The notes below the pieces were generated by a model that did no database searches, was not told the origin of the DNA, and was given only the letters and a program-made list of their open reading frames with translations. From Magnetospira sp. QH-2 (GTDB lineage Bacteria; Pseudomonadota; Alphaproteobacteria; Rhodospirillales; Magnetospiraceae), in contig NZ_FO538765.1 in the NCBI RefSeq assembly GCF_000968135.1, forward strand, positions 2,061,819 to 2,125,818: a stretch of DNA of 64,000 nt, written 5' to 3'. This document shows positions 1 through 64,000 of this stretch, piece after piece; the first letter of the stretch is position 1; each line of letters starts with the position of its first letter. The translations under genes and the position numbers were made by a program.

Positions 1-1
1 A

Positions 2-862
2 GGCAAATCAACTGCCCCGCCCCCCGTCACCGCTGTTGACCCAGAAGGTCGGATCACCCAGGCAAGAAGCGAAGGTGGGCGCCGCCTGACCGGGGACAAG
101 ATCACCGAGAATGACATTGTCTCCATCAACGGAGGTGAATCCACCATTAAGGCCTGGGAAGCAATGGGCTATCTCCAGCGCAACCACGATGGTTCGTTCT
201 CCATGACGGATAAGGCCACCGGTATGGACAAGCTGCGTCCGAAGGGCATCAAACCCGGCAACCCTACTGAAGCTGCCCCCGAGACCGGGGAGGCAGCCTC
301 CGACGATGAAGATACGGATCAGCCCGCCATGGAAGGGCTAGACGGAGATACCGAGACCTTGATTACCGAAGTCGCCAATGGAGCCCAGCCCAGCGACGTT
401 CTGAGTTCCATCATGTCCGTAGCCAAGACTGGCGAGTTCAATCAAGCCGCAATGGGGCGCATTGCTTCCTCTTTGGGGCAGGAACCGGAAGCGGTGATGG
501 AGAAAGCGAACAGCGTCCGTGCTGCCTTCGAATCCCAGGCCATCCGAACTGTTGAAAAGACAGGCCTGAGTAGCGACGACGTGTTCGGTTGGGCCTATGA
601 GCATGAACCGAAGATGATGCAAGAGGCAATCCGGCAACATACCAATTACCGCCATACCGAGGGCTACCAGCCGGTCATTCAGAAGTACGTCCAGAACCTG
701 GATACGATCAATCCGGACATGATCCTGAACGCCCAGTTCGGTGAAGGTGTCGAAGCTTTCCGGGACGACGGGGGACGGATTGTTCTCAAGTCCGAAAAGG
801 GCACTGTTCCTTGGAAGACAGCGGTACGGATAGGGATGGTCTCTCTTGGCCGCGCCCGATGA
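2..862 (+). CDS. 5'-truncated hypothetical protein of the integrative element
   Basis: The frame is open to the left edge, so the true start lies outside the window; 286 codons are visible before the stop. I do not recognise the family. The visible product has a Pro/Thr-rich stretch, then an acidic low-complexity segment (EAASDDEDTDQP), then a predicted alpha-helical domain (SDVLSSIMSVAKTGEFNQAA onward) ending in a basic tail. There is no signal peptide or membrane segment. An internal ATG at 164 could be a start, but no Shine-Dalgarno stands out there and the upstream frame looks coding. It lies with other small unknown genes on the tRNA-Pro-inserted element, so a phage or island accessory role is an inference from position only. 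Confidence 0.6.
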   Translation, partial: GKSTAPPPVTAVDPEGRITQARSEGGRRLTGDKITENDIVSINGGESTIKAWEAMGYLQRNHDGSFSMTDKATGMDKLRPKGIKPGNPTEAAPETGEAASDDEDTDQPAMEGLDGDTETLITEVANGAQPSDVLSSIMSVAKTGEFNQAAMGRIASSLGQEPEAVMEKANSVRAAFESQAIRTVEKTGLSSDDVFGWAYEHEPKMMQEAIRQHTNYRHTEGYQPVIQKYVQNLDTINPDMILNAQFGEGVEAFRDDGGRIVLKSEKGTVPWKTAVRIGMVSLGRAR

Positions 863-1031
863 ACCGGTAGCAGGCATCAAGTGTATGTCGTGGCTGTGGC
901 CGCCAGACTGGAATGTGTTTCAAGAGGTAGTCGGCCAACGCCACGGCGGGCTGCCCTTCCGCATCCTGTGGTTCGACAACGGGGAGCAGGTTCGACAATT
1001 CACTGTTCCAATCCACGGCTACGACACCTGA
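846..1031 (+). CDS. possible small protein, element-borne
   Basis: A 61-codon frame starts with TTG at 846 and overlaps the end of the preceding gene by 17 nt; an in-frame ATG lies at 885. The product is rich in aromatic residues (SWLWPPDWNVF) and ends in a strand-like segment (FRILWFDNGEQVRQFTVP) that resembles the 'F.D..G..V' motif of the small proteins encoded at 1235, 1541 and 2061. That resemblance is the main reason to regard it as real. A weak AGGGA lies upstream of the TTG. Function is unknown. Confidence 0.35.
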   Translation: MAAPDEPVAGIKCMSWLWPPDWNVFQEVVGQRHGGLPFRILWFDNGEQVRQFTVPIHGYDT

Positions 1032-1065
1032 CCAACAAGAACGAAAACACAAGACGGGAAACACA

Positions 1066-1329
1066 ATGCCCGAGTTCGAATGGCAGACAGAGAAAGCCTT
1101 GAAATGGCGGCGGAAGGATACGGCGACATGCCGCGCTGCCCGCCTCAGATCCAAATACCCAGACTATGACCAGACCAAGGACCCCTATGGGCCATGGTTT
1201 CAAGCATTCCAGAGTACGAGAAAGGAACGAGCGTATGAGCGCGATTTCACAAGACGAACGCCTGAAAGCAGGCAAGACGACGATTCAGGTGAATCGATCA
1301 GGCCCCCGAACCCGGGTAAGCTTCGTTGA
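1066..1329 (+). CDS. possible small basic protein, element-borne
   Basis: An 87-residue frame begins with ATG preceded by GACGGGA at a usable spacing. The first half (MPEFEWQTEKALKWRRKD, then SKYPDYDQTKDPYGPWFQAF) looks protein-like. The last 95 nt overlap the better-supported gene starting at 1235 in another frame, and the corresponding C-terminus is low-complexity and charged. Either the two genes overlap, as is common in compact phage-like DNA, or only the first half is under selection. No family is recognised. Confidence 0.4.
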   Translation: MPEFEWQTEKALKWRRKDTATCRAARLRSKYPDYDQTKDPYGPWFQAFQSTRKERAYERDFTRRTPESRQDDDSGESIRPPNPGKLR

Positions 1330-1537
1330 TTCCCGTGGCCGCGAGGTGGTCACCTACGATGACGAAGTGGTCCGCTTGGTCGAGACCATCCGTGATGGAT
1401 CGGGCGAAGTGCAGCCCATCAAGCGGGTTGAGAGTAAGGGCCTGACTGATGTGAATACCGGCAAGCCCCGGCTGCCCAAAGGCTGGGAATCCAAGATGAT
1501 CGATTTCAGGCTTCCGCCCGGCTTCCGGTACGGTTGA
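1235..1537 (+). CDS. small hypothetical protein with shared 'F.D.RG..V' motif
   Basis: A 100-residue protein. The ATG at 1235 is chosen over an upstream in-frame ATG at 1166 because AAAGGA lies about 9 nt ahead of it and because the extra residues look like out-of-frame translation. Residues ~22-50 (TRVSFVDSRGREVVTYDDE followed by VVRLVETI) form a predicted beta-hairpin plus helix, closely paralleled in the protein encoded at 2061 (ITFTDVRGHTVRTDSNEA followed by MTKLFEAL). The C-terminal half contains KPRLPKGWESK and ends in PPGFRYG. Unknown function; part of a run of small genes on the tRNA-Pro-inserted element. Confidence 0.65.
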   Translation: MSAISQDERLKAGKTTIQVNRSGPRTRVSFVDSRGREVVTYDDEVVRLVETIRDGSGEVQPIKRVESKGLTDVNTGKPRLPKGWESKMIDFRLPPGFRYG

Positions 1538-1540
1538 TCA

Positions 1541-2020
1541 ATGAAGGATAAAGTCAGGATGCAATTCAAGAGCCAGAAAATGGTGACCCTGCTCAATGGG
1601 GACACCCAGACCGCCACGCATACCACGACCACTGTATTTCGGGATGGTACGCGGAAGGTCACCACCACCAGCTATCCGCTTACGCCTCAAGAGGTCAACA
1701 GCGTTCAATCTGTGCCAGAAGACGATACCGCGAAGAGCTACAGCAGCCTATCAATCCCAGCGGTTGAGGCCGAACCTCATTTCGGTGATCTGAAATTCCC
1801 GCCTACTTCGATCCCAACAGACGACAGCGAGACCGAGGACAGTGGTGATGGTGAAGATTTCCACCGGAGCGATGTAACCAAAATCAAGCAGAATGAAAAC
1901 GGCTCCTATGTGGTCTGGTTCTGGGATGGCTCCTGCCATGAGCTGCCACCCGAGGACCACGTAAAGTACCTCTATGACATGCTCCGGGACCTCAACGAAG
2001 CCAAGCGCATGGTGCACTGA
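1541..2020 (+). CDS. hypothetical acidic protein, element-borne
   Basis: A 159-residue protein starting 3 nt after the previous stop, so probably co-transcribed with it. It has three parts. An N-terminal strand-rich segment (VTLLNGDTQTATHTTTTVF) is followed by an acidic linker (~90-108, TDDSETEDSGDGEDF) and a C-terminal segment (GSYVVWFWDGSCHELPPEDH, then VKYLYDMLRDL) that repeats the hairpin-plus-helix pattern of its small neighbours. No catalytic motif, signal peptide or transmembrane segment is visible. I do not recognise a family; the shared C-terminal pattern suggests common ancestry with the proteins encoded at 1235 and 2061. Confidence 0.7.
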   Translation: MKDKVRMQFKSQKMVTLLNGDTQTATHTTTTVFRDGTRKVTTTSYPLTPQEVNSVQSVPEDDTAKSYSSLSIPAVEAEPHFGDLKFPPTSIPTDDSETEDSGDGEDFHRSDVTKIKQNENGSYVVWFWDGSCHELPPEDHVKYLYDMLRDLNEAKRMVH

Positions 2021-2060
2021 CCGCCCTTGCCCCTCTCAATCAGATGAAGGAACTCTCTCC

Positions 2061-2255
2061 ATGCTCGCAGGCAATCAAACCAAAGTCACAGTTCGCAGGG
2101 CTCTCGGTCCCTCTGGCAATTCCGCCAAGGGTCTGGAGATCACCCGCTATGGAAACGGTGGAATCACTTTCACCGATGTTCGCGGGCATACCGTCCGCAC
2201 CGACTCCAACGAAGCCATGACCAAGTTGTTCGAAGCCCTGAAGGCTTTGAGCTGA
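2061..2255 (+). CDS. small hypothetical protein with 'ITFTDVRGHTV' motif
   Basis: A 64-residue protein. The ATG at 2061 is preceded by GAAGGA about 9 nt upstream; the frame is open further upstream to 1974 but those residues translate the end of the preceding gene. Nearly the whole protein is the unit seen in its neighbours: a strand (GLEITRYGNGG), a hairpin (ITFTDVRGHTVRTD) and an amphipathic helix (NEAMTKLFEALKAL). A single-domain protein of this size could be a DNA- or protein-binding accessory factor, but nothing in the sequence fixes a function. It is the last gene before the convergent integrase. Confidence 0.65.
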   Translation: MLAGNQTKVTVRRALGPSGNSAKGLEITRYGNGGITFTDVRGHTVRTDSNEAMTKLFEALKALS

Positions 2256-2435
2256 CTCCAGGCCGTTGGAGAAACGACAACGATAAAAAGAACACCGCCC
2301 CACCCCCTCATGACATTTTTGAAGAGGCTCCGACGCGGCGAAGCTGCGGCTCGCTGGACCCGAATCACTTCAGGTGCCCATGAGGTGGCAACTTTCTGGC
2401 TTCCATGGCGACCCCACACTGGGGACCGTGGGAGC
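2256..2435. other. intergenic gap between small element gene and integrase
   Basis: About 180 nt separate two convergent genes. I see no open frame with a credible start and no strong hairpin-plus-T-run terminator on either strand. Confidence 0.4.
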
Positions 2436-3791
2436 CTATTCTTCTTCTTCCGCTTCTAGCTTCACGTCCGACAGCTCCCCGATTTCCGCCTCAACCCGCT
2501 TAATTCCCTCCAGCAGCATCTTCCGGCCTTTGTGGCCTCGGTTGTAGACAGCAGCAGCGAGTGTGGGCGCGGTATGGCCCATCATGCGAGACCATTGGAC
2601 AGGATCGAGCCCGGCATCTTCGCAGGCACCAGAGAAGGTTCGACGTATACTATAGGTGTCCACGGGCAGGCCCTTCAGTGCCTCACGCCTCCAATCATTG
2701 GCATGGCGTTGCAGCCGGTCCCACCGCTTTCCATCCACCCCTTGCGGCTCGACATCGTGGAATAGCAGGCCCTTCTTAGCCTCTTCCACGCGCCTCTTCA
2801 GCACAGCGACTGCCTCCTTCGAAACCACAGGCATGACGCGTGTATTGGATTCCGTTTTTCCTTTGAGGATGGTCAGCCACCCCACCTCCTCTTCCTCATC
2901 AAACAGGACCCTGTCCGTGGTCAACCGGCAAATATCATCCTGACGAATGCCGGTGTGCCAGAACAAGGTAAGGACATCGAATACCGCCTGTTTGTATTTG
3001 CTCTTTCGGGTATCAACAAAGGCGCGGTACTTCGCAGCCTCCTCAGCCGTCATGGCCCGAAGCTCTTTGACCGTGCTCCCCCGCTTGGCTTCCCCTGGTA
3101 CATCCTGAAGGAGTTCGCCCCACGGGTTGGGGCCATCATGCAGCTTCCGGGCCTTCATCCACTTCCAAAGCCTGTTGAGGCTACCCACCTTCCGGTTCAG
3201 CGTGTTGGGGGCAATGACCGACTTGTTACGGGTTGGCGTGGCCTTGAGATGATCCCACCAACGGACGGCAAGATGCTCATCCACGTCTTGGGCCGGGATA
3301 TCGCCGGACCAGTCAATGAAGGCCTGAATATCCCGCTCATACTGGTACATCGTCCCCTTCTTGATCCCCGTCGCGGCCACCTTCCATTTCTCAAGGGCTA
3401 TGGACAACGGGACGGCCTCATTGGTGGCGATCCTCCAGAAGCGGGATGCTGCGGCAGGCCCCTTGCGCTTCTTCACTCGCTCTGTCTCAGCCTCCAGTGC
3501 ATCCCAGAAGCCCGGGTTGTCCATCTCTTGGGACATAGCCAGAGCATCTTCAGTGGGATCATCCAAGGTGGCCAGCTTCGCCTGGATTCGGGCGATCACC
3601 GATAGCTTCTTCCGATTGGCCTCCCGGAGATCCCGTGTGTCGAGACCAACGACTACCTCTTTCAACCGCTTCGTTCGGCGGTTGAAGGCCTTCGCAGCCA
3701 ATTCCTGGAGTTCAAAAGGGACGAAGACAACAGCAGCCCACCCGCCGCCGCGTCTCTTTTTCAGGTTTCGAGTGTTCATGTCATCGCTCAT
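2436..3791 (-). CDS. int: tyrosine recombinase (phage/island integrase)
   Basis: A 451-residue protein with an N-terminal basic segment, a SAM-like core-binding domain (~135-225, IALEKWKVAATGIKKGTMYQ) and a C-terminal catalytic domain. The catalytic set is visible: Arg in HTGIRQDDICRLT, Lys in LKGKTESNTR, a YSIRRTF box in place of the usual HxLRHTF, His in MMGHTAP and the nucleophile Tyr in AAVYNRGH. The replacement of the first box-II His by Tyr occurs in some integrases. Start choice is open: ATG at 3791 or 3779, since a GTG at 3812 adds seven residues and none has a strong Shine-Dalgarno. It reads away from the tRNA-Pro gene whose 3' end lies ~75 nt upstream, the standard position for an integrase whose attachment site is that tRNA. 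Confidence 0.92.
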   Translation of the reverse strand: MSDDMNTRNLKKRRGGGWAAVVFVPFELQELAAKAFNRRTKRLKEVVVGLDTRDLREANRKKLSVIARIQAKLATLDDPTEDALAMSQEMDNPGFWDALEAETERVKKRKGPAAASRFWRIATNEAVPLSIALEKWKVAATGIKKGTMYQYERDIQAFIDWSGDIPAQDVDEHLAVRWWDHLKATPTRNKSVIAPNTLNRKVGSLNRLWKWMKARKLHDGPNPWGELLQDVPGEAKRGSTVKELRAMTAEEAAKYRAFVDTRKSKYKQAVFDVLTLFWHTGIRQDDICRLTTDRVLFDEEEEVGWLTILKGKTESNTRVMPVVSKEAVAVLKRRVEEAKKGLLFHDVEPQGVDGKRWDRLQRHANDWRREALKGLPVDTYSIRRTFSGACEDAGLDPVQWSRMMGHTAPTLAAAVYNRGHKGRKMLLEGIKRVEAEIGELSDVKLEAEEEE

Positions 3792-3805
3792 ATGTGTAAG
3801 GTTAC

Positions 3806-3828
3806 GGTACACACACGGACACGTACAC
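3806..3828. promoter_or_regulatory. short direct repeats upstream of integrase
   Basis: Three similar heptamers (GGTACAC, CGGACAC, CGTACAC) with roughly 8 nt period lie directly upstream of the integrase start, followed by an AT-rich tract. They could be an operator or arm-type integrase sites; only the repetition is seen. Confidence 0.3.
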
Positions 3829-3866
3829 TTCTTTTTTTCTTTTATATATCAACTACTTATAAGGTT

Positions 3867-3943
<77 letters not shown>

Positions 3944-4004
3944 CCGGGGGGGACATTACCGGCTGAAACAGATTCCCACAACCCACCGGTTGGGGGGCCA
4001 GCTC

Positions 4005-4526
4005 TCAGGCGACCAATTGCCCACGCCGGGCCGACGTGGCGTGCCAATGGGCATTGGAACAGTTCTGAATCATCTCGACGGCGTGGTTGTGAACAAAATC
4101 AAATACCTGATCCATTGTCATGAAGAATTCGGCGTCCTCTTGATGCTTCAGGTGGCCAAGAATCACGTCCACCAAAGGACCACCGCCGGGATCGAAGCCG
4201 CGGCGCCAGGGTTTGGGGGAAAAGCTCTCATAGGAAAACAGGCTGATCACATGGCCCATGCGATGGGCCGAGGTCAACATCTGCATGGTGTAGGTCTTGA
4301 ACTCGATTTCCAGCACATGGCAGAGATTGGCCGTCTTGCCCGCCAGCATACCGCCTGAAATCACCTCTTCGACCCGCGTTGAGAGACCGGGTACCGCTAG
4401 CCCTCGGGCAAAATCGTCAATCTCTTCCAAAACCGGTCGAATCGGCCCTTCAGGCATATCAGCACCGCAAATCACCACGGATTTATTGATGTCGTAGAAG
4501 CTATCAGGGGTAAAGGTAATGGTCAT
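4005..4526 (-). CDS. conserved-looking hypothetical protein
   Basis: A 173-residue protein, start ATG at 4526 behind GGAGCTCAAGG; a longer frame to 4583 would add residues with no ribosome site. I do not recognise the family. Visible features are an N-terminal strand segment (SVVICGADMPEGPIRPVLEE), a central helical part with several His and Cys residues (KTANLCHVLEIEF, MLTSAHRMGHVISLF) and a Gly/Pro-rich turn (RRGFDPGGGPLVD). There is no signal peptide. The gene lies 61 nt upstream of the tRNA-Pro on the same strand, just outside the integrated element, so it is probably a chromosomal core gene. Several conserved-looking His residues could bind a metal, but this is only a suggestion. Confidence 0.75.
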   Translation of the reverse strand: MTITFTPDSFYDINKSVVICGADMPEGPIRPVLEEIDDFARGLAVPGLSTRVEEVISGGMLAGKTANLCHVLEIEFKTYTMQMLTSAHRMGHVISLFSYESFSPKPWRRGFDPGGGPLVDVILGHLKHQEDAEFFMTMDQVFDFVHNHAVEMIQNCSNAHWHATSARRGQLVA

Positions 4527-4653
4527 GCCTTGAGCTCCGCGTGCGCATTCTTGGCTGAATTTTTTTTCGTCGGCATAATGCACCGTATGTTATTGCATTG
4601 CAACAAATGCCTGCGTAAGGGAGCTTTGCGCGGGACGCAACTGCCAGCAAAAG

Positions 4654-5136
4654 TCAATTGCCGCCTGTCATGAACATGTCATGGCGTACATGATCACCAA
4701 CGGCAATGCCCTGCCGCCGGGCGGTTCCCGCTGGCAGTTCAAGAACCGCGCGGACCGGCTGACCGGCTTCGATCATCCGTTGAGAACCCGGTTGCGTACT
4801 ATGTTCCACGGCGACAATGCCGCCATGGGAATCGATGAATACCATATCCAATGAAATCAAGGTGTTCTTCATCCACATGGCAACGTTACGCGGGGTCTTG
4901 AAGTCAAACAGCATACCAGTTCCCTCGGGCATATGTTCCCGGAACATCAAGCCGCGCGCCCGCTGGTCGGGGCTTACCGCCATTTCAACTTGAACCTCGT
5001 GTCGCTTGTCCCCGGATTCAATCACCACCTTTGACCAATCGAAACGCACGGGTCCTTGGGCAGCAAGCAGCATCACTGCGAGCAGTAGAACCATGGGGTG
5101 CTTAAAAAGAGACAAGAAACGGGCCAGAAACATCAT
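4654..5136 (-). CDS. DUF192 family exported protein
   Basis: A 160-residue protein beginning MMFLARFLSLF. A hydrophobic segment (~15-30, MVLLLAVMLLAAQG) should act as signal peptide or membrane anchor. The rest matches the DUF192 fold: VEMAVSPDQRARGLMFRE, GTGMLFDFKTPRNVAMWM, KNTLISLDMVFID and VLELPAGTARRQGI are the hallmark blocks. The family is widespread and of unknown biochemical role. The start at 5136 is chosen because the frame upstream overlaps the divergent promoter region. It is divergent from the cyclic-nucleotide-binding gene at 5220. Confidence 0.88.
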   Translation of the reverse strand: MMFLARFLSLFKHPMVLLLAVMLLAAQGPVRFDWSKVVIESGDKRHEVQVEMAVSPDQRARGLMFREHMPEGTGMLFDFKTPRNVAMWMKNTLISLDMVFIDSHGGIVAVEHSTQPGSQRMIEAGQPVRAVLELPAGTARRQGIAVGDHVRHDMFMTGGN

Positions 5137-5175
5137 AGCCCTATTCTTTACCTTTTTTGTCGGACACAATTCACC

Positions 5176-5181
5176 TATAAT
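5176..5181 (+). promoter_or_regulatory. candidate -10 box for the cNMP-binding gene
   Basis: A perfect TATAAT lies 39 nt ahead of the ATG at 5220 in a locally AT-rich stretch. The matching -35 is poor (T-rich). Only the -10 hexamer is well supported. Confidence 0.35.
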
Positions 5182-5219
5182 TTTGGCCTTAATTATCAAG
5201 AGGGTGACGCGGGGAGCGA

Positions 5220-5588
5220 ATGGAACAGCATCTGGACACCAGGACATACCCTGCGGGCGAAGTGATTTTCGACGAGGGCGATCCCGGGCACGAAGTCTTC
5301 ATTATAAAATCCGGCCTGGTGGAGATCGCGCAGACCGATCTCAATGGAACCCGTCAGACCCTGGCCTTTCTCGGCGAAGGAAACCTGTTCGGCGAAATGG
5401 CGTTGGTGGATCAAGAACCCCGCTCGGCTTCGGCCAAGGCCCTGGAAAACACCGATTGTTACGTCCTGCCCGAACCCTTGTTCCGCGAGAACATGGATAA
5501 GACCCCGCCCTTGATTCAAAGCATGGTGCAGCTGCTGGTACAACGGCTGCGTCTGACCACGCGGGAAGCCTCGTCACAGCGGCTGTAG
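5220..5588 (+). CDS. single-domain cyclic nucleotide-binding protein
   Basis: A 122-residue protein consisting of one CRP-like cyclic nucleotide-binding beta-roll: YPAGEVIFDEGDPGHEVFII at the N-terminus, then the phosphate-binding-cassette-like LFGEMALVDQEPRSASAKA (~60-78) and a C-terminal helix. The cassette has the family pattern G-E-(M/L)-A and R-S-A. There is no helix-turn-helix, so it is not a CRP-type transcription factor. It probably acts as a free sensor or partner subunit, and the ligand cannot be told. It is followed by the TPP riboswitch and the thiamine-precursor transporter, which have their own leader. Confidence 0.9.
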   Translation: MEQHLDTRTYPAGEVIFDEGDPGHEVFIIKSGLVEIAQTDLNGTRQTLAFLGEGNLFGEMALVDQEPRSASAKALENTDCYVLPEPLFRENMDKTPPLIQSMVQLLVQRLRLTTREASSQRL

Positions 5589-5599
5589 CCTGAATTCCC

Positions 5600-5628
5600 T
5601 TGCCAAAGCGCCCAACCCTGGCCATAGT
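5600..5628 (+). promoter_or_regulatory. candidate promoter of the thiZXY leader
   Basis: TTGCCA at 5600-5605 and CATAGT at 5623-5628 are separated by 17 nt, immediately after the stop of the upstream gene and just ahead of the riboswitch. Spacing is good, the -10 is mediocre. Confidence 0.3.
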
Positions 5629-5641
5629 CCCGCCCCACCAC

Positions 5642-5734
5642 CTGAGCGGGGGGAGCCGACCAGTCGGCTGAGAGGTCTTCAACGGGAAGACGACCCCTAG
5701 AACCTGATCCGGTTGAGACCGGCGTAGGGACGCG
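5642..5734 (+). ncRNA. TPP riboswitch (THI element)
   Basis: The conserved blocks occur in order: GGGGGGAGCC, GGCTGAGAGG (P2/L2 core, 5667-5676), ACCCC, GAACCTGATCCGG and TTGAGACCGGCGTAGGGA. The P4/P5 part CCGG-TTGAGA-CCGG is intact. The terminal AGGGA (5726-5730) also serves as Shine-Dalgarno for the ATG at 5738, which suggests that TPP binding masks the ribosome site directly instead of acting through a terminator; no T-run follows. It precedes the transporter genes thiZXY, a known THI-element target in proteobacteria. Confidence 0.95.
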
Positions 5735-5737
5735 TTG

Positions 5738-6499
5738 ATGACCGAAATTCAGACTCCCTCTCCTCTCTCCATCCATGTGCGAGCCGGAAGTCTCTCTTTT
5801 GGAGGCAAGGTCCTGTTTGAAAACCTGGACATGGATTTGGCCGCCGGGCAATGGACCTGCCTGTTGGGCGCCAGCGGAGTGGGCAAGAGCAGCCTGTTGC
5901 GACTGATAGCCGGATTGGAGACTCAGACCGCCGGAGAGACGCGGGTCGAAACCGGCGACGGGGTGTCGCTGGATGGGCGCATCGCCTATATGGCGCAATC
6001 GGACTTGTTGCTGCCCTGGTTGTCGGTGCTCGATAACCTGGCCCTGGGCGAACGGCTGCGGCAAGGATCCATTGCTCGGCCTGTCCGGGACCGAGCCGAG
6101 CACCTGTTGGACCGGGTCGGGCTGACCGGCCACGGGAACGACCTCCCAAAGACCCTGTCAGGCGGCATGCGACAAAGAGTAGCCCTGGCCCGTACCCTGA
6201 TGGAAGACCGGCCTTTGGTGCTCATGGATGAGCCCTTCGCCTCGCTGGACGTGCTGACCCGCCTCAAACTACAGGATCTGGCCGCTGAACTGCTCGAAGG
6301 CCGCACGGTGCTGCTGGTCACCCATGACCCGCTGGAAGCCCTGCGCTTGGGCCACGAGGTTCGGGTGCTGTCCGGGCGCCCGGCCCGCTTTCTGCCGCCG
6401 TTGCATCCCGAAGGCAGCGCGCCGCGCCATCCAGACGATCCAGCGATCCTGGCCAAACAGGGCGAATTGCTGGCCCGCTTGGCGGAGGGTCAGCCATGA
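5738..6499 (+). CDS. thiZ: ABC transporter ATPase for thiamine pyrimidine precursor
   Basis: A 253-residue ATPase. Walker A (GASGVGKS, ~45), Q-loop (YMAQSDLLLPW), signature (LSGGMRQR, ~142), Walker B (LVLMDEP) and the switch His (LLVTHD) are present. The sequence around the signature and 'PFASLD' is typical of the NitT/TauT/ThiZ type of importer ATPase. The ATG at 5738 is chosen over the TTG one codon earlier. The TPP riboswitch directly upstream and the NMT1/THI5-like binding protein downstream assign it to uptake of the hydroxymethylpyrimidine moiety of thiamine. It overlaps the permease gene by ATGA. Confidence 0.9.
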   Translation: MTEIQTPSPLSIHVRAGSLSFGGKVLFENLDMDLAAGQWTCLLGASGVGKSSLLRLIAGLETQTAGETRVETGDGVSLDGRIAYMAQSDLLLPWLSVLDNLALGERLRQGSIARPVRDRAEHLLDRVGLTGHGNDLPKTLSGGMRQRVALARTLMEDRPLVLMDEPFASLDVLTRLKLQDLAAELLEGRTVLLVTHDPLEALRLGHEVRVLSGRPARFLPPLHPEGSAPRHPDDPAILAKQGELLARLAEGQP

Positions 6500-7254
6500 G
6501 CCGATCCCTTAGAGGCCTGATCGTGATCTTGGGACTCTTGCTCCTGTGGCAGGGGCTGGTCTGGGGGACCGGCGCGCCCCACTATATCCTGCCCGGCCCC
6601 GGCAAGGTCGCCCTGGCGCTGCTGGAGCGCTGGGACGACATTCTCACCCACGCCCTGACCACCGGCACGGAAATCGTCCTCGGCCTCATTCTCGGTACCT
6701 TGCTGGGCGGCGGCAGCGCCATCGCCATGGCCTCGGCGCGCCCGGTGCGGCGCTGGTTAATGCCGGTTTTGGTGGTCTCCCAGGCCGTGCCGGTCTTCGC
6801 CCTGGCGCCTATTTTGGTCCTGTGGCTCGGCTACGGCATGGCCTCCAAGGTCGCCATGGCGGTGCTGATCATCTATTTCCCGGTCACCGCCGCCTTTCTT
6901 GACGGCCTGCGCCGTGCCGATCCCGGATGGTTGGATCTGGCCCGGACCATGGGGGCCACGCGCCGCGCGGTGTTGTGGCAAATCCGCCTGCCCGCCGCCC
7001 TGCCCGCCTTGGGATCGGGCCTTCGCGTGGCCACCGCCGTGGCGCCCATCGGTGCCGTGGTCGGCGAGTGGGTCGGGTCCTCATCGGGGCTTGGCTACCT
7101 CATGCTGCATGCCAACGGCCGTATGCAGGTGGACTTGATGTTCGCCGCCTTGCTGGTGTTGGCGGTGATGGCCGTGATTCTTTACTTCGCTGTCGATGCG
7201 GGGGTTAAACGCCTCACGCCCTGGCAGACGGAAACCCATCCAGACGACGACTAA
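6496..7254 (+). CDS. thiX: ABC transporter permease for thiamine pyrimidine precursor
   Basis: A 252-residue inner-membrane protein with about six hydrophobic segments, starting with LIVILGLLLLWQGLVWG. The ABC-permease EAA-like loop is seen at DLARTMGATRRAVLWQIRLP (~150-170), the site that contacts ThiZ. It belongs to the binding-protein-dependent transport family of the SsuC/TauC/ThiX type. Its start codon overlaps the stop of thiZ, indicating translational coupling. The high GC of this gene gives several long open shadows that are not genes. Confidence 0.9.
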   Translation: MSRSLRGLIVILGLLLLWQGLVWGTGAPHYILPGPGKVALALLERWDDILTHALTTGTEIVLGLILGTLLGGGSAIAMASARPVRRWLMPVLVVSQAVPVFALAPILVLWLGYGMASKVAMAVLIIYFPVTAAFLDGLRRADPGWLDLARTMGATRRAVLWQIRLPAALPALGSGLRVATAVAPIGAVVGEWVGSSSGLGYLMLHANGRMQVDLMFAALLVLAVMAVILYFAVDAGVKRLTPWQTETHPDDD

Positions 7255-7268
7255 CACAGGAAAATTCA

Positions 7269-8204
7269 ATGACCTATCGTGTGTTTCTAATTTTTTGCCT
7301 TATGTTTTTGAGCCTGCCCGCGCAGGCGGCGGACAAGCTGACCGTCATGCTCGACTGGTTCGTCAATCCCGACCATGGGCCGTTGATCGTCGCCCGCGAA
7401 AAGGGCTACTTCAAGGCTCAGGGCCTGGAGGTTGAGTTAATCGCCCCGGCCGATCCCAACGATCCGCCGAAGCTGGTCGCGGCGGGCAAGGCGGACATTG
7501 CCGTGTCCTATCAGCCTCAACTCCATATGCAGGTGGCCGAAGGCCTGCCGCTGGTGCGTATCGGCACGCTGGTGGCAACCCCGCTCAATTCCCTGGTGGT
7601 ATTGAAAGACGGCCCCATCAAGAGCATTGCCGACCTGAAGGGCAAAAAGGTTGGTTATTCGGTGGGCGGCTTCGAGGACGCCATGCTGGGCATGATGCTG
7701 GAGCGCGAAGGACTGAGCCTGGAGGATGTCACCTTGATCAACGTCAACTTCTCCCTGTCTCCGTCGATCCTGTCGGGCAAGGTGGACGCGGTGATCGGCG
7801 CCTTCCGCAATTTCGAACTCAATCAGATGGATATCGAAAAGCACCCGGGCCGGGCCTTCTATCCCGAAGAGCAGGGGGTGCCGGTCTATGACGAACTGAT
7901 CCTGGTGGCCCACAAGGACAAGACCGCCGACCCTCGCTTGCGCCGTTTCCTGGCCGCCGTGGAACAGGGCGTGACTTTCATGCTCAATCACCCGGACGAG
8001 GCCTGGGCCCTTTTTTCCAAATCCGACAAGGGGCTGGACGACGAACTGAACAAACGCGCCTGGCGCGATACCCTGCCCCGCTTCGCTCTGCGCCCGGCGG
8101 CGCTGGACAGCGCCCGCTATGCCCGGTTCGCCCAATTCCTCAAGGGACGTGGGCTAATCCCGGAAGCGCTGCCGGTGAACCGGTATGGTATCGAATTGCC
8201 CTAA
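7269..8204 (+). CDS. thiY: periplasmic thiamine-precursor binding protein (NMT1/THI5-like)
   Basis: A 311-residue protein with a clear signal peptide (FLIFCLMFLSLPAQAA, cleavage after AQA). The mature part begins KLTVMLDWFVNPDHGPL, the start block of NMT1/THI5-like substrate-binding proteins, where the Trp and the N-P-D/H segment line the pyrimidine pocket. Further blocks such as GKADIAVSYQPQ and GKKVGYSVGGFEDAMLG fit the family. It delivers substrate, probably hydroxymethyl- or formylaminopyrimidine, to ThiX/ThiZ. It is the third gene of the riboswitch-controlled operon, 14 nt after thiX. Confidence 0.92.
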   Translation: MTYRVFLIFCLMFLSLPAQAADKLTVMLDWFVNPDHGPLIVAREKGYFKAQGLEVELIAPADPNDPPKLVAAGKADIAVSYQPQLHMQVAEGLPLVRIGTLVATPLNSLVVLKDGPIKSIADLKGKKVGYSVGGFEDAMLGMMLEREGLSLEDVTLINVNFSLSPSILSGKVDAVIGAFRNFELNQMDIEKHPGRAFYPEEQGVPVYDELILVAHKDKTADPRLRRFLAAVEQGVTFMLNHPDEAWALFSKSDKGLDDELNKRAWRDTLPRFALRPAALDSARYARFAQFLKGRGLIPEALPVNRYGIELP

Positions 8205-8214
8205 TCCGGTTCGT

Positions 8215-8242
8215 CGCAGGCCATGGAAGCCCATGGCCTGCG
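8215..8242 (+). terminator. perfect 12-bp hairpin after thiY
   Basis: CGCAGGCCATGG and its exact reverse complement enclose a 4-nt AAGC loop, 10 nt after the thiY stop. There is no T-run after it, so it may be a transcript-stabilising 3' hairpin or a weak terminator. Confidence 0.5.
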
Positions 8243-8320
8243 CCACGACGATCAATAATTGGAGCACGACCAATCAATGGCGGCGTTCCTAAAAGGACTC
8301 AATTGCGAACTGGTATCAAT

Positions 8321-8335
8321 TGGAGTTACACTCCA
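8321..8335. promoter_or_regulatory. short palindrome upstream of hybrid kinase gene
   Basis: TGGAGT-TAC-ACTCCA is a perfect inverted repeat 87 nt ahead of the chosen start at 8422. The 8205-8421 intergenic stretch holds no other recognisable site. It is an operator candidate on symmetry alone. Confidence 0.25.
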
Positions 8336-8421
8336 TATTCAATGAGAGGCAGGCAGGTGCTCGCCGCCTGACTTTTGTTCATGCCCTTGATCTTGGGCAC
8401 AATTCATGGGAGATCGAGCGT

Positions 8422-10089
8422 ATGATTCCGGCACCATTCCCCGAAAATGAAGCCCAGCGGCTCGAAAAGCTCTATGATCTCAACATACTCGACACGCTCG
8501 AAGAGCAGGCCTACGACGATATCACCTTTTTGATCTCGCGAATCTGCGACACGCCAATCGCCCTCATCAGCCTCATCGACAAAGACCGCCAATTTCTCAA
8601 ATCCCATCGGGGCCTGGATACCAATCATGTTTCCCGTGAGCTGGGGTTTTGCCCCCATGCCATCCTCGACAACGACTTGACCATTGTTGAGGACGCGACC
8701 AAAGACGAACGCTTTCACGACAATCCGCTGGTCACCGGAGGCCCCAAGGTACGTTTTTATGCCGGGGCGCCCCTGATCATGCAGGATAATCTGCGCGTCG
8801 GTACCCTGTGCGTGGTTTCCCAAGAGCCGCGCTCGCTCACACAAGAACAAGCCGAGTCCTTGCAGGCCTTGGCTCGGCAGGTGGTGAGCCAATTGGAATT
8901 GCGGCAAAGCAACCGGGACTTGGAACTGGCGCGCGTCGAGGCGGAAGCGGCCAGCAAAGCCAAGAGCGAGTTCCTCTCGACCATGAGCCACGAACTACGC
9001 ACCCCACTCAATGCCATTCTCGGCTTCTCGCAAATTCTCGAACGCAGTGCCAAGCACCCGCTGGATGACCGCCAGAAACAGCAGGTCCGCCACATCATCC
9101 ACGGGGGCGAGCACCTTTTACGCTTGATCGACGATGTTCTCGATCTGGCCAAGATCGAGGCTGGCAAGCTTGAGCTTTCCCTTGAGCCGGTCGCTCCATC
9201 GGTCCTGATCAATGATTGCCTGACCATGATCGAGTCCCTTGCCACCCGGAGCGACATAACAATCCAAGACCGGACCCCCACGTCCTTGCCGGATCTGATG
9301 GTCGATCCCCGGCGCGCAAAGCAGGCCCTGACCAATCTGCTTAGCAATGCCATCAAGTACAATCACACCGGCGGGCATGTGCATATTGACGCCGAAACCC
9401 CGACAGCGAACATGCTTCGCCTTAAGGTCACAGACAGCGGTAGCGGTATTCCGGCGGATAAGGCCGACGACGTATTCACACCCTTCACCCGTTTGGGAGC
9501 GGACGATTCGGCGATCGAGGGCACCGGAATCGGGCTCGCACTGACCAAAAGACTGGTGGAAGAAATCGGCGGCGCCATCGATTTCAAGAACCTTGACGGC
9601 AGTGGCTGCTGCTTCTGGATCGATTTTCCCCTCGCGGACTCCCCTTCCGCTCATAACCAAGCTGCTGAAAGCTCCGTCGTCCCGTTCCCCACCCAATCCG
9701 GCCCTGAAGTTGCTGAGAAACTGATTCTTTATGTGGAAGACAACGTCGCCAATATGACGCTGATGGAAGAAATCATCGAAGACGAACCGCAGACGGCCTT
9801 GATCACAGCCCCTTCGGCGGAGGTTGGTCTACTCATGGCCCAAGAACGGCAACCGGACGTGATCCTGCTGGATATCAATCTTCCCGAGATGGACGGATTC
9901 GAGGCCCTTCGGCAGCTCAGGGAATCGTCCAATACCAATACCATCCCGGTGCTGGCCTTGAGCGCCGACGCCATGGCTGGGACGATCACGCGGGCAAGGG
10001 AAGCCGGTTTTGACGACTACATCACCAAGCCGTTCAATGTGGCGCAATTGAGGGAAACCCTGAAACGCTTCCTGAGCGAAAGGCATTAG
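8422..10089 (+). CDS. GAF-domain hybrid histidine kinase with receiver domain
   Basis: A 555-residue cytoplasmic sensor. Order: N-terminal GAF domain (~15-165, with ISRICDTPIALISLIDKDRQ and AGAPLIMQDNLRVGTLCV), a short coiled coil (~165-180), HisKA with phospho-acceptor His190 in MSHELRTPLNAI, HATPase_c with N-box LLSNAIKYN and G-boxes (DSGSGIP, GTGIGLAL), then a receiver domain with phospho-acceptor Asp484 in ILLDINLPEMDG and the usual Lys in DDYITKPF. Start ATG 8422 follows GGGAG at 9 nt; the frame extends to 8320 without a ribosome site. No membrane segment is seen. The stop codon TAG belongs to the flanking TTAG of the double-hairpin element that follows. No partner regulator is adjacent. 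Confidence 0.93.
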   Translation: MIPAPFPENEAQRLEKLYDLNILDTLEEQAYDDITFLISRICDTPIALISLIDKDRQFLKSHRGLDTNHVSRELGFCPHAILDNDLTIVEDATKDERFHDNPLVTGGPKVRFYAGAPLIMQDNLRVGTLCVVSQEPRSLTQEQAESLQALARQVVSQLELRQSNRDLELARVEAEAASKAKSEFLSTMSHELRTPLNAILGFSQILERSAKHPLDDRQKQQVRHIIHGGEHLLRLIDDVLDLAKIEAGKLELSLEPVAPSVLINDCLTMIESLATRSDITIQDRTPTSLPDLMVDPRRAKQALTNLLSNAIKYNHTGGHVHIDAETPTANMLRLKVTDSGSGIPADKADDVFTPFTRLGADDSAIEGTGIGLALTKRLVEEIGGAIDFKNLDGSGCCFWIDFPLADSPSAHNQAAESSVVPFPTQSGPEVAEKLILYVEDNVANMTLMEEIIEDEPQTALITAPSAEVGLLMAQERQPDVILLDINLPEMDGFEALRQLRESSNTNTIPVLALSADAMAGTITRAREAGFDDYITKPFNVAQLRETLKRFLSERH

Positions 10090-10192
10090 ATCACGTCGTG
10101 CCTGATCGGATTCGATCAAACACGAAAAACGTGATCGATTCCAATAGGGTCGCGCGTGTCCAATGGGTCCGATTGGACCCGACACGCGCTAG
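10086..10192. repeat. CTAG-flanked double-hairpin element, copy A
   Basis: A 99-bp core (10090-10188) sits between TTAG (10086-10089) and CTAG (10189-10192). It folds as two hairpins: one from GATCGGATTCGATCAAACACG with its partner, one from GGGTCCGATTGGACCC with flanking GCGCGTGTC/GACACGCGC. It lies between two convergent genes and provides the TAG stop of the kinase gene on one side and the TAG stop of the minus-strand gene on the other. Near-identical copies lie at 40959-41061 and 43822-43928. Confidence 0.9.
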
Positions 10193-10443
10193 TGCAGCCG
10201 CGCGCCGACCAGATAGACCGCCACGGTCTCATCGCCGACCACCTTGCGGGCCTCCAACCGGTGCACGCCCTTGACCAGCACATAGCGCTTTTTCTTGGTG
10301 TCCAGTCGTACCTGGATCGGCGGTAGATCCTCATCGTTCATCAATTGCTCGACCACCTGCTCGACCTTTTGCGGGTCCAATTCCTTGCGGCGGTCCAAGG
10401 GCAGATAGATCTCATCGATATTCACTTGTACGGGTTTCAGCAC
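10189..10443 (-). CDS. ParB/Srx-like nuclease-domain small protein
   Basis: An 84-residue protein when started at GTG 10443, which follows a strong purine-rich GGGGAGAGGGA. An ATG at 10509 would add 22 residues without such a site. The sequence VNIDEIYLPLDRRKELDPQK, then PPIQVRLDTKKKRYVLVKGV and HRLEARKVVGDETVAVYLV, has the layout of the ParB N-terminal/sulfiredoxin-like fold: strand, helix, PI-V segment, then the G-x-HR-EA block. It lacks any DNA-binding C-terminus, so it is not a partition protein. Function unknown. Its stop codon is part of the adjoining repeat element. Confidence 0.75.
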   Translation of the reverse strand: MLKPVQVNIDEIYLPLDRRKELDPQKVEQVVEQLMNDEDLPPIQVRLDTKKKRYVLVKGVHRLEARKVVGDETVAVYLVGARLH

Positions 10444-10577
10444 GGCGGATCCCTCTCCCCTGATCAACAACGCAGCCGACAGTCTACGCTCCTTGGGCCA
10501 AAGTCCCATAGGAGAAGCTCGGCTTTCATGACAAGATAAGGTCAGACTCTTTCAATTGCAGACGAAGGTAACCTCCC

Positions 10578-10781
10578 ATGACCAAGGCACGGGCCCGCGA
10601 ACGGGCAAAAGCCAAAGCGGCAGACAAGCGCAAGAAGCTTCACGCCCCCGCCGAACCGCAAGGCAAACCGGAGCACCCGGGGCGCTTCAATCCGGAAGCC
10701 AGCTCCATCAAAGGCCCGGGAAAGACCGGCTCATCCAAGAGCTTCGGCCCCGCCAAGCGCGGCTCGGCCCGCTCGGGATAA
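10578..10781 (+). CDS. small basic protein, unknown function
   Basis: A 67-residue, strongly basic, disordered-looking protein (MTKARARERAKAKAADKRKK at the N-terminus, Gly/Ser/Lys-rich C-terminus). ATG follows AAGGTAACCTCCC at a reasonable distance. It ends 12 nt before the methyltransferase gene and probably shares its transcript. The composition suggests nucleic-acid or ribosome contact, but no family assignment can be made. Confidence 0.65.
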   Translation: MTKARARERAKAKAADKRKKLHAPAEPQGKPEHPGRFNPEASSIKGPGKTGSSKSFGPAKRGSARSG

Positions 10782-10793
10782 GGCGCGCGCGGC

Positions 10794-11636
10794 ATGTTCG
10801 ATCAATTGGCCACGATTCACCAGCGCCCGCTTCCCTTTTCGGTCTATACCGCCGACCTGCTGTGGACAGAGCCTTATCTGGCCAAACAGATGCTGCAATA
10901 CCACCTCAACCAGGATACGGATCTGGCCTCGCGCCCCCTGCCCCGCATTGACGACTTGGTGGGCTGGATCGACGAGACATTTTCTCTTGATGGCAAAGCG
11001 GTCTGCGACCTGGGCTGCGGTCCGGGGCTCTATGCCCAACGCTTCGCCGCACGGGGTGCCCGGGTCAGCGGCGTTGATTTTTCGGTCCATTCCATCGCCC
11101 ATGCCCGCAAGGCGGCGAACCAAGCCGGTCTCGCCATCGCCTATGAGGTGGACGACTACCTGCAAGGTTCCCTACCAGGCGAACAGGACCTGATTACATT
11201 GATCTATTGCGATCTATGCGCGCTCTCGCCGGAGCAACGGGCCACCCTCTACGCCAAGATTCGCGCCGTTCTCAAGCCCGGCGGCCACTTCCTGTTCGAT
11301 GTCAGCGCTCCGGCAGCCTATCAAGCGCGCAGCGAAGGCTGTGAATTCGGTTTCCGCACCATGAACGGTTTCTGGGCCGAGGGCGACTATTACAGCTTCC
11401 AGAACACCTTCAAATACGACGCCGACATGCTGGTTCTCGACCAATTCACCATCATCGAGCCCCAGCGCACCTGGCAGGTATTCAACTGGATACAATCGTT
11501 CGAAAAGAAGGCCTTGGCCGCCGAACTGGCGGAGCATGGGTTCGAGGTGGTGTCCATGCATGATGATTTGGGAGGGACCGGGGGCAAGGACGGCGCGGTG
11601 GAGACCTATGGCGTGGTGGCGCGGATCAAAGCCTGA
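10794..11636 (+). CDS. class I SAM-dependent methyltransferase
   Basis: A 280-residue protein with the SAM-binding glycine loop AVCDLGCGPGLYAQRFAAR (~65-83), the acidic end of strand 2 (VSGVDFS) and motif post I (YEVDDYLQG). Strand 4 reads LITLIYCDLCAL and the C-terminal half contains GGHFLFDVSAP. The domain is of the Methyltransf_25/11 small-molecule type; the substrate cannot be deduced. It is convergent with lpd, 29 nt away. Confidence 0.88.
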   Translation: MFDQLATIHQRPLPFSVYTADLLWTEPYLAKQMLQYHLNQDTDLASRPLPRIDDLVGWIDETFSLDGKAVCDLGCGPGLYAQRFAARGARVSGVDFSVHSIAHARKAANQAGLAIAYEVDDYLQGSLPGEQDLITLIYCDLCALSPEQRATLYAKIRAVLKPGGHFLFDVSAPAAYQARSEGCEFGFRTMNGFWAEGDYYSFQNTFKYDADMLVLDQFTIIEPQRTWQVFNWIQSFEKKALAAELAEHGFEVVSMHDDLGGTGGKDGAVETYGVVARIKA

Positions 11637-11665
11637 AGTCGCCATAAGCGGCCTCATGGAACCTC

Positions 11666-13057
11666 TTAAAAATGCACCGCCCTTCCATGGGCATCCAGCA
11701 CGCTTTCGTGCATCATTTCCGATAGGGTCGGATGGGCGAAGACGGTCTGCATCAGCTCGGCCTCGGTGGTTTCAAGGGTCTGGGCGATGCCGTAGCCCTG
11801 GATCAGTTCGGTAACCTCGGCGCCGATCATGTGGGCGCCCAGCAGTTCACCGGTCTTGTCGTCGAAGATGGTTTTCACCAACCCCTCGGGCTCGCCCAGG
11901 GCAATCGCCTTGCCGTTGCCCATAAAGGGGAAGCGACCGACACGCACCTTCAGCCCGCGCTCCTTGGCCTGCTGTTCGGTCAGGCCGACACTGGCAATCT
12001 GCGGCGTGCAGTAGGTGCAGCCGGGGATGCGGTCGAAGTCCAGGGGATGGGCGTCCTTGAATCCGGCGATCTTTTCCACGCAGAGCACGCCTTCGTGGCT
12101 GGCCTTGTGGGCCAGACAAGGCGGTCCGGCCACGTCGCCGATGGCATAGATCCCCTTGGCCGAGGTGGCGTTCCACTTATCCACGGCAATGAAGCCCTTG
12201 TCGGAGAGCGTGACCCCCGCCGCCTCCAGGCCGATTCCCTCCACGTTGGGGGACACGCCCACCGCCGAGATTACCCGATCCACGGTCACATCCCACTGCT
12301 TGCCATCGGCTTCCAGGGTGGCGGTGACGCCCTTTGAGTCCTTCTTCAGCCCCTTGACCATGGTCGAAGTGAGAATCGTCATGCCCTGTTTTTCAAAGGC
12401 TTTCCGGGCAAAGGCGGAGATTTCCTCGTCCTCCACCGGCACCACCCGTGGCAGCACCTCGACCACCGTTACCTCAGCACCCAAACTGTTGAAGAAACTA
12501 GCGAATTCGATTCCTATGGCGCCGGAACCGATAACCAGCAGGCTCTTCGGCATGTCCTTGGGCACCAGCGCTTCCTTATAGGTCCAGACCCGATCTCCAT
12601 CGGGCTCCAGGCCGGGCAGCACCCGTGCGCGGGCGCCGGTGGCAACGATGATATGCGGGGCTTCGAGGGTCGGGCCACCGGACACAGCCAGCTTGCCTCC
12701 ACCGAGCAATTTGCCCTCGCCGTCGAATAGGGTGACCTTGTTCTTTTTCAACAGGTGCTTGACCCCGCCGGAAAGCTGCGCCGAGACCTTGCGCGAGCGC
12801 TGCACCACCTTGGGCAGATCGAAGCCGAAATCCTCGACCACCAGGCCGAAATCGGCGGCATGCTTCATATGACCGAAGATCTCCGCCGAGCGCAGCAGGG
12901 CCTTGGTGGGGATACAGCCCCAGTTGAGGCAGATTCCGCCCAGATGCTCGCGCTCCACCAGCGCCGTCTTGAGGCCCAGTTGCGCGGCGCGGATGGCGGC
13001 CACATAGCCCCCCGGTCCGCCGCCCAACACGACGATATCGAACTTGGTCTCGCTCAT
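11666..13057 (-). CDS. lpdA: dihydrolipoyl dehydrogenase (PDH E3)
   Basis: A 463-residue flavoprotein. It has the N-terminal FAD loop (VVLGGGPGGYVAAIRAAQLG), the redox disulfide GGICLNWGCIPTK, the NAD loop (LLVIGSGAIGIEFASFF) and the C-terminal interface with the catalytic His-Glu pair (VFAHPTLSE). It reoxidises the dihydrolipoyl arms of the PDH complex, and perhaps other 2-oxoacid dehydrogenases. It is the last gene of pdhA-pdhB-pdhC-lpdA but stands 125 nt from pdhC, and that gap contains a palindromic repeat. Confidence 0.97.
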   Translation of the reverse strand: MSETKFDIVVLGGGPGGYVAAIRAAQLGLKTALVEREHLGGICLNWGCIPTKALLRSAEIFGHMKHAADFGLVVEDFGFDLPKVVQRSRKVSAQLSGGVKHLLKKNKVTLFDGEGKLLGGGKLAVSGGPTLEAPHIIVATGARARVLPGLEPDGDRVWTYKEALVPKDMPKSLLVIGSGAIGIEFASFFNSLGAEVTVVEVLPRVVPVEDEEISAFARKAFEKQGMTILTSTMVKGLKKDSKGVTATLEADGKQWDVTVDRVISAVGVSPNVEGIGLEAAGVTLSDKGFIAVDKWNATSAKGIYAIGDVAGPPCLAHKASHEGVLCVEKIAGFKDAHPLDFDRIPGCTYCTPQIASVGLTEQQAKERGLKVRVGRFPFMGNGKAIALGEPEGLVKTIFDDKTGELLGAHMIGAEVTELIQGYGIAQTLETTEAELMQTVFAHPTLSEMMHESVLDAHGRAVHF

Positions 13058-13095
13058 GGTCTTGTTCCTGTGAGTTGGTTCACTGGTCCGTCTCG

Positions 13096-13167
13096 TCCTT
13101 CGACAAGCTCAGGATGAGGCTAAGGCTGGGTCAAAGGGACTCGTCATGCTGAGCCTGTCGAAGCATG
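13096..13167. repeat. palindromic repeat of the CTTCGACAAGCTCAGG family
   Basis: CCTTCGACAAGCTCAGGATG and ATGCTGAGCCTGTCGAAGCATG form an interrupted inverted repeat in the pdhC-lpdA gap. It matches the centre of the longer MITE-like copies at 26744, 43958 and 49301 but lacks their CAGGCTG ends. It could shape relative expression of lpdA within the operon. Confidence 0.8.
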
Positions 13168-13182
13168 CGGCTCCCGGCGGAG

Positions 13183-14466
13183 TTAAAGCATCAGGGCAAT
13201 GGGATCTTCGATCAGCCCCTTGAGTTCCTTGACGAAAGCCGCCGCCGTGGCGCCGTCGATGCAGCGGTGGTCCACAGCCAGGGTCAAAGTCATCACCGTG
13301 GCGATACCCAAGGCACCGTCCTTGACCACCGGGCGTTGCTCCCCGGCGCCCACCGAGAGGATGCCCCCTTGCGGCGGATTAATGATGGAATTGAAGCCTT
13401 TGACCCCGAACATGCCCATGTTGGAAATGGTGAAGGTGCCGCCCTGATACTCCTCGGGCTGCAACTTGCCATCGCGGGCCTTTCCAGCCAGTTCCTTGGC
13501 TTCGGCGGACAGAGTCGACAGACCCTTGGCGGCGGCATTCTTGATAATCGGCGTGATCAGCCCGCCGTCCACCGACACGGCGATGCACATATCCACCTGT
13601 TTGAATTTCAAGATGGCGTCATCGGTGTAGGCCACATTGCAATCTGGCTGACGAGTCAGGGCCAGGGCCGTGGCCTTGACCACGAAATCATTGACCGACA
13701 GCTTGTAGTCGGCGCCGTCGCGGCTGTTCAATTCCTGGCGCAGGCCCAACAGCTTGTCGATTTCCACGTCCACCGTCAGGTTGAAGTGGGGCACGTCCCG
13801 GGCGGAATCAGTCAGGCGGTTGGCAATGGTCTTGCGCATGTTGGAATTGGCCACGGCCTCGAATTCCGGCATCAACGCGAAGATGGGATCATCGACGGTC
13901 GCCACAGCGGCGGGCGCTGCAGAGGCGGCGACAGCGGGTTTCGCCGCAGCGGCGGGGGCTGCCATGCCGGTCCCCTCGGCCAGGGCCTTCTCGATGTCTT
14001 TCTTGATAATCCGTCCATGGGGGCCGGAGCCGGGAATGGCGGCCAGGTCCAAACTTTCCTGAGCGGCGATCCGTCGGGCCAGAGGGCTGGCGAACAGCCG
14101 CTCGCCGGAGGCCGTCACGGGCGCGGCGGGCGCGGAACCTGCGGTCGGAGTCTCGACGGGCGCGGCGGCGGCAGGGGCCGGTGCGGCCTCCAGTGGCGCA
14201 TTGTCCAGGGCCGAGGCGTCTTCGCCCTCTTCCAGCAACAGAGCGATCACCGCGTTCACCGCCACGTTGTCGGTCCCGGCGGGCACGACGATTTTGCCCA
14301 AAATCCCTTCGTCCACGGCTTCCACTTCCATGGTCGCCTTGTCGGTCTCGATCTCGCAGAGCACGTCGCCCGCTTCGACCGTTTCGCCTTCCTTCTTGCC
14401 CCAGGAGGCCAACTTGCCCTCGGTCATGGTCGGCGACAGGGCGGGCATCAGTATATTGATTGGCAT
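13183..14466 (-). CDS. pdhC: dihydrolipoamide acetyltransferase (PDH E2)
   Basis: A 427-residue protein with an N-terminal lipoyl domain (lipoyl Lys in [11 protein letters not shown], ~43), an Ala/Pro-rich linker, a peripheral subunit-binding domain (~130-168, LFASPLARRIAAQE, GRIIKKDIEKAL), a second Ala-rich linker and the catalytic core ending in the active-site motif DHRCIDG. It transfers acetyl groups from the lipoyl arm to CoA. Start lies 12 nt after pdhB. Having one lipoyl domain here and one on PdhB is the usual alphaproteobacterial arrangement. Confidence 0.97.
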   Translation of the reverse strand: MPINILMPALSPTMTEGKLASWGKKEGETVEAGDVLCEIETDKATMEVEAVDEGILGKIVVPAGTDNVAVNAVIALLLEEGEDASALDNAPLEAAPAPAAAAPVETPTAGSAPAAPVTASGERLFASPLARRIAAQESLDLAAIPGSGPHGRIIKKDIEKALAEGTGMAAPAAAAKPAVAASAAPAAVATVDDPIFALMPEFEAVANSNMRKTIANRLTDSARDVPHFNLTVDVEIDKLLGLRQELNSRDGADYKLSVNDFVVKATALALTRQPDCNVAYTDDAILKFKQVDMCIAVSVDGGLITPIIKNAAAKGLSTLSAEAKELAGKARDGKLQPEEYQGGTFTISNMGMFGVKGFNSIINPPQGGILSVGAGEQRPVVKDGALGIATVMTLTLAVDHRCIDGATAAAFVKELKGLIEDPIALML

Positions 14467-14478
14467 CTCACGCCCTCC

Positions 14479-15843
14479 TTAGCGATAGCAGACCGTTTTG
14501 GCGGCCTCGACGATCTGATCCACCCGTGGCAGGGCCAAGGCTTCCAGGTTGGCGGCATAGGGCAGCGGCACATCCTCGCCGCAGACCCGGGCCACCGGCG
14601 CGTCCAGCCAGTCGAAGGCCTGCTCCATGACGATCGCCGCCAGTTCCGAACCGATGCCGGAGAAGGCCCAGCCTTCCTCGATGCTGACCAGTCGATTGGT
14701 CTTGCGCACCGAATTGAGAATGGTGGCGGTATCCAACGGGCGGATACTGCGCAAGTTGATGACTTCCGCCTGGATACCCTGCTCGGCCAGCTTCTCTGCG
14801 GCTTCCAAGGCAAACCCGACCATGCGCGAGAAGGCGGTGATGGTCACATCGGCACCGGGCCGTTCGATCTTGGCCAGGCCAATGGGCACCACATAGTCGT
14901 CGGATACTGGCACGTCAAAGCTTTGGCCGTACATCAACTCGTTTTCCAGCACGATCACCGGGTTCGGGTCCTGGATAGCGGCCTTGATCAGACCCTTGGC
15001 ATCGGCGCCGGACCAGGGAGACACCACTTTCAGCCCCGGCACATGGGCATACCACGAGGCATAGCACTGGCTGTGCTGCGCTCCGACCCGCGAGGCGGCG
15101 CCGTTGGGGCCCCGGAAGACGATGGGACAGCCCATCTGGCCGCCGGACATATACAGGGTTTTGGCCGCCGAATTGATCACATGGTCGATGGCCTGCATGG
15201 CGAAGTTGAAGGTCATGAACTCGACAATGGGCAGCAACCCGCCGAAAGCGGCGCCGACACCCAGACCAGCAAAACCGTATTCGGTGATCGGGGTATCGAT
15301 CACCCGCTTGTCGCCGAATTCGTCCAGCAGCCCCTGGGACACCTTGTAGGCGCCCTGATATTGGGCCACTTCCTCACCCATCAGGAAGATGCTGTCCTTC
15401 TTACGCATTTCCTCCGCCATGCCGTCGCGCAAGGCTTCTCGGACGGTGATGGTATGGGTTTCACCCAGGGATGGTTCATCGGCGGACGGTTCGGCCACCG
15501 GCGCGGCCGCTACCGGGGTGGCTACCGGAGCCGCTTCGGCCTCGGTCGGCGCAACGGAAGGCGCGGCGGCAGCGGCCCCTTCCAGAGCCGAGGCGTCCTC
15601 GCCTTCTTCCAGAATCAAGGCAATCAGCGAATTGACCGCCACGTTGTCGGTGCCTTCGGCAACGACGATCTTACCGATGGTCCCTTCTTCCACGGCTTCC
15701 ACTTCCATGGTCGCCTTATCGGTTTCGATTTCGCACAGCACGTCGCCGCTGGAAACCGTGTCGCCTTCGGCCTTGCTCCACTTGGCGATCTTGCCTTCGG
15801 TCATGGTCGGCGACAGGGCCGGCATCAAAACTTGAATGGGCAT
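14479..15843 (-). CDS. pdhB: pyruvate dehydrogenase E1 beta with N-terminal lipoyl domain
   Basis: A 454-residue fusion. Residues 1-80 are a lipoyl domain (Lys in [15 protein letters not shown]) nearly identical in layout to that of PdhC. An Ala/Pro/Glu linker (~85-125) follows, then the E1-beta transketolase domains ([47 protein letters not shown]). Together with PdhA it decarboxylates pyruvate using TPP. The fusion is characteristic of alphaproteobacterial PDH and supports the taxonomic reading. It is 3 nt downstream of pdhA and 12 nt upstream of pdhC. Confidence 0.97.
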
Positions 15844-15846
15844 GGA

Positions 15847-16875
15847 TCAGACCTCCACCAGCACGTCGGTATACAATTCGGACGGATCCGGCTCCGGGCT
15901 TTCCTGCGCGAAGGCGGCGGCCTCGGTGACGATGGCCTTGACCCCCTTGTCGATCTCCTTCAGCCCGGCATCGTCCAAATGGCTTCCTTCGGCAATCAAT
16001 GCACGGACCAGATCGATGGGATCGCTTTCGGAACGCACCTTGGAGACTTCTTCCTTGGTTCGGTACTTGGCCGGATCGGACATGGAATGGCCGCGATAGC
16101 GGTAGGTCTTCATTTCCAGGATATAGGGCCCTTTGCCGGATCGGCAGTGCGCGGCGGCCTTGGCCACGGCGTCGCGCACCTCGACCACGTTCATGCCATT
16201 GACCTGCTCGCCTGGTATGCCATGAGCGGCACCGCGATTGGCCAACTCAGTGGTGGCCGAATGACGTTCGATGGAGGTGCCCATGCCATACTTATTGTTC
16301 TCGATGATATAGATCACCGGCAATTGCCACAGGGCGGCCATGTTGAAAGCTTCGTATATCTGCCCCTGGTTGGCCGCGCCGTCGCCGAAATAGGCATAGC
16401 AGACACCTTTGTCGCCCTTGTATTTATGAGCGAACGCCAGACCGGTGCCGATGGGCACCTGGGCCCCGACAATGCCGTGACCGCCATAAAAGCCGTTCTC
16501 GGCCGAGAACATATGCATGGAGCCACCCTTACCCTTGGAATAGCCGCCCCGGCGTCCGGTCAATTCGGCCATGACGCCTTTGGGATCCATGCCGAAGGCC
16601 AGCATCTGACCATGGTCGCGGTAGCTGGTGATGACAGTATCCTGGGGCTCCGAGGCCGCCTGGGTGCCGACCACCACGGCTTCCTGACCGATATAGAGGT
16701 GACAAAACCCGCCGATCAGGCCCATGCCATACAACTGCCCGGCCTTCTCTTCGAAACGGCGGATCAGCAGCATGTCGCGATAGTACTGGACCAATTCCTC
16801 CGGCGTCGCGGTGGGTTTCGGGGCCACCTTTTTTCGGGTGCCGCCGCGACGGGGCGCGGGTTTCGTCGTTGCCAT
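15847..16875 (-). CDS. pdhA: pyruvate dehydrogenase E1 alpha
   Basis: A 342-residue TPP enzyme. The TPP motif is GDGAANQGQIYEAFNMA (~185-203) and the phosphorylation-loop equivalent is YRYRGHSMSDPAKYR. The basic Pro-rich N-terminus (TTKPAPRRGGTRKK) probably docks E2. The ATG at 16875 has a GGAGG ahead of it; the frame extends to 16953 but without a site. It is first in the pdhA-pdhB-pdhC-lpdA operon. The upstream region is AT-rich and carries the likely promoter. Confidence 0.97.
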   Translation of the reverse strand: MATTKPAPRRGGTRKKVAPKPTATPEELVQYYRDMLLIRRFEEKAGQLYGMGLIGGFCHLYIGQEAVVVGTQAASEPQDTVITSYRDHGQMLAFGMDPKGVMAELTGRRGGYSKGKGGSMHMFSAENGFYGGHGIVGAQVPIGTGLAFAHKYKGDKGVCYAYFGDGAANQGQIYEAFNMAALWQLPVIYIIENNKYGMGTSIERHSATTELANRGAAHGIPGEQVNGMNVVEVRDAVAKAAAHCRSGKGPYILEMKTYRYRGHSMSDPAKYRTKEEVSKVRSESDPIDLVRALIAEGSHLDDAGLKEIDKGVKAIVTEAAAFAQESPEPDPSELYTDVLVEV

Positions 16876-17243
16876 ATTCACATACCTCCCGGTAAAGGGC
16901 CTTCCATGGATGCTCTGTTCCCTGACCCTACGGAGGTAAAAGGTCCTTTGCAACTCCTTTTATTTATACGCAACTCATTGCGTTTATTATATTATTTATA
17001 TGTTTACTATATTTCAGTTAAATTGCTGCGACGCACCCATTACTCCATAACTTCTTGTCGCAATATCCGTACGAGGAGAGCACATGGCTTGAAAGAATGC
17101 TGCCCAATCCCCTATTTCATAAGGGGTAGCTGTGAAACCCACCCATGCATGACAAGCATGCCCACCGTTATAAGTTTTGAACCTCGGGAAATTTTTTGGT
17201 ACTCAATGGGTCACGAAATCTCGCATTGTTCGTAGAGAATTCC
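16876..17243. other. divergent intergenic region pdhA / BLUF gene
   Basis: This is 368 nt without a gene. The pdhA-proximal half is strongly AT-rich (TTATTATATTATTTATATG around 16983-17002) against a GC-rich background and probably contains the pdhA promoter. I see no clear consensus hexamers, operator or riboswitch. Confidence 0.5.
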
Positions 17244-17675
17244 ATGCCCCTAAGCCACGTAATCTATAGTTCTGTTTTTCAAGATGGCCTTGGTCAAACG
17301 GACTTGGAGGCCATCCTCAAGGCTTCGCGCGAAAAAAACGCGGCTTTGGGGCTGACCGGGATCCTCATCCATGCGGATGGTCTGTTTGTGCAGTTGCTGG
17401 AAGGCGAGTCACACCACGTCAATCAGGTGCTGGACTCCATCATCACAGACCCCCGTCATTGGCAGATTCATGTATTGCTGAAAGAAAACATAGGCGAACG
17501 GTCATTCCCAGATTGGACCATGGCCTTCATGGAGGAAGACCTGATTCAAATCCAGAAACTCCTGGATATTGAAGGTGCGATAAGTGCGGAAACCATGAAT
17601 GGCAAACTACAAACAGCAAAAGGTTGGCCGCCGCTGTTTCTTGAATACTATTCGAACAAATTCCGCCAAAGCTGA
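17244..17675 (+). CDS. stand-alone BLUF-domain blue-light sensor
   Basis: A 143-residue protein. The BLUF fold is recognisable from SHVIYSSVFQ, KNAALGLTGILIH, FVQLLEGESHHVN and SFPDWTMAF. The flavin-switch residues are in place with AppA-like spacing: Tyr8, Asn32 and Gln50, plus the W-T-M segment near residue 95. About 45 C-terminal residues form a short helical cap; there is no output domain, so it must signal through a partner. Start ATG 17244 is chosen because it begins right before the domain. The gene ends 4 nt from the end of a convergent diguanylate cyclase gene, a possible functional link. Confidence 0.92.
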   Translation: MPLSHVIYSSVFQDGLGQTDLEAILKASREKNAALGLTGILIHADGLFVQLLEGESHHVNQVLDSIITDPRHWQIHVLLKENIGERSFPDWTMAFMEEDLIQIQKLLDIEGAISAETMNGKLQTAKGWPPLFLEYYSNKFRQS

Positions 17676-17679
17676 GCCC

Positions 17680-20064
17680 TTATATTGCCGCTGCCGAAAT
17701 CACTTGGTTTCGCCCCCCGTCCTTGGCCGCGTAGAGGGCGGCATCGGCCAGGCGCAGGCATTCGAACTGGTCGCCGGCATCGGTGGGGATCGTCGCCAAG
17801 CCACAAGAAATGGTCAGCTTGGGCAGCGGTTTGCCATTGTATTCGATGACCGCCTCTTCGACCGCCTGGCGAACCGCTTCGGCCTTGACCAGGGCCCGTT
17901 CCTTATCCAACCCGACAAAGACCAAGGCGAACTCCTCGCCGCCATAGCGGCAGGGCAGATCTTCTTGGCGGCAATTGTCGCGCAGGATCTGGGCCACGGC
18001 TTGCAGCACCACATCCCCGGCTTCATGCCCATGCTGATCATTGAAGCTCTTGAAATGGTCAGCATCGACCAGCAACATGGAAATGGGCGCACCGGACCGT
18101 TTGGATCGGCGCATCTCCAGTTCCAGGGTTTCATCGAAGAAACGCCGGTTATAGAGTTTAGTCAGGGGATCGCGCACGGAATCCTGATGTAGTCTCTCAC
18201 GCAGGCGCAGGTTGGCAATGGCCGTCCCCAAACGCTCGGCGACGGAAGCCAACACATCCCGATTGCGGGCGATCCGCTCGGATGACGCCTTGCTTTCCGG
18301 CGGGCCATAGAGGGTCAACAGCCCAACCGCTCCATCGCGGGTATTCACCGGACAACAGATAGCGTGATCAAGACAATCCCGGTCGAGATGCCGACAGATC
18401 AAGTGGTCATCAGGGCTTTCAAGCACTTTCGGCTCTCCCTGCCGTAGGGCCCAGCAATCCCCGACTTTGAAATCCGTCTCGCAGCGGTATTCACCGCCCC
18501 AACCGACCGCCATTTCCGCTACCCGGTTTTCGATGACATTGAAATAGGCGCCCTTTTCCCCATCGAACAAATCAGCGCCATACTTGACCAAAGCGTCCCA
18601 AAGCTCCTCTTGGGATTCCGCAGCCTGGAAGAAGGCATTCATGCGGTTGATCTGGGAATTGACATCGTTCAAGGCGTCCAGGGCGCCAACCCGCTGCGAT
18701 AAATCCTCGTTCAGCCGCTTCAATTCCTCCGCACTGCGTTTCTGCTCGCTGATATCGCGGATAACCCCGGTGAACATATTGCGGCCACCAATGGTGATGT
18801 GGTTGACCGACAGGAACATGGGGAACGTCGTACCGTCCTTGCGCTGCCCCACCACCTCGCGGCCCTTGCCGATGATCTTGGCGATACCCGTTTTCAGATA
18901 GGCATCAAGATAACCATCGTGTTCCTTCTTGAAGGGTTCCGGCATCAGCATCCGGACGTTATTGCCCGTCAGTTCGTCGATCCGGTAACCGAAAATCTTT
19001 TCCGTTGCCGGATTGGCTTCCTCGATATTGCCCGTCTCGTCGACCGTGATGATGGCTTCTGTCGCCCCGGTGAGGATGGCCCGCCCCCTGGCCTCGCTTT
19101 CGCGCAGGGTGGTCTCTGCCTCCTCGCGCCGTTTTTCGGTACGCAGAGTAATGATCAGATTCGAACAGGTGACCAGGAAAGGTTGCAGGAAGTCGATCAG
19201 GTCCTCGCTATAGCCACCGGGCCGGTTGGCGATTCCCACCATACCGACAAATTCCTCGCGGGAGAAAAACGGCAGGCCCAGAAAAGCATCCAAAGACGGG
19301 TGCCCCTTGGGCAGGCCGCCGCTACGCGGGTCCGCCGAGGGGCTGTTGGACAGCACCGGCTTACAACTCGTCAAAACCCGGCCGAACAGGGTTTCCGTGT
19401 TGGTGAACTTCAATCCCTCGGGGGCATTCTCCTCATAGAATTTCCGGATTTCATCGTCCCAGGCGATATTGGTGATGGCAAGGGTGGTGAGAAACGGCTT
19501 GCCTTCATCGGTGTAGCTCACTTCACCGATGAAGCCATATTCGCTTTGGGTCAGATCAAGCAGTTCGTTGAGCAACTTTTCAAAAATGAAACGTGAATCG
19601 GCCTTGCGGGAGATTTCCTGTTGCGCGGTGGTCACCGCATTGAGCAGGCGGCTATAGCCGCGCCGGTCGGAAATGTCGCGAATGACACCGGTGAACATGC
19701 GCCGTTCACCCACCGCCATTTCACTTACCGCCAGTTCCATATCGAAAAAGCGACCATCCTTGCGCCGACCCAACACCTCCCGGCCTTGACCGATAATGCG
19801 TTTTTCGCCGGTTTTCAGATATCGCTTCAAATAGGCATCATGCTTGGCCCGATGGGGCTCCCCCATGAGCATGGAGACATTCTCGCCGATGACTTCGGAT
19901 TCCGTATAACCGAACAAGACCTCGGCAGAGGGGTTGAAGCTCTCGATGATACCCTCTTGGTCAATGGTGACGATGCCGTCCACCACCGTCTCGAACATGG
20001 CTTTCAGGCGATTGGCCTGATCTTTGAGGGTTTCCTTGCGTTTGTTGGTTTGGGTTCCTGTCAT
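17680..20064 (-). CDS. PAS-GAF-PAS-GAF-GGDEF diguanylate cyclase
   Basis: A 794-residue cytoplasmic protein. Order: PAS with PAC (~25-140, GIVTIDQEGIIESFNPSAE), GAF (~155-310), a second PAS (~330-445, AIITVDETGNIEEANPATE), a coiled coil, a second GAF (~480-620, Cys/His-rich around ICRHLDRDCLDHAICC) and GGDEF. The catalytic site reads GGEEF (708-712) and an inhibitory I-site RQED lies five residues before it, so it should be an active, product-inhibited c-di-GMP synthase. The two PAS modules are clearly duplicated: both carry FTGVIRDIS and MFTGVIRDIS-type ends. The ATG at 20064 is preferred to a GTG at 20112. Confidence 0.93.
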   Translation of the reverse strand: MTGTQTNKRKETLKDQANRLKAMFETVVDGIVTIDQEGIIESFNPSAEVLFGYTESEVIGENVSMLMGEPHRAKHDAYLKRYLKTGEKRIIGQGREVLGRRKDGRFFDMELAVSEMAVGERRMFTGVIRDISDRRGYSRLLNAVTTAQQEISRKADSRFIFEKLLNELLDLTQSEYGFIGEVSYTDEGKPFLTTLAITNIAWDDEIRKFYEENAPEGLKFTNTETLFGRVLTSCKPVLSNSPSADPRSGGLPKGHPSLDAFLGLPFFSREEFVGMVGIANRPGGYSEDLIDFLQPFLVTCSNLIITLRTEKRREEAETTLRESEARGRAILTGATEAIITVDETGNIEEANPATEKIFGYRIDELTGNNVRMLMPEPFKKEHDGYLDAYLKTGIAKIIGKGREVVGQRKDGTTFPMFLSVNHITIGGRNMFTGVIRDISEQKRSAEELKRLNEDLSQRVGALDALNDVNSQINRMNAFFQAAESQEELWDALVKYGADLFDGEKGAYFNVIENRVAEMAVGWGGEYRCETDFKVGDCWALRQGEPKVLESPDDHLICRHLDRDCLDHAICCPVNTRDGAVGLLTLYGPPESKASSERIARNRDVLASVAERLGTAIANLRLRERLHQDSVRDPLTKLYNRRFFDETLELEMRRSKRSGAPISMLLVDADHFKSFNDQHGHEAGDVVLQAVAQILRDNCRQEDLPCRYGGEEFALVFVGLDKERALVKAEAVRQAVEEAVIEYNGKPLPKLTISCGLATIPTDAGDQFECLRLADAALYAAKDGGRNQVISAAAI

Positions 20065-20135
20065 AAGTGCCAGCCTTTTGCTTTGTGTTTTTTGGCCTTT
20101 ATGTAGAAGCACCCTGGTTGGTGCCAGGACGCCCG

Positions 20136-20459
20136 CTACTTCCCTTGATCCTGCTCAAAGATGATCAGGTCATCTTCCCCCGCATAGTTCAGCATGGCCC
20201 GCACCCGTTCGTCCAGCAAATCCGGGTCCAGGCTGTTGGGGTGCAACAGATGCACCCGGCGCTCCCAGGACTGCCGATCCTCGGCCACCTGGGCGGCCAG
20301 GAGTTCGACCTGCTTCACTTCCTCGCGCAATTGCACCCAGGCGCGGAATCCCCGATCGCCATTAAAGACATGGAAAGCGAAATAGGCCACCAGGCAGGCG
20401 CCCAAAACCGGTCCGGCCACTTGACGGAGTCCCAGTCTGATATCGTCCCGTAACGCCAT
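20136..20459 (-). CDS. ftsB: septum formation initiator FtsB/DivIC family
   Basis: A 107-residue bitopic protein: short cytoplasmic N-terminus, one membrane segment (LGACLVAYFAFHVF, ~19-33), a coiled coil (WVQLREEVKQVELLAAQVAE) and a periplasmic tail with LDPDLLDERVRAML, the signature of the DivIC/FtsB family. It is a divisome component that links FtsL/FtsQ. It lies downstream of eno on the same strand, the common eno-ftsB pairing, with a terminator between them. Start at ATG 20459. Confidence 0.85.
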   Translation of the reverse strand: MALRDDIRLGLRQVAGPVLGACLVAYFAFHVFNGDRGFRAWVQLREEVKQVELLAAQVAEDRQSWERRVHLLHPNSLDPDLLDERVRAMLNYAGEDDLIIFEQDQGK

Positions 20460-20563
20460 GATCGACAAAGCCCCGCCTTCACCACACACCCCGAATCGAG
20501 CCGATTTCCGACTCAGATTCACCATGCCATGAGGAGTCTTGCCGAGCCGTTAACGGCCCCACG

Positions 20564-20602
20564 AAAAAACACCGGATCCCAGCCAAAGCCGGACCCGGTG
20601 TT
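20564..20602 (-). terminator. rho-independent terminator downstream of eno
   Basis: On the minus strand AACACCGG and CCGGTGTT pair across an 18-nt loop and are followed by a run of T residues (A-run at 20564-20569 on the + strand), 40 nt after the eno stop. Confidence 0.8.
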
Positions 20603-20643
20603 CTTCATTCGTGACCTTGGCAGCCTCTCGGCCGCTGGTGCCC

Positions 20644-22931
<2,288 letters not shown>

Positions 22932-22980
22932 GGGGCCCCGATCATAAACCGATCCTCCTACTCCCTCCAAAAACCTTGGT

Positions 22981-23637
22981 TCACTCCACCGGTCGGGGCA
23001 GGCACCCTGAGAGGATCCCGTCTCGGGCCAGAGGCTCCATGATACTGCGCGACAAGTTGATGGCTTTCTCTTCTGGGGAAAGCACCCATCCCAGACTGCC
23101 CCGGTTGGATAGGTTTGCTCCCCAGAGGGTTTCCCCGGATCGACGGTCAACGTAGCGGATACGGTATTCCCGCGACACATCTTCTGTTCCGCCCGCCTTC
23201 CGCAATTGGTGGCTCATGGTCTCGGTCACCAGCAAAACCCCCTGCGCCGGATAGTCGCGAACGGCTTCCAGGGCCTGCTGGTCGGACACCGGAATCCAGG
23301 GCTCCCGGTACATCCGGTCCAGTCCCAACAGAAGGCTCAACAGCCCCCCCATGGAAGGATTGGTGCTCTTATAGGTGATTTCGTTCAGCCGGAATCCCCC
23401 AGCGATGCCGCAGACCTTCAGGTGATCGACCATCAACTGGCCGAACAGATAGGGGTCCACCGCCCCCGATTCACGCGCCATGGCTGCCGAAATCACCACC
23501 GACTGGGGTCGGTCCTGGGCGGATTGGGCAACGAACTTGTCACTAACATCGGAGGTTTCGCAGGCGGCAAGGGTGATCCCGAGCAAGCCGAGACACAACA
23601 GCCGGATCGTATGGATAGGATGCTGTCCCATCATCAT
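22981..23637 (-). CDS. putative lipoprotein of unknown function
   Basis: A 218-residue protein with a lipoprotein signal (LLCLGLLGITLAAC, Cys26 as lipid anchor). The mature part contains PQSVVISAAMARESGAVDPY, DYPAQGVLLVTETM and SREYRIRYVDRRSGETLWGA, a mixed alpha/beta pattern. I do not recognise a family. Three consecutive ATG codons (23637, 23634, 23631) begin the gene, with GTAGGG just upstream that overlaps the kdsA stop, so the exact start is uncertain. It is 4 nt downstream of kdsA and probably co-transcribed with it. Confidence 0.82.
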   Translation of the reverse strand: MMMGQHPIHTIRLLCLGLLGITLAACETSDVSDKFVAQSAQDRPQSVVISAAMARESGAVDPYLFGQLMVDHLKVCGIAGGFRLNEITYKSTNPSMGGLLSLLLGLDRMYREPWIPVSDQQALEAVRDYPAQGVLLVTETMSHQLRKAGGTEDVSREYRIRYVDRRSGETLWGANLSNRGSLGWVLSPEEKAINLSRSIMEPLARDGILSGCLPRPVE

Positions 23638-23641
23638 GACC

Positions 23642-24487
23642 CTACAGGATCACCGGATGCGCCTTCGCCACCTGATCGAACCGGATCAAGGTCTCCAACA
23701 GCCCGCCCAGGTCTTTCAGGGCGATCATGTTGGGGCCGTCGGAGGGGGCTTTGTCCGGGTCCGGGTGGGTCTCGATAAACAGACCGGCGACGCCGACGGC
23801 GACGGCGGCGCGGGCCAGGACCGGGGCATATTCCCGCTGACCGCCCGAGGAGCCCCCCTGCCCGCCCGGTTGCTGCACCGAATGGGTGGCGTCGAAGATC
23901 ACCGGCGCCCCGGCATCCAGGGCCATGCGCGGCAGGCCCCGCATGTCGACCACCAGGGTGTTGTAACCGAATGACGTGCCGCGCTCGGTGAGCATGACGT
24001 TGGGATTGCCGCTCTCGGTGACCTTGGTGACCACGTTGCGCATGTCCCAAGGCGCCAGGAACTGGCCCTTCTTGACGTTGACCACCTTCCCGGTATGGGC
24101 GGCGGCGATCAGCAAGTCGGTCTGGCGGCAAAGAAAAGCCGGAATTTGCAGAATATCCACTACCTCCGCCACCGGGGCACATTGGGCGATCTCATGCACA
24201 TCGGTGAGCACCGGCAGGCCGACCTTTTCGCGGATCTCGGCGAACACCGGCAGGGCTTTTTCCATGCCGATGCCCCGCTCTCCGCCCAGGCTGGTGCGGT
24301 TGGCTTTGTCGAAGGAGGCCTTGAACACCAGACCGATATTCAGCCGATAGGCCAGTTCCTTCAGCGCCACGGCCATCTCGATGGCATGGTCGCGGCTTTC
24401 CATCTGACAGGGCCCGGCGATGATGGCCAGGGGCAGATCATTGCCAAAGGTCACGGAACCGGCGGTGACGTGAAGATGCTTGCTCAT
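23642..24487 (-). CDS. kdsA: 3-deoxy-8-phosphooctulonate synthase (KDO-8-P synthase)
   Basis: A 281-residue enzyme condensing phosphoenolpyruvate with arabinose-5-phosphate, the first committed step to KDO of LPS. Seen: [75 protein letters not shown] and [19 protein letters not shown]. All are standard blocks. Asn is present in place of metal-binding Cys in the first block position (KANRTS), as in metal-independent KdsA, but classification by this alone is tentative. It follows pyrG by 13 nt on the same strand. Confidence 0.97.
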
Positions 24488-24500
24488 GATGGCGCCTACT

Positions 24501-26135
<1,635 letters not shown>

Positions 26136-26236
26136 CTATACATGATCACGCGCCCCCAAAAAGCGAAAAGAGGCGGCAAATCTGCCCCCTCTTTTTCTAC
26201 CCTATGGGAAGCGGGGAAAACCCGCCATTTTCGGCC

Positions 26237-26623
<387 letters not shown>

Positions 26624-26743
26624 GATGCCTCCGGAAAACACAAATAGGTTCGGCGACGGCAAATCCGTCCCGGTCGCGGGGTTTTATACCCTTCGCCCGG
26701 GGAATGCCAGTGGAAATGAAACGGGGCGCCCCAAGACACCCCC

Positions 26744-26895
26744 CAGACTGCTGAAAAAGTGTTGTCCTACGGGCCGCGTCACCCTTCGACAAGCTTAGGG
26801 TGAGGCTAACATGTTGAAAATTCGAAGGCTCTTATGCTGAGCTTGTCAAAGCATGTGTCGTCACACGCTCGAAATCAGACTTTTTCAGCAATCTG
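26744..26895. repeat. palindromic MITE-like repeat with CAG(A)CTGCTGAAAAAGT ends
   Basis: About 150 bp. The left end CAGACTGCTGAAAAAGT (26744-26760) and right end ACTTTTTCAGCAATCTG (26879-26895) are imperfect inverted repeats. The centre carries CCTTCGACAAGCTTAGG and ATGCTGAGCTTGTCAAAGC as an inner inverted pair. It shares the family of the copies interrupted by the insertion sequences at 42459-44102 and 49301-50863. No clear target duplication remains at this copy. Confidence 0.85.
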
Positions 26896-26918
26896 AGGGG
26901 CGCCCCTAGACGCCCCTC
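26895..26918 (-). terminator. hairpin downstream of tpiA
   Basis: GAGGGGCG pairs with CGCCCCTC over an 8-nt loop, 27 nt beyond the tpiA stop. There is no proper T-run on the minus strand after the stem, so termination strength is doubtful. Confidence 0.4.
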
Positions 26919-26944
26919 TTACGCGATGAAGTAGGTTTCCCGAC

Positions 26945-27709
26945 TTACTTCGCCGCTTCGGCGATGCCCCAGAAATCCTCGACCTTGAGGGCCGCGCCAC
27001 CGATCAGCCCGCCGTCGATGTCGGCTTGGCCCATCAGCTCGGCGGCATTGCCGGGTTTCATGGATCCGCCATAGAGGATCCGCATGCCACCGGCGATGTC
27101 ACCCCCGACCATGGCGGTGAGTTCGGCACGGATGGCCGCATGAACTTCCTGAGCCTGTTCCGGGGTCGCCACCTTGCCAGTGCCAATGGCCCAGACGGGC
27201 TCGTAGGCAACGATGCAATTCTCGGCGGTGGCGCCATCGGGCAGCGAGCCGTTGAGCTGGCTCTTATTGATATCGATGGTCTTGCCCGCCTCGCGCTCTT
27301 CCAATGTCTCACCGATGCAGACGATGACCTTGAGCCCGGCGGCCAGGGCGGCTTCGGCCTTGGCCTTGACCGTGGCGTCGGTCTCGCCGTGGTCGGTGCG
27401 GCGTTCGGAATGGCCAACGATGGCAAAGCCGCAACCGGCGTCTTTCAGCATGGTGGCGCTGGTATCGCCGGTATGGGCCCCGCTGACATTCATGTGACAA
27501 TCCTGACCGCCCACGGCAACGCCGCTTCCGGCCACCGCGTCAACCACCGTCGTGATCAGCGGAAACGGCGGGCAGACCAGGATATCGAACGGCGCGTCAG
27601 CCCCGATCCCCTTGCGCTTGTCAGCCACCCCGGCGGCCAAGGCCTTGCCGTCGGCCAGCAGGCCATTCATTTTCCAGTTACCAGCGATCATCGGACGCCG
27701 TGCGCTCAT
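26945..27709 (-). CDS. tpiA: triosephosphate isomerase
   Basis: A 254-residue glycolytic enzyme interconverting dihydroxyacetone phosphate and glyceraldehyde-3-phosphate. Active-site residues are visible: Lys in AGNWKMNG, His in VGHSERR, Glu in AYEPVWAIGTG, and the phosphate loop ILYGGSMKPGNA. Start ATG 27709 follows GGGGGGAG; an ATG at 27739 would add ten unlikely residues. Divergent from ppiD. Confidence 0.98.
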   Translation of the reverse strand: MSARRPMIAGNWKMNGLLADGKALAAGVADKRKGIGADAPFDILVCPPFPLITTVVDAVAGSGVAVGGQDCHMNVSGAHTGDTSATMLKDAGCGFAIVGHSERRTDHGETDATVKAKAEAALAAGLKVIVCIGETLEEREAGKTIDINKSQLNGSLPDGATAENCIVAYEPVWAIGTGKVATPEQAQEVHAAIRAELTAMVGGDIAGGMRILYGGSMKPGNAAELMGQADIDGGLIGGAALKVEDFWGIAEAAK

Positions 27710-27894
27710 GGTTTGGTCTCCCCCCAATATCGGTTTCAATCTCGATTAAAAGCTGGCTTCGTCTAGCACGAAACCCTCGCAGATTCCACCTCTCCCGAAG
27801 GCCCGGTTTTTCGTGGTTGCGGGTCCAGGCCTCGGCTTCTATCATCCGGCACCTTTTTTTTCGTTGATCCACACCCTTAAGGTCCGGACTCATC

Positions 27895-29748
27895 ATGCTG
27901 GAATTCATTCGAAGCCGCTCCAAATCCATCGCCGTGCAGGTCCTGTTCGGCTTGTTGATCCTCAGTTTCGTGGCTTGGGGTGTCGGCGATTTTGTCAATA
28001 GTTCTTCGCAGGGCACCGCCATCGCCAAAGTCGGCGAGCTGGAAATCGACCCCTTGCAGTTTGACTACGAATACCGCCGCGAAATCGAAAACATGCGCAA
28101 CATCCTGGGTGGCAATTTCACCAATGAACAGGCCAAACTCATGGGGATCGGCCCATCGGTGTTGGAGCGATTGATTGAGCGCAATTTGTTGAGTCTGGCC
28201 AGCCACGAGATCGGCCTGGCGGTCAGCGACAATATCGTCCGCGAGGAAATTCAGAATCTCCCCGCCTTCCAAAACGAAGTGGGACAGTTCGACCGTTTCA
28301 AATTCAACCAGGTTCTACAGACCAGCAATTTGACCGAAGGCATGCTGGTGGAACAACTGCGCGGCGACCTGAACCGCGGCATGCTGGTGGATAGCCTGCG
28401 CGGCGCCATGATCGCGCCCCGGACCCTGGTCGAGCCCGCCTTCACCCATCGCGAGGAACGCCGCATTGCCCAAACCTTGCTGGTCGCCAATGATAAGGCG
28501 GGGGAGATTGCTCCGCCGGACGACAGCACCATAAAGACCTATCACGAGCAAAACGCCGGTCGATTTACGGCCCCGGAATACCGCAAACTGACGTTCGTTT
28601 CTCTAAAAGCCGAGGATCTGGCCGGAAACGTGGCCGTTTCCGAAGATCGCGTCGTCGAACTGTTCCAAGAGCGTAGCGGCACTTACAACATTCCCGAACG
28701 ACGCAAGCTGTCTCAGGCCGTGCTCCCCGACGAAGCGGCCGCCAAGGCCTTGGTGGAAAGCGCCAATGCCGGAGGGGAACTGACCGGCGCCGTGGACCTG
28801 GGCGTCATGGATAAGAGCGGCCTGCCCCTGCCCGAACTGGCCGACGTGGCCTTCAGCCTGTCTAAGGGACAAGTGGGCGGACCGGTCAAGAGCCCCTTTG
28901 GCTGGCATGTTTTCAAGGTCGAGGACATCGAGGCCGCCCGCACCAAGACGCTGGATGAGGCGCGCGAGGAACTGACCCGCGATATTGCCTTGGAATTGGC
29001 GGTGGACGACCTCTACAAGCTCTCCAATGATCTGGAAGACACTTTGGGTGGCGGCGCCACCTTGGAAGAAGCGGCCCGGGATCTGAGCATCTCCATCGCC
29101 ACGGTCGCCGCCGTGGATGCCCAGGGCCGGGATACGGAGGGCGGCTCGGTAGAAGGTCTGGCCGCCGATCCGGATTTCCTGCGCGTCGCCTTTGCAACCG
29201 AACCCGGCCAGGAAAGTGCTCTGACGGAATTCGGCAGCGACGGCTATTTCATTGTCCGGATCGATTCGGTCACGCCGCCGACCTTGCGCCCGCTGGATAG
29301 CGTTCGCAATGACGTGATCAAAGCCTGGACCGCCGAGCGCAAGAGTACCGCTGCCTTGGACCGGGCCAAATCCCTAGCCAAACAGATGGAAAGTGGTCTG
29401 AGCCTCGACGACGCGGCCAAAGCGGTGGATACAACCCCCATCACCACCCCGGCCCTGACCCGCGATGGCACGGGCGCCGCTCTGCCGCGGCCTTTGGTGG
29501 ACGCCCTATTCAATGCCGAAAAAGGCGCCGTGGTCACGGCGCAAGGTCCAGCTGGTGCCTATGTGGCCCGGCTCACCGAGATCATCGTTCCCAACGCGAA
29601 GGCAGATAGCGAGAAAGGCAAGGTTGCCGCCCTGACAACCGCCGTCACCCAGGAAATGTCATCCGACCTGATGGTACAGTATCTCAATGCCTTGCGGTCT
29701 CAATACGGCGTGACCGTCAATCAGCGCGCCCTTGACGAGGCCCAATAA
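27895..29748 (+). CDS. ppiD: periplasmic peptidyl-prolyl isomerase, PpiD type
   Basis: A 617-residue protein anchored by one N-terminal membrane segment (SIAVQVLFGLLILSFVAWGV) with a SurA_N-like chaperone region (~30-200), a parvulin-type domain (~260-350, ending FGWHVFKVEDIEAARTK) and a long helical C-terminal part. The parvulin domain lacks some catalytic signature, so chaperone activity may dominate; this is inferred. It helps newly secreted proteins fold beside the Sec translocon. Its stop TAA overlaps the ATG of trpE, so the two are translationally coupled, a combination often seen in alphaproteobacteria. Confidence 0.93.
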   Translation: MLEFIRSRSKSIAVQVLFGLLILSFVAWGVGDFVNSSSQGTAIAKVGELEIDPLQFDYEYRREIENMRNILGGNFTNEQAKLMGIGPSVLERLIERNLLSLASHEIGLAVSDNIVREEIQNLPAFQNEVGQFDRFKFNQVLQTSNLTEGMLVEQLRGDLNRGMLVDSLRGAMIAPRTLVEPAFTHREERRIAQTLLVANDKAGEIAPPDDSTIKTYHEQNAGRFTAPEYRKLTFVSLKAEDLAGNVAVSEDRVVELFQERSGTYNIPERRKLSQAVLPDEAAAKALVESANAGGELTGAVDLGVMDKSGLPLPELADVAFSLSKGQVGGPVKSPFGWHVFKVEDIEAARTKTLDEAREELTRDIALELAVDDLYKLSNDLEDTLGGGATLEEAARDLSISIATVAAVDAQGRDTEGGSVEGLAADPDFLRVAFATEPGQESALTEFGSDGYFIVRIDSVTPPTLRPLDSVRNDVIKAWTAERKSTAALDRAKSLAKQMESGLSLDDAAKAVDTTPITTPALTRDGTGAALPRPLVDALFNAEKGAVVTAQGPAGAYVARLTEIIVPNAKADSEKGKVAALTTAVTQEMSSDLMVQYLNALRSQYGVTVNQRALDEAQ

Positions 29749-31259
29749 TGCAAATCCGGCCCGATTTCGCCCAGTTCAAGGCAACCTACGAATCGGGTCG
29801 CGCGCAGGTGGCCTGGACCACCCTGGTCGCTGACCTGGAAACGCCGGTCTCCGCCTATCTGAAATTGGCCGACGGACGGTGCAATTCCTTCCTGTTGGAA
29901 TCGGTAACCCAGGGCACCAATCGCGGCCGCTATTCCTTTATCGGCCTGAAACCCGACGTCATTTGGCGTTGTCACGGGCCCAAGGCAGAGATCAACCGGC
30001 AGGCGCGCATGGACCCGGATTCGTTCGAGGCCTGCCAATTGGACAGTCTGGCCTCTTTCCGCGCCCTGCTGGCCGAGAGCCATATTGATCTGCCCGAGGA
30101 ACTGCCGCCCATGTCAGCGGGTCTGGTGGGCTACATGGCCTATGACATGATCCGCCAGATTGAGACCCTGCCCGACGACAATCCGGATGAGATCAATATT
30201 CCAGACGGTATCTACATGCGGCCCAGCGTGATCGCCGTGTTCGACAATATCGAAGATCTGGTGACCGTCATCACCCCGGTCTGGGTCGATGAGGACAACA
30301 TCAGCGCCGAGGCGGCGCATGAACAGGCCCGCACCCGGCTTGCCGATGTGGTGGCCGATTTTCAGCGCTCCCTGCCCTATCGGCGGGAACGGCCTTCGGA
30401 CACGGCGGATCTGGGTGAACCGCAGTCCAATATGACCCGCGAGCAGTTCCACTCAATGGTCGACAAGGCCAAGGAATACATCCTGGCCGGGGATATCTTT
30501 CAAGTGGTGCTGTCGCAGCGTTTCCGGCTGCCATTCAATCTGCCGCCCTTTGCGCTGTATCGATCTTTGCGTCGGTTGAATCCATCGCCCTATTTGTTCA
30601 ATCTGGATTTCGGTGATTTCACCATCGTCGGCTCAAGCCCTGAAGTGCTGGTGCGGGTGCGCGATGGCGAGATCACCATCCGCCCCATTGCCGGAACCCG
30701 CCCCCGTGGCGCCACGCCCGAGGAGGATCGGGCACTGGCCAAGGACCTGTTGGGCGATGAAAAAGAGTTGGCCGAGCACCTGATGTTGCTGGACCTGGGC
30801 CGCAACGATGTGGGCCGGGTGGCCAAAGTTGGGTCTGTCCGGGTGACGGAACGTTCGATCATCGAGAACTATTCCCACGTCATGCATATCGTTTCCAACG
30901 TGATCGGAGAATTGGACCGTGATCGGGCCGATGAGCTGGATGCCCTGTTCGGCGGTTTCCCGGCAGGCACCGTCTCCGGCGCACCCAAGGTGCGTGCCAT
31001 GGAAATCATCGATGAGTTGGAACCGGAAAGGCGCAGCTTCTATGCGGGCTGTATCGGCTATTTCGGCGCCAACGGCGATATGGATACCGCCATTGCCCTG
31101 CGCACCGCCCTGGTCAAGGACGGCACCCTCTATGCCCAGGCGGGCGGCGGAATTGTCCACGATTCAACGTCCGAAGGCGAATACCAGGAAAGCCTCAACA
31201 AGGCCCGCGCCATCATCCGCGCGGCCCAGGAAGCGGTCCGCTTCGCGGCTCGGGGCTAA
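29748..31259 (+). CDS. trpE: anthranilate synthase component I
   Basis: A 503-residue chorismate-utilising enzyme. The N-terminal part (TPVSAYLKLADGRCNSFLLE) carries the feedback Trp site, where the LLES element is intact. The C-terminal catalytic blocks include YFQ-like DIFQVVLSQRF, PSPYLFNLDFGD, IRPIAGTRPRG, DLGRNDVGRV and GGFPAGTVSGAPK. It works with TrpG. There is no leader-peptide or attenuator because it overlaps ppiD by one base. It ends tail to tail with the deacetylase gene, sharing the CTAA at 31256-31259. Confidence 0.97.
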   Translation: MQIRPDFAQFKATYESGRAQVAWTTLVADLETPVSAYLKLADGRCNSFLLESVTQGTNRGRYSFIGLKPDVIWRCHGPKAEINRQARMDPDSFEACQLDSLASFRALLAESHIDLPEELPPMSAGLVGYMAYDMIRQIETLPDDNPDEINIPDGIYMRPSVIAVFDNIEDLVTVITPVWVDEDNISAEAAHEQARTRLADVVADFQRSLPYRRERPSDTADLGEPQSNMTREQFHSMVDKAKEYILAGDIFQVVLSQRFRLPFNLPPFALYRSLRRLNPSPYLFNLDFGDFTIVGSSPEVLVRVRDGEITIRPIAGTRPRGATPEEDRALAKDLLGDEKELAEHLMLLDLGRNDVGRVAKVGSVRVTERSIIENYSHVMHIVSNVIGELDRDRADELDALFGGFPAGTVSGAPKVRAMEIIDELEPERRSFYAGCIGYFGANGDMDTAIALRTALVKDGTLYAQAGGGIVHDSTSEGEYQESLNKARAIIRAAQEAVRFAARG

Positions 31260-32503
31260 CCCAGGATATCCACCATGCGGCTGAGCGGCACCAAGGTGAT
31301 TCCCTTGGCCTTCAACTTCGGCAGCCACTCGCCAAGCATGCGGATGGTGGCGTCGCGCGGGTGGCCAATGGCAATGGCCCGACCATTGCGTCGCGCCAAT
31401 TTCTCCAAGATTGCCAATTGCTTGGCCACGGCATCATCTTTGTTGACGTTATCCAAAAACACATTGCGCATGGCAAAGGGAATGCCCACCCGACGCGCCA
31501 CGTCAGGCCCGGCCGTCTTGCCGGTGGTGCGGGAATCCAAAAAAAACAGCCCGCGGTCCCTGAGTTCTTCGAGAACCACGGCCATGGACGAGGCATCGGC
31601 GGTGAAGGCGCTGCCCATGTGGTTATTGACCCCAACGAAGCCCTCGAAACGGCTGAGGCCCCAATTAAGACGGCGGCGGATCTCGTTCGGCTCCAGCCCC
31701 AATTCCAAGACCTCAGGCCCCGGGTCCAGCTTGGCATTGCCCGGCTGCATGGGAAAATGCACCAACAGTTCATGCCCGGCGGCGGTGGCAGCGCCGGTCT
31801 GACTTGCCAAATCTTCGGCATAGGTCAAAAAGGCCATGGTCAAGGGACCGGGCAAGGCAATGGTTTTACGGGTGCGCTTGTGATCAATCCCCAGATCATC
31901 AATCACCACGGCCACCATGGGTCCTTCCTTGGTCGGCGCAGGTAGCGCGGCAGGCGGCAGGGAGGCCACCTGTGGCGAGGCCGCTGCACCCGGCGGATCG
32001 AGGGGGAACAGCTCCTGAAACACCTGACCAACGGGCGCCGCCTTGGGCGGTGGCATGACACCCCCCGGCTTGATCCTGGGCTTCGGGGCCTGCGCCAGCA
32101 TGGCCACGGCGCTGGTCTCATTGACCACCGGTTCCTGAACCACCGGCGCCGGGGCGGCCAGGAATGGTTCGGGTGCCTTTGGGAGCAAAGATTCGGGCGG
32201 CGTGGGATCCGGGCCTTCATAGATATCGTGAGGCAGCGCTTCCTCGTAGGGCAGGCTTTCCAGATGAGCCAGTTCTTCGATCGGGTCGGGAAAGATCGGT
32301 TCCGGCGGCGGTAACTGGTATGGCGCCCCGCCATTGCGGCGCTTGTAATAGGGAATCTCCTGCGAGACCTTTTTAATGCTGACCACGCGGGAATCGTCGC
32401 CGCGCAGCATCACCCCGGCCCCATAGCCGAACGCCAGGGTTCCCACGGCCATCATGCCATAGACAACCCAGCGAATCAGGGGCTTGGTCGGTAAAAGCGG
32501 CAT
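31256..32503 (-). CDS. divergent polysaccharide deacetylase family protein
   Basis: A 415-residue protein with an N-terminal membrane segment (WVVYGMMAVGTLAFGYGAGV), a Pro/Ala-rich linker of about 150 residues and a C-terminal domain of the divergent polysaccharide deacetylase family: VAVVIDDLGIDHKRTRK, LTMAFLTYAEDLASQT, HELLVHFPMQP, GVNNHMGSAFTAD and AIAIGHPRDATIRML. The conserved D-D, H-x-x-M and N-N-H-M-G-S residues are in place. Role in envelope glycan trimming is inferred from family; the substrate is unknown. It overlaps the end of trpE by 4 nt. Confidence 0.92.
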   Translation of the reverse strand: MPLLPTKPLIRWVVYGMMAVGTLAFGYGAGVMLRGDDSRVVSIKKVSQEIPYYKRRNGGAPYQLPPPEPIFPDPIEELAHLESLPYEEALPHDIYEGPDPTPPESLLPKAPEPFLAAPAPVVQEPVVNETSAVAMLAQAPKPRIKPGGVMPPPKAAPVGQVFQELFPLDPPGAAASPQVASLPPAALPAPTKEGPMVAVVIDDLGIDHKRTRKTIALPGPLTMAFLTYAEDLASQTGAATAAGHELLVHFPMQPGNAKLDPGPEVLELGLEPNEIRRRLNWGLSRFEGFVGVNNHMGSAFTADASSMAVVLEELRDRGLFFLDSRTTGKTAGPDVARRVGIPFAMRNVFLDNVNKDDAVAKQLAILEKLARRNGRAIAIGHPRDATIRMLGEWLPKLKAKGITLVPLSRMVDILG

Positions 32504-32557
32504 TGGTCCCGGTCCCGGTTAATGATCCTCGACCCCTACCCCGGCGCGAGGATGGCG

Positions 32558-34729
32558 TCAACGACCTTGGGGCTTCCACCGCCTGAGAAGCAAGGAATTG
32601 CTGACCACGCTGACACTGGACAAGGCCATAGCCGCGCCGGCCACAACCGGACTCAGTTGCCCGGATACGGCCAAGGGAATAGCAATGACGTTATAGACGA
32701 AGGCCCAAAACAGGTTTTGGCGGATCTTGTTGGCCGTGGCCCGCGAGATATCCAGCGCATCGGCCACCAGGTCCGGACGACCGCGCATAAGGGTTATCCC
32801 GGCGGTGGCCATGGCCACGTCGGTGCCGGTCCCCATGGCGATCCCCACATCCGCCGCCGCCAGGGCAGGCGCGTCATTGATGCCGTCGCCCACCATGGCC
32901 ACGCCGCCCTTGCCACGCAAGGGCGCCACCATATCGGCCTTGTCGCCGGGCATCACCTGAGCGATGACCTCGTCCAGGCCCAGGGTCCGGCCGACTTTTT
33001 CCACTGCCGCCCGACTATCGCCACTGAGCAGAATGGTCCGCCGCCCCATGGCCTTGAGGCGGGCGACGGCCGAGGCCGATTCGGCCTTGATATTGTCCCC
33101 GAACGCCAACAATCCTGCAGCTTTGCCGTTGATCGCCACATAGACCACCGTATGACCTTCGGCTTCCAGATCCGTCACCGGCTCGACGGGAATATCCCTC
33201 TCGGCCATCAGGCGAGCATTGCCAATCAGCACATTTTTCTTGCCGACCCGGGCTTCCAGGCCGCGCCCCGGCAAAGCGGTAAAGCTTTCCAACTTGGGCA
33301 GGGTTTTCACTTCGCATACATCCAGCAAGGCCCGGGCCAGGGGATGTTCACTGCCCTGTTGGGCGGCAGCCGCCAGGATCACCAGAGATTCGGTCTTGCG
33401 GCGTCTATCCAGGCTCTTGGCCAGCACCATTGTCGGGCGCCCCTCGGTCAGGGTGCCTGTCTTGTCGAACACAACGGTTCTCGCCTTATGCGCCCCCTCC
33501 AGCGCCGCCGCGTCGCGGATCAAGATGCCCGCCCGGGCTGCCGCGCCCGTCCCGACGATGATCGCCGTCGGCGTCGCCAGGCCTAGGGCACAAGGGCAGG
33601 CAATAACCAGCACCGACACGGCATGGATCAGCGCTTCGACCCCGGACGCACCAGCCAGTAGGTGCCCGGCAAAGGTCCCGTAGGCGATTACCGTGACCAC
33701 CGGCACAAAGATCGCCGCCACCCGGTCCACCAAACGCTGCACAGGGGCTTTGCTGGCCTGAGCGTTCTCGATCAGACGCACAATGCGCCCCAACACCGAT
33801 TCGGCGCCAATGGTGGTCGCCGAGACTCGAAGTAGCCCCTCGCCATTCAGGGCCCCTCCGGTCACCCTATCGCCTGGCGCCTTGGCCACCGGCAGGCTTT
33901 CTCCGGTCAATAGGGATTCATCTGCCTGGGACTCGCCTTCCATGACCTCGCCGTCCACCGGGAAGCGTTCACCAGGCCGCACGATCACCAGATCACCACA
34001 GCGCACCGCCTTGACCGGAATGGCAATTTCCTCGCCATCGCGGAGAATGCGCGCGGTCTCGGGACGGAGATGGCCGAGGGCCCGAATGGCCGCCGTGGCA
34101 CTCCATTTGGCGCGTCCTTCGAGCACCTTGCCCAGCAGGACCAGGGTCACCACACTGGCCGAGGCTTCGAAATACAGATGATCCGCCTCGCCGCGCAGCA
34201 TCAGGAAAAGGCTCAATCCATAGGCCGCCGAGGTACCCAGCACCACCAGCAGATCCATGTTCGACGACTTGGCCCGCACCGCATTGTTGGCCGCCACATA
34301 GAATCGGAACCCGGCCCCGAATTGGACAATCGTCGCCAAGACCAATTGGACCAGGGGGGACAAGACCAACCAGCCGCCGGTCCACATGGCAATCATTTGC
34401 AACCAGAATGGCAGGGTAAGGGTCAGGGCCCCGGCGAGCACCCACAGATCCCGGCGCAGGCGGGCATTCTGTCTTGCTTCCAAGGCCTCATAACCGTCTT
34501 CCGCCGCCGGTTCGGCGCCGAATCCGGCCTTCTCCACCGCCTTGATCAGGTCGGTGGTGGCCAAGGTGGCATCCTTATAGGCGATGGAAGCCTTTTCATT
34601 GGCCAGGTTGACGGTCGCCGAGACCACCCCCGGCTGATTATTGAGCACCCGCTCCAACCGCCCGGAGCAGGCGGCACAGGTCATGCCTGAAATGGTCAGC
34701 TCCAGGCTTTGTATATCAATCTTGTTCAT
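32558..34729 (-). CDS. copA: copper-exporting P1B-type ATPase
   Basis: A 723-residue pump. One N-terminal metal-binding HMA domain has [12 protein letters not shown] (Cys18/Cys21). About eight membrane helices follow, with the ion-site motif [11 protein letters not shown], the actuator loop LLTGESLPV, the phosphorylation site [10 protein letters not shown], the HP locus SEHPLARAL and the hinge [12 protein letters not shown] second metal-site block YNVIAIPLA and [13 protein letters not shown] in the last helices fits Cu(I) specificity. Start ATG 34729 follows AAGG. No CueR-like regulator or chaperone is in the window. Confidence 0.93.
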
Positions 34730-34774
34730 GGGCCTTATGTAAGCCTGCCCGCATTGACACGCAATCACCGGATC

Positions 34775-36754
34775 TCAGCATTGGTACCCCCAGTGCCGGG
34801 CCCAGGGCGCCAAAATCGGCATAACCGGCTCCATTTGAGCCCGATAGCGTGTCCACCGGCCCGAGGCACTTCGATAGATCGGCTGAGTCACCTGATCATA
34901 GCTTGGGGTGCGTACCCGCCCCCGTTGCCGCGCGGTTTCGGCAAAATCCCTGAACGCGTCAGTCCACTCCAAACCGAGAAAATCCACCAGCGGTCCAAGC
35001 GTACCTTCGAAATCATCCACCAGGTCTTCGTAGCGGATGGTGTAAACCGCTGGATCGAACAGAGCCTCGTAGCGGCTCCACAGGCCGAATACGCGGTCGT
35101 AGAGCGTCGCCGCGCTCTCCAGCTCACGGAAATTGGCCATGGCGTCGTTTTGCTTGAAGTTCTGCATAAAGCAACTCAGCACACAGTCGCAGGGATGGCG
35201 CAGGGCAAGGATAAAGCGAGCCTTGGGAAACAGGCGGCAGATCAATCCGGCTTCGACCATATTCAATGGCATCTTGTCGACGATATGGGGGACGTCGCCG
35301 GCTTCGTCGCGAAATGTCTCCAATCGTTCGAAATACAGGTCCCGAAGCGTCCGGATCTCGTTCGGGTCAAGGGTGGCCAAGGCCTCCGGATTGCCCCTCT
35401 CCATGGCGGCCAAACGGGTACTCACGGCTTCGAGCATCGGACGTTCCTCGATGACCCCGACCAAGGGATGACTGCGGAGAATGCTATCCAACAGCGTGGT
35501 TCCCGAGCGCGGAAAGCCGACCAGGAATATGGGATCGAGTCGGTCGTCGAGCCCCTGTGCGCCGGTCCAGTCGTGAGGGTCAACCGTGGCAAACCAGGCG
35601 CCCAGGCGATCAATAAACGCCGCATATCCAGCCGGATTCACCTCCTGAGCCTGTTCCGTCCGCGCCGCCCATTCGTTGGATTGGCGGAAGTAATCAAAGG
35701 CTGCCGAGGGGTCATCAATACGGTCGCAAGCCTCGCCAAGCAATTGGGCGCGGGCAGCGTTAAAATGGGGATCTTCCGGTCCCGGCTCCCGCGCTTCGAG
35801 AATCTCTCTAACAGCTGAATAGGCCCCTTCGCGTTTTTTGACCATCGCTTGCCAAAGGGTCAGTCTCGGGTGATCTGGACAGGCCGCTTCCACCGCCGCT
35901 ACGGCCTCTGTTAGCTCGTTGACTTGATTGGATTGTTCAAGCAATTCGATCAACGAATCGTGGGTTGCCGCACGCTGCGGTTCCAGCTCCAGAGCGCGAT
36001 GGAAATGAACCTTTGCACGCTCCATGTCGCCCAGAAACCTTGCTGCAATGCCCAGATTGTGATGCGCCTCCGCCATGGTCGGCTCGAGGGCCAAGGCTTG
36101 CTCGAAATGGCCCAATGCCTTCTGCGTTTGATCCAATCGATGGCTGACCGCCCCCAGCTTCAAATGAGCAAGGGCATGGCGGGGCATGAGGTGCACGGCC
36201 TGACCATAGGCCGCCGCCGATTCTCGAAGCTGCCCCAGTCCTTCCAGGGCAATGCCCAGATTGTAGTGGGCCAAACCAAAGTCGGGCTTGAGGTGGATCG
36301 CTTCGAGAAAGGATTTTGCCGCTTCCTCGCCCTCATTCAAGGAAAGCTGCGACACGCCGATATTGTACCGAGCCTCGCAATAATCATGCTTCAGGCTCAA
36401 TGCCTTGCGAAATTCATCAATGGCCTTGATGGATCGCCCCTGCGCTTCTAGGACCAGCCCTAGATTCGTATGGGCCTCGGCGCTTCCCGGATCATCGCGC
36501 AGCGCCTCTGCAATGTGTAGTTCCGCTTCATCCAGGCGTCCGGACTGATAGGCCGCGACCCCTAAATAGTGACGGGCATGGCTTTGATGCGGATCCTTGG
36601 CCAGCACCCGCCGATACAAGGCCTCGGCCTCGGCCACTCGGCCTGACTGGTGCAGAGTCAGAGCCTGTTGTAGCCACCCGATCCCCTCCTCGCTCGCCTG
36701 GGACCCGGCCCGCTTGGCTTCCCGTTCCCGTCGTCTTCGTTCCGCCCGGTTCAT
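34775..36754 (-). CDS. TPR-repeat sulfotransferase
   Basis: A 659-residue two-part protein. The first ~340 residues are about nine consecutive TPR units (for example ALTLHQSGRVAEAEALYRRV, ALSLKHDYCEARYNIG, AHYNLGIALEGLGQLRESAA). The C-terminal ~260 residues are a sulfotransferase-3 type domain with the PAPS-binding P-loop IFLVGFPRSGTTLLDSIL and the second nucleotide block FILALRHPCDCVLSC, ending YRSASGRWTRYR. Start ATG 36754 follows GGGGAG; the longer frame to 36880 is not supported. The acceptor is unknown, perhaps a glycan or protein tyrosine; bacterial relatives often lie in polysaccharide clusters. Together with copA and the deacetylase it lies between trpE and trpG on the opposite strand. 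Confidence 0.9.
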   Translation of the reverse strand: MNRAERRRREREAKRAGSQASEEGIGWLQQALTLHQSGRVAEAEALYRRVLAKDPHQSHARHYLGVAAYQSGRLDEAELHIAEALRDDPGSAEAHTNLGLVLEAQGRSIKAIDEFRKALSLKHDYCEARYNIGVSQLSLNEGEEAAKSFLEAIHLKPDFGLAHYNLGIALEGLGQLRESAAAYGQAVHLMPRHALAHLKLGAVSHRLDQTQKALGHFEQALALEPTMAEAHHNLGIAARFLGDMERAKVHFHRALELEPQRAATHDSLIELLEQSNQVNELTEAVAAVEAACPDHPRLTLWQAMVKKREGAYSAVREILEAREPGPEDPHFNAARAQLLGEACDRIDDPSAAFDYFRQSNEWAARTEQAQEVNPAGYAAFIDRLGAWFATVDPHDWTGAQGLDDRLDPIFLVGFPRSGTTLLDSILRSHPLVGVIEERPMLEAVSTRLAAMERGNPEALATLDPNEIRTLRDLYFERLETFRDEAGDVPHIVDKMPLNMVEAGLICRLFPKARFILALRHPCDCVLSCFMQNFKQNDAMANFRELESAATLYDRVFGLWSRYEALFDPAVYTIRYEDLVDDFEGTLGPLVDFLGLEWTDAFRDFAETARQRGRVRTPSYDQVTQPIYRSASGRWTRYRAQMEPVMPILAPWARHWGYQC

Positions 36755-36882
36755 GGCACTCCCCGTGATTCGGCCACAGGATAGCTTGATCCAAGAAGCC
36801 TCGAAAGGCTTGACCCCAACCCGCCCTTGACGCCCTCCCCCCGCCTGGGCAGGATGGCCGCTCCGCTGAGAGAGAGGCATCC

Positions 36883-37470
36883 ATGTTTCTGCTGATCGAT
36901 AACTACGACAGCTTTACCTATAATCTGTGGCATTTCCTGAGCGAATTGGGCGCCACCGTCGAAGTGCACCGCAATGACGCGCTGACCGCCGACGAGGCTC
37001 TGGCCCTAAACCCGCAAGGCTTGATCATCTCACCGGGCCCTTGCGACCCTGATCAGGCAGGAATCTGCCTGGAACTGATCGACAAGGCGGCAGGCAAATT
37101 GCCTGTTCTGGGGGTCTGCCTCGGCCATCAATCCATCGGACAGGTCTTTGGCGGGAAAGTCGTGCGCGCGCCCACCTGCATGCATGGCAAACTGAGCCCG
37201 ATCGCCCATACGGGAAAAGGGATTTTTGCCGGGTTGCGCAATCCCTTCACCGCCACCCGCTATCATTCCTTGCTCGTGGATCGCGAGAGCCTGCCCGATG
37301 ACTTGCAGATCACGGCGGAAACCAAGGATGGCCTGATCATGGGATTGCAGCACAAGTCGCTGCCCATATTCGGTGTCCAATTTCATCCCGAGAGCATCGC
37401 TTCGGAGTTGGGGCACGACCTGTTACGAAATTTCCTGAAAATCACCTCCAAGGAGCCTTTGGCGGCATGA
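36883..37470 (+). CDS. trpG: anthranilate synthase component II (glutaminase)
   Basis: A 195-residue class I glutamine amidotransferase starting [19 protein letters not shown]. Nucleophile Cys in [16 protein letters not shown] and the His-Glu pair in [11 protein letters not shown] are present, as are the oxyanion loop ISPGPCDP and the T-R-Y-H-S-L segment. It supplies ammonia to TrpE and may also serve as PabA. ATG follows GAGAGAGG. It overlaps trpD by ATGA, the start of the trpGDC block. Confidence 0.97.
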
Positions 37471-38492
37471 GCGATACGGCCCACTACCTAAAACCCCTTC
37501 TGGCCCAGGTGGCCGACGGCGTCTCCATGAGCGAGGACGAAGCGGCCCAGGCCTTTGAAATCATCATGTCCGGCCATGCCACCGACGCCCAGATCGGCGC
37601 CTTTTTGATGGCATTGCGGCTGCGCGGCGAGACGGTGGAGGAAATCACCGGCGCCGTGCGCACCATGCGCGCCAAGATGCTCACCGTCACCGCTCCGGAC
37701 GGCGCCATGGATATTGTCGGCACCGGCGGCGATGCCTCGGGCACCTACAACATCTCCACCGCCTCGGCCTTCGTGGTCGCCGGTTGCGGCATCCCCATCG
37801 CCAAGCACGGCAACAAGGCCCTGTCGTCCAAGTCCGGCGCCGCCGACGTCCTGACCAGCCTGGGCGTGAATATCGGTGCTGAAATGGATGTGGTGGAAAA
37901 AGCCATAGCCGAGGCCGGGATTGGCTTCCTGATGGCCCCGCGCCATCATAGCGCCATGAAATACGTAGGCGCTCCCCGGGTTGAGATGGGAATCCGCACC
38001 ATCTTCAACCTGCTCGGCCCCATGTCCAATCCCGCCGGGGTCAAACGGCAGATGACCGGCGTCTTCTCCCGTGACTGGGTCCGCCCCATGGCCGAGGTTC
38101 TGGGTCGCCTGGGCTGCGAGAAGGCCTGGGTGGTGCATGGCTCCGATGGTCTCGATGAACTGACCACCACCGGCCCCTCCTTTGTTGCCGAACTGAAGGA
38201 TGGCGCAGTTGCCGAGTTCGAGGTCTCGCCTGCCGACGCGGGCCTGCCCATGGCGGCACCGGAAGACCTCAAGGGGGCCGACCCGGAAACCAACGCCAAA
38301 GCCCTGCGCGATGTGCTGGGTGGGACAGAGGGTGCCTATCGCGACGTGGTGCTGTTGAATGCGGCCGCCTCCTTGGTGGTTGCCGACAAGGCCGGGGATC
38401 TGAAACAAGGCGTGGCCCAGGCCGCCGACAGCATCGAGTCCGGCAAGGCATTGGCGGCATTGGACAAATTGGTCGCGCTGACCAATGGATAA
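37467..38492 (+). CDS. trpD: anthranilate phosphoribosyltransferase
   Basis: A 341-residue enzyme joining PRPP and anthranilate. The PRPP loop [17 protein letters not shown] and the following [18 protein letters not shown] are typical, as is [15 protein letters not shown]. Length is normal. It overlaps trpG by 4 nt and trpC by 8 nt, indicating a tightly coupled operon. Confidence 0.98.
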
Positions 38493-39288
38493 TGTGCTCG
38501 ACAAGATCTGCGCCGACAAACGCGACCATGTGGCCCGCTGCAAGGCTGACCGCTCCCTGGCCGATGTGGAGCGTGCCGCCAAATCCGCCGAACCCACCCG
38601 TGGATTTGCCGAGGCCCTGACCCAGGCCGTGGCGGAAGGTGGACACGGCCTGATCGCGGAAATCAAAAAGGCGTCGCCCTCAAAAGGCCTGATTCGCGGT
38701 GATTTCGATCCCGAAACGTTGGCCGCCGCCTATGAGGCCGGAGGCGCTTCTTGCCTGTCCGTACTCACGGATCAACCCTACTTTCAGGGCCATGATGACT
38801 ATCTGGTGGCTGCCCGATCGGTGGTCGATTTGCCGGTCCTGCGCAAGGATTTCATGGTCGATCCCTATCAGGTCACCGAGGCCAGGTCCTTAGGTGCCGA
38901 TTGCATCTTGTTGATCATGGCGGCGCTGGATGACGGCCTGGCCAAGGAGCTTGAATCGGCAGCCATGGACTGGGGCATGGATGTGCTGATCGAAATCCAC
39001 GATGGCGAGGAATTGGACCGGGCCTTGGCGCTGCGCTCTCCCCTGCTCGGCATCAACAACCGCAACCTCAAGACCTTGGAGGTCAGTTTGGCCACCACCG
39101 AGACACTGGCCCCCCGCGTGCCCACGGACCGCCATCTGGTCTGCGAAAGCGGATTGTTCTCCGCCAAGGACCTGCATCGCATGTCCAAAGTTGGCGCCCA
39201 CCGGTTTTTGATCGGTGAGTCTCTGATGCGTCAACCGGATGTGGCGGCGGCGACCAAGGCCATCCTCGCCCCGATCGAGGACCTCTGA
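38485..39288 (+). CDS. trpC: indole-3-glycerol phosphate synthase
   Basis: A 267-residue TIM-barrel enzyme. Visible active-site blocks: [16 protein letters not shown] (catalytic Lys and the phosphate-binding S-P-S), [48 protein letters not shown] and FLIGESLMR. It is not fused to TrpF. It sits in trpG-trpD-trpC and runs straight into moaC (2 nt). Confidence 0.98.
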
Positions 39289-39290
39289 GA

Positions 39291-39767
39291 ATGGCGGAAT
39301 TCTCTCATTTTGACACCAATGGCAACGCGGTCATGGTGGATGTGTCCAAAAAAGACAGCACCGAACGCACCGCCACGGCCGAGGGAAAGGTTTTGGTCTC
39401 GCAGGAAACCATGGACCTGATCCAGGGCAAGGGCTTCAAGAAAGGCGACGTGCTCGGCGTGGCCCAACTGGCCGGCATCATGGGCGCCAAACGGACCCCC
39501 GATCTGATTCCCTTGTGCCACCCCCTGGCCCTGACGTCGGTCAAAGTCGATCTGTCGTGCGACCTGGTGGATACCGCCGTGGTCATTTCCGCCACCTGCA
39601 AGCTGGCCGGTAGGACCGGGGTGGAGATGGAAGCCCTGACAGCCGTCGCGGTCGCCGCCCTGACCGTCTATGACATGTGCAAGGCGGTGGACAAGGGCAT
39701 GCGGATCACCGACATTCGGCTCACCCACAAGGCCGGAGGCAAATCCGGCACCTATGAGGCCCCCTGA
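39291..39767 (+). CDS. moaC: cyclic pyranopterin monophosphate synthase
   Basis: A 158-residue protein acting in the first stage of molybdenum cofactor synthesis, after MoaA. Family blocks: [32 protein letters not shown] and [19 protein letters not shown], then MCKAVDKGM and [10 protein letters not shown]. The catalytic Lys/Asp region (K in VDKGM, KSG tail) is intact. It follows trpC by 2 nt and precedes moeA by 1 nt, the common trpC-moaC-moeA order of alphaproteobacteria. Confidence 0.97.
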
Positions 39768-39768
39768 T

Positions 39769-40962
39769 ATGATTTCGGTTGCGGAAGCCCTAGAAACAGT
39801 CCTTTCCGGTATCGTAACATTATCGGCGGAGACAATCTCCGTCGCCGATGCGGTGGACCGTGTGTTGGCCGAGGATGTCTCGGCCCGGCTCACCCAGCCG
39901 CCCATGGCGGTTTCGGCCATGGATGGTTACGCGGTGCGGGCTTGCGACGTGAAATCGGTCCCCACGGCCTTGACCTGCGTCGGCGCCGCTCCCGCCGGAG
40001 GGACCTATGAGGGTGCGGTCTCCGAGGGCGAATGTGTGCGAATCTTCACCGGCGCCCCCATCCCCGCCGGGACCGATGCGGTGATTATGCAAGAAGACAC
40101 CGCCCGTGAGGGCGACCGGGTGTTGGTCAAGGAACCCTACCAGAGCGGCAAATTCGTCCGCCAGGCGGGCTTGGACTTTTCCGCGGGCAAAGTGCTTTTG
40201 CGCGCCGGGCATCGGCTCAAGGCCCGCGATATCGGGCTCTGTGCTGCCATGAACGTGCCTTGGCTCCGGGTAACCCGAAAGCCCCGGGTGGCAATCTTGG
40301 CCACCGGTGATGAATTGGTCATGCCCGGGGACCCGGTGGGGCCAAGCCAGATCATCAGCTCCAATAGCCTGGCCGTGGCCGCCTTCGTGCGAAAGCTTGG
40401 GGGCGACCCGCTTGACCTGGGTATTGCCCGCGACACCCCGGAGGCCTTGGATTCATTGCTTGCCGGCGCTGACCGGGCGGATCTTCTGGTGACCTTGGGG
40501 GGCGCGTCTGTAGGCGATCATGATCTGGTTGTCGATGGTCTGACCGAACGCGGCTTTGAACTGGGCTTCCACAAGATCGCCATGCGTCCCGGCAAGCCCT
40601 TGATCTTTGGTCATGTGGGCAGTACGGCTGTGCTCGGTCTACCGGGCAATCCGGTCTCGGCAGGGGTGACGTCCGTGCTGTTCTTGCGCCCGGCCTTGGA
40701 AAAGATGGCCGGCCTGCCGCCCTCGGCTCTCCCCCGGGATACCGCGACGCTGGGCTGCGACCTGCCGGAAAACGACCGGCGACAGGACTATCTGCGCGCC
40801 GATTTGTACCGGGAACGGGACGGCACCTTCATTGCCACCCCTTTCGACAAACAAGACAGCGCCATGCTGGCTCTCTTCGCCCGCGCCGACTGTCTGGTGG
40901 TGCGCACCCCCTTCGCCCCGCCCGCCAAGGCCGGTGACAAGGTTGATATCATTCGGTTCTAG
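39769..40962 (+). CDS. moeA: molybdopterin molybdenumtransferase
   Basis: A 397-residue protein inserting molybdate into adenylylated molybdopterin. It starts MISVAEALETVL; an ATG at 39754 overlapping moaC is possible. Blocks: PPMAVSAMDGYAVRA, RIFTGAPIPAGTDAVIMQED, TGDELVMPG, TLGGASVGDHD and LPGNPVSAGVT. The stop codon TAG is part of the CTAG flanking the double-hairpin element copy B. lexA, a few hundred bases on, completes the conserved moaC-moeA-lexA neighbourhood. Confidence 0.96.
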   Translation: MISVAEALETVLSGIVTLSAETISVADAVDRVLAEDVSARLTQPPMAVSAMDGYAVRACDVKSVPTALTCVGAAPAGGTYEGAVSEGECVRIFTGAPIPAGTDAVIMQEDTAREGDRVLVKEPYQSGKFVRQAGLDFSAGKVLLRAGHRLKARDIGLCAAMNVPWLRVTRKPRVAILATGDELVMPGDPVGPSQIISSNSLAVAAFVRKLGGDPLDLGIARDTPEALDSLLAGADRADLLVTLGGASVGDHDLVVDGLTERGFELGFHKIAMRPGKPLIFGHVGSTAVLGLPGNPVSAGVTSVLFLRPALEKMAGLPPSALPRDTATLGCDLPENDRRQDYLRADLYRERDGTFIATPFDKQDSAMLALFARADCLVVRTPFAPPAKAGDKVDIIRF

Positions 40963-41061
40963 ATCACGTCATGTTTGATCGGATTCGATCAAACATGACG
41001 TGATCGATTCCAATAAGGTCGCGCGTGTCTAGCGGGTCCGATTGGACCCGACATGCGCTAG
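40959..41061. repeat. CTAG-flanked double-hairpin element, copy B
   Basis: A 95-bp core (40963-41057) has exact CTAG at both sides (40959-40962 and 41058-41061). The first hairpin is perfect: GATCACGTCATGTTTGATC against GATCAAACATGACGTGATC. The second has GGGTCC-GATT-GGACCC with outer arms. The core is 4 nt shorter than copies A and C in the spacer of the first hairpin. The left CTAG supplies the moeA stop, and the right CTAG supplies the stop of the convergent minus-strand lipoprotein gene. Confidence 0.92.
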
Positions 41062-41450
41062 CGGAATACCCGCATGGCAATGTTGACCACCCGCATCTGT
41101 TCGGTGGTCAGGTTGACCCCCCGCTGCCGCACCGCGACCAGATCCACCACCATGTTTTCCCGCTGAGGCTCCAAGGCGTATCGGCACAAGATGGTATCGC
41201 GCTGCATGGTCGGCTGGGCCTGCCGTTGCGATGTCACGGCCACACGATAGGGAATCGTGATGTTGAGGCTGCCTTCGCCCTCCCAGACCCGGGGCTCATC
41301 GGCGGTGGTTTCACCCAAATTCCGATTGAGGAAATTCAGCACCGTCGTGCAATGGCGGGTTTCCATCACACCGGGGGCCAGCTCCTCGGCACAGGCTCCC
41401 AGCAACAGCAAAGGCGATATCAATAGGATCCAGGCCAAAAATGGTCGCAT
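41058..41450 (-). CDS. small lipoprotein of unknown function
   Basis: A 130-residue protein with a lipobox (ILLISPLLLLGACAEE, Cys20). The mature part is strand-rich: SLNITIPYRVAVTSQRQAQP, ILCRYALEPQRENMVVDLVA and MRVVNIAMRVFR. I do not recognise a family. ATG 41450 follows GGAG. It is divergent from lexA and convergent with moeA, from which the double-hairpin element separates it. Confidence 0.8.
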   Translation of the reverse strand: MRPFLAWILLISPLLLLGACAEELAPGVMETRHCTTVLNFLNRNLGETTADEPRVWEGEGSLNITIPYRVAVTSQRQAQPTMQRDTILCRYALEPQRENMVVDLVAVRQRGVNLTTEQMRVVNIAMRVFR

Positions 41451-41512
41451 GAAGGCTCCATTGGTTTGGGTCTCCAGAATACCCGTTTGGACGAAGAAGG
41501 AACAGAGATCCC

Positions 41513-41541
41513 TTGACCTTGAGATGGAACTAAAGTAGAAC
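41513..41541 (+). promoter_or_regulatory. lexA promoter with overlapping SOS box
   Basis: TTGACC (41513-41518) and TAGAAC (41536-41541) are separated by 17 nt. The direct repeat GAAC-TAAAGTA-GAAC (41527-41541) is an exact alphaproteobacterial LexA box and covers the -10 element, so LexA should repress its own promoter by blocking polymerase. Confidence 0.85.
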
Positions 41542-41611
41542 GAGTATTGAGTTTGGCTTTTGTTCCCTGCCCCTTGCCGGGATGGGACCCATTGAACGGG
41601 AAACCGCACGG

Positions 41612-42328
41612 ATGTTGACCAAGAAACAGTATGAACTCCTGACCTTCATCGATGCCCGCCTACGGGAATCCGGAGTCTCGCCCTCCTATGACGAGATGAA
41701 GGACGCCTTGGGACTGGCCTCCAAATCAGGCATTCACCGGCTGATCACCGGCCTGGAGGAACGCGGCTTTATCCGCCGCCTGCCCCATCGGGCTCGGGCG
41801 CTCGAAGTGGTCAAGCTGCCGGAAAACATCGACGATGCCCTGCCCCCGGCCCCGGCAAAAACCCGCGATGCCTTTGCCCCCAACGTCATTCAGGCCGATT
41901 TCCGCATTCTCGGCTCCGAACCGGCGCGGCCTTCCGACGACACGGTCCGCTTGCCGCTTTATGGGCGCATTGCCGCGGGCACCCCAATCGAAGCCCTGCG
42001 CGACCCGGGCAGCGCGGTGGAAGTTCCCGCCGGGCTGCTGGCTCAGGGACGCGGCGATCACTATACCCTTGAAGTGGATGGGGATTCCATGATCGAGGCA
42101 GGCATTCTCGATGGCGACACGGTGATCATTCAGCAATGCAGCGCCGCCGATACGGGCGAGATCGTTGTGGCCTTGGTGGAAAATCAGGAAGTCACGTTAA
42201 AACGGCTGCGCAAGAAGGGGCACTCCGTGGCTCTGGAACCGGCCAATGCCCGCTACGAAACCCGCATCTATGGCCCGGATCAAGTGCAGATTCAGGGGCG
42301 CCTTGTCGGTCTGCTGCGCCAGTATTGA
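41612..42328 (+). CDS. lexA: SOS repressor LexA
   Basis: A 238-residue repressor: N-terminal winged helix ([39 protein letters not shown]), a linker of about 50 residues and the C-terminal S24 autopeptidase. The self-cleavage Ala-Gly bond lies in [12 protein letters not shown], the nucleophile Ser in [10 protein letters not shown] and the general-base Lys in [11 protein letters not shown] 41612 is chosen over the in-frame ATG at 41582, which would add ten residues with no family match. A LexA box overlaps its promoter. Confidence 0.97.
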
Positions 42329-42404
42329 TCCTTGTGTGGATTTTGGAATCGATGTTCCTTTCGGTGCCCACGCCAATCAATGATAGGACCCTCGTTTCCA
42401 TCAA

Positions 42405-42457
42405 ACGAGTGCGTGCCGGGTCCAATTGGACCCCTTGGACAGGCGCGACGTGATCTA
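42405..42457. repeat. decayed double-hairpin element, copy D
   Basis: GTGCGTGCCGGGTCCAATTG and the following GGACAGGCGCGAC correspond to the second hairpin of the CTAG element in the orientation of copy C, and the text then jumps to GTGATCTA, the far terminus. The first hairpin is deleted. It directly abuts the CTAA target duplication of the MITE that hosts insertion sequence copy 1. Confidence 0.7.
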
Positions 42458-42521
42458 ACAGGCTGCTTCTGTAATCGAGTCATTTGAGTCAAGCTGATTT
42501 CCAAGCCGTCGGTTTGAACCT

Positions 42522-42697
42522 GGGGTATGTGGCGCCCTTTGCTTCTGTCCGCGGTCGACGTCGTCGCCGCATGATGGGGATCAAGGGGGATCGGGTGCAG
42601 CAATCTGAAAAGCGTGGTCTTACGCCACTGCAGCCTGCGCGCTGTCATCCGAGCCCCGCGCGTCGCCACGCGTCCTGGCCGCCCTTCAGGCGATCTC
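42522..42697 (-). ncRNA. candidate bridge/seeker RNA, copy 1
   Basis: This is the non-coding end downstream of the transposase, matching 50625-50800 of copy 2 base for base as far as I compared it. The target-like segments are at 42630-42637 (CAGGCTGC) and 42605-42612 (CTTTTCAG), read on the minus strand; the IS-end-like segments are at 42572-42579 and 42542-42548 (ACAGAAG). Boundaries are approximate. The evidence for guide function is given under copy 2. Confidence 0.6.
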
Positions 42698-42711
42698 GGT
42701 TTTCGTTGTGT

Positions 42712-43743
42712 TTAGATGGCGGTCTCCTCCTTGCGGTACTGGAAGTCCGTGCCGTCGATCCACATGCGATGCATGATTACGGCGAGACGCCGGGCAACGG
42801 CTACCTTGGCGCGTTTCATCCCGCGCCTTTTGGCGACCGCGAGCCCCCAGTGTTTGAGCCAGGACCAACGGCGGGTTCGAGTGAGAAGTGCATTGGCGGC
42901 CTCGAACAAAAGCCAACGAACCATGGCATCTCCGCACTTGCTGATGGGGCCGCTTCGGTCCTGCTCTCCCGAGGCGTATCTGCGTGGGACAAGCCCGAAG
43001 TGGGCGCCGACCATGACCGACTTTTGAAACCGTTCCGGCACGTCGAGTCCTGTCCTGAAAGCGAGGGCGGTAACCGGGCCGACGCCGGGAACGGTCATCA
43101 GGCGTCGGCAAACGCTATCATCGCGCGCAGCGGCATGAACCTGCCGGTCGAGCTTGTCGAGTTGTTCGAGCAAGGCTTGGCGCGCAAGCAAGAGCGGCTC
43201 GGCGGCTGCGCTGAGGTGCGGGTTATCAGCCGTCAATTCCCGAACCCGCGCCGCGAAAAGGCGTCCGCGCGCCATACCGACCTTGAGGCCGAAAGCTTTC
43301 AATGTTCCTCGTACCGTATTGGACAACTGACGGACCTGATGAACCAGGGTCTCCCGATGGGTCAGCACCATCCGGAGCTCCTGACTGCGCGCGGTCTTGA
43401 CGTGGGTCGCGCGGTACAAACCGGTCCGCATCGCCTGGCTGATCAAGCGGGCGTCGCGACGGTCCGTCTTGACTGGGCTGGCGCTGGCAAAGGCCTTCAT
43501 TTGCCGGGTCTCGATACAAATCACAGGGAGGCCCCGACTGGACAGTCCTGCGTACAGCCAAGGCGCCAGAGGGCCAGCTTCCAACCCAATTCGCGCAAAG
43601 CCACGCCCGCTTTCCTCGAGCCAAGTGGCGACCGCCTCGGGTGTGCTTGACACCTTGCCTTCGCGAATGACGGTTCCCTTTGCATCAATCTCACAGATCG
43701 AAATGCTTGCCATCGATACGTCCATTCCAACAAAATACTCCAT
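42712..43743 (-). CDS. IS110-family transposase (DEDD plus Ser), copy 1
   Basis: A 343-residue transposase identical in translation to copy 2. The RuvC-like DEDD set is Asp8 (VGMDVSM), Glu55 (GLEAGPL), Asp94 and Asp97 (KTDRRDA). The C-terminal Tnp_20 domain has TVPGVGPVTALAF and the catalytic Ser region RSGPISKCGD. ATG 43743 follows AGGAG; a TTG at 43794 is less likely. The gene is intact, but its upstream end carries the 103-bp double-hairpin insertion between the IS terminus and the start, which may alter its promoter. Confidence 0.96.
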   Translation of the reverse strand: MEYFVGMDVSMASISICEIDAKGTVIREGKVSSTPEAVATWLEESGRGFARIGLEAGPLAPWLYAGLSSRGLPVICIETRQMKAFASASPVKTDRRDARLISQAMRTGLYRATHVKTARSQELRMVLTHRETLVHQVRQLSNTVRGTLKAFGLKVGMARGRLFAARVRELTADNPHLSAAAEPLLLARQALLEQLDKLDRQVHAAARDDSVCRRLMTVPGVGPVTALAFRTGLDVPERFQKSVMVGAHFGLVPRRYASGEQDRSGPISKCGDAMVRWLLFEAANALLTRTRRWSWLKHWGLAVAKRRGMKRAKVAVARRLAVIMHRMWIDGTDFQYRKEETAI

Positions 43744-43821
43744 GGCTGGTCTCCTCTGTTCCATGTCCAGGAATTGACCCGGATACTTGATCAAGACCGA
43801 GTGTGGAGACCAGCTGACTGT

Positions 43822-43928
43822 CTAGCGCGTGTCGGGTCCAATCGGACCCGCTAGACACGCGCGACCTTATTGGAATCGATCACGTTTTTCGTGTTTGATC
43901 GAATCCGATCAAACACGACGTGATCTAG
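43822..43928. repeat. CTAG-flanked double-hairpin element, copy C (inside IS copy 1)
   Basis: A 99-bp core (43826-43924) in the opposite orientation to copies A and B, with exact CTAG on both sides. In IS copy 2 the corresponding sequence is uninterrupted, GATTGCCTAGACAGTC (49491-49506), with a single CTAG at 49497-49500. This is therefore a filled/empty pair showing precise insertion with a 4-bp duplication. Confidence 0.95.
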
Positions 43929-44111
43929 GCAATCCCTGACTGCTCGATTACCGCCATCTGAAAAAGTATTGTCCAACGGCCCGCCTCGCCCTTCGACAAG
44001 CTCAGGGTGAGGCTAACATGTTGAAAGTTCAAAATCCCTCATGCTGAGCTTGTCGAAGCATGTGTCGCCACAGGCTCGAAATCGGACTTCTTCAGCAGCC
44101 TGCTAAAGTAT

Positions 44112-46244
44112 TTAGCCTTCGGTACCGGGAGATTTTCCGTTTTCGCCGGGCCGCGGCTTGTCGGGGCGCAGGACCCAGGGACGATCGCCCCGGCGCCCGT
44201 TGACGCTGTCCACCCGTACCGATCCATCCGGGTTCAGCCACAGGGCATGACTGCCGCCGCGCCACAGATCGAATCGGTCGATCACCACCCGGGCGGAAGG
44301 ACAGCGCCCACGCACCGGCACAGAGCTGACCACCACGTTCGCCGTCCGGCAATCATCGTCCAGCGCTTCGGCTTCGCGTACCAAGGCGACCATGTGGGGG
44401 TCGTTACGCAGAATACAGCCAAAAGAATCACACGAAAAAACAGCCGGTTGGCGCGGCGCGAAGCCTTTCCAGGATATGGCCTCGGGCACCGCTTCCCGGT
44501 CCATCCAGGATTGCCTGAGGAAATTACCTCCGCGCAGGCTGGAAAAAGCCAGTTGGCCGTCGGGCAAACGCACGGCCATCTGCTTGCCCTGTCCATCCAC
44601 CAAAATATCCGGTGGCGGCATATGGGACAGAGCCACGCCCCCCGCCACCAATCCCAAGGCACCCAAGTAGCGCCATCGCCGCCGCCACAGGCACATCCAG
44701 GTGCCCCCCAGGGCCACGACGGCCACGCCCCAGCCCGGCAGGCCGGGAAACAGCACCACCGAGCCCTCCATGCCCGCCACCCAATGGGCAACGGCCACCA
44801 CGCCCTCAATCCCCCACCCCATGGGCACCAGAGCCAAGGACTCCAGCCCCAAAGGTGCCAGCACATAGGCCATCAAGGCCCAAGGCATGATCCATAGCGC
44901 GGTAAGCGGCACGGCCAGCAGGTTAGCCAACAACCCGAAAGTGGCCATACGATGAAAATGATGGATGGCAAAGGGCGCGGTCGCCAATCCGGCAACTATG
45001 GTGGTCAGCGCCACCGCTGCCAAATAGAGCCCTGGCCCGCGCCACCACCAAGCTCCTGTCCGGCGCCCGGCGGCCAGCCGCTTTCCCATGATTTCATAGA
45101 CCGCCACCAAGGCCATGGCGGCGGCGAAAGACATTTGAAAACTGGGACCCAAGAGGGATTCCGGCTGGATCAGGAGAACCACCGCCGCCGCCCAGGCCAA
45201 TCCGCGCATGGAGAGTCCCTGGCGATCCAGCAGAACCCCCATCAGCACCAGCCCGACCATCAAAAAGGCCCGTTGGGTCGGCACCGTTGCCCCGGTCATC
45301 TGCGCATAGCCAAAGGCCACAAGGATCGCCGCCAGGGCGGCCCATTTCTTCACCGGGTACCGCAACGCCACCGCCGGAATCAAGGCCAGCAAGGCACGCA
45401 ATGAAAAAAACGCCAATCCGGCCACCAGCCCCACATGCAACCCTGAAATGGCCAGCAAATGGGCCAGACCCGCGTCCCGCATGGCCTGCATGGCCTTTTC
45501 CGGGATTGCTGCCCGATCCCCGGTCATCAGGGCGGCGGCTACCCCTCCGGCGGTGGGGTCATCGATGGCGGCTCGGATCCGCTCTCCCAAAGCGTGGCGC
45601 AGGCTTGATAGGGCAATGCCATAGGCAGCGAACCCGGAGGTGACCCCACGGGCGGTGATCTCCGCTCGCCCCAAGCCATAGCCCACGGCCCCCAGACCTT
45701 CGAAATAAGCTTTGAACTGAAAATCGAAGCCGCCCGGCAACGATGGCGGCGGCGGAGACAGGAGCATGGCGGGCACCTGAATCCAGTCCCCGGGCGTCAA
45801 GTCCGGCTGCTCTCCTCGCAATCGGATGCGCGCCCGCTGGGGAGTCTGTTCCGCCCCCAACCGACTGACCCTCAGACGCTCCAAGGTGATGCGTTTTTGC
45901 TTCGGCAGCGCCTCCACCTGCACAATTCGCCCAGACACCGTTGCCGGTCCATGACGTTTTTCAAGCACCGTATCGGCCACCAAGGCGGTGCGCAGCTGAG
46001 AAACGGCGAACCCCAAGGCCAAGGCCACGGCCAAAACGGCCAGCATTCGCCCGATGCCATGGTGCCAAAGCATCCACGCCCCCGCGGAGGCCGCCATGAA
46101 CAACGCCGTGCCGAGCCACCAGACGGGCTCAAAACTCAAGGTAAAATAGACCGCCACCCCGATGGCCATGGCCACGGGCAGCCACAAAGGCCAACGCTCC
46201 CGTTCCCCATGGAATCCCTCTGCCAAGGCGGTGGCTCGCAGCAC
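44112..46244 (-). CDS. comEC: ComEC/Rec2-family DNA uptake channel protein
   Basis: A 710-residue membrane protein. An N-terminal pair of helices (WLPVAMAIGVAVYFTLSF) leads to the OB-like DUF4131 region (~85-190, ATVSGRIVQVEALPKQKRIT). The competence domain follows (~220-500, with LLAISGLHVGLVAGLAFF and GATVPTQRAFLMVGL). The C-terminal ~180 residues sit where the metallo-beta-lactamase domain is found in long ComEC proteins, but no HxHxDH motif is visible, so nuclease activity is unlikely here. Start is GTG 46244 after GGAG. It is divergent from gltX. A role in transformation is inferred from family only; no other com genes are present. Confidence 0.9.
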   Translation of the reverse strand: MLRATALAEGFHGERERWPLWLPVAMAIGVAVYFTLSFEPVWWLGTALFMAASAGAWMLWHHGIGRMLAVLAVALALGFAVSQLRTALVADTVLEKRHGPATVSGRIVQVEALPKQKRITLERLRVSRLGAEQTPQRARIRLRGEQPDLTPGDWIQVPAMLLSPPPPSLPGGFDFQFKAYFEGLGAVGYGLGRAEITARGVTSGFAAYGIALSSLRHALGERIRAAIDDPTAGGVAAALMTGDRAAIPEKAMQAMRDAGLAHLLAISGLHVGLVAGLAFFSLRALLALIPAVALRYPVKKWAALAAILVAFGYAQMTGATVPTQRAFLMVGLVLMGVLLDRQGLSMRGLAWAAAVVLLIQPESLLGPSFQMSFAAAMALVAVYEIMGKRLAAGRRTGAWWWRGPGLYLAAVALTTIVAGLATAPFAIHHFHRMATFGLLANLLAVPLTALWIMPWALMAYVLAPLGLESLALVPMGWGIEGVVAVAHWVAGMEGSVVLFPGLPGWGVAVVALGGTWMCLWRRRWRYLGALGLVAGGVALSHMPPPDILVDGQGKQMAVRLPDGQLAFSSLRGGNFLRQSWMDREAVPEAISWKGFAPRQPAVFSCDSFGCILRNDPHMVALVREAEALDDDCRTANVVVSSVPVRGRCPSARVVIDRFDLWRGGSHALWLNPDGSVRVDSVNGRRGDRPWVLRPDKPRPGENGKSPGTEG

Positions 46245-46362
46245 CTTTTAATTCTCCATTTGTCCTCAAACAGTTACACAACGACGCCCGTAAATCTTTG
46301 CTGCGCGTGCGAAGATTGTGGTAAACACCTCCATCACACAAAGGAATCTAACAGAATTGCCC

Positions 46363-47766
46363 ATGACGGTCGTTACTCGATTTGCCCCTTCGCCCACCGG
46401 CTTTCTCCATATTGGAGGCGCTCGGACCGCCCTCTTTAACTGGCTTTTTGCCCGCCACCATGGGGGCCAATTCCTGCTGCGAATCGAAGACACGGATCGT
46501 CAGCGCTCCAAGCCCGAGGCCGTCGAGGCCATCTATGAGGGCCTGAAGTGGCTGGGTCTGGATTGGGATGGCGATCCCCTTTCCCAGTTTTCCCGAGTTG
46601 ATCGGCATGTGGAAGTGGCCAAACAGCTGCTGGCCGAAGGCAAGGCCTATCACTGCTATTGGACTCCGGACGAACTGACAGCCATGCGCGAAGCCGCCCG
46701 CGCCGAAGGTCGATCAGGCTATTTCGATCCCAAATGGCGGGATGCCGATCCGGCCACGGCCCCCGAGGGCGTGCCCCCGGTGGTGCGGCTCAAGGCTCCC
46801 CGTGATGGCGAAACCGTCGTCCAGGATGAGATTCAAGGTGAAGTCCGCACCGCCAATGCCCAAATGGACGACATGATTCTGTTGCGCGCCGATGGGACAC
46901 CCACCTATATGCTGGCGGTGGTGGTTGATGATCACGACATGGGAGTGACCCATGTGATCCGTGGCGACGACCATTTGACCAATACGTTCCGACAGATGCA
47001 GCTTTATCAAGCGCTGGACTGGACGCCGCCGACATTTGCCCATCAGTCGTTGATCCATGGCGACGACGGCAAGAAGCTATCCAAGCGCCATGGGGCTCTG
47101 GGCGCCGAGGTCTATCGGGACATGGGCTTCCTGCCCGAAGCCATGCGCAACTACCTGCTGCGGCTGGGCTGGAGCCATGGGGACGACGAGATCTTCAGCA
47201 CCGAACAAGCCATTGAGTGGTTTAATCTGGAAAATGTCGGTCGGGCCGCCGCCCGCTTCGATATGGAAAAGCTGACCACTCTGAACGGTCACTACATCCG
47301 GCATACAGATGATGCGGCCCTGGTCGACCACATCGCTCCCAGGCTCGAAACCGAATTGGGAGTCAATTTGGATGAAGCCGGACGTCTGCGCCTGCAACAA
47401 GGCATGCCGTCGCTCAAGGAGCGCGCCAAAACGCTAGTGGAGTTGGCCGAGGCTGCGTTATTCTATGTGCGCCCCCGGCCCTTGGTGATGACAGACAAGG
47501 CCGCAAAGTTGCTGAACGCCGAGGCCCTGGAAACTCTGCGGCTGCTGAGTGTGCGGCTGAGCAATACCCATTGGACCCGCGACGCGTTGGAGAACCTGAC
47601 GCGCGAGACCGCCGAAGAATTGGATCTGAAATTGGGTAAAGTGGCGCAGCCCCTGCGGGCCGCTCTGACCGGCACCAACGTATCGCCGCCCATTTTCGAA
47701 GTCATGGAAATTCTAGGCCAGGAGGAAGTCCTGGCACGCTTGCAAGACGCCCAAAAAGGGCAATAG
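46363..47766 (+). CDS. gltX: glutamyl-tRNA synthetase
   Basis: A 467-residue class I synthetase. The HIGH-type motif is [20 protein letters not shown] and the KMSKS-type motif [17 protein letters not shown]. The zinc-binding region is replaced by [16 protein letters not shown], as in the non-zinc alphaproteobacterial type. ATG 46363 is the family-typical start ([13 protein letters not shown]). A GTG at 46318 would add 15 residues. It is 111 nt ahead of gltA and divergent from comEC. Whether it is discriminating or charges tRNA-Gln too cannot be decided from sequence. Confidence 0.97.
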
Positions 47767-47877
47767 GACCATCCGGGTCCAAAAAGGGATTGGAGACCGA
47801 AAATATCCATCGACAGCCGCGCGAACACCGATCAATCAAACCAAGGTGGCGGCCGACTGCTTGAGGAGAAATAAATC

Positions 47878-49209
47878 ATGAGCGATCAGAAAAATACCGT
47901 CAGCATGACGGACAACAGGACCGGCAAAACATGGGAATTTCCAGTAATTGAGGGCAGCACCGGCCCGGACGTGATCGACATCCGCCGTCTCTATGCCGAA
48001 ACCGGCATGTTCACCTACGACCCCGGCTTCACATCGACCGGCAGCTGTGAATCCAGCATCACCTATATCGATGGTGAAAAAGGCGTTTTGCGCCATCGCG
48101 GATACGATATCGCTGATCTGGCCGAGCATTCCGACTTCATGGAAGTCTCTTATTTGCTGCTTTACGGGGATCTGCCGACTCCGCCACAGAAAGCCAAATT
48201 CGAATCCGACATCACCCATCACTCGATGGTCCATGAACAATTGCACGACTTCTACACCGGTTTCCGTCGTGACAGTCATCCCATGGCCGTCATGGTCGGC
48301 GTCATCGGCGCCCTGTCGTCGTTCTATCACGACAGCACCGATATCACCGACCCAAGGCACCGACTGATCGCCTCCTACCGCATGATCGCCAAGGTACCGA
48401 CCATCGCGGCATGGGCCTATAAGTACTCCATCGGACAGCCGTTCATCTATCCGAAGAACAATCTGTCCTATGCCGAGAACTTCCTGCAAATGATGTATGC
48501 GGTTCCCTGTGAAGAGTACATGGTCAACCCGGTCCTGGCCCGGGCCATGGATCGCATCCTGATCTTGCATGCCGATCACGAACAGAATGCCTCTACCTCC
48601 ACCGTGCGACTGGCGGGTTCTTCGGGAGCCAATCCGTTCGCCTGTATTGCTTCGGGCATTGCCTCCCTTTGGGGTCCGGCCCATGGCGGCGCCAACGAAG
48701 CCGTGCTGAAGATGCTCAACGAGATCGGTCACAAGGACAATATCCCCGAGTATCTGGCCAAGGCCAAGGACAAGGACGATCCGTTCCGCCTCATGGGCTT
48801 CGGGCACCGGGTCTACAAGAACTACGATCCGCGGGCGACCGTCATGCAGAAGACCTGCCACGAGGTGCTCGACGAACTGGGCATCGCCAACGAGCCGCTG
48901 CTCGACTTGGCCATGGAACTGGAGCGCATCGCGTTGGAAGACCCCTACTTCGTCGAGAAGAAGCTGTTCCCCAATGTGGATTTCTACTCTGGCATCATCT
49001 TCAAGGCGATGAACATCCCGGTATCCATGTACACGGTGCTATTCGCCCTGGCCCGGACCGTAGGCTGGGTGGCACAGTGGAACGAGATGATCGAGGATCC
49101 GACCCAGAAGATCGGTCGGCCGCGTCAGCTGTTCATCGGCGAAGTGCAGCGCGAGTTCATCCCCCTGCACAAACGAGTCAGCAAGAACCGGGAACTGGCA
49201 CCGGAATAA
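47878..49209 (+). CDS. gltA: citrate synthase
   Basis: A 443-residue type II enzyme that starts the TCA cycle. Catalytic residues are seen: His in [12 protein letters not shown], His in [14 protein letters not shown] and Asp in PNVDFYSG. The N-terminal small-domain strand region ([20 protein letters not shown]) is typical of the NADH-sensitive hexameric group. ATG follows GAGGAGAAATAAATC. A strong terminator follows 26 nt after the stop. Confidence 0.98.
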
Positions 49210-49234
49210 GGCCTCGGCAGATTTGGATAAACAC

Positions 49235-49258
49235 AAGGGGGGCGCTGCCCCCCTTTTT
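49235..49258 (+). terminator. rho-independent terminator of gltA
   Basis: AAGGGGGGC and GCCCCCCTT pair around a GCT loop, followed by TTTTT. It is a textbook intrinsic terminator 26 nt after the gltA stop. Confidence 0.95.
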
Positions 49259-49578
49259 CACGACGGCTCGGCAGTCGGCTGCATGGAAGTCAAGGTCTAA
49301 CAGGCTGTTGGGAAAGTGTTGTCCTACGGCCTGCCTCGCCCTTCGTCCCTCGACAAGCTCGGGATGAGGAAGCTCAGGGTGAGGCTAACAAGTTGAAAAT
49401 TCAAAGGCCCTGATGCTGAGCTTGGCGAAGCATGTGTCGCCACACCCTCGAAATCGGACTTTTTCAGATGGCGGTAATCGAGCAGTCAGGGATTGCCTAG
49501 ACAGTCAGCTGGTCTCCACACTCGGTCTTGATCAAGTATCCGGGTCAATTCCTGGACATGGAACAGAGGAGACCAGCT

Positions 49579-50610
49579 ATGGAGTATTTTGTTGGAATGG
49601 ACGTATCGATGGCAAGCATTTCGATCTGTGAGATTGATGCAAAGGGAACCGTCATTCGCGAAGGCAAGGTGTCAAGCACACCCGAGGCGGTCGCCACTTG
49701 GCTCGAGGAAAGCGGGCGTGGCTTTGCGCGAATTGGGTTGGAAGCTGGCCCTCTGGCGCCTTGGCTGTACGCAGGACTGTCCAGTCGGGGCCTCCCTGTG
49801 ATTTGTATCGAGACCCGGCAAATGAAGGCCTTTGCCAGCGCCAGCCCAGTCAAGACGGACCGTCGCGACGCCCGCTTGATCAGCCAGGCGATGCGGACCG
49901 GTTTGTACCGCGCGACCCACGTCAAGACCGCGCGCAGTCAGGAGCTCCGGATGGTGCTGACCCATCGGGAGACCCTGGTTCATCAGGTCCGTCAGTTGTC
50001 CAATACGGTACGAGGAACATTGAAAGCTTTCGGCCTCAAGGTCGGTATGGCGCGCGGACGCCTTTTCGCGGCGCGGGTTCGGGAATTGACGGCTGATAAC
50101 CCGCACCTCAGCGCAGCCGCCGAGCCGCTCTTGCTTGCGCGCCAAGCCTTGCTCGAACAACTCGACAAGCTCGACCGGCAGGTTCATGCCGCTGCGCGCG
50201 ATGATAGCGTTTGCCGACGCCTGATGACCGTTCCCGGCGTCGGCCCGGTTACCGCCCTCGCTTTCAGGACAGGACTCGACGTGCCGGAACGGTTTCAAAA
50301 GTCGGTCATGGTCGGCGCCCACTTCGGGCTTGTCCCACGCAGATACGCCTCGGGAGAGCAGGACCGAAGCGGCCCCATCAGCAAGTGCGGAGATGCCATG
50401 GTTCGTTGGCTTTTGTTCGAGGCCGCCAATGCACTTCTCACTCGAACCCGCCGTTGGTCCTGGCTCAAACACTGGGGGCTCGCGGTCGCCAAAAGGCGCG
50501 GGATGAAACGCGCCAAGGTCGCCGTTGCCCGGCGTCTCGCCGTAATCATGCATCGCATGTGGATCGACGGCACGGACTTCCAGTACCGCAAGGAGGAGAC
50601 CGCCATCTAA
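49579..50610 (+). CDS. IS110-family transposase (DEDD plus Ser), copy 2
   Basis: A 343-residue recombinase. The N-terminal RuvC-like domain has Asp8, Glu55, Asp94 and Asp97 (VGMDVSM, GLEAGPL, KTDRRDA). A helical middle (~110-190) follows, then the Tnp_20 domain with the helix-hairpin-helix-like MTVPGVGPVTALAF (~215) and the catalytic Ser in RSGPISKCGD (Ser264 or Ser268). Such enzymes cut and exchange DNA at a short core dinucleotide, guided by an RNA encoded in the IS end. ATG 49579 follows AGGAG; the upstream TTG at 49528 is not needed. Translation is identical to copy 1. Confidence 0.96.
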   Translation: MEYFVGMDVSMASISICEIDAKGTVIREGKVSSTPEAVATWLEESGRGFARIGLEAGPLAPWLYAGLSSRGLPVICIETRQMKAFASASPVKTDRRDARLISQAMRTGLYRATHVKTARSQELRMVLTHRETLVHQVRQLSNTVRGTLKAFGLKVGMARGRLFAARVRELTADNPHLSAAAEPLLLARQALLEQLDKLDRQVHAAARDDSVCRRLMTVPGVGPVTALAFRTGLDVPERFQKSVMVGAHFGLVPRRYASGEQDRSGPISKCGDAMVRWLLFEAANALLTRTRRWSWLKHWGLAVAKRRGMKRAKVAVARRLAVIMHRMWIDGTDFQYRKEETAI

Positions 50611-50624
50611 ACACAACGAAAACC

Positions 50625-50800
50625 GAGATCGCCTGAAGGGCGGCCAGGACGCGTGGCGACGCGCGGGGCTCGGATGACAGCGCGCAGGCTGCAGTGGCGT
50701 AAGACCACGCTTTTCAGATTGCTGCACCCGATCCCCCTTGATCCCCATCATGCGGCGACGACGTCGACCGCGGACAGAAGCAAAGGGCGCCACATACCCC
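50625..50800 (+). ncRNA. candidate bridge/seeker RNA of the IS110/IS1111 element
   Basis: The RNA would start with a 5' hairpin CGCGT-GGCG-ACGCG (50650-50663). A first loop follows, whose two sides read CAGGCTGC (50685-50692) and CTTTTCAG (50710-50717) around a small GTGG...CCAC stem. The first side equals the left target half and the second is the complement of the right half of the MITE end CAGGCTG-CT-GAAAAAG. A second loop reads CCCCATCA (50743-50750) and ACAGAAG (50774-50780) around GCGG...CCGC. These correspond to the IS ends CCGCCAT-CT and, by complement, CTTCTGT. Such an order matches published bridge RNAs. End points are estimates. Confidence 0.7.
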
Positions 50801-50867
50801 AGGTTCAAACCGACGGCTTGGAAATCAGCTTGACTCAAATGACTCGATTACAGAAGCAGCCTGCTAA

Positions 50868-51139
50868 AGCCCCTTTGCTCGTCTGCTGACAACCAGCAGC
50901 GGAAGGCTGTGCGAAACGGTTCTTATACTGTAGTATCATATCTGTATGGACGGATACGCCCGGCCCAAAGGAGAGATATTGGCGTGTCTCGGATCCACAC
51001 AATCAAGAAACTGGCACGGAATCTTGGTGCTCTTAGTCAAAAACCGGGTTGGGGCGGTTGAAAACGTTTGCCTTTGGATAGGTTTTTCTGGGATTCTGGT
51101 CGTAGCATTCATGAATAATGGTTCTGGGAGGTGAATAGC
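50868..51139. other. intergenic region before HhH-protein gene
   Basis: About 270 nt. An AT-rich TTCTTATACTGTAGTATC around 50919-50936 may hold a promoter. An ATG frame at 50946-51134 lacks a ribosome site and looks non-coding. No repeat or RNA element is recognised. Confidence 0.4.
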
Positions 51140-51544
51140 ATGGTTGAATTGATAAAAGTCAAAGGGGTAGGCCCCACACTGGCGAAAGGGCTCATGGCCG
51201 TGGGCATTGCGACCGCGGAGGATCTTGCCGGTGCATCGCCAGAGGCCGTCGTCGCGGTTCGTGGTATCAGCCCGACCACCGCCCCAGGCATCATCGCGGC
51301 CGCCGGCGAAGCGACGGAAGCCAACGAGCAGGCAGCAGAGGATAGCAAGGCTACCAAAAAGAAGGGCCCCAAAATCCATAAGGCAGACAAAGTCTATAAG
51401 GAGGCTAAAAAGAAGGCCGCCAAGGTCCAGAAAAAGGCTAAGAAGAAGGCCGACAAGGCTGAGCGAAAAGCCAAGAAGAAGGCAGCCAAGGCCGAGCGAA
51501 AGGCTAAGAAGAACGCCGCATCTGAAAGCATCGCCGCCGAGTAG
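51140..51544 (+). CDS. helix-hairpin-helix protein with Lys/Ala-rich histone H1-like tail
   Basis: A 134-residue protein. Residues ~1-55 form a compact helix-hairpin-helix pair (IKVKGVGPTLAKGLMAVGI, then GASPEAVVAVRGISPTTAPG) of the type that grips the DNA backbone without sequence preference. From ~70 on the chain is a Lys/Ala repeat (KKAAKVQKKAKKKADKAERK and repeats of KAERKAKK) like bacterial histone H1-like tails. ATG 51140 follows GGGAGG at 8 nt. Nucleoid binding or DNA compaction is an inference. It follows IS copy 2 and stands alone. Confidence 0.85.
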   Translation: MVELIKVKGVGPTLAKGLMAVGIATAEDLAGASPEAVVAVRGISPTTAPGIIAAAGEATEANEQAAEDSKATKKKGPKIHKADKVYKEAKKKAAKVQKKAKKKADKAERKAKKKAAKAERKAKKNAASESIAAE

Positions 51545-51578
51545 AATGCCGGGGGTGACTCAAAGAACGGATTTCTGT

Positions 51579-51595
51579 CTAGATCACGTCGCGGA
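51579..51595. repeat. terminal fragment of the CTAG double-hairpin element, copy E
   Basis: CTAGATCACGTCG matches the left terminus of copies A and B and then diverges. It again lies between two convergent genes. It may be a decayed copy or a chance match of 13 nt. Confidence 0.4.
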
Positions 51596-51706
51596 CACAC
51601 ATTCCAGACCGAGGAGAACTCAGTCTGGGATCGAAAGGCGTGCGCCCTCTGCTAACCTGGGCCCTAACGCGGGATCGAGCCCTTGGCTCCGACCGGGACA
51701 ACCTTC

Positions 51707-52108
51707 TTAGAACCTTTGGACCAATTCGATCTTATAGCCATCCGGGTCGTCGACGAAGGCAATGACCGTGGTGCCATGTTTCATGGGACCGGGCTCGCGG
51801 GTGATCACCGCGCCTTCGGCCCGCAAGGCGTCGCAGACTCCATAAGCATCGGGAACACCGATAGCCAGATGGCCAAAGCCATTCCCCAGATCATAGGGCT
51901 CCTCCTGATCCCAGTTATGGGTCAGTTCGACCACCGTGGTGTCGATCTCGTCGCCATACCCGACAAAGGCCAAGGTGAATTTCCCACCAGGATAGTCCTT
52001 GCGCCGCAGTTCATTCATACCCAACAGACGGCAATAGAAATCCAGGGATTTATCCAGGTCTCGCACCCGGATCATGGTGTGCAGTAAACGGAACTTCGAT
52101 TTATCCAT
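51707..52108 (-). CDS. gloA: lactoylglutathione lyase (glyoxalase I)
   Basis: A 133-residue VOC-fold metalloenzyme. Blocks: LLHTMIRVRDLDKSLDFYCR (first metal His), TVVELTHNW (Glu), GFGHLAIGVPDAYGVCDAL (second His) and AFVDDPDGYKIELVQ (second Glu), giving the H-E-H-E metal set. It detoxifies methylglyoxal as the glutathione adduct. ATG 52108 overlaps the end of lpxB by 8 nt and sits behind AAGGACACC, so it is the last gene of the lipid A operon. Confidence 0.96.
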   Translation of the reverse strand: MDKSKFRLLHTMIRVRDLDKSLDFYCRLLGMNELRRKDYPGGKFTLAFVGYGDEIDTTVVELTHNWDQEEPYDLGNGFGHLAIGVPDAYGVCDALRAEGAVITREPGPMKHGTTVIAFVDDPDGYKIELVQRF

Positions 52109-53276
52109 GATTGGTGTCCTTCCTCGCTTCAAGGATAGTGGCAAGGGCCTCGGCAGCACGCAGGCTGGGGGAGGCCCCGCCCCGGCCCATGGCCTCCAGA
52201 GCCGGCGCACAAGCGCGGATCTGTGCCCTGCGTGCCTCCGGGTCATCCAGGTACTGGGCAAGCATCGGCGATATCAATGACGCCTGGCAGCGATCCTGCA
52301 AAAACTCGGGCAGCACTTCGCGCTCTTGAATGATATTGACCAGGCTGGCGAACCGGACCTTGATCAAACGCCGGGCCAGCCAAGCGGTCAACGGATTGAG
52401 CCGATAGGCTACCACCGAAGGGCAACCCGCCAAAGCCAGCTCCAAGGTCACGGTCCCCGAGGCTGCCAAGGCCGCTTCCGAGGCCGCGAAAGCGTCGAAC
52501 TTTTCCCGCTCTCCTTCCACCACGGTCACCGAACAGGACCAGGACCGCACCGCTTCTCGCACAGGCTCGGCGACACCGGCCACCGTCGGCAGCACCACCG
52601 CCAGACCGGGGCGCTCCCCGCATAATTGATCAACCACGTCGCGAAAGACCGGCAAGTGGCGACTCACTTCGCCCAGACGGCTACCGGGCAACACGCAGAG
52701 CACCGGTCTGGTTGGCTCGATTCCATGCTTGTCACGGAACGCGCTGCCATTGCCCAGATCAGCACCGCCTTCGATCACGGAATGGCCGACAAAGGTGGTC
52801 GCCAGCCCCTCTTTCTCGAAGTATGGCGGCTCAAAAGGCAGCAATACCAACAAATGGTCGAGGAACCGAGCAATCTTGGCCGCCCGCTTGGGCTTCCAGG
52901 CCCAGACCGTCGGCGCCACGTAATGCACCAAAGGAATGCCCAGATCCCGAACCCGCTTGGCCAGCCGGAAACAAAAACCCGGAGAATCAATGGTCAATAC
53001 CACATCGGGGCGCAAGCGGCGGATATCCGCATCCGCCTCCGACAAGCGCCGCATCAACTTGGGAAGATGGGGCAGAATCTCGGCAAGCCCCATGAGCGAG
53101 AGATCGGTCATGGGAAACAAACTGTCCAGCCCCTGCCCGGTCATGTGCGGGCCTCCAATCCCGGCAAATCGCACCCCTTCGGGATAAAGGGATTTGAGGC
53201 CCGCCATCAGACGTCCACCCAACAGGTCGCCAGATGGCTCCCCGGCCACCACATAGACCAGGGGGCCTTGCGCCAT
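52101..53276 (-). CDS. lpxB: lipid-A-disaccharide synthase
   Basis: A 391-residue GT19 glycosyltransferase joining UDP-2,3-diacylglucosamine and lipid X. Blocks: VYVVAGEPSGDLLGGRLMAG, MGLAEILPHLPKLMRR, TIDSPGFCFRLAKRV, YVAPTVWAWKPKRA, CVLPGSRLGEVSRHLPVF and AASGTVTLELALAGCPSVVAYR. All are family hallmarks. ATG 53276 follows GGAG inside the end of lpxI; a frame to 53339 overlaps lpxI and is not used. Confidence 0.97.
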   Translation of the reverse strand: MAQGPLVYVVAGEPSGDLLGGRLMAGLKSLYPEGVRFAGIGGPHMTGQGLDSLFPMTDLSLMGLAEILPHLPKLMRRLSEADADIRRLRPDVVLTIDSPGFCFRLAKRVRDLGIPLVHYVAPTVWAWKPKRAAKIARFLDHLLVLLPFEPPYFEKEGLATTFVGHSVIEGGADLGNGSAFRDKHGIEPTRPVLCVLPGSRLGEVSRHLPVFRDVVDQLCGERPGLAVVLPTVAGVAEPVREAVRSWSCSVTVVEGEREKFDAFAASEAALAASGTVTLELALAGCPSVVAYRLNPLTAWLARRLIKVRFASLVNIIQEREVLPEFLQDRCQASLISPMLAQYLDDPEARRAQIRACAPALEAMGRGGASPSLRAAEALATILEARKDTNHG

Positions 53277-53277
53277 A

Positions 53278-54120
53278 TCAGAACTCTCCGTTTTCCGACA
53301 AGCCCACCAGGAACAACCCGCGTTGGTTGGCGGCGTCAATCAACGCATCCCTGTCGAGCAAAACCGTGCCCCCCGCCTCCACCGCGATCCCGCGCAGACC
53401 CGCGTCGGCGGCCCGTGCCACGGTGGGCGCGCCGATGGTCGGCAGGTCGGCGCGGCGCTCTTGTTGCGGTTTCTTGAGTTTGACGAGCACCCCGCCCGGC
53501 CCCTCGCGTCGCAAATGGGCACAGCGATCCAGCATGGCGTCCGTGCCTTCCACCGCTTCCACCGCCAACACGATGCCCTGTTGCACGACCACGGCCTGGC
53601 CCACATCCAGATTGCCTAGGCCACGGGCCACAAGCCAGCCTCGTCGCAGGTCCTCGCGCGCCCGATCATCGGGGGCGATGCACCCCAACTGCCCCTGGGG
53701 AGCCAGCAGGTCCGGAAGAATGTCGTCGATGCCCACCACCTTGAATCCTTCCTTTTCGATTTCGGCGATCAAGGCTGAGAGCAGGCCATCATCCCCAAGG
53801 GACTTCCATCCCACCTTGGCGATGAAACGGGCGCTCCACATATCCGGGCGCAAAGCCCCGAGACTGGGACGGGTCACCCCCCCGGCCATGACCAAGTCAG
53901 AGACTCCGGCCTCGTGCAATTTCTTGATACCGCCGCCCGCCCCGCCCAGTCGTATCCAGGCATGGGGGACATCCCCGGCCACGGTCTCCGGGTCGGCCTG
54001 ATCCTGCAAGGCAAGAACGAAGAATGGGCGATTTTTTGATCGACAGGCGTCGATCAGTCGGGCGGGAAGATCGCCCCGGCCGGCCACGATGCCCAGCGTC
54101 GTGGCGCCGTCAGTCCGCAT
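53278..54120 (-). CDS. lpxI: UDP-2,3-diacylglucosamine pyrophosphatase LpxI
   Basis: A 280-residue protein of the LpxI (DUF1009) family, the alphaproteobacterial substitute for LpxH. N-terminal half: LGIVAGRGDLPARLIDACR and VSDLVMAGGVTRPSLG. C-terminal half: VVVQQGIVLAVEAVEGTDAM, LVKLKKPQQERRADLPTIG and EAGGTVLLDRDALIDAANQ. The catalytic Asp-rich EGTDAML segment is present. Start ATG 54120 overlaps lpxA by 11 nt. No LpxH is visible, as expected. Confidence 0.96.
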   Translation of the reverse strand: MRTDGATTLGIVAGRGDLPARLIDACRSKNRPFFVLALQDQADPETVAGDVPHAWIRLGGAGGGIKKLHEAGVSDLVMAGGVTRPSLGALRPDMWSARFIAKVGWKSLGDDGLLSALIAEIEKEGFKVVGIDDILPDLLAPQGQLGCIAPDDRAREDLRRGWLVARGLGNLDVGQAVVVQQGIVLAVEAVEGTDAMLDRCAHLRREGPGGVLVKLKKPQQERRADLPTIGAPTVARAADAGLRGIAVEAGGTVLLDRDALIDAANQRGLFLVGLSENGEF

Positions 54121-54913
54121 GGCCGTCAGTGGAGGGCACACAGACCCCGCGAGACGACTCGTCGCGAATAAAATCGACGATTTCCATGACCGGTTCGTTT
54201 TCGGCAAAATCCTCCACCAGATCAGCCAGACGTTCGGCCATGGTGCCTTCTTGGGCAAAAATCAGCCGATAGGCTTTGCGGATATCATGGATCATGTCCC
54301 GGGAAAAACTGCGCCGCTTCAGGCCGACGATATTCAGGCCGGACAGCTTGGCCCGATTACCCATTACCGAGCCATAGGGGATAACATCGTTTTCAACACC
54401 GGACATGCCGCCGACCATGGCGTGACGACCGATACGCACGAACTGATGCACCGCCGACAGGCCGCCGAGAATGGCGAAATCGCCCACATGCACATGCCCG
54501 GCCAGGGTCGCATTGTTGGCCAGGATCACCGAATCCCCGACGTGGCAATCATGCGCCACATGGGAGCCCATCATGAACAGGCAGCCGTCGCCGACTCTGG
54601 TCAGCATGCCGCCGCCATCGGTCCCGGGATTCATGGTCACATGCTCGCGGATGGTGTTCTCGGCGCCAATCACCAATTCCGATGGCTCGCCACCGTACTT
54701 CAGGTCCTGCGGTTCGTGTCCGATAGAGGCAAAGGGGAATATCCGTGTACCCGGACCCACCTTGGTTCGCCCTTCGACAACCACATGGGATTTGAGCACC
54801 ACGCCGTCGGCCAGTTCCACGTTGCTGCCAACACAGCAATAGGGTCCGATCGCCACGTCGGCACCGATCCGGGCGCCTGATTCGACGAGAGCCGTGGGAT
54901 GAATCTGACTCAT
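54110..54913 (-). CDS. lpxA: UDP-N-acetylglucosamine acyltransferase
   Basis: A 267-residue left-handed beta-helix acyltransferase, first enzyme of lipid A synthesis. Hexapeptide repeats run through residues ~1-190; the catalytic His is in [33 protein letters not shown] and the C-terminal helical domain ([20 protein letters not shown]) are typical. Its ATG overlaps the fabZ stop (ATGA). A frame to 54994 is not needed. Confidence 0.97.
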
Positions 54914-55380
54914 TCTTCGGTCCGAATCATGGCGGCGAATACCGCCTGCGCAACCACTTGGCCATTCACTTTGGCTTCGCCGGTAAACTTCCATACCGCG
55001 CCACGACTATGTTTCTTTGTGACATGAATATGCAATTGATGGCCTGGCTCCACAGGCTTGCGGAAACGGGCGTCATCGACAGACATGAAATAGACCAGCT
55101 TGCCTTCGGCTTCCTCGCCCATGGTCTCAACCACAAGAACCGCCGCGGTTTGGGCCATGCTCTCGATGATCAACACGCCAGGCATGATGGGCTTTTGCGG
55201 AAAGTGGCCTTGAAAAAAAGGCTCGTTGATGGTGACGTTCTTAATGCCCGTCGCCCGTTCGCCGGGGACCACATCGTCCAGACGGTCGATCAATAGCATG
55301 GGATATCGGTGCGGAATCATATCCATGATGCGTCCAATATCGATGGAATAGGGCTCGGTCATGCTTGCATTGTCCTCCAT
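54910..55380 (-). CDS. fabZ: 3-hydroxyacyl-[ACP] dehydratase FabZ
   Basis: A 156-residue hot-dog-fold dehydratase. It contains [39 protein letters not shown] with the catalytic His and Glu, and [14 protein letters not shown]. It draws 3-hydroxymyristoyl-ACP away from lipid A toward fatty acid synthesis. Start is ATG 55380, or ATG 55362 behind GGAGG; both are possible. It sits between lpxD and lpxA as usual. Confidence 0.97.
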
Positions 55381-55383
55381 GGA

Positions 55384-56406
55384 TCAAAGATCCTTTTTCT
55401 TCGATAGTTTAGCCAACATGGCGACCTGTCGCCAGTGCTCCTTGGTGGGCATGGCGGGTGATCCGGATACGGTCTGTCCAAGTTCGATGTTCCGGAAAAC
55501 GCCCGATTGGGCCGAGATCCGCGCGCCATCACCAATAGTCAGATGCCCGGCAATCCCCGCTTGCCCGCCGATCATAACGAAATCCCCGATTTTGGTACTG
55601 CCAGAGATCCCCACATGGGCCACGACGATGCAATTGCGCCCCAGCTTCACGTTGTGGCCAATCTGAACCAAATTATCGATCTTGCACCCGGCGCCGATTT
55701 CCGTATCAGGGCCGGTACCCCGGTCGATCGTGGTATTGGCACCGATTTCCACGTCATCCCCGATCAAAACACGTCCCAATTGGGGAACCTTTAAATGACC
55801 TTGAGGGCCGAGGGCGAAACCGAAACCATCCTGACCGACCCTGACGCCGCCATGGATTACCACCCTGTCCCCGACCAGGCACTTGGCCAGCCCGGCACCG
55901 GGGCCGATCCGGCAATGGTCCCCAATGACCACACCATCACCGATGACGGCGTTGGCTTGAATATGGCAGCCATCGCCGATCTTGGCCCGTCGGCCGATGA
56001 TCGCGCCTGATTCGACATGGGTGTTTGGGCCTATTTCCGCATCATCGGCAATGATCGCCCCTTCTTCAACCACGTCACGAGCTGGCGGATCCGGATAAAA
56101 GGCAGACGCAATCATGGCGTAAGCCCGATAGGGATCCGGCGAAATCAACAACACCATGCCGCTTGGAGCCTTGTCCGCGTGGGCAGACTTGACCAGACAA
56201 GCCCCCGCCTTGCTTTGGGCAAAGGCAGAGACGTACTTGGTATTGTCGAGAAACGAAATTTCTTCCGGTCCCGCCGTTTCAAGGGGGGCAACATCCTTGA
56301 ATTGGCGTCCTGCCTTGACGTCCGGGTTCAACGTCGCACCGCACAAGACCGCAAGTTCACCCAGCGTGAAGGGTCCCGCCCGGTTAAAAAAGCGTGGATC
56401 GGCCAT
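55384..56406 (-). CDS. lpxD: UDP-3-O-(3-hydroxymyristoyl)glucosamine N-acyltransferase
   Basis: A 340-residue trimeric acyltransferase. An N-terminal uridine-binding domain (~1-100, [32 protein letters not shown]) is followed by hexapeptide repeats with the catalytic His region [15 protein letters not shown] and [20 protein letters not shown]. The N-terminal domain is normal length. It is 3 nt from skp and 3 nt from the longer fabZ start. Confidence 0.97.
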
Positions 56407-56409
56407 GGA

Positions 56410-56994
56410 TCAGGGCTCAACCGGCCACTGCACATCGACGGTAACCGCGGGTAATTTCTTATTGAGAAGAGCCAGGACTTCTCGATCAAGCTCCAGCGCC
56501 TTGGGAGCAATCACCACTTCGCGCCGACGAAACAAAAGCGAAATCCCCTTCTCGCTTGCCACTTCAATGATGGCCTCTCGCATGGCGTTTTCAAAGGTTT
56601 TCATGGCAACACCCTTGGCGGCCGATACGGCGGCCCGGTTGGCCTGCATATGACGCTGGGCCTTGCTCATGGACTCAAGAAACTCTTTTTTCTTAGCTTC
56701 GAAAACTTCGGCGGAAACAACACTGCGTTGGCGTCCCAATTCCGCTTCGGATTCGCGGAGCGTCTTCTCCACCGTGCGAATGTCGGTTTGAATGCGTTTG
56801 GCATGCTCCGCGACCTGGGAATCGATATCCTTGCGCGCCTGGGCGTCGCGGACCACGGCCTCCATATTGATCACACCAATCAATACTTCCATGCTGTTGG
56901 AAGCGGAATTGCCATCCTGGGCGTGGGCTTCCCATTCGCCGCTCAGCGGGACGGCCAACAAACCAATGAGAATAGCTCGAACGATCAAACCCAT
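56410..56994 (-). CDS. skp: OmpH/Skp-family periplasmic chaperone
   Basis: A 194-residue protein with a signal peptide (VRAILIGLLAVPLSGEWEAHA, cut near A25). It has the Skp layout: a short strand (VLIGVINMEAVVRDAQARKD), two long coiled-coil arms (~55-145, rich in E/K/R) and a final strand region. It carries outer-membrane proteins across the periplasm to BamA, encoded 3 nt upstream. Confidence 0.93.
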   Translation of the reverse strand: MGLIVRAILIGLLAVPLSGEWEAHAQDGNSASNSMEVLIGVINMEAVVRDAQARKDIDSQVAEHAKRIQTDIRTVEKTLRESEAELGRQRSVVSAEVFEAKKKEFLESMSKAQRHMQANRAAVSAAKGVAMKTFENAMREAIIEVASEKGISLLFRRREVVIAPKALELDREVLALLNKKLPAVTVDVQWPVEP

Positions 56995-56997
56995 GCC

Positions 56998-59268
56998 TTA
57001 AAACCTCGTACCAAAGTTAATTCGGAAGGATTCCTTCTCATCGAAGGACTCATTCACAATTGGAAAACCAAAGTCGACGCCAATGGGACCCACCGGGGAT
57101 TCCCAGCCAACCCCAAACCCGGCGGAAACGCGGATGGATCCCGTATCTTGGACCGTGGCATTGCTCGGCGAGATGCCGCCCAGACTACCAAAATCGCTAA
57201 ATACCCGCCCTTTGATCCCGAATTCGTTGGGAAGTCCCACAGGAAACGTCAACTGAGTCGACCCTGTATACTTCCACTCACCGCCCAAAGCATCATCGGT
57301 CGAAGAATCACGCGGACCGATGCCCGCTGTTGCAAAACCACGCAAATCATCACCGCCAACGTTGAAACGGTCGATGAGGACCACGTCCTCGCCTATTCCG
57401 TATATATGCCCGACGGTGCCCTTGAAAGAGAGGATCCATTGATCATCCACAGGGATGTATTTGGCACCGCTCAAGGAGTTGCGAATATAGTGACGATCAC
57501 CGCCCAGCCCGCCCAGATCATTGGAAAGGCGCACCACATATCCGTCCGTAGGCGAAACCTTGCTATCCCTACGGTCATAAATGAGGTTGTGGGTCAATTC
57601 CGACAGCAGGGTCGTCCCTTCTTGTGATTTGATAAAGGACGAAGCGGTGCTCTTGACGTTGGTCACCTCGGTTTGTTTGAGCGTATAACGCCAGCTCTGG
57701 CTCAATCGTTCGGTAATCGGATACCCGGCGCGCAAGGCGCCACCGGTAATCGACGTATCGTGAGACTGGGTGTCCTGCAGGTCCGTGGATGTATGGAACA
57801 GGTCGAAACCAGCCGAGACCTCGCGATCCAGGAAATAGGGCTCCGTGAACGACAGGTTCAGCTTGCTTTGCCGCTGGGCAATGGTCGTGGAAAGGCTCAG
57901 CTTCTGGCCTTTACCCAACAAATTGGATTCTTGAACCCCGATTTCCGCCAAAGCACCATTGGTGGTGGAGAAGCCGGCTCCCAGCGAAAGCGATCCTGTC
58001 GATTTCTCTTCGACCTCGACTTCAACGACGGTCTTGTCGGGCGCGCTCCCGGGGACCTGTTCGACTTCCACCTTCTCGAAGAAGTTCAAGTCCTGTATTC
58101 GCTGGCGGGAACGGCGCAATCGCGACTGGTTGAATGGATCGCCCTCCACCAACCGGAATTCTCGACGGATGACTTTGTCCTCGGTCCGCACATTGCCGTT
58201 GATATCGATGCGCTCAACAAAAACCCGGGCTCCTTCGTTGATGGCAAAATTGATATCAATGGTGTTGTTTTGCTTATTTCGTTTGATGTTCGGACGCACA
58301 TCCACGAAGGCAACCCCCAGTTCCCCAACCTCATTGGTCAGGTCGGTCACGGTCTTTTCGATCTGATCCGCTTCGTACCAGTCGCCATTCTCGATTTCGA
58401 CAACATCTTCCACGTCTTCGACATTGAAATCTTTGATGTTACTGCTCAGCGTCACCTGGCCCAATTCATATCGGGGACCTTCGGCAATGGTGAAGGTAAT
58501 GAAGAAATCTTCCCGGTCCGGCGTCATCTCCGCCACCATGGACATGACCTGAAAATCCGCGAAGCCCTCGTTCAAATAGAATCGGCGCAGCAATTCCCGG
58601 TCAAAGGCGAGACGATCCGGGTCATAGCTATCTTCACCGGACAGGAACCGCCACCAGCGGGTTTCCTTGGTCCGAATTTCTTCACGCAGGCGGGAGTCGC
58701 TGAATTCTCGGTTGCCGACAAAGCGAATGCGCTCGACTTCGGTCGCCTTGCCTTCCGAAATCTCGAAAACCAAATCAACGCGGTTCTGTTCCAGCTGAAT
58801 AACCTTGGGATCCACTGTCGCGGCAAACCGCCCGCGAGACCGATATAGCCCGAGGATACGCTGAACATCATTTTGGACCTTGGTCCGGGTATAGATGATG
58901 CGGGGGCGCAACGTTACTTCTTGTTCCAGATCTTTATCTTCAATCCGACGATTGCCTTCGAAGGCAATTCGATTGATCACCGGATTTTCGACCACTCGCA
59001 CATAGAGTAAGGCACCGCGTCGCTCCAAACTCACATCGGCGAACAGGCCGGTCCCGAACAGCTTTTTCAGCGATCGGTCGATACGCACTTGGTTGAAGAT
59101 ATCGCCCTTGCGAATGAGCATATAGGACAGGACGGTTTCCGGTTCGACCCGTTGCGCCCCTTCCACCACGATGTCGCGGATGATACTCCCGGACTGAGCC
59201 TGGGCCGAAGACCCGATCAACCCACACCCCATGAGCAATAGCGCGACGATAGTGGCAAAGCGGTTCAA
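56998..59268 (-). CDS. bamA: outer membrane protein assembly factor BamA
   Basis: A 756-residue outer-membrane protein. Signal peptide (IVALLLMGCGLIGSSAQA), five POTRA domains (~25-420, from IIRDIVVEGAQRVEPETVLS to VEVEEKSTGSL) and a 16-strand barrel. The L6 loop motif VRGF appears here as DDLRGFATAGIGPRD, and the C-terminus ends in the outer-membrane signal FRINFGTRF. It inserts barrel proteins into the outer membrane. Flanked by rseP and skp as in most proteobacteria. Confidence 0.97.
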   Translation of the reverse strand: MNRFATIVALLLMGCGLIGSSAQAQSGSIIRDIVVEGAQRVEPETVLSYMLIRKGDIFNQVRIDRSLKKLFGTGLFADVSLERRGALLYVRVVENPVINRIAFEGNRRIEDKDLEQEVTLRPRIIYTRTKVQNDVQRILGLYRSRGRFAATVDPKVIQLEQNRVDLVFEISEGKATEVERIRFVGNREFSDSRLREEIRTKETRWWRFLSGEDSYDPDRLAFDRELLRRFYLNEGFADFQVMSMVAEMTPDREDFFITFTIAEGPRYELGQVTLSSNIKDFNVEDVEDVVEIENGDWYEADQIEKTVTDLTNEVGELGVAFVDVRPNIKRNKQNNTIDINFAINEGARVFVERIDINGNVRTEDKVIRREFRLVEGDPFNQSRLRRSRQRIQDLNFFEKVEVEQVPGSAPDKTVVEVEVEEKSTGSLSLGAGFSTTNGALAEIGVQESNLLGKGQKLSLSTTIAQRQSKLNLSFTEPYFLDREVSAGFDLFHTSTDLQDTQSHDTSITGGALRAGYPITERLSQSWRYTLKQTEVTNVKSTASSFIKSQEGTTLLSELTHNLIYDRRDSKVSPTDGYVVRLSNDLGGLGGDRHYIRNSLSGAKYIPVDDQWILSFKGTVGHIYGIGEDVVLIDRFNVGGDDLRGFATAGIGPRDSSTDDALGGEWKYTGSTQLTFPVGLPNEFGIKGRVFSDFGSLGGISPSNATVQDTGSIRVSAGFGVGWESPVGPIGVDFGFPIVNESFDEKESFRINFGTRF

Positions 59269-59292
59269 AACTATCCCCTTCCGAGCCCCAGG

Positions 59293-60420
59293 TTAGGAAA
59301 CCAAGTCCTTGAAGAACTGAAAGACATTCATGTTCACCAAGTCGTTCCAAGTGGCGAAAACCATTAAAGCCAATACCAGAACCAGGCCAAAACGGAAACC
59401 GTATTCTTGGGCTCGCTCGCCTAAGGGCTTTCCTCTCAAGGCCTCAATGCCATAGAACACCAGGTGCCCCCCATCCAACATGGGAATGGGAAACAGGTTG
59501 ATGAGCCCCAGATTCAGCGATAGAGCGGCCATAAAGAAGACCAAATTGGATAGCCCCCCCTGCGCCACGTCCCCTGACATCTTGGCGATCATCAACGGAC
59601 CACCCAAGTCTTCCGACCCCCGATTGCCGGTGATCAATTCACCCACATAGCCCAGAATCTGAGTGGTCATGACCCAGGATTTCTCGAATCCGGCGCCCAC
59701 GGCCTCCAGGGGCCCATAAGTTTCGGTTTCGATCTGGGAAGCGTCCGGCGACACGCCGAGGAAACCTTTTGATTCGCCGCCCACTTCCCGCGACTTGGGA
59801 ACGGCGGTCAAGGTGAGGATCGTATCCTTCCGGCTGATCTGGAAATCCAGGTCTTTCCCGGGATTGACCTCCACGATCGCTTTCAGGTCGTCGAACCAGC
59901 GGACATCCTGTCCGGCGATGGATAGAATCTTGTCTCCACTCTCGAATCCGGCTTCGTAAGCGGCAGACCCTTCTTGCACGGTCCCCACCGCCGCCATGGG
60001 GCGCGGATGCCCCACGGCCCAAAACAAAATGGTCAACGCCACGATGGTAAAAGCGAAATTGGCGAACGGACCAGCCGCCACCACCGCCGCCCGCTTCCCC
60101 AAGGGCTTATGCTGAAAGGAGCCGTCTTTTTCCTCGTCGGTCATAAGGCGTTCGCCGCCCTGCCCGTCATCGGTGGTATCGCCCGTCTCGCCGAACATTT
60201 TGACATATCCGCCCAGCGGAATGGCGCTGACTTTCCAGCGCGTGCCGTGCTGATCGTTCCAGCCTTTTATTTCCGGGCCGAAACCGATGGAAAACACCTC
60301 GATGCGGACGCCGGACCAGCGGGCCACGAGATAATGGCCCAGTTCGTGAACGAACACCAAGACCGACAAAACAAACAGAAAAACGATGACGTAATAGGGA
60401 ACGCTCCCGACGAATTCCAT
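59293..60420 (-). CDS. rseP: site-2 intramembrane zinc metalloprotease RseP
   Basis: A 375-residue S2P protease with four membrane segments. The zinc site is VFVHELGHYLVARWSG (HExxH) in the first segment, paired with the LDG motif in PMLDGGHLVFYG near the C-terminus. One PDZ domain lies between (VQEGSAAYEAGFESGDKILS); E. coli RseP has two, so the single PDZ is the alphaproteobacterial short form. It cleaves anti-sigma factors and leftover signal peptides. It is 24 nt ahead of bamA. Confidence 0.96.
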   Translation of the reverse strand: MEFVGSVPYYVIVFLFVLSVLVFVHELGHYLVARWSGVRIEVFSIGFGPEIKGWNDQHGTRWKVSAIPLGGYVKMFGETGDTTDDGQGGERLMTDEEKDGSFQHKPLGKRAAVVAAGPFANFAFTIVALTILFWAVGHPRPMAAVGTVQEGSAAYEAGFESGDKILSIAGQDVRWFDDLKAIVEVNPGKDLDFQISRKDTILTLTAVPKSREVGGESKGFLGVSPDASQIETETYGPLEAVGAGFEKSWVMTTQILGYVGELITGNRGSEDLGGPLMIAKMSGDVAQGGLSNLVFFMAALSLNLGLINLFPIPMLDGGHLVFYGIEALRGKPLGERAQEYGFRFGLVLVLALMVFATWNDLVNMNVFQFFKDLVS

Positions 60421-60466
60421 GGCTCTTTCCAGCTTTACGTTAAAGGGGCAACCGGCAGTGAGCCGC

Positions 60467-61657
60467 TTACCTCGTCATATGGTCTATTATTTCCTCGGCG
60501 CAACGGCGGGCCCAAGTATCCATGGCCAGCACATCGGGAATGGATTGTACCACCCCGGCGCCATCGGTCTCCATGGTCCTCTCGACCGCGCGGGCGATAT
60601 CCAAGAACCCTATACGTTTGTCCAAGAAGGCCGCCACCGCCACTTCATTGGCGGCATTGAGTACGATAGGCATGGCCCCACCCGCCCGCAACGCCTCGCG
60701 GGCCAGTCGCAGGGCCGGGAAACGGTCCGTATCCGGCGCCAGGAAGGTCAGTTGGGCGATCTTGGCCAGATCCAGCTTTTCCACCGGCGCGTCCATGCGA
60801 TCGGGCCAAGCCATGCTGTAGGCGATGGGCGTGCGCATATCCGGCGAACCCAGTTGCGCCAGCACGCTACCGTCCGCATAACCGACCATGGAATGGATCA
60901 CCGATTGCGGATGGACCAGGATCTCGATCCGCTCTTCGGGAATCGGGAACAGGTGCGAGGCCTCAATCAGCTCCAGGCCTTTATTCATCATTGAAGCGGA
61001 ATCCACCGAAATCTTGGCACCCATGCTCCAATTGGGGTGCGCCACAGCCTGCTCCGGCGTCGCGGCTTCCATGAAAGCTTTGTCAGCTTCGCGGAAGGGA
61101 CCGCCGGAGGCTGTCAGGATGATCCGCTCGATCCGCTCGGGGCGTTCGAAATCAAAGACCTGGAAGATGGCATTGTGCTCGGAATCCACCGGCAGGAGGG
61201 TCGCCCCATGACGGCGGACCTCTTCCATCATCAGGTCCCCGGCGCAAACCAATGTCTCCTTATTGGCCAGAGCCACCACGGCGCCGCGGCGCACGGCGGC
61301 CAGGGTCGGTTCCAAACCCGCCGCCCCGACGATGGAGGCCATGACCCAGTCAGCGGGCCGTGCCGCCGCTTCGGTCACCGCTTCGGGGCCGGCAGCGACT
61401 TCGATACCGCTGCCGGACAATGCCGATTTCAAATCATCGTAGGCATCAGGATCGGCGACAACGGCCAAACGGGCACCGAGCTCCTTGGCCTGTTCGGCCA
61501 GCAGATCCACATTGCGGTTGGCGGTCAGCGCATCAACGCGATAGGCATCGGGGTTGCGCTTCAAAAGATCAATGGTGCTGCAGCCGATGGAGCCGGTGGA
61601 CCCGAGAATGGTCACCGATTTGGGGGCGGGTGCGGCCTTTAGTTCCGTTACAGCCAT
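60467..61657 (-). CDS. dxr: 1-deoxy-D-xylulose 5-phosphate reductoisomerase
   Basis: A 396-residue NADPH enzyme, second step of the MEP isoprenoid pathway. It contains the nucleotide loop VTILGSTGSIGCSTIDLL, ALANKETLVCAGDLMM, the catalytic LPVDSEHNAIFQVFD, ILTASGGPFRE and KISVDSASMMNKGLELIEA (metal and substrate site). Start overlaps cdsA by 10 nt. Confidence 0.97.
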   Translation of the reverse strand: MAVTELKAAPAPKSVTILGSTGSIGCSTIDLLKRNPDAYRVDALTANRNVDLLAEQAKELGARLAVVADPDAYDDLKSALSGSGIEVAAGPEAVTEAAARPADWVMASIVGAAGLEPTLAAVRRGAVVALANKETLVCAGDLMMEEVRRHGATLLPVDSEHNAIFQVFDFERPERIERIILTASGGPFREADKAFMEAATPEQAVAHPNWSMGAKISVDSASMMNKGLELIEASHLFPIPEERIEILVHPQSVIHSMVGYADGSVLAQLGSPDMRTPIAYSMAWPDRMDAPVEKLDLAKIAQLTFLAPDTDRFPALRLAREALRAGGAMPIVLNAANEVAVAAFLDKRIGFLDIARAVERTMETDGAGVVQSIPDVLAMDTWARRCAEEIIDHMTR

Positions 61658-62391
61658 GCGCCGCCGCCTCCTTCGGTCAATGCAAACAATAGAGCCAGAG
61701 CCAACCCGGCGGCCAACAGGCCGTCCATACGATCAAGCAACCCTCCATGTCCGGGGATCATACTGCCTGAATCCTTGACGTTGAAGTGCCGTTTCACCCA
61801 GGACTCGAATAGATCACCAATTTGCGCCACCACGGCCAGAACGCCGCTCACCACCATCAAGGGTCCCACGGGTGTCTGCCCCAGCCAATGGGCCGCGCCA
61901 GCTCCCACGGCCATGGCACAAGCCATACCGCCCAGCAATCCGGCCCAGGTCTTCTTGGGGCTGATTCTCGGCGCCAATTTCGGGCCGCCAATTGATCGAC
62001 CGGCGGCATAGGCCCCGGTGTCCGTGGCCCAAACGACCCCCAGCAGCCATAGGAAGGCCGCCAGACCCCATCCGTCCGCGCCTCTGATCCAGACCATCGC
62101 CGCAATGGGCAGGGCGATATAAGGGATCCCCATCAGCACCCAGATTATTTTTCCTTGGACAAGACGAGCCCATTCGATCCCGAGCAAGGCCAGACAAATC
62201 ACGGCCAAAATCTCAAAGTAAGGAGAACCGAAATAGACGGCCGCCAGCACGGGTGGAATCAAAACGACGGACGAGCCAATTCGCATCGCAAGGCCGCTGC
62301 CGCCCTTAGAGGGGGCCGCCTCGCCCTCTGTCTCCGGCTGGTGCAATGTCACGATATCGTCAGCTCCCGACCGCGCCGAACCGTCGCTCAC
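61648..62391 (-). CDS. cdsA: phosphatidate cytidylyltransferase
   Basis: A 247-residue inner-membrane enzyme making CDP-diacylglycerol. About seven hydrophobic segments; the C-terminal signature is GDLFESWVKRHFNVKDSGSM followed by IPGHGGLLDRMDG. An acidic soluble N-terminus of ~35 residues precedes the first helix. It overlaps uppS by 32 nt and dxr by 10 nt, which implies translational coupling. Confidence 0.96.
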   Translation of the reverse strand: MSDGSARSGADDIVTLHQPETEGEAAPSKGGSGLAMRIGSSVVLIPPVLAAVYFGSPYFEILAVICLALLGIEWARLVQGKIIWVLMGIPYIALPIAAMVWIRGADGWGLAAFLWLLGVVWATDTGAYAAGRSIGGPKLAPRISPKKTWAGLLGGMACAMAVGAGAAHWLGQTPVGPLMVVSGVLAVVAQIGDLFESWVKRHFNVKDSGSMIPGHGGLLDRMDGLLAAGLALALLFALTEGGGGAWL

Positions 62392-63097
62392 GGCCCTTGA
62401 AGTCCATCACGGCCTTTTCCAGGTCATCAGCCCCGAATTCCGGCCAGAACTTTTCGACAAACAGGAACTCGGTATAGGCCATTTCCCAAAGCAGGAAATT
62501 ACTGATGCGTTGGTCGCCGCCCGTGCGGATCAACAAATCCGGCTCGGGCATGCCCGCCGTATCCATATGGTCTGAGAAAAGGTCCTCGGTGATATCCTCG
62601 GCATTCAAGCGGCCAGCGGCCGCCTCGGCGGCCAAGCGTTGAGCGGTCGCCGCAATATCCCCGCGACCGCCATAGTTCAGGGCCAGCACCAAAGTCAGGC
62701 CAGTATTCCCACCCGTTTTGGTCTCGGCAATTTCGATCAGATCAACAATATCCGCCGCCAATCCCGACCGATCACCTATAACGAGCAATCGGACATTGTT
62801 CTTGTGCAAATCAGCGATTTCGCTTTTCAGGTGCAGGCGGAGCAAACCCATAAGGTCCTTGACCTCGCTGGGCGGCCGCTTCCAGTTCTCAGACGAAAAA
62901 CTGTACAGGGTCAGATAGGACACGCCCAACTCGCCGGCGGCGCGCACCACCTTTTTTACCGCATCGGCGCCCTTCTTGTGACCCGCGGCGCGCGGCAGTT
63001 TGCGCGCTTTGGCCCAACGCCCATTGCCATCCATGATGATGGCCACGTGGACGGGCGGCTGCGGATCGTCGGGAATTTGCGGCGCCGGTTTCATCAT
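62360..63097 (-). CDS. uppS: undecaprenyl diphosphate synthase (cis-prenyltransferase)
   Basis: A 245-residue enzyme making the C55 lipid carrier. The catalytic Asp is in AIIMDGNGRWAKAR; further blocks are GHKKGADAVKKVVRAAGELG, LTLYSFSSENWKRP, and the substrate-closing DLLIRTGGDQRISNFLLWEM and AYTEFLF. It abuts frr with no gap. Confidence 0.97.
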   Translation of the reverse strand: MMKPAPQIPDDPQPPVHVAIIMDGNGRWAKARKLPRAAGHKKGADAVKKVVRAAGELGVSYLTLYSFSSENWKRPPSEVKDLMGLLRLHLKSEIADLHKNNVRLLVIGDRSGLAADIVDLIEIAETKTGGNTGLTLVLALNYGGRGDIAATAQRLAAEAAAGRLNAEDITEDLFSDHMDTAGMPEPDLLIRTGGDQRISNFLLWEMAYTEFLFVEKFWPEFGADDLEKAVMDFKGRERRFGAVGS

Positions 63098-63670
63098 CTA
63101 GACCTGCATGATCTCCGTTTCCTTGTGCGACAAGGCTTCGTCGATCTGTTTGACGTGACTATCGGTCAGGCCCTGGATCTCCTTGCCGTAGTCCCGGTGT
63201 TCGTCCTGGGAGATATCGCCATCCTTCTCCATGCGCTTGAGCTCGTCCATGCCATGTCGGCGGATGTTGCGCACGGCGATGCGGGCTTCCTCGGCATACT
63301 TGCCCGCGATTTTCGTATACTCAGTGCGGCGTTCCTCGGTCAGGGGCGGGATGGGAATCCGCACGGTTTGACCATCGGCCATCGGGTTGAGGCCCAATCC
63401 GGCATCGCGAATGGACTTCTCCACCGCCTTCACCATGCCCTTGTCCCACACCTGGACCGTCAGCATGCGCGGTTCCGGCACGCCGATGTTGCCCACCTGG
63501 CTGATCGGCATGAGGCTGCCGTAGGCTTCCACCTGCACCGGCTCCAACAGACTGGTCGAAGCCCGGCCCGAACGCAGTCCGGCGAACTCCTGATGCAGCA
63601 CTTTCAGGGCACCATCCATGCGGTGCTCCGAGTCCTTTCTCAGTTCCTTGAAATCAGCATGTTGAGTCAT
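63098..63670 (-). CDS. frr: ribosome recycling factor
   Basis: A 190-residue factor with the RRF layout: helix start [40 protein letters not shown], then [20 protein letters not shown] and the C-terminal three-helix bundle ([14 protein letters not shown]). It splits post-termination ribosomes with EF-G. It lies between pyrH and uppS, the usual order. Confidence 0.98.
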
Positions 63671-63685
63671 GTGTTTCTACCCCCG

Positions 63686-64000
63686 TCAGTTCGGGTCTTC
63701 GATGATCGTGAAGCGGCCACCACCGGCCACAACCCGTGCCAGTTCGCCCGGTTCGTGAACGGAGCAGACTAGCATGGGAATATGGTTTTCCCGTGCCAGG
63801 GCGACCGCCGTTTGATCCATGACCCGAAGATTATCGGCCAAAACCTGTTGATAGGTCAGCCGTTCGTATCGCTTGGCATTCGGAACCTTTTTTGGGTCCG
63901 CGTCGTAAACCCCATCCACCTGGGTCCCCTTGATCAGGGCGTCGCAGCCGGTCTCGGCGGCGCGTAAGGCAGCGGCGGTATCGGTGGTGAAAAACGGATT
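63686..64000 (-). CDS. pyrH: uridylate kinase, 5'-truncated by the window edge
   Basis: The last 105 residues are visible and the frame stays open to the right edge. The first visible residues [18 protein letters not shown] and [20 protein letters not shown] are the UMP/ATP-binding parts of bacterial UMP kinase, and the end is [18 protein letters not shown]. An internal GTG at 63919 is not the start. It heads the pyrH-frr-uppS-cdsA-dxr run. Confidence 0.96.

Follow-up and report, generated by a model that had tools for sequence, protein, structure and literature searches.

Four small genes lie together at the right-hand end of an integrated element of Magnetospira sp. QH-2, and they raise the question of whether their products are copies of one small domain and of what such an element would use them for. 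The window analysed is a stretch of 64,000 nucleotides (C1:2061819-2125818 of its genome), in which the right end of the element takes up base 1 to about base 3,866. The element is approximately 14.8 kb in length and is integrated in a tRNA-Pro gene, a 20-bp exact direct repeat of the tRNA end being located outside the window, 14,758 bases to the left of the right copy. The genes for p846 to p2061 close a plus-strand gene run at this attachment end and are faced by the minus-strand integrase gene. The small terminase gene of the element is found about 0.8-1.1 kb to the left of window base 1, and a gene for a 656-amino acid protein at its far left end. The features are as follows.

2 to 862, plus strand: 3' part of the gene for p305 (305 amino acids), which starts 56 bases to the left of the window; family present in 10 of 317 genomes of the order.
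846 to 1031, plus strand: p846, starting at TTG 846 or ATG 885; member of a separate WxxPxxW ... PVHGYD family.
1066 to 1329, plus strand: ORF overlapping the 1235 gene; probably no gene (coding score -0.03 bits/codon).
1235 to 1537, plus strand: p1235 (100 amino acids); hairpin-helix family, group 1, with the domain at about residues 13-58 (bases 1271-1408).
1541 to 2020, plus strand: p1541 (159 amino acids); orphan with two predicted beta-beta-beta-alpha units, between p1235 and p2061.
2061 to 2255, plus strand: p2061 (64 amino acids); second hairpin-helix family member, predicted four-strand meander followed by a C-terminal helix.
2436 to 3812, minus strand: tyrosine integrase of the element (Pfam PF00589, 9.3e-8; phrog_1, 1.1e-28).
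3866 to 3885, no strand: right attachment repeat of 20 bp, with its exact copy 14,758 bases leftward.
3867 to 3943, minus strand: tRNA-Pro (TGG), the integration target.

ORF 1066 was rejected as a gene on its negative coding score, and blastp at E≤0.05 also gave it no relative among the nine related loci described below. The coding scores of p1235 and p1541 (0.24 bits/codon each) and of p2061 (0.28) compare with a wrong-frame background having a 95% point of 0.12 and a maximum of 0.23 (250 windows); that of p846 is weak (0.07). For p1541 the test is not decisive, since an antisense ORF at 1751-2017 also scores high (0.20).

The initial annotation had ascribed one motif to the products starting at 1235 and 2061 and, more loosely, to those starting at 1541 and 846. 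The sequence contains all four of the peptides that it quoted, with starts that agree or nearly agree with those given. The strict pattern h-x-F-x-D-x-x-G-x-x-V, of which there are no occurrences in 36,587 amino acids of control ORFs (82 long ORFs from this genome and from G243), is found in p1235 and p2061 and is missing in p1541 and p846, the latter having aromatic-x-D-x-G-x-x-V in its place. A looser pattern fits p846, p1235 and p2061, and in p1541 fits the N-terminal hairpin only, outside the quoted stretch; it has a probability of 0.02-0.06 in a random control fragment of 61-159 amino acids, a value to be read as post hoc because the pattern was drawn from these proteins. Of ten pairwise comparisons one stands out, that of p1235 with p2061 (score 38, shuffle p 0.011), with p values of at least 0.11 for all the rest. 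The same score is reached by 1.2% of 5,000 unrelated 100x64 fragment pairs, by 0.5% of control 64-mers against p1235 and by 0.1% of control 100-mers against p2061. From the window alone, then, kinship of p1235 and p2061 is suggestive and that of p846 and p1541 unsupported. As the pairwise score by itself goes no further than this, homology rests on the relatives.

Single-protein searches of viral contigs, GTDB contigs, phages and plasmids revealed no relatives. Used alone, p2061 matched only itself in the genomes of 60 relatives, and p1541 and p1235, each alone against 240 genomes of the class, gave extras at chance level only; the two-row profile A4 added six sequences from 385 genomes, all at chance level. 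The route to relatives was the neighbouring gene p305, which was found first, followed by its surroundings. This gene has one relative besides its own genome among 385 genomes of the class, and a two-row p305 profile finds it in 10 of 317 genomes of the order, its own included. Blastp over nine loci fetched around the other p305 genes of the order identified relatives of p1235 in L050, L053, L054 and L056 (2e-11 to 6e-6) and L051 (0.03), and of p2061 in L050 (1e-8) and in L055, L051 and L053 (0.002-0.014). A further member, in L052, was picked by eye, and is matched at 0.0028 by a profile lacking it. In all, relatives are present in seven other genomes. A profile of five p1235 relatives, built without p1235 and p2061, finds p1235 at 2.3e-14 and p2061 at 4.3e-5 among 2,133 ORFs; one of four p2061-type relatives, again without either, finds p2061 at 2.4e-10 and p1235 at 0.0047; and hhalign joins the two groups at 97%. 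On these blind profiles and the hhalign link p1235 and p2061 are almost certainly homologous, so that the shared domain and duplication proposed for the cluster are supported for this pair, and not for p846.

The family consensus is ETxxAGxTxLxRxxxGxVSFxDxxGxxVxxxxxxxxKLFEAIRxGSG, in which only the F and G are invariant across all 11 alignment rows. The predicted charge is not conserved (pI 5.0-10.2). The remark that no known family has this signature was borne out by Pfam, NCBIfam, PHROGs, PADLOC and the PDB, none of which gave a significant match; single weak matches to Pfam aRib, Pfam DUF2671 and NCBIfam FosG (E 0.01-0.1) were rejected. By these comparisons p1235 and p2061 appear to represent a new family of approximately 60-100-residue proteins with one small domain each, a predicted antiparallel strand meander with an amphipathic helix after it.

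The window element and those of G527 and G541 each carry one copy of either type. The p1235 type precedes the p2061 type in the window and in G527, where the counterparts are 12 bases apart, and the order is opposite in G541. The closest relative of p2061 is the second copy in G527 (blastp 1e-8), with which it also pairs in the tree (support 91/79, unstarred, on a long branch); the tree of 12 domains is poorly resolved, one of its eight inner branches being starred. Since G527 holds the same ordered pair and p2061 groups with its second copy, the duplication is probably not fresh and older than the window element. The p1235/p2061 profile (A5) matches 13 of 317 genomes, eight of them by construction, having supplied A5 rows. 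New among its matches are a further locus of G541 and, in G530, a short ORF (5e-10) not accompanied by p305. Matches in G524 (2e-4) and in G465, G499 and G500 (0.004-0.009) were not counted as firm, nor was a place in G038:C46 which lies inside a 964-amino acid frame. Three close pairs show a synonymous excess (dN 0.10-0.15, dS 0.22-0.54); there is little in five more distant pairs (dN/dS 0.45-0.94).

Eleven p305 loci were compared, namely the window, nine from the same order, and G243. Attachment repeats were sought in the five relatives with a nearby tRNA and found in three, defining elements of 6.85 kb in L051 (tRNA-Glu), 7.19 kb in L052 (tRNA-Ser) and 7.80 kb in L053 (tRNA-Gly); none was found at L056 and L058. 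With the window's, four elements thus have exact repeats of 20-47 bp, and short gene sets of similar content are found at different tRNAs and in several genera. The p305 gene occurs in 11 of the 11 loci, the p1235/p2061 family in eight, a serine recombinase near to that of the window element in seven, the p846 family in four, a small terminase in four (window element, L052, L053, L054), and a gp15-type gene in three, one partial; some loci also have antirepressor genes. Where they occur, the small terminase gene is followed by p305, next by p846 and last by the p1235/p2061 family. In each of the eight loci with the family its gene shares the strand of p305 and follows it downstream within about 1 kb. 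The G527 element ends like that of the window, with a minus-strand integrase and then a tRNA (Glu). Several relatives are decayed, p305 being split in L051 and L055 and short in L058.

Seven T7-like phages, six of them as whole records and one in part, supplied 1,756 ORFs for comparison with the loci, which have 2,462; the threshold was E≤1e-4. Besides one antisense match, there were matches to integrase, antirepressor, MarR-like, maturase A, gp15-type and gp16-type genes, to endonuclease I in L057 and to an antirestriction-like gene in L078; with the same queries and threshold the loci gave no match to the genes for portal, capsid, tail tube, large terminase and polymerase. With a profile of the four element terminases the seven phage small terminases (maturase A) take the first places among the phage ORFs, while the phage maturase A profile ranks the four element proteins first among the locus ORFs (7e-9 to 8e-8), and hhalign relates the two sets at 98.6%. 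The window element's protein matches phrog_891, "terminase small subunit", at 1.8e-9. Judged by sequence, therefore, the window element, L052, L053 and L054 carry a T7-type small terminase (maturase A). The 656-amino acid protein and its G527 relative match phage proteins in the gp15 position (hhalign 99%), of which only that of ProddE is annotated as internal virion protein C, and the G527 gp16-type protein matches phrog_6651 (2.8e-42; 77 phage records).

As to p305, it has no Pfam match at E≤10. Its ten-row alignment against 13 scaffold proteins gave an hhalign P of 1.3e-4 (probability 54%), the best of nine control families having P 0.019 and the reversed control a probability of 0.2-0.4%. 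In a p305 profile search the CRP-125 scaffold tops the 1,756 phage ORFs (E 2.4e-4), two further scaffolds rank second and fourth (E 2.1 and 3.4), and none of the six scaffolds other than CRP-125 reaches E 1; the reverse search, scaffold profile against the 2,462 locus ORFs, gave nothing below E 3.2. The protein would thus be remotely like a T7-type capsid scaffolding protein.

We consider that these related elements are probably satellites of T7-like (Autographiviridae-type) podoviruses, with a life cycle that we infer from their gene content, since they are small, tRNA-bounded and integrase-bearing and have a small terminase but, in the comparison with seven T7-like phages, no large terminase or head genes. 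A small terminase without the large one is also found in PICIs. With PICIs and cf-PICIs the elements share, in addition, a specific integration site, their own integrase, a possible assembly gene and the size range; they differ in that their terminase is of the T7 type and that some have ejection-protein genes, the comparison being one of described features. Apart from the terminase, the PICI features that served as our yardstick are those described in PMC6092414. The elements are not assigned to the PICIs and would be a form of phage satellite. PICMIs, according to the abstract of PMC10803314, are likewise small integrated satellites, with virulent phages as helpers, but are hosted by Vibrionaceae and encode no capsid-remodelling genes, and the word "terminase" is absent from the main text of that paper. 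A limited search of the open-access literature found no paper on satellites that carry a terminase, scaffold or ejection gene of the T7 type, which is a weak absence. Some observations run against the satellite reading: there is no credible match in the phage and viral collections, where packaged satellites might appear, and the small terminase is present in just four of the 11 loci and the gp15-type gene in three, one of these partial.

Could the elements instead be the remnants of integrase-bearing T7-like temperate phages that lack head and tail genes, with p1235 and p2061 as leftover accessory ORFs? The gp15/gp16-type, integrase, antirepressor and MarR-like genes do match T7-like phages, and several loci are decayed. 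The integrase-bearing T7-like phages (Roseobacter CRP phages, pelagiphages, ProddE) resemble the elements in maturase A, gp15/gp16-type proteins and integrase; unlike them, they are complete phages of 37.9-42.6 kb, and the seven examined contain no p1235- or p846-type ORF at E≤0.3. Against such an origin stand the recurrence of the short gene set at different tRNAs and in different genera, the exact attachment repeats of 20-47 bp in four elements, and the lack of a credible match for the p305 and p1235 families in the phage records searched. No credible member of the hairpin-helix family was found in 50,697 phage records, nor of that family or p305 in IMG/VR, where the scan depends on exact short peptides. 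We regard a remnant origin as unlikely.

If the elements are satellites, infection by, or induction of, a T7-like helper would lead to excision through the element's own integrase. Its T7-type small terminase would then select element DNA for the helper packaging motor, the scaffold-like p305 might influence head assembly, and some elements may contribute their own ejection proteins. Encoded in the same gene run, just downstream of p305, p1235 and p2061 could be small, probably self-associating adaptors which bind a helper or satellite protein of assembly or packaging. That they serve helper takeover is a tentative proposal drawn from their genomic place. The explanation that we prefer overall, a new paralogue family in satellites of T7-like phages with an adaptor role guessed from the neighbourhood, is given a probability of about 0.42. 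Locus decay, the one-sidedness of the scaffold evidence and the little synonymous excess in five distant pairs count against it. The fuller version, a new family of satellites that live on T7-like podoviruses in Alphaproteobacteria-type hosts and themselves provide the T7-type small terminase, a protein resembling the scaffold and in some cases ejection proteins, in which p1235 and p2061 are dedicated helper-takeover proteins with a new domain, is rather doubtful.

Other roles for the small proteins were weighed with the help of predicted structures. A single-sequence AlphaFold model of p2061 (mean pLDDT 67, pTM 0.45) has strands at residues 7-10, 26-29, 35-38 and 44-47 and a helix at 50-62; that of p1541 (mean pLDDT 54, about 70 in the C-terminal unit) has strand-strand-strand-helix twice. 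Against the PDB the p2061 model gave no match at E≤0.001 and none with Z≥5. A strand hairpin followed by a helix is a common shape, and no fold class is assigned to these models. Polo-box, LolB, KhtT, YkuJ, AcrF1, PC4-like and chemokine-like folds were rejected, with Z under 5 or, for p2061, a Foldseek E above 0.1. The family profile aligns with the 2rd1 lipoprotein, which we take to be a YgdI/YgdR-like small fold, over 44 positions at E 0.22, a lead only. The PC4/whirly and YgdI/YgdR-like folds share the strand meander with the family, and differ from it in giving no significant sequence or structure match.

One such role would be at the attachment site, as a recombination directionality factor or a PC4/whirly-like single-stranded DNA-binding protein. 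It is suggested by gene position, no other gene standing between the family gene and the tRNA in L051, L052 and L056 or, in L054 and the window, between it and the integrase, and by weak fold matches to the PC4-like YdbC and SP_0782 for p2061 (Z 3.1) and to Pur-alpha (Z 4.2) and BPSL1147 (Z 3.1) for p1541. However, every Z is under 5 and tied with unrelated folds, the charge is not conserved, a separate gene of L053 encodes an excisionase-like HTH protein (phrog_66, 2.1e-9), and in G527 the gp15/gp16-type genes lie between the family genes and the integrase. We think an attachment-site role quite improbable. Small genes at the ends of elements are often anti-defence or anti-competitor genes, and AcrF1 is among the weak fold matches (Z 4.0); yet PADLOC gave no match for the small proteins, and the family keeps its position in eight of 11 loci, which is, as an impression, unusual for cargo. 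Accessory cargo of this kind would be a long shot.

Of the remaining two small proteins, p846 falls outside the family and p1541 is an orphan. The p846 protein has blastp relatives of its own in L050 (6e-6), L055 (8e-5) and L051 (0.003), and a four-member profile with the motif W-x-x-P-x-x-W ... P-V/I-H-G-Y/F-D; with E 710 and a negative score its membership, which the initial annotation had suggested, is not supported. For p1541, no relatives were found; its predicted topology is similar to that of p2061, but its scores against the family are weak or no better than chance (C-terminal piece: profile E 3.9, hhalign probability 21%). The viral protein A0A5B8WKM9, its best viral match, was rejected as its relative, E 0.0055 being accompanied by a TM-score of 0.21. 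Derivation of all four proteins from one duplicated domain is very improbable, the like topologies of p1541 and p2061, the weak listing of A0A5B8WKM9 for both (E 0.29 for p2061) and the hhalign P of 0.001 for the p1541 C-terminal unit being set against the separate relatives and below-zero bit score of p846, the E of 13 for p1541 in the family profile, and a hairpin-and-helix shape so common that 905 viral models match weakly at E≤10 and none at 0.001.

If the preferred explanation of p1235 and p2061 as paralogues within satellites is true, there exists a satellite family which parasitises T7-type phages. A satellite with its own ejection proteins, as that of G527 apparently is, might alter both the choice of DNA for packaging and the way in which this DNA reaches the cell infected next. 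Profiles are ready for finding more elements of this kind, A5 for p1235/p2061 and A1 and A6 for p305, and the p1235/p2061 family is a possible marker of a new type of virus satellite.

The element at the tRNA-Pro gene, whose right end lies in the window, was followed into the leftward extension of the region (L004, own coordinates), where three of its genes were recorded:

L004:9308-11278, left-end gene of the element, coding for a gp15-type ejection protein
L004:11407-12948, opposite strand, 513-aa coiled-coil protein
L004:18934-19224, T7-type small terminase (maturase A-like), directly left of the window

No large terminase was seen in this element together with the maturase A-like gene. The 513-aa protein shows a weak likeness to phrog_30912 (1.1e-8), and SMC-type coiled coils are also weakly resembled. 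The same protein seems to have membrane segments.

The p846 family, which has the motif W-x-x-P-x-x-W ... P-V-H-G-Y-D (window 846-1031), is present in four of the 11 loci marked by the 305-aa, remotely scaffold-like protein p305, and sits there between p305 and the small hairpin-helix family of p1235 and p2061. The gene in the window may be shortened, and its start is ambiguous.

Observations were also made at four related loci:

L050:863-6570, gp15- and gp16-type pair in the element of G527, downstream of small family genes
L014:3976-11794, element of Rhodospirillaceae bacterium SYSU D60007 (G243), which carries two serine recombinases together with a relative of p305
L057, ORF 4123-4659 (counted on the reverse complement), in a p305 locus of G605, gene resembling T7 endonuclease I (5e-14)
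L077 (G541:C1:446000-462000), second small-family locus of G541, with one p1235-type gene and a tRNA-Ser

The small family gene is absent from the SYSU D60007 element, which is flanked by an ORF that may be comM. An integrase fragment was recognised by eye in L077. p305 is absent from this second G541 locus, which perhaps represents a stripped-down element end.
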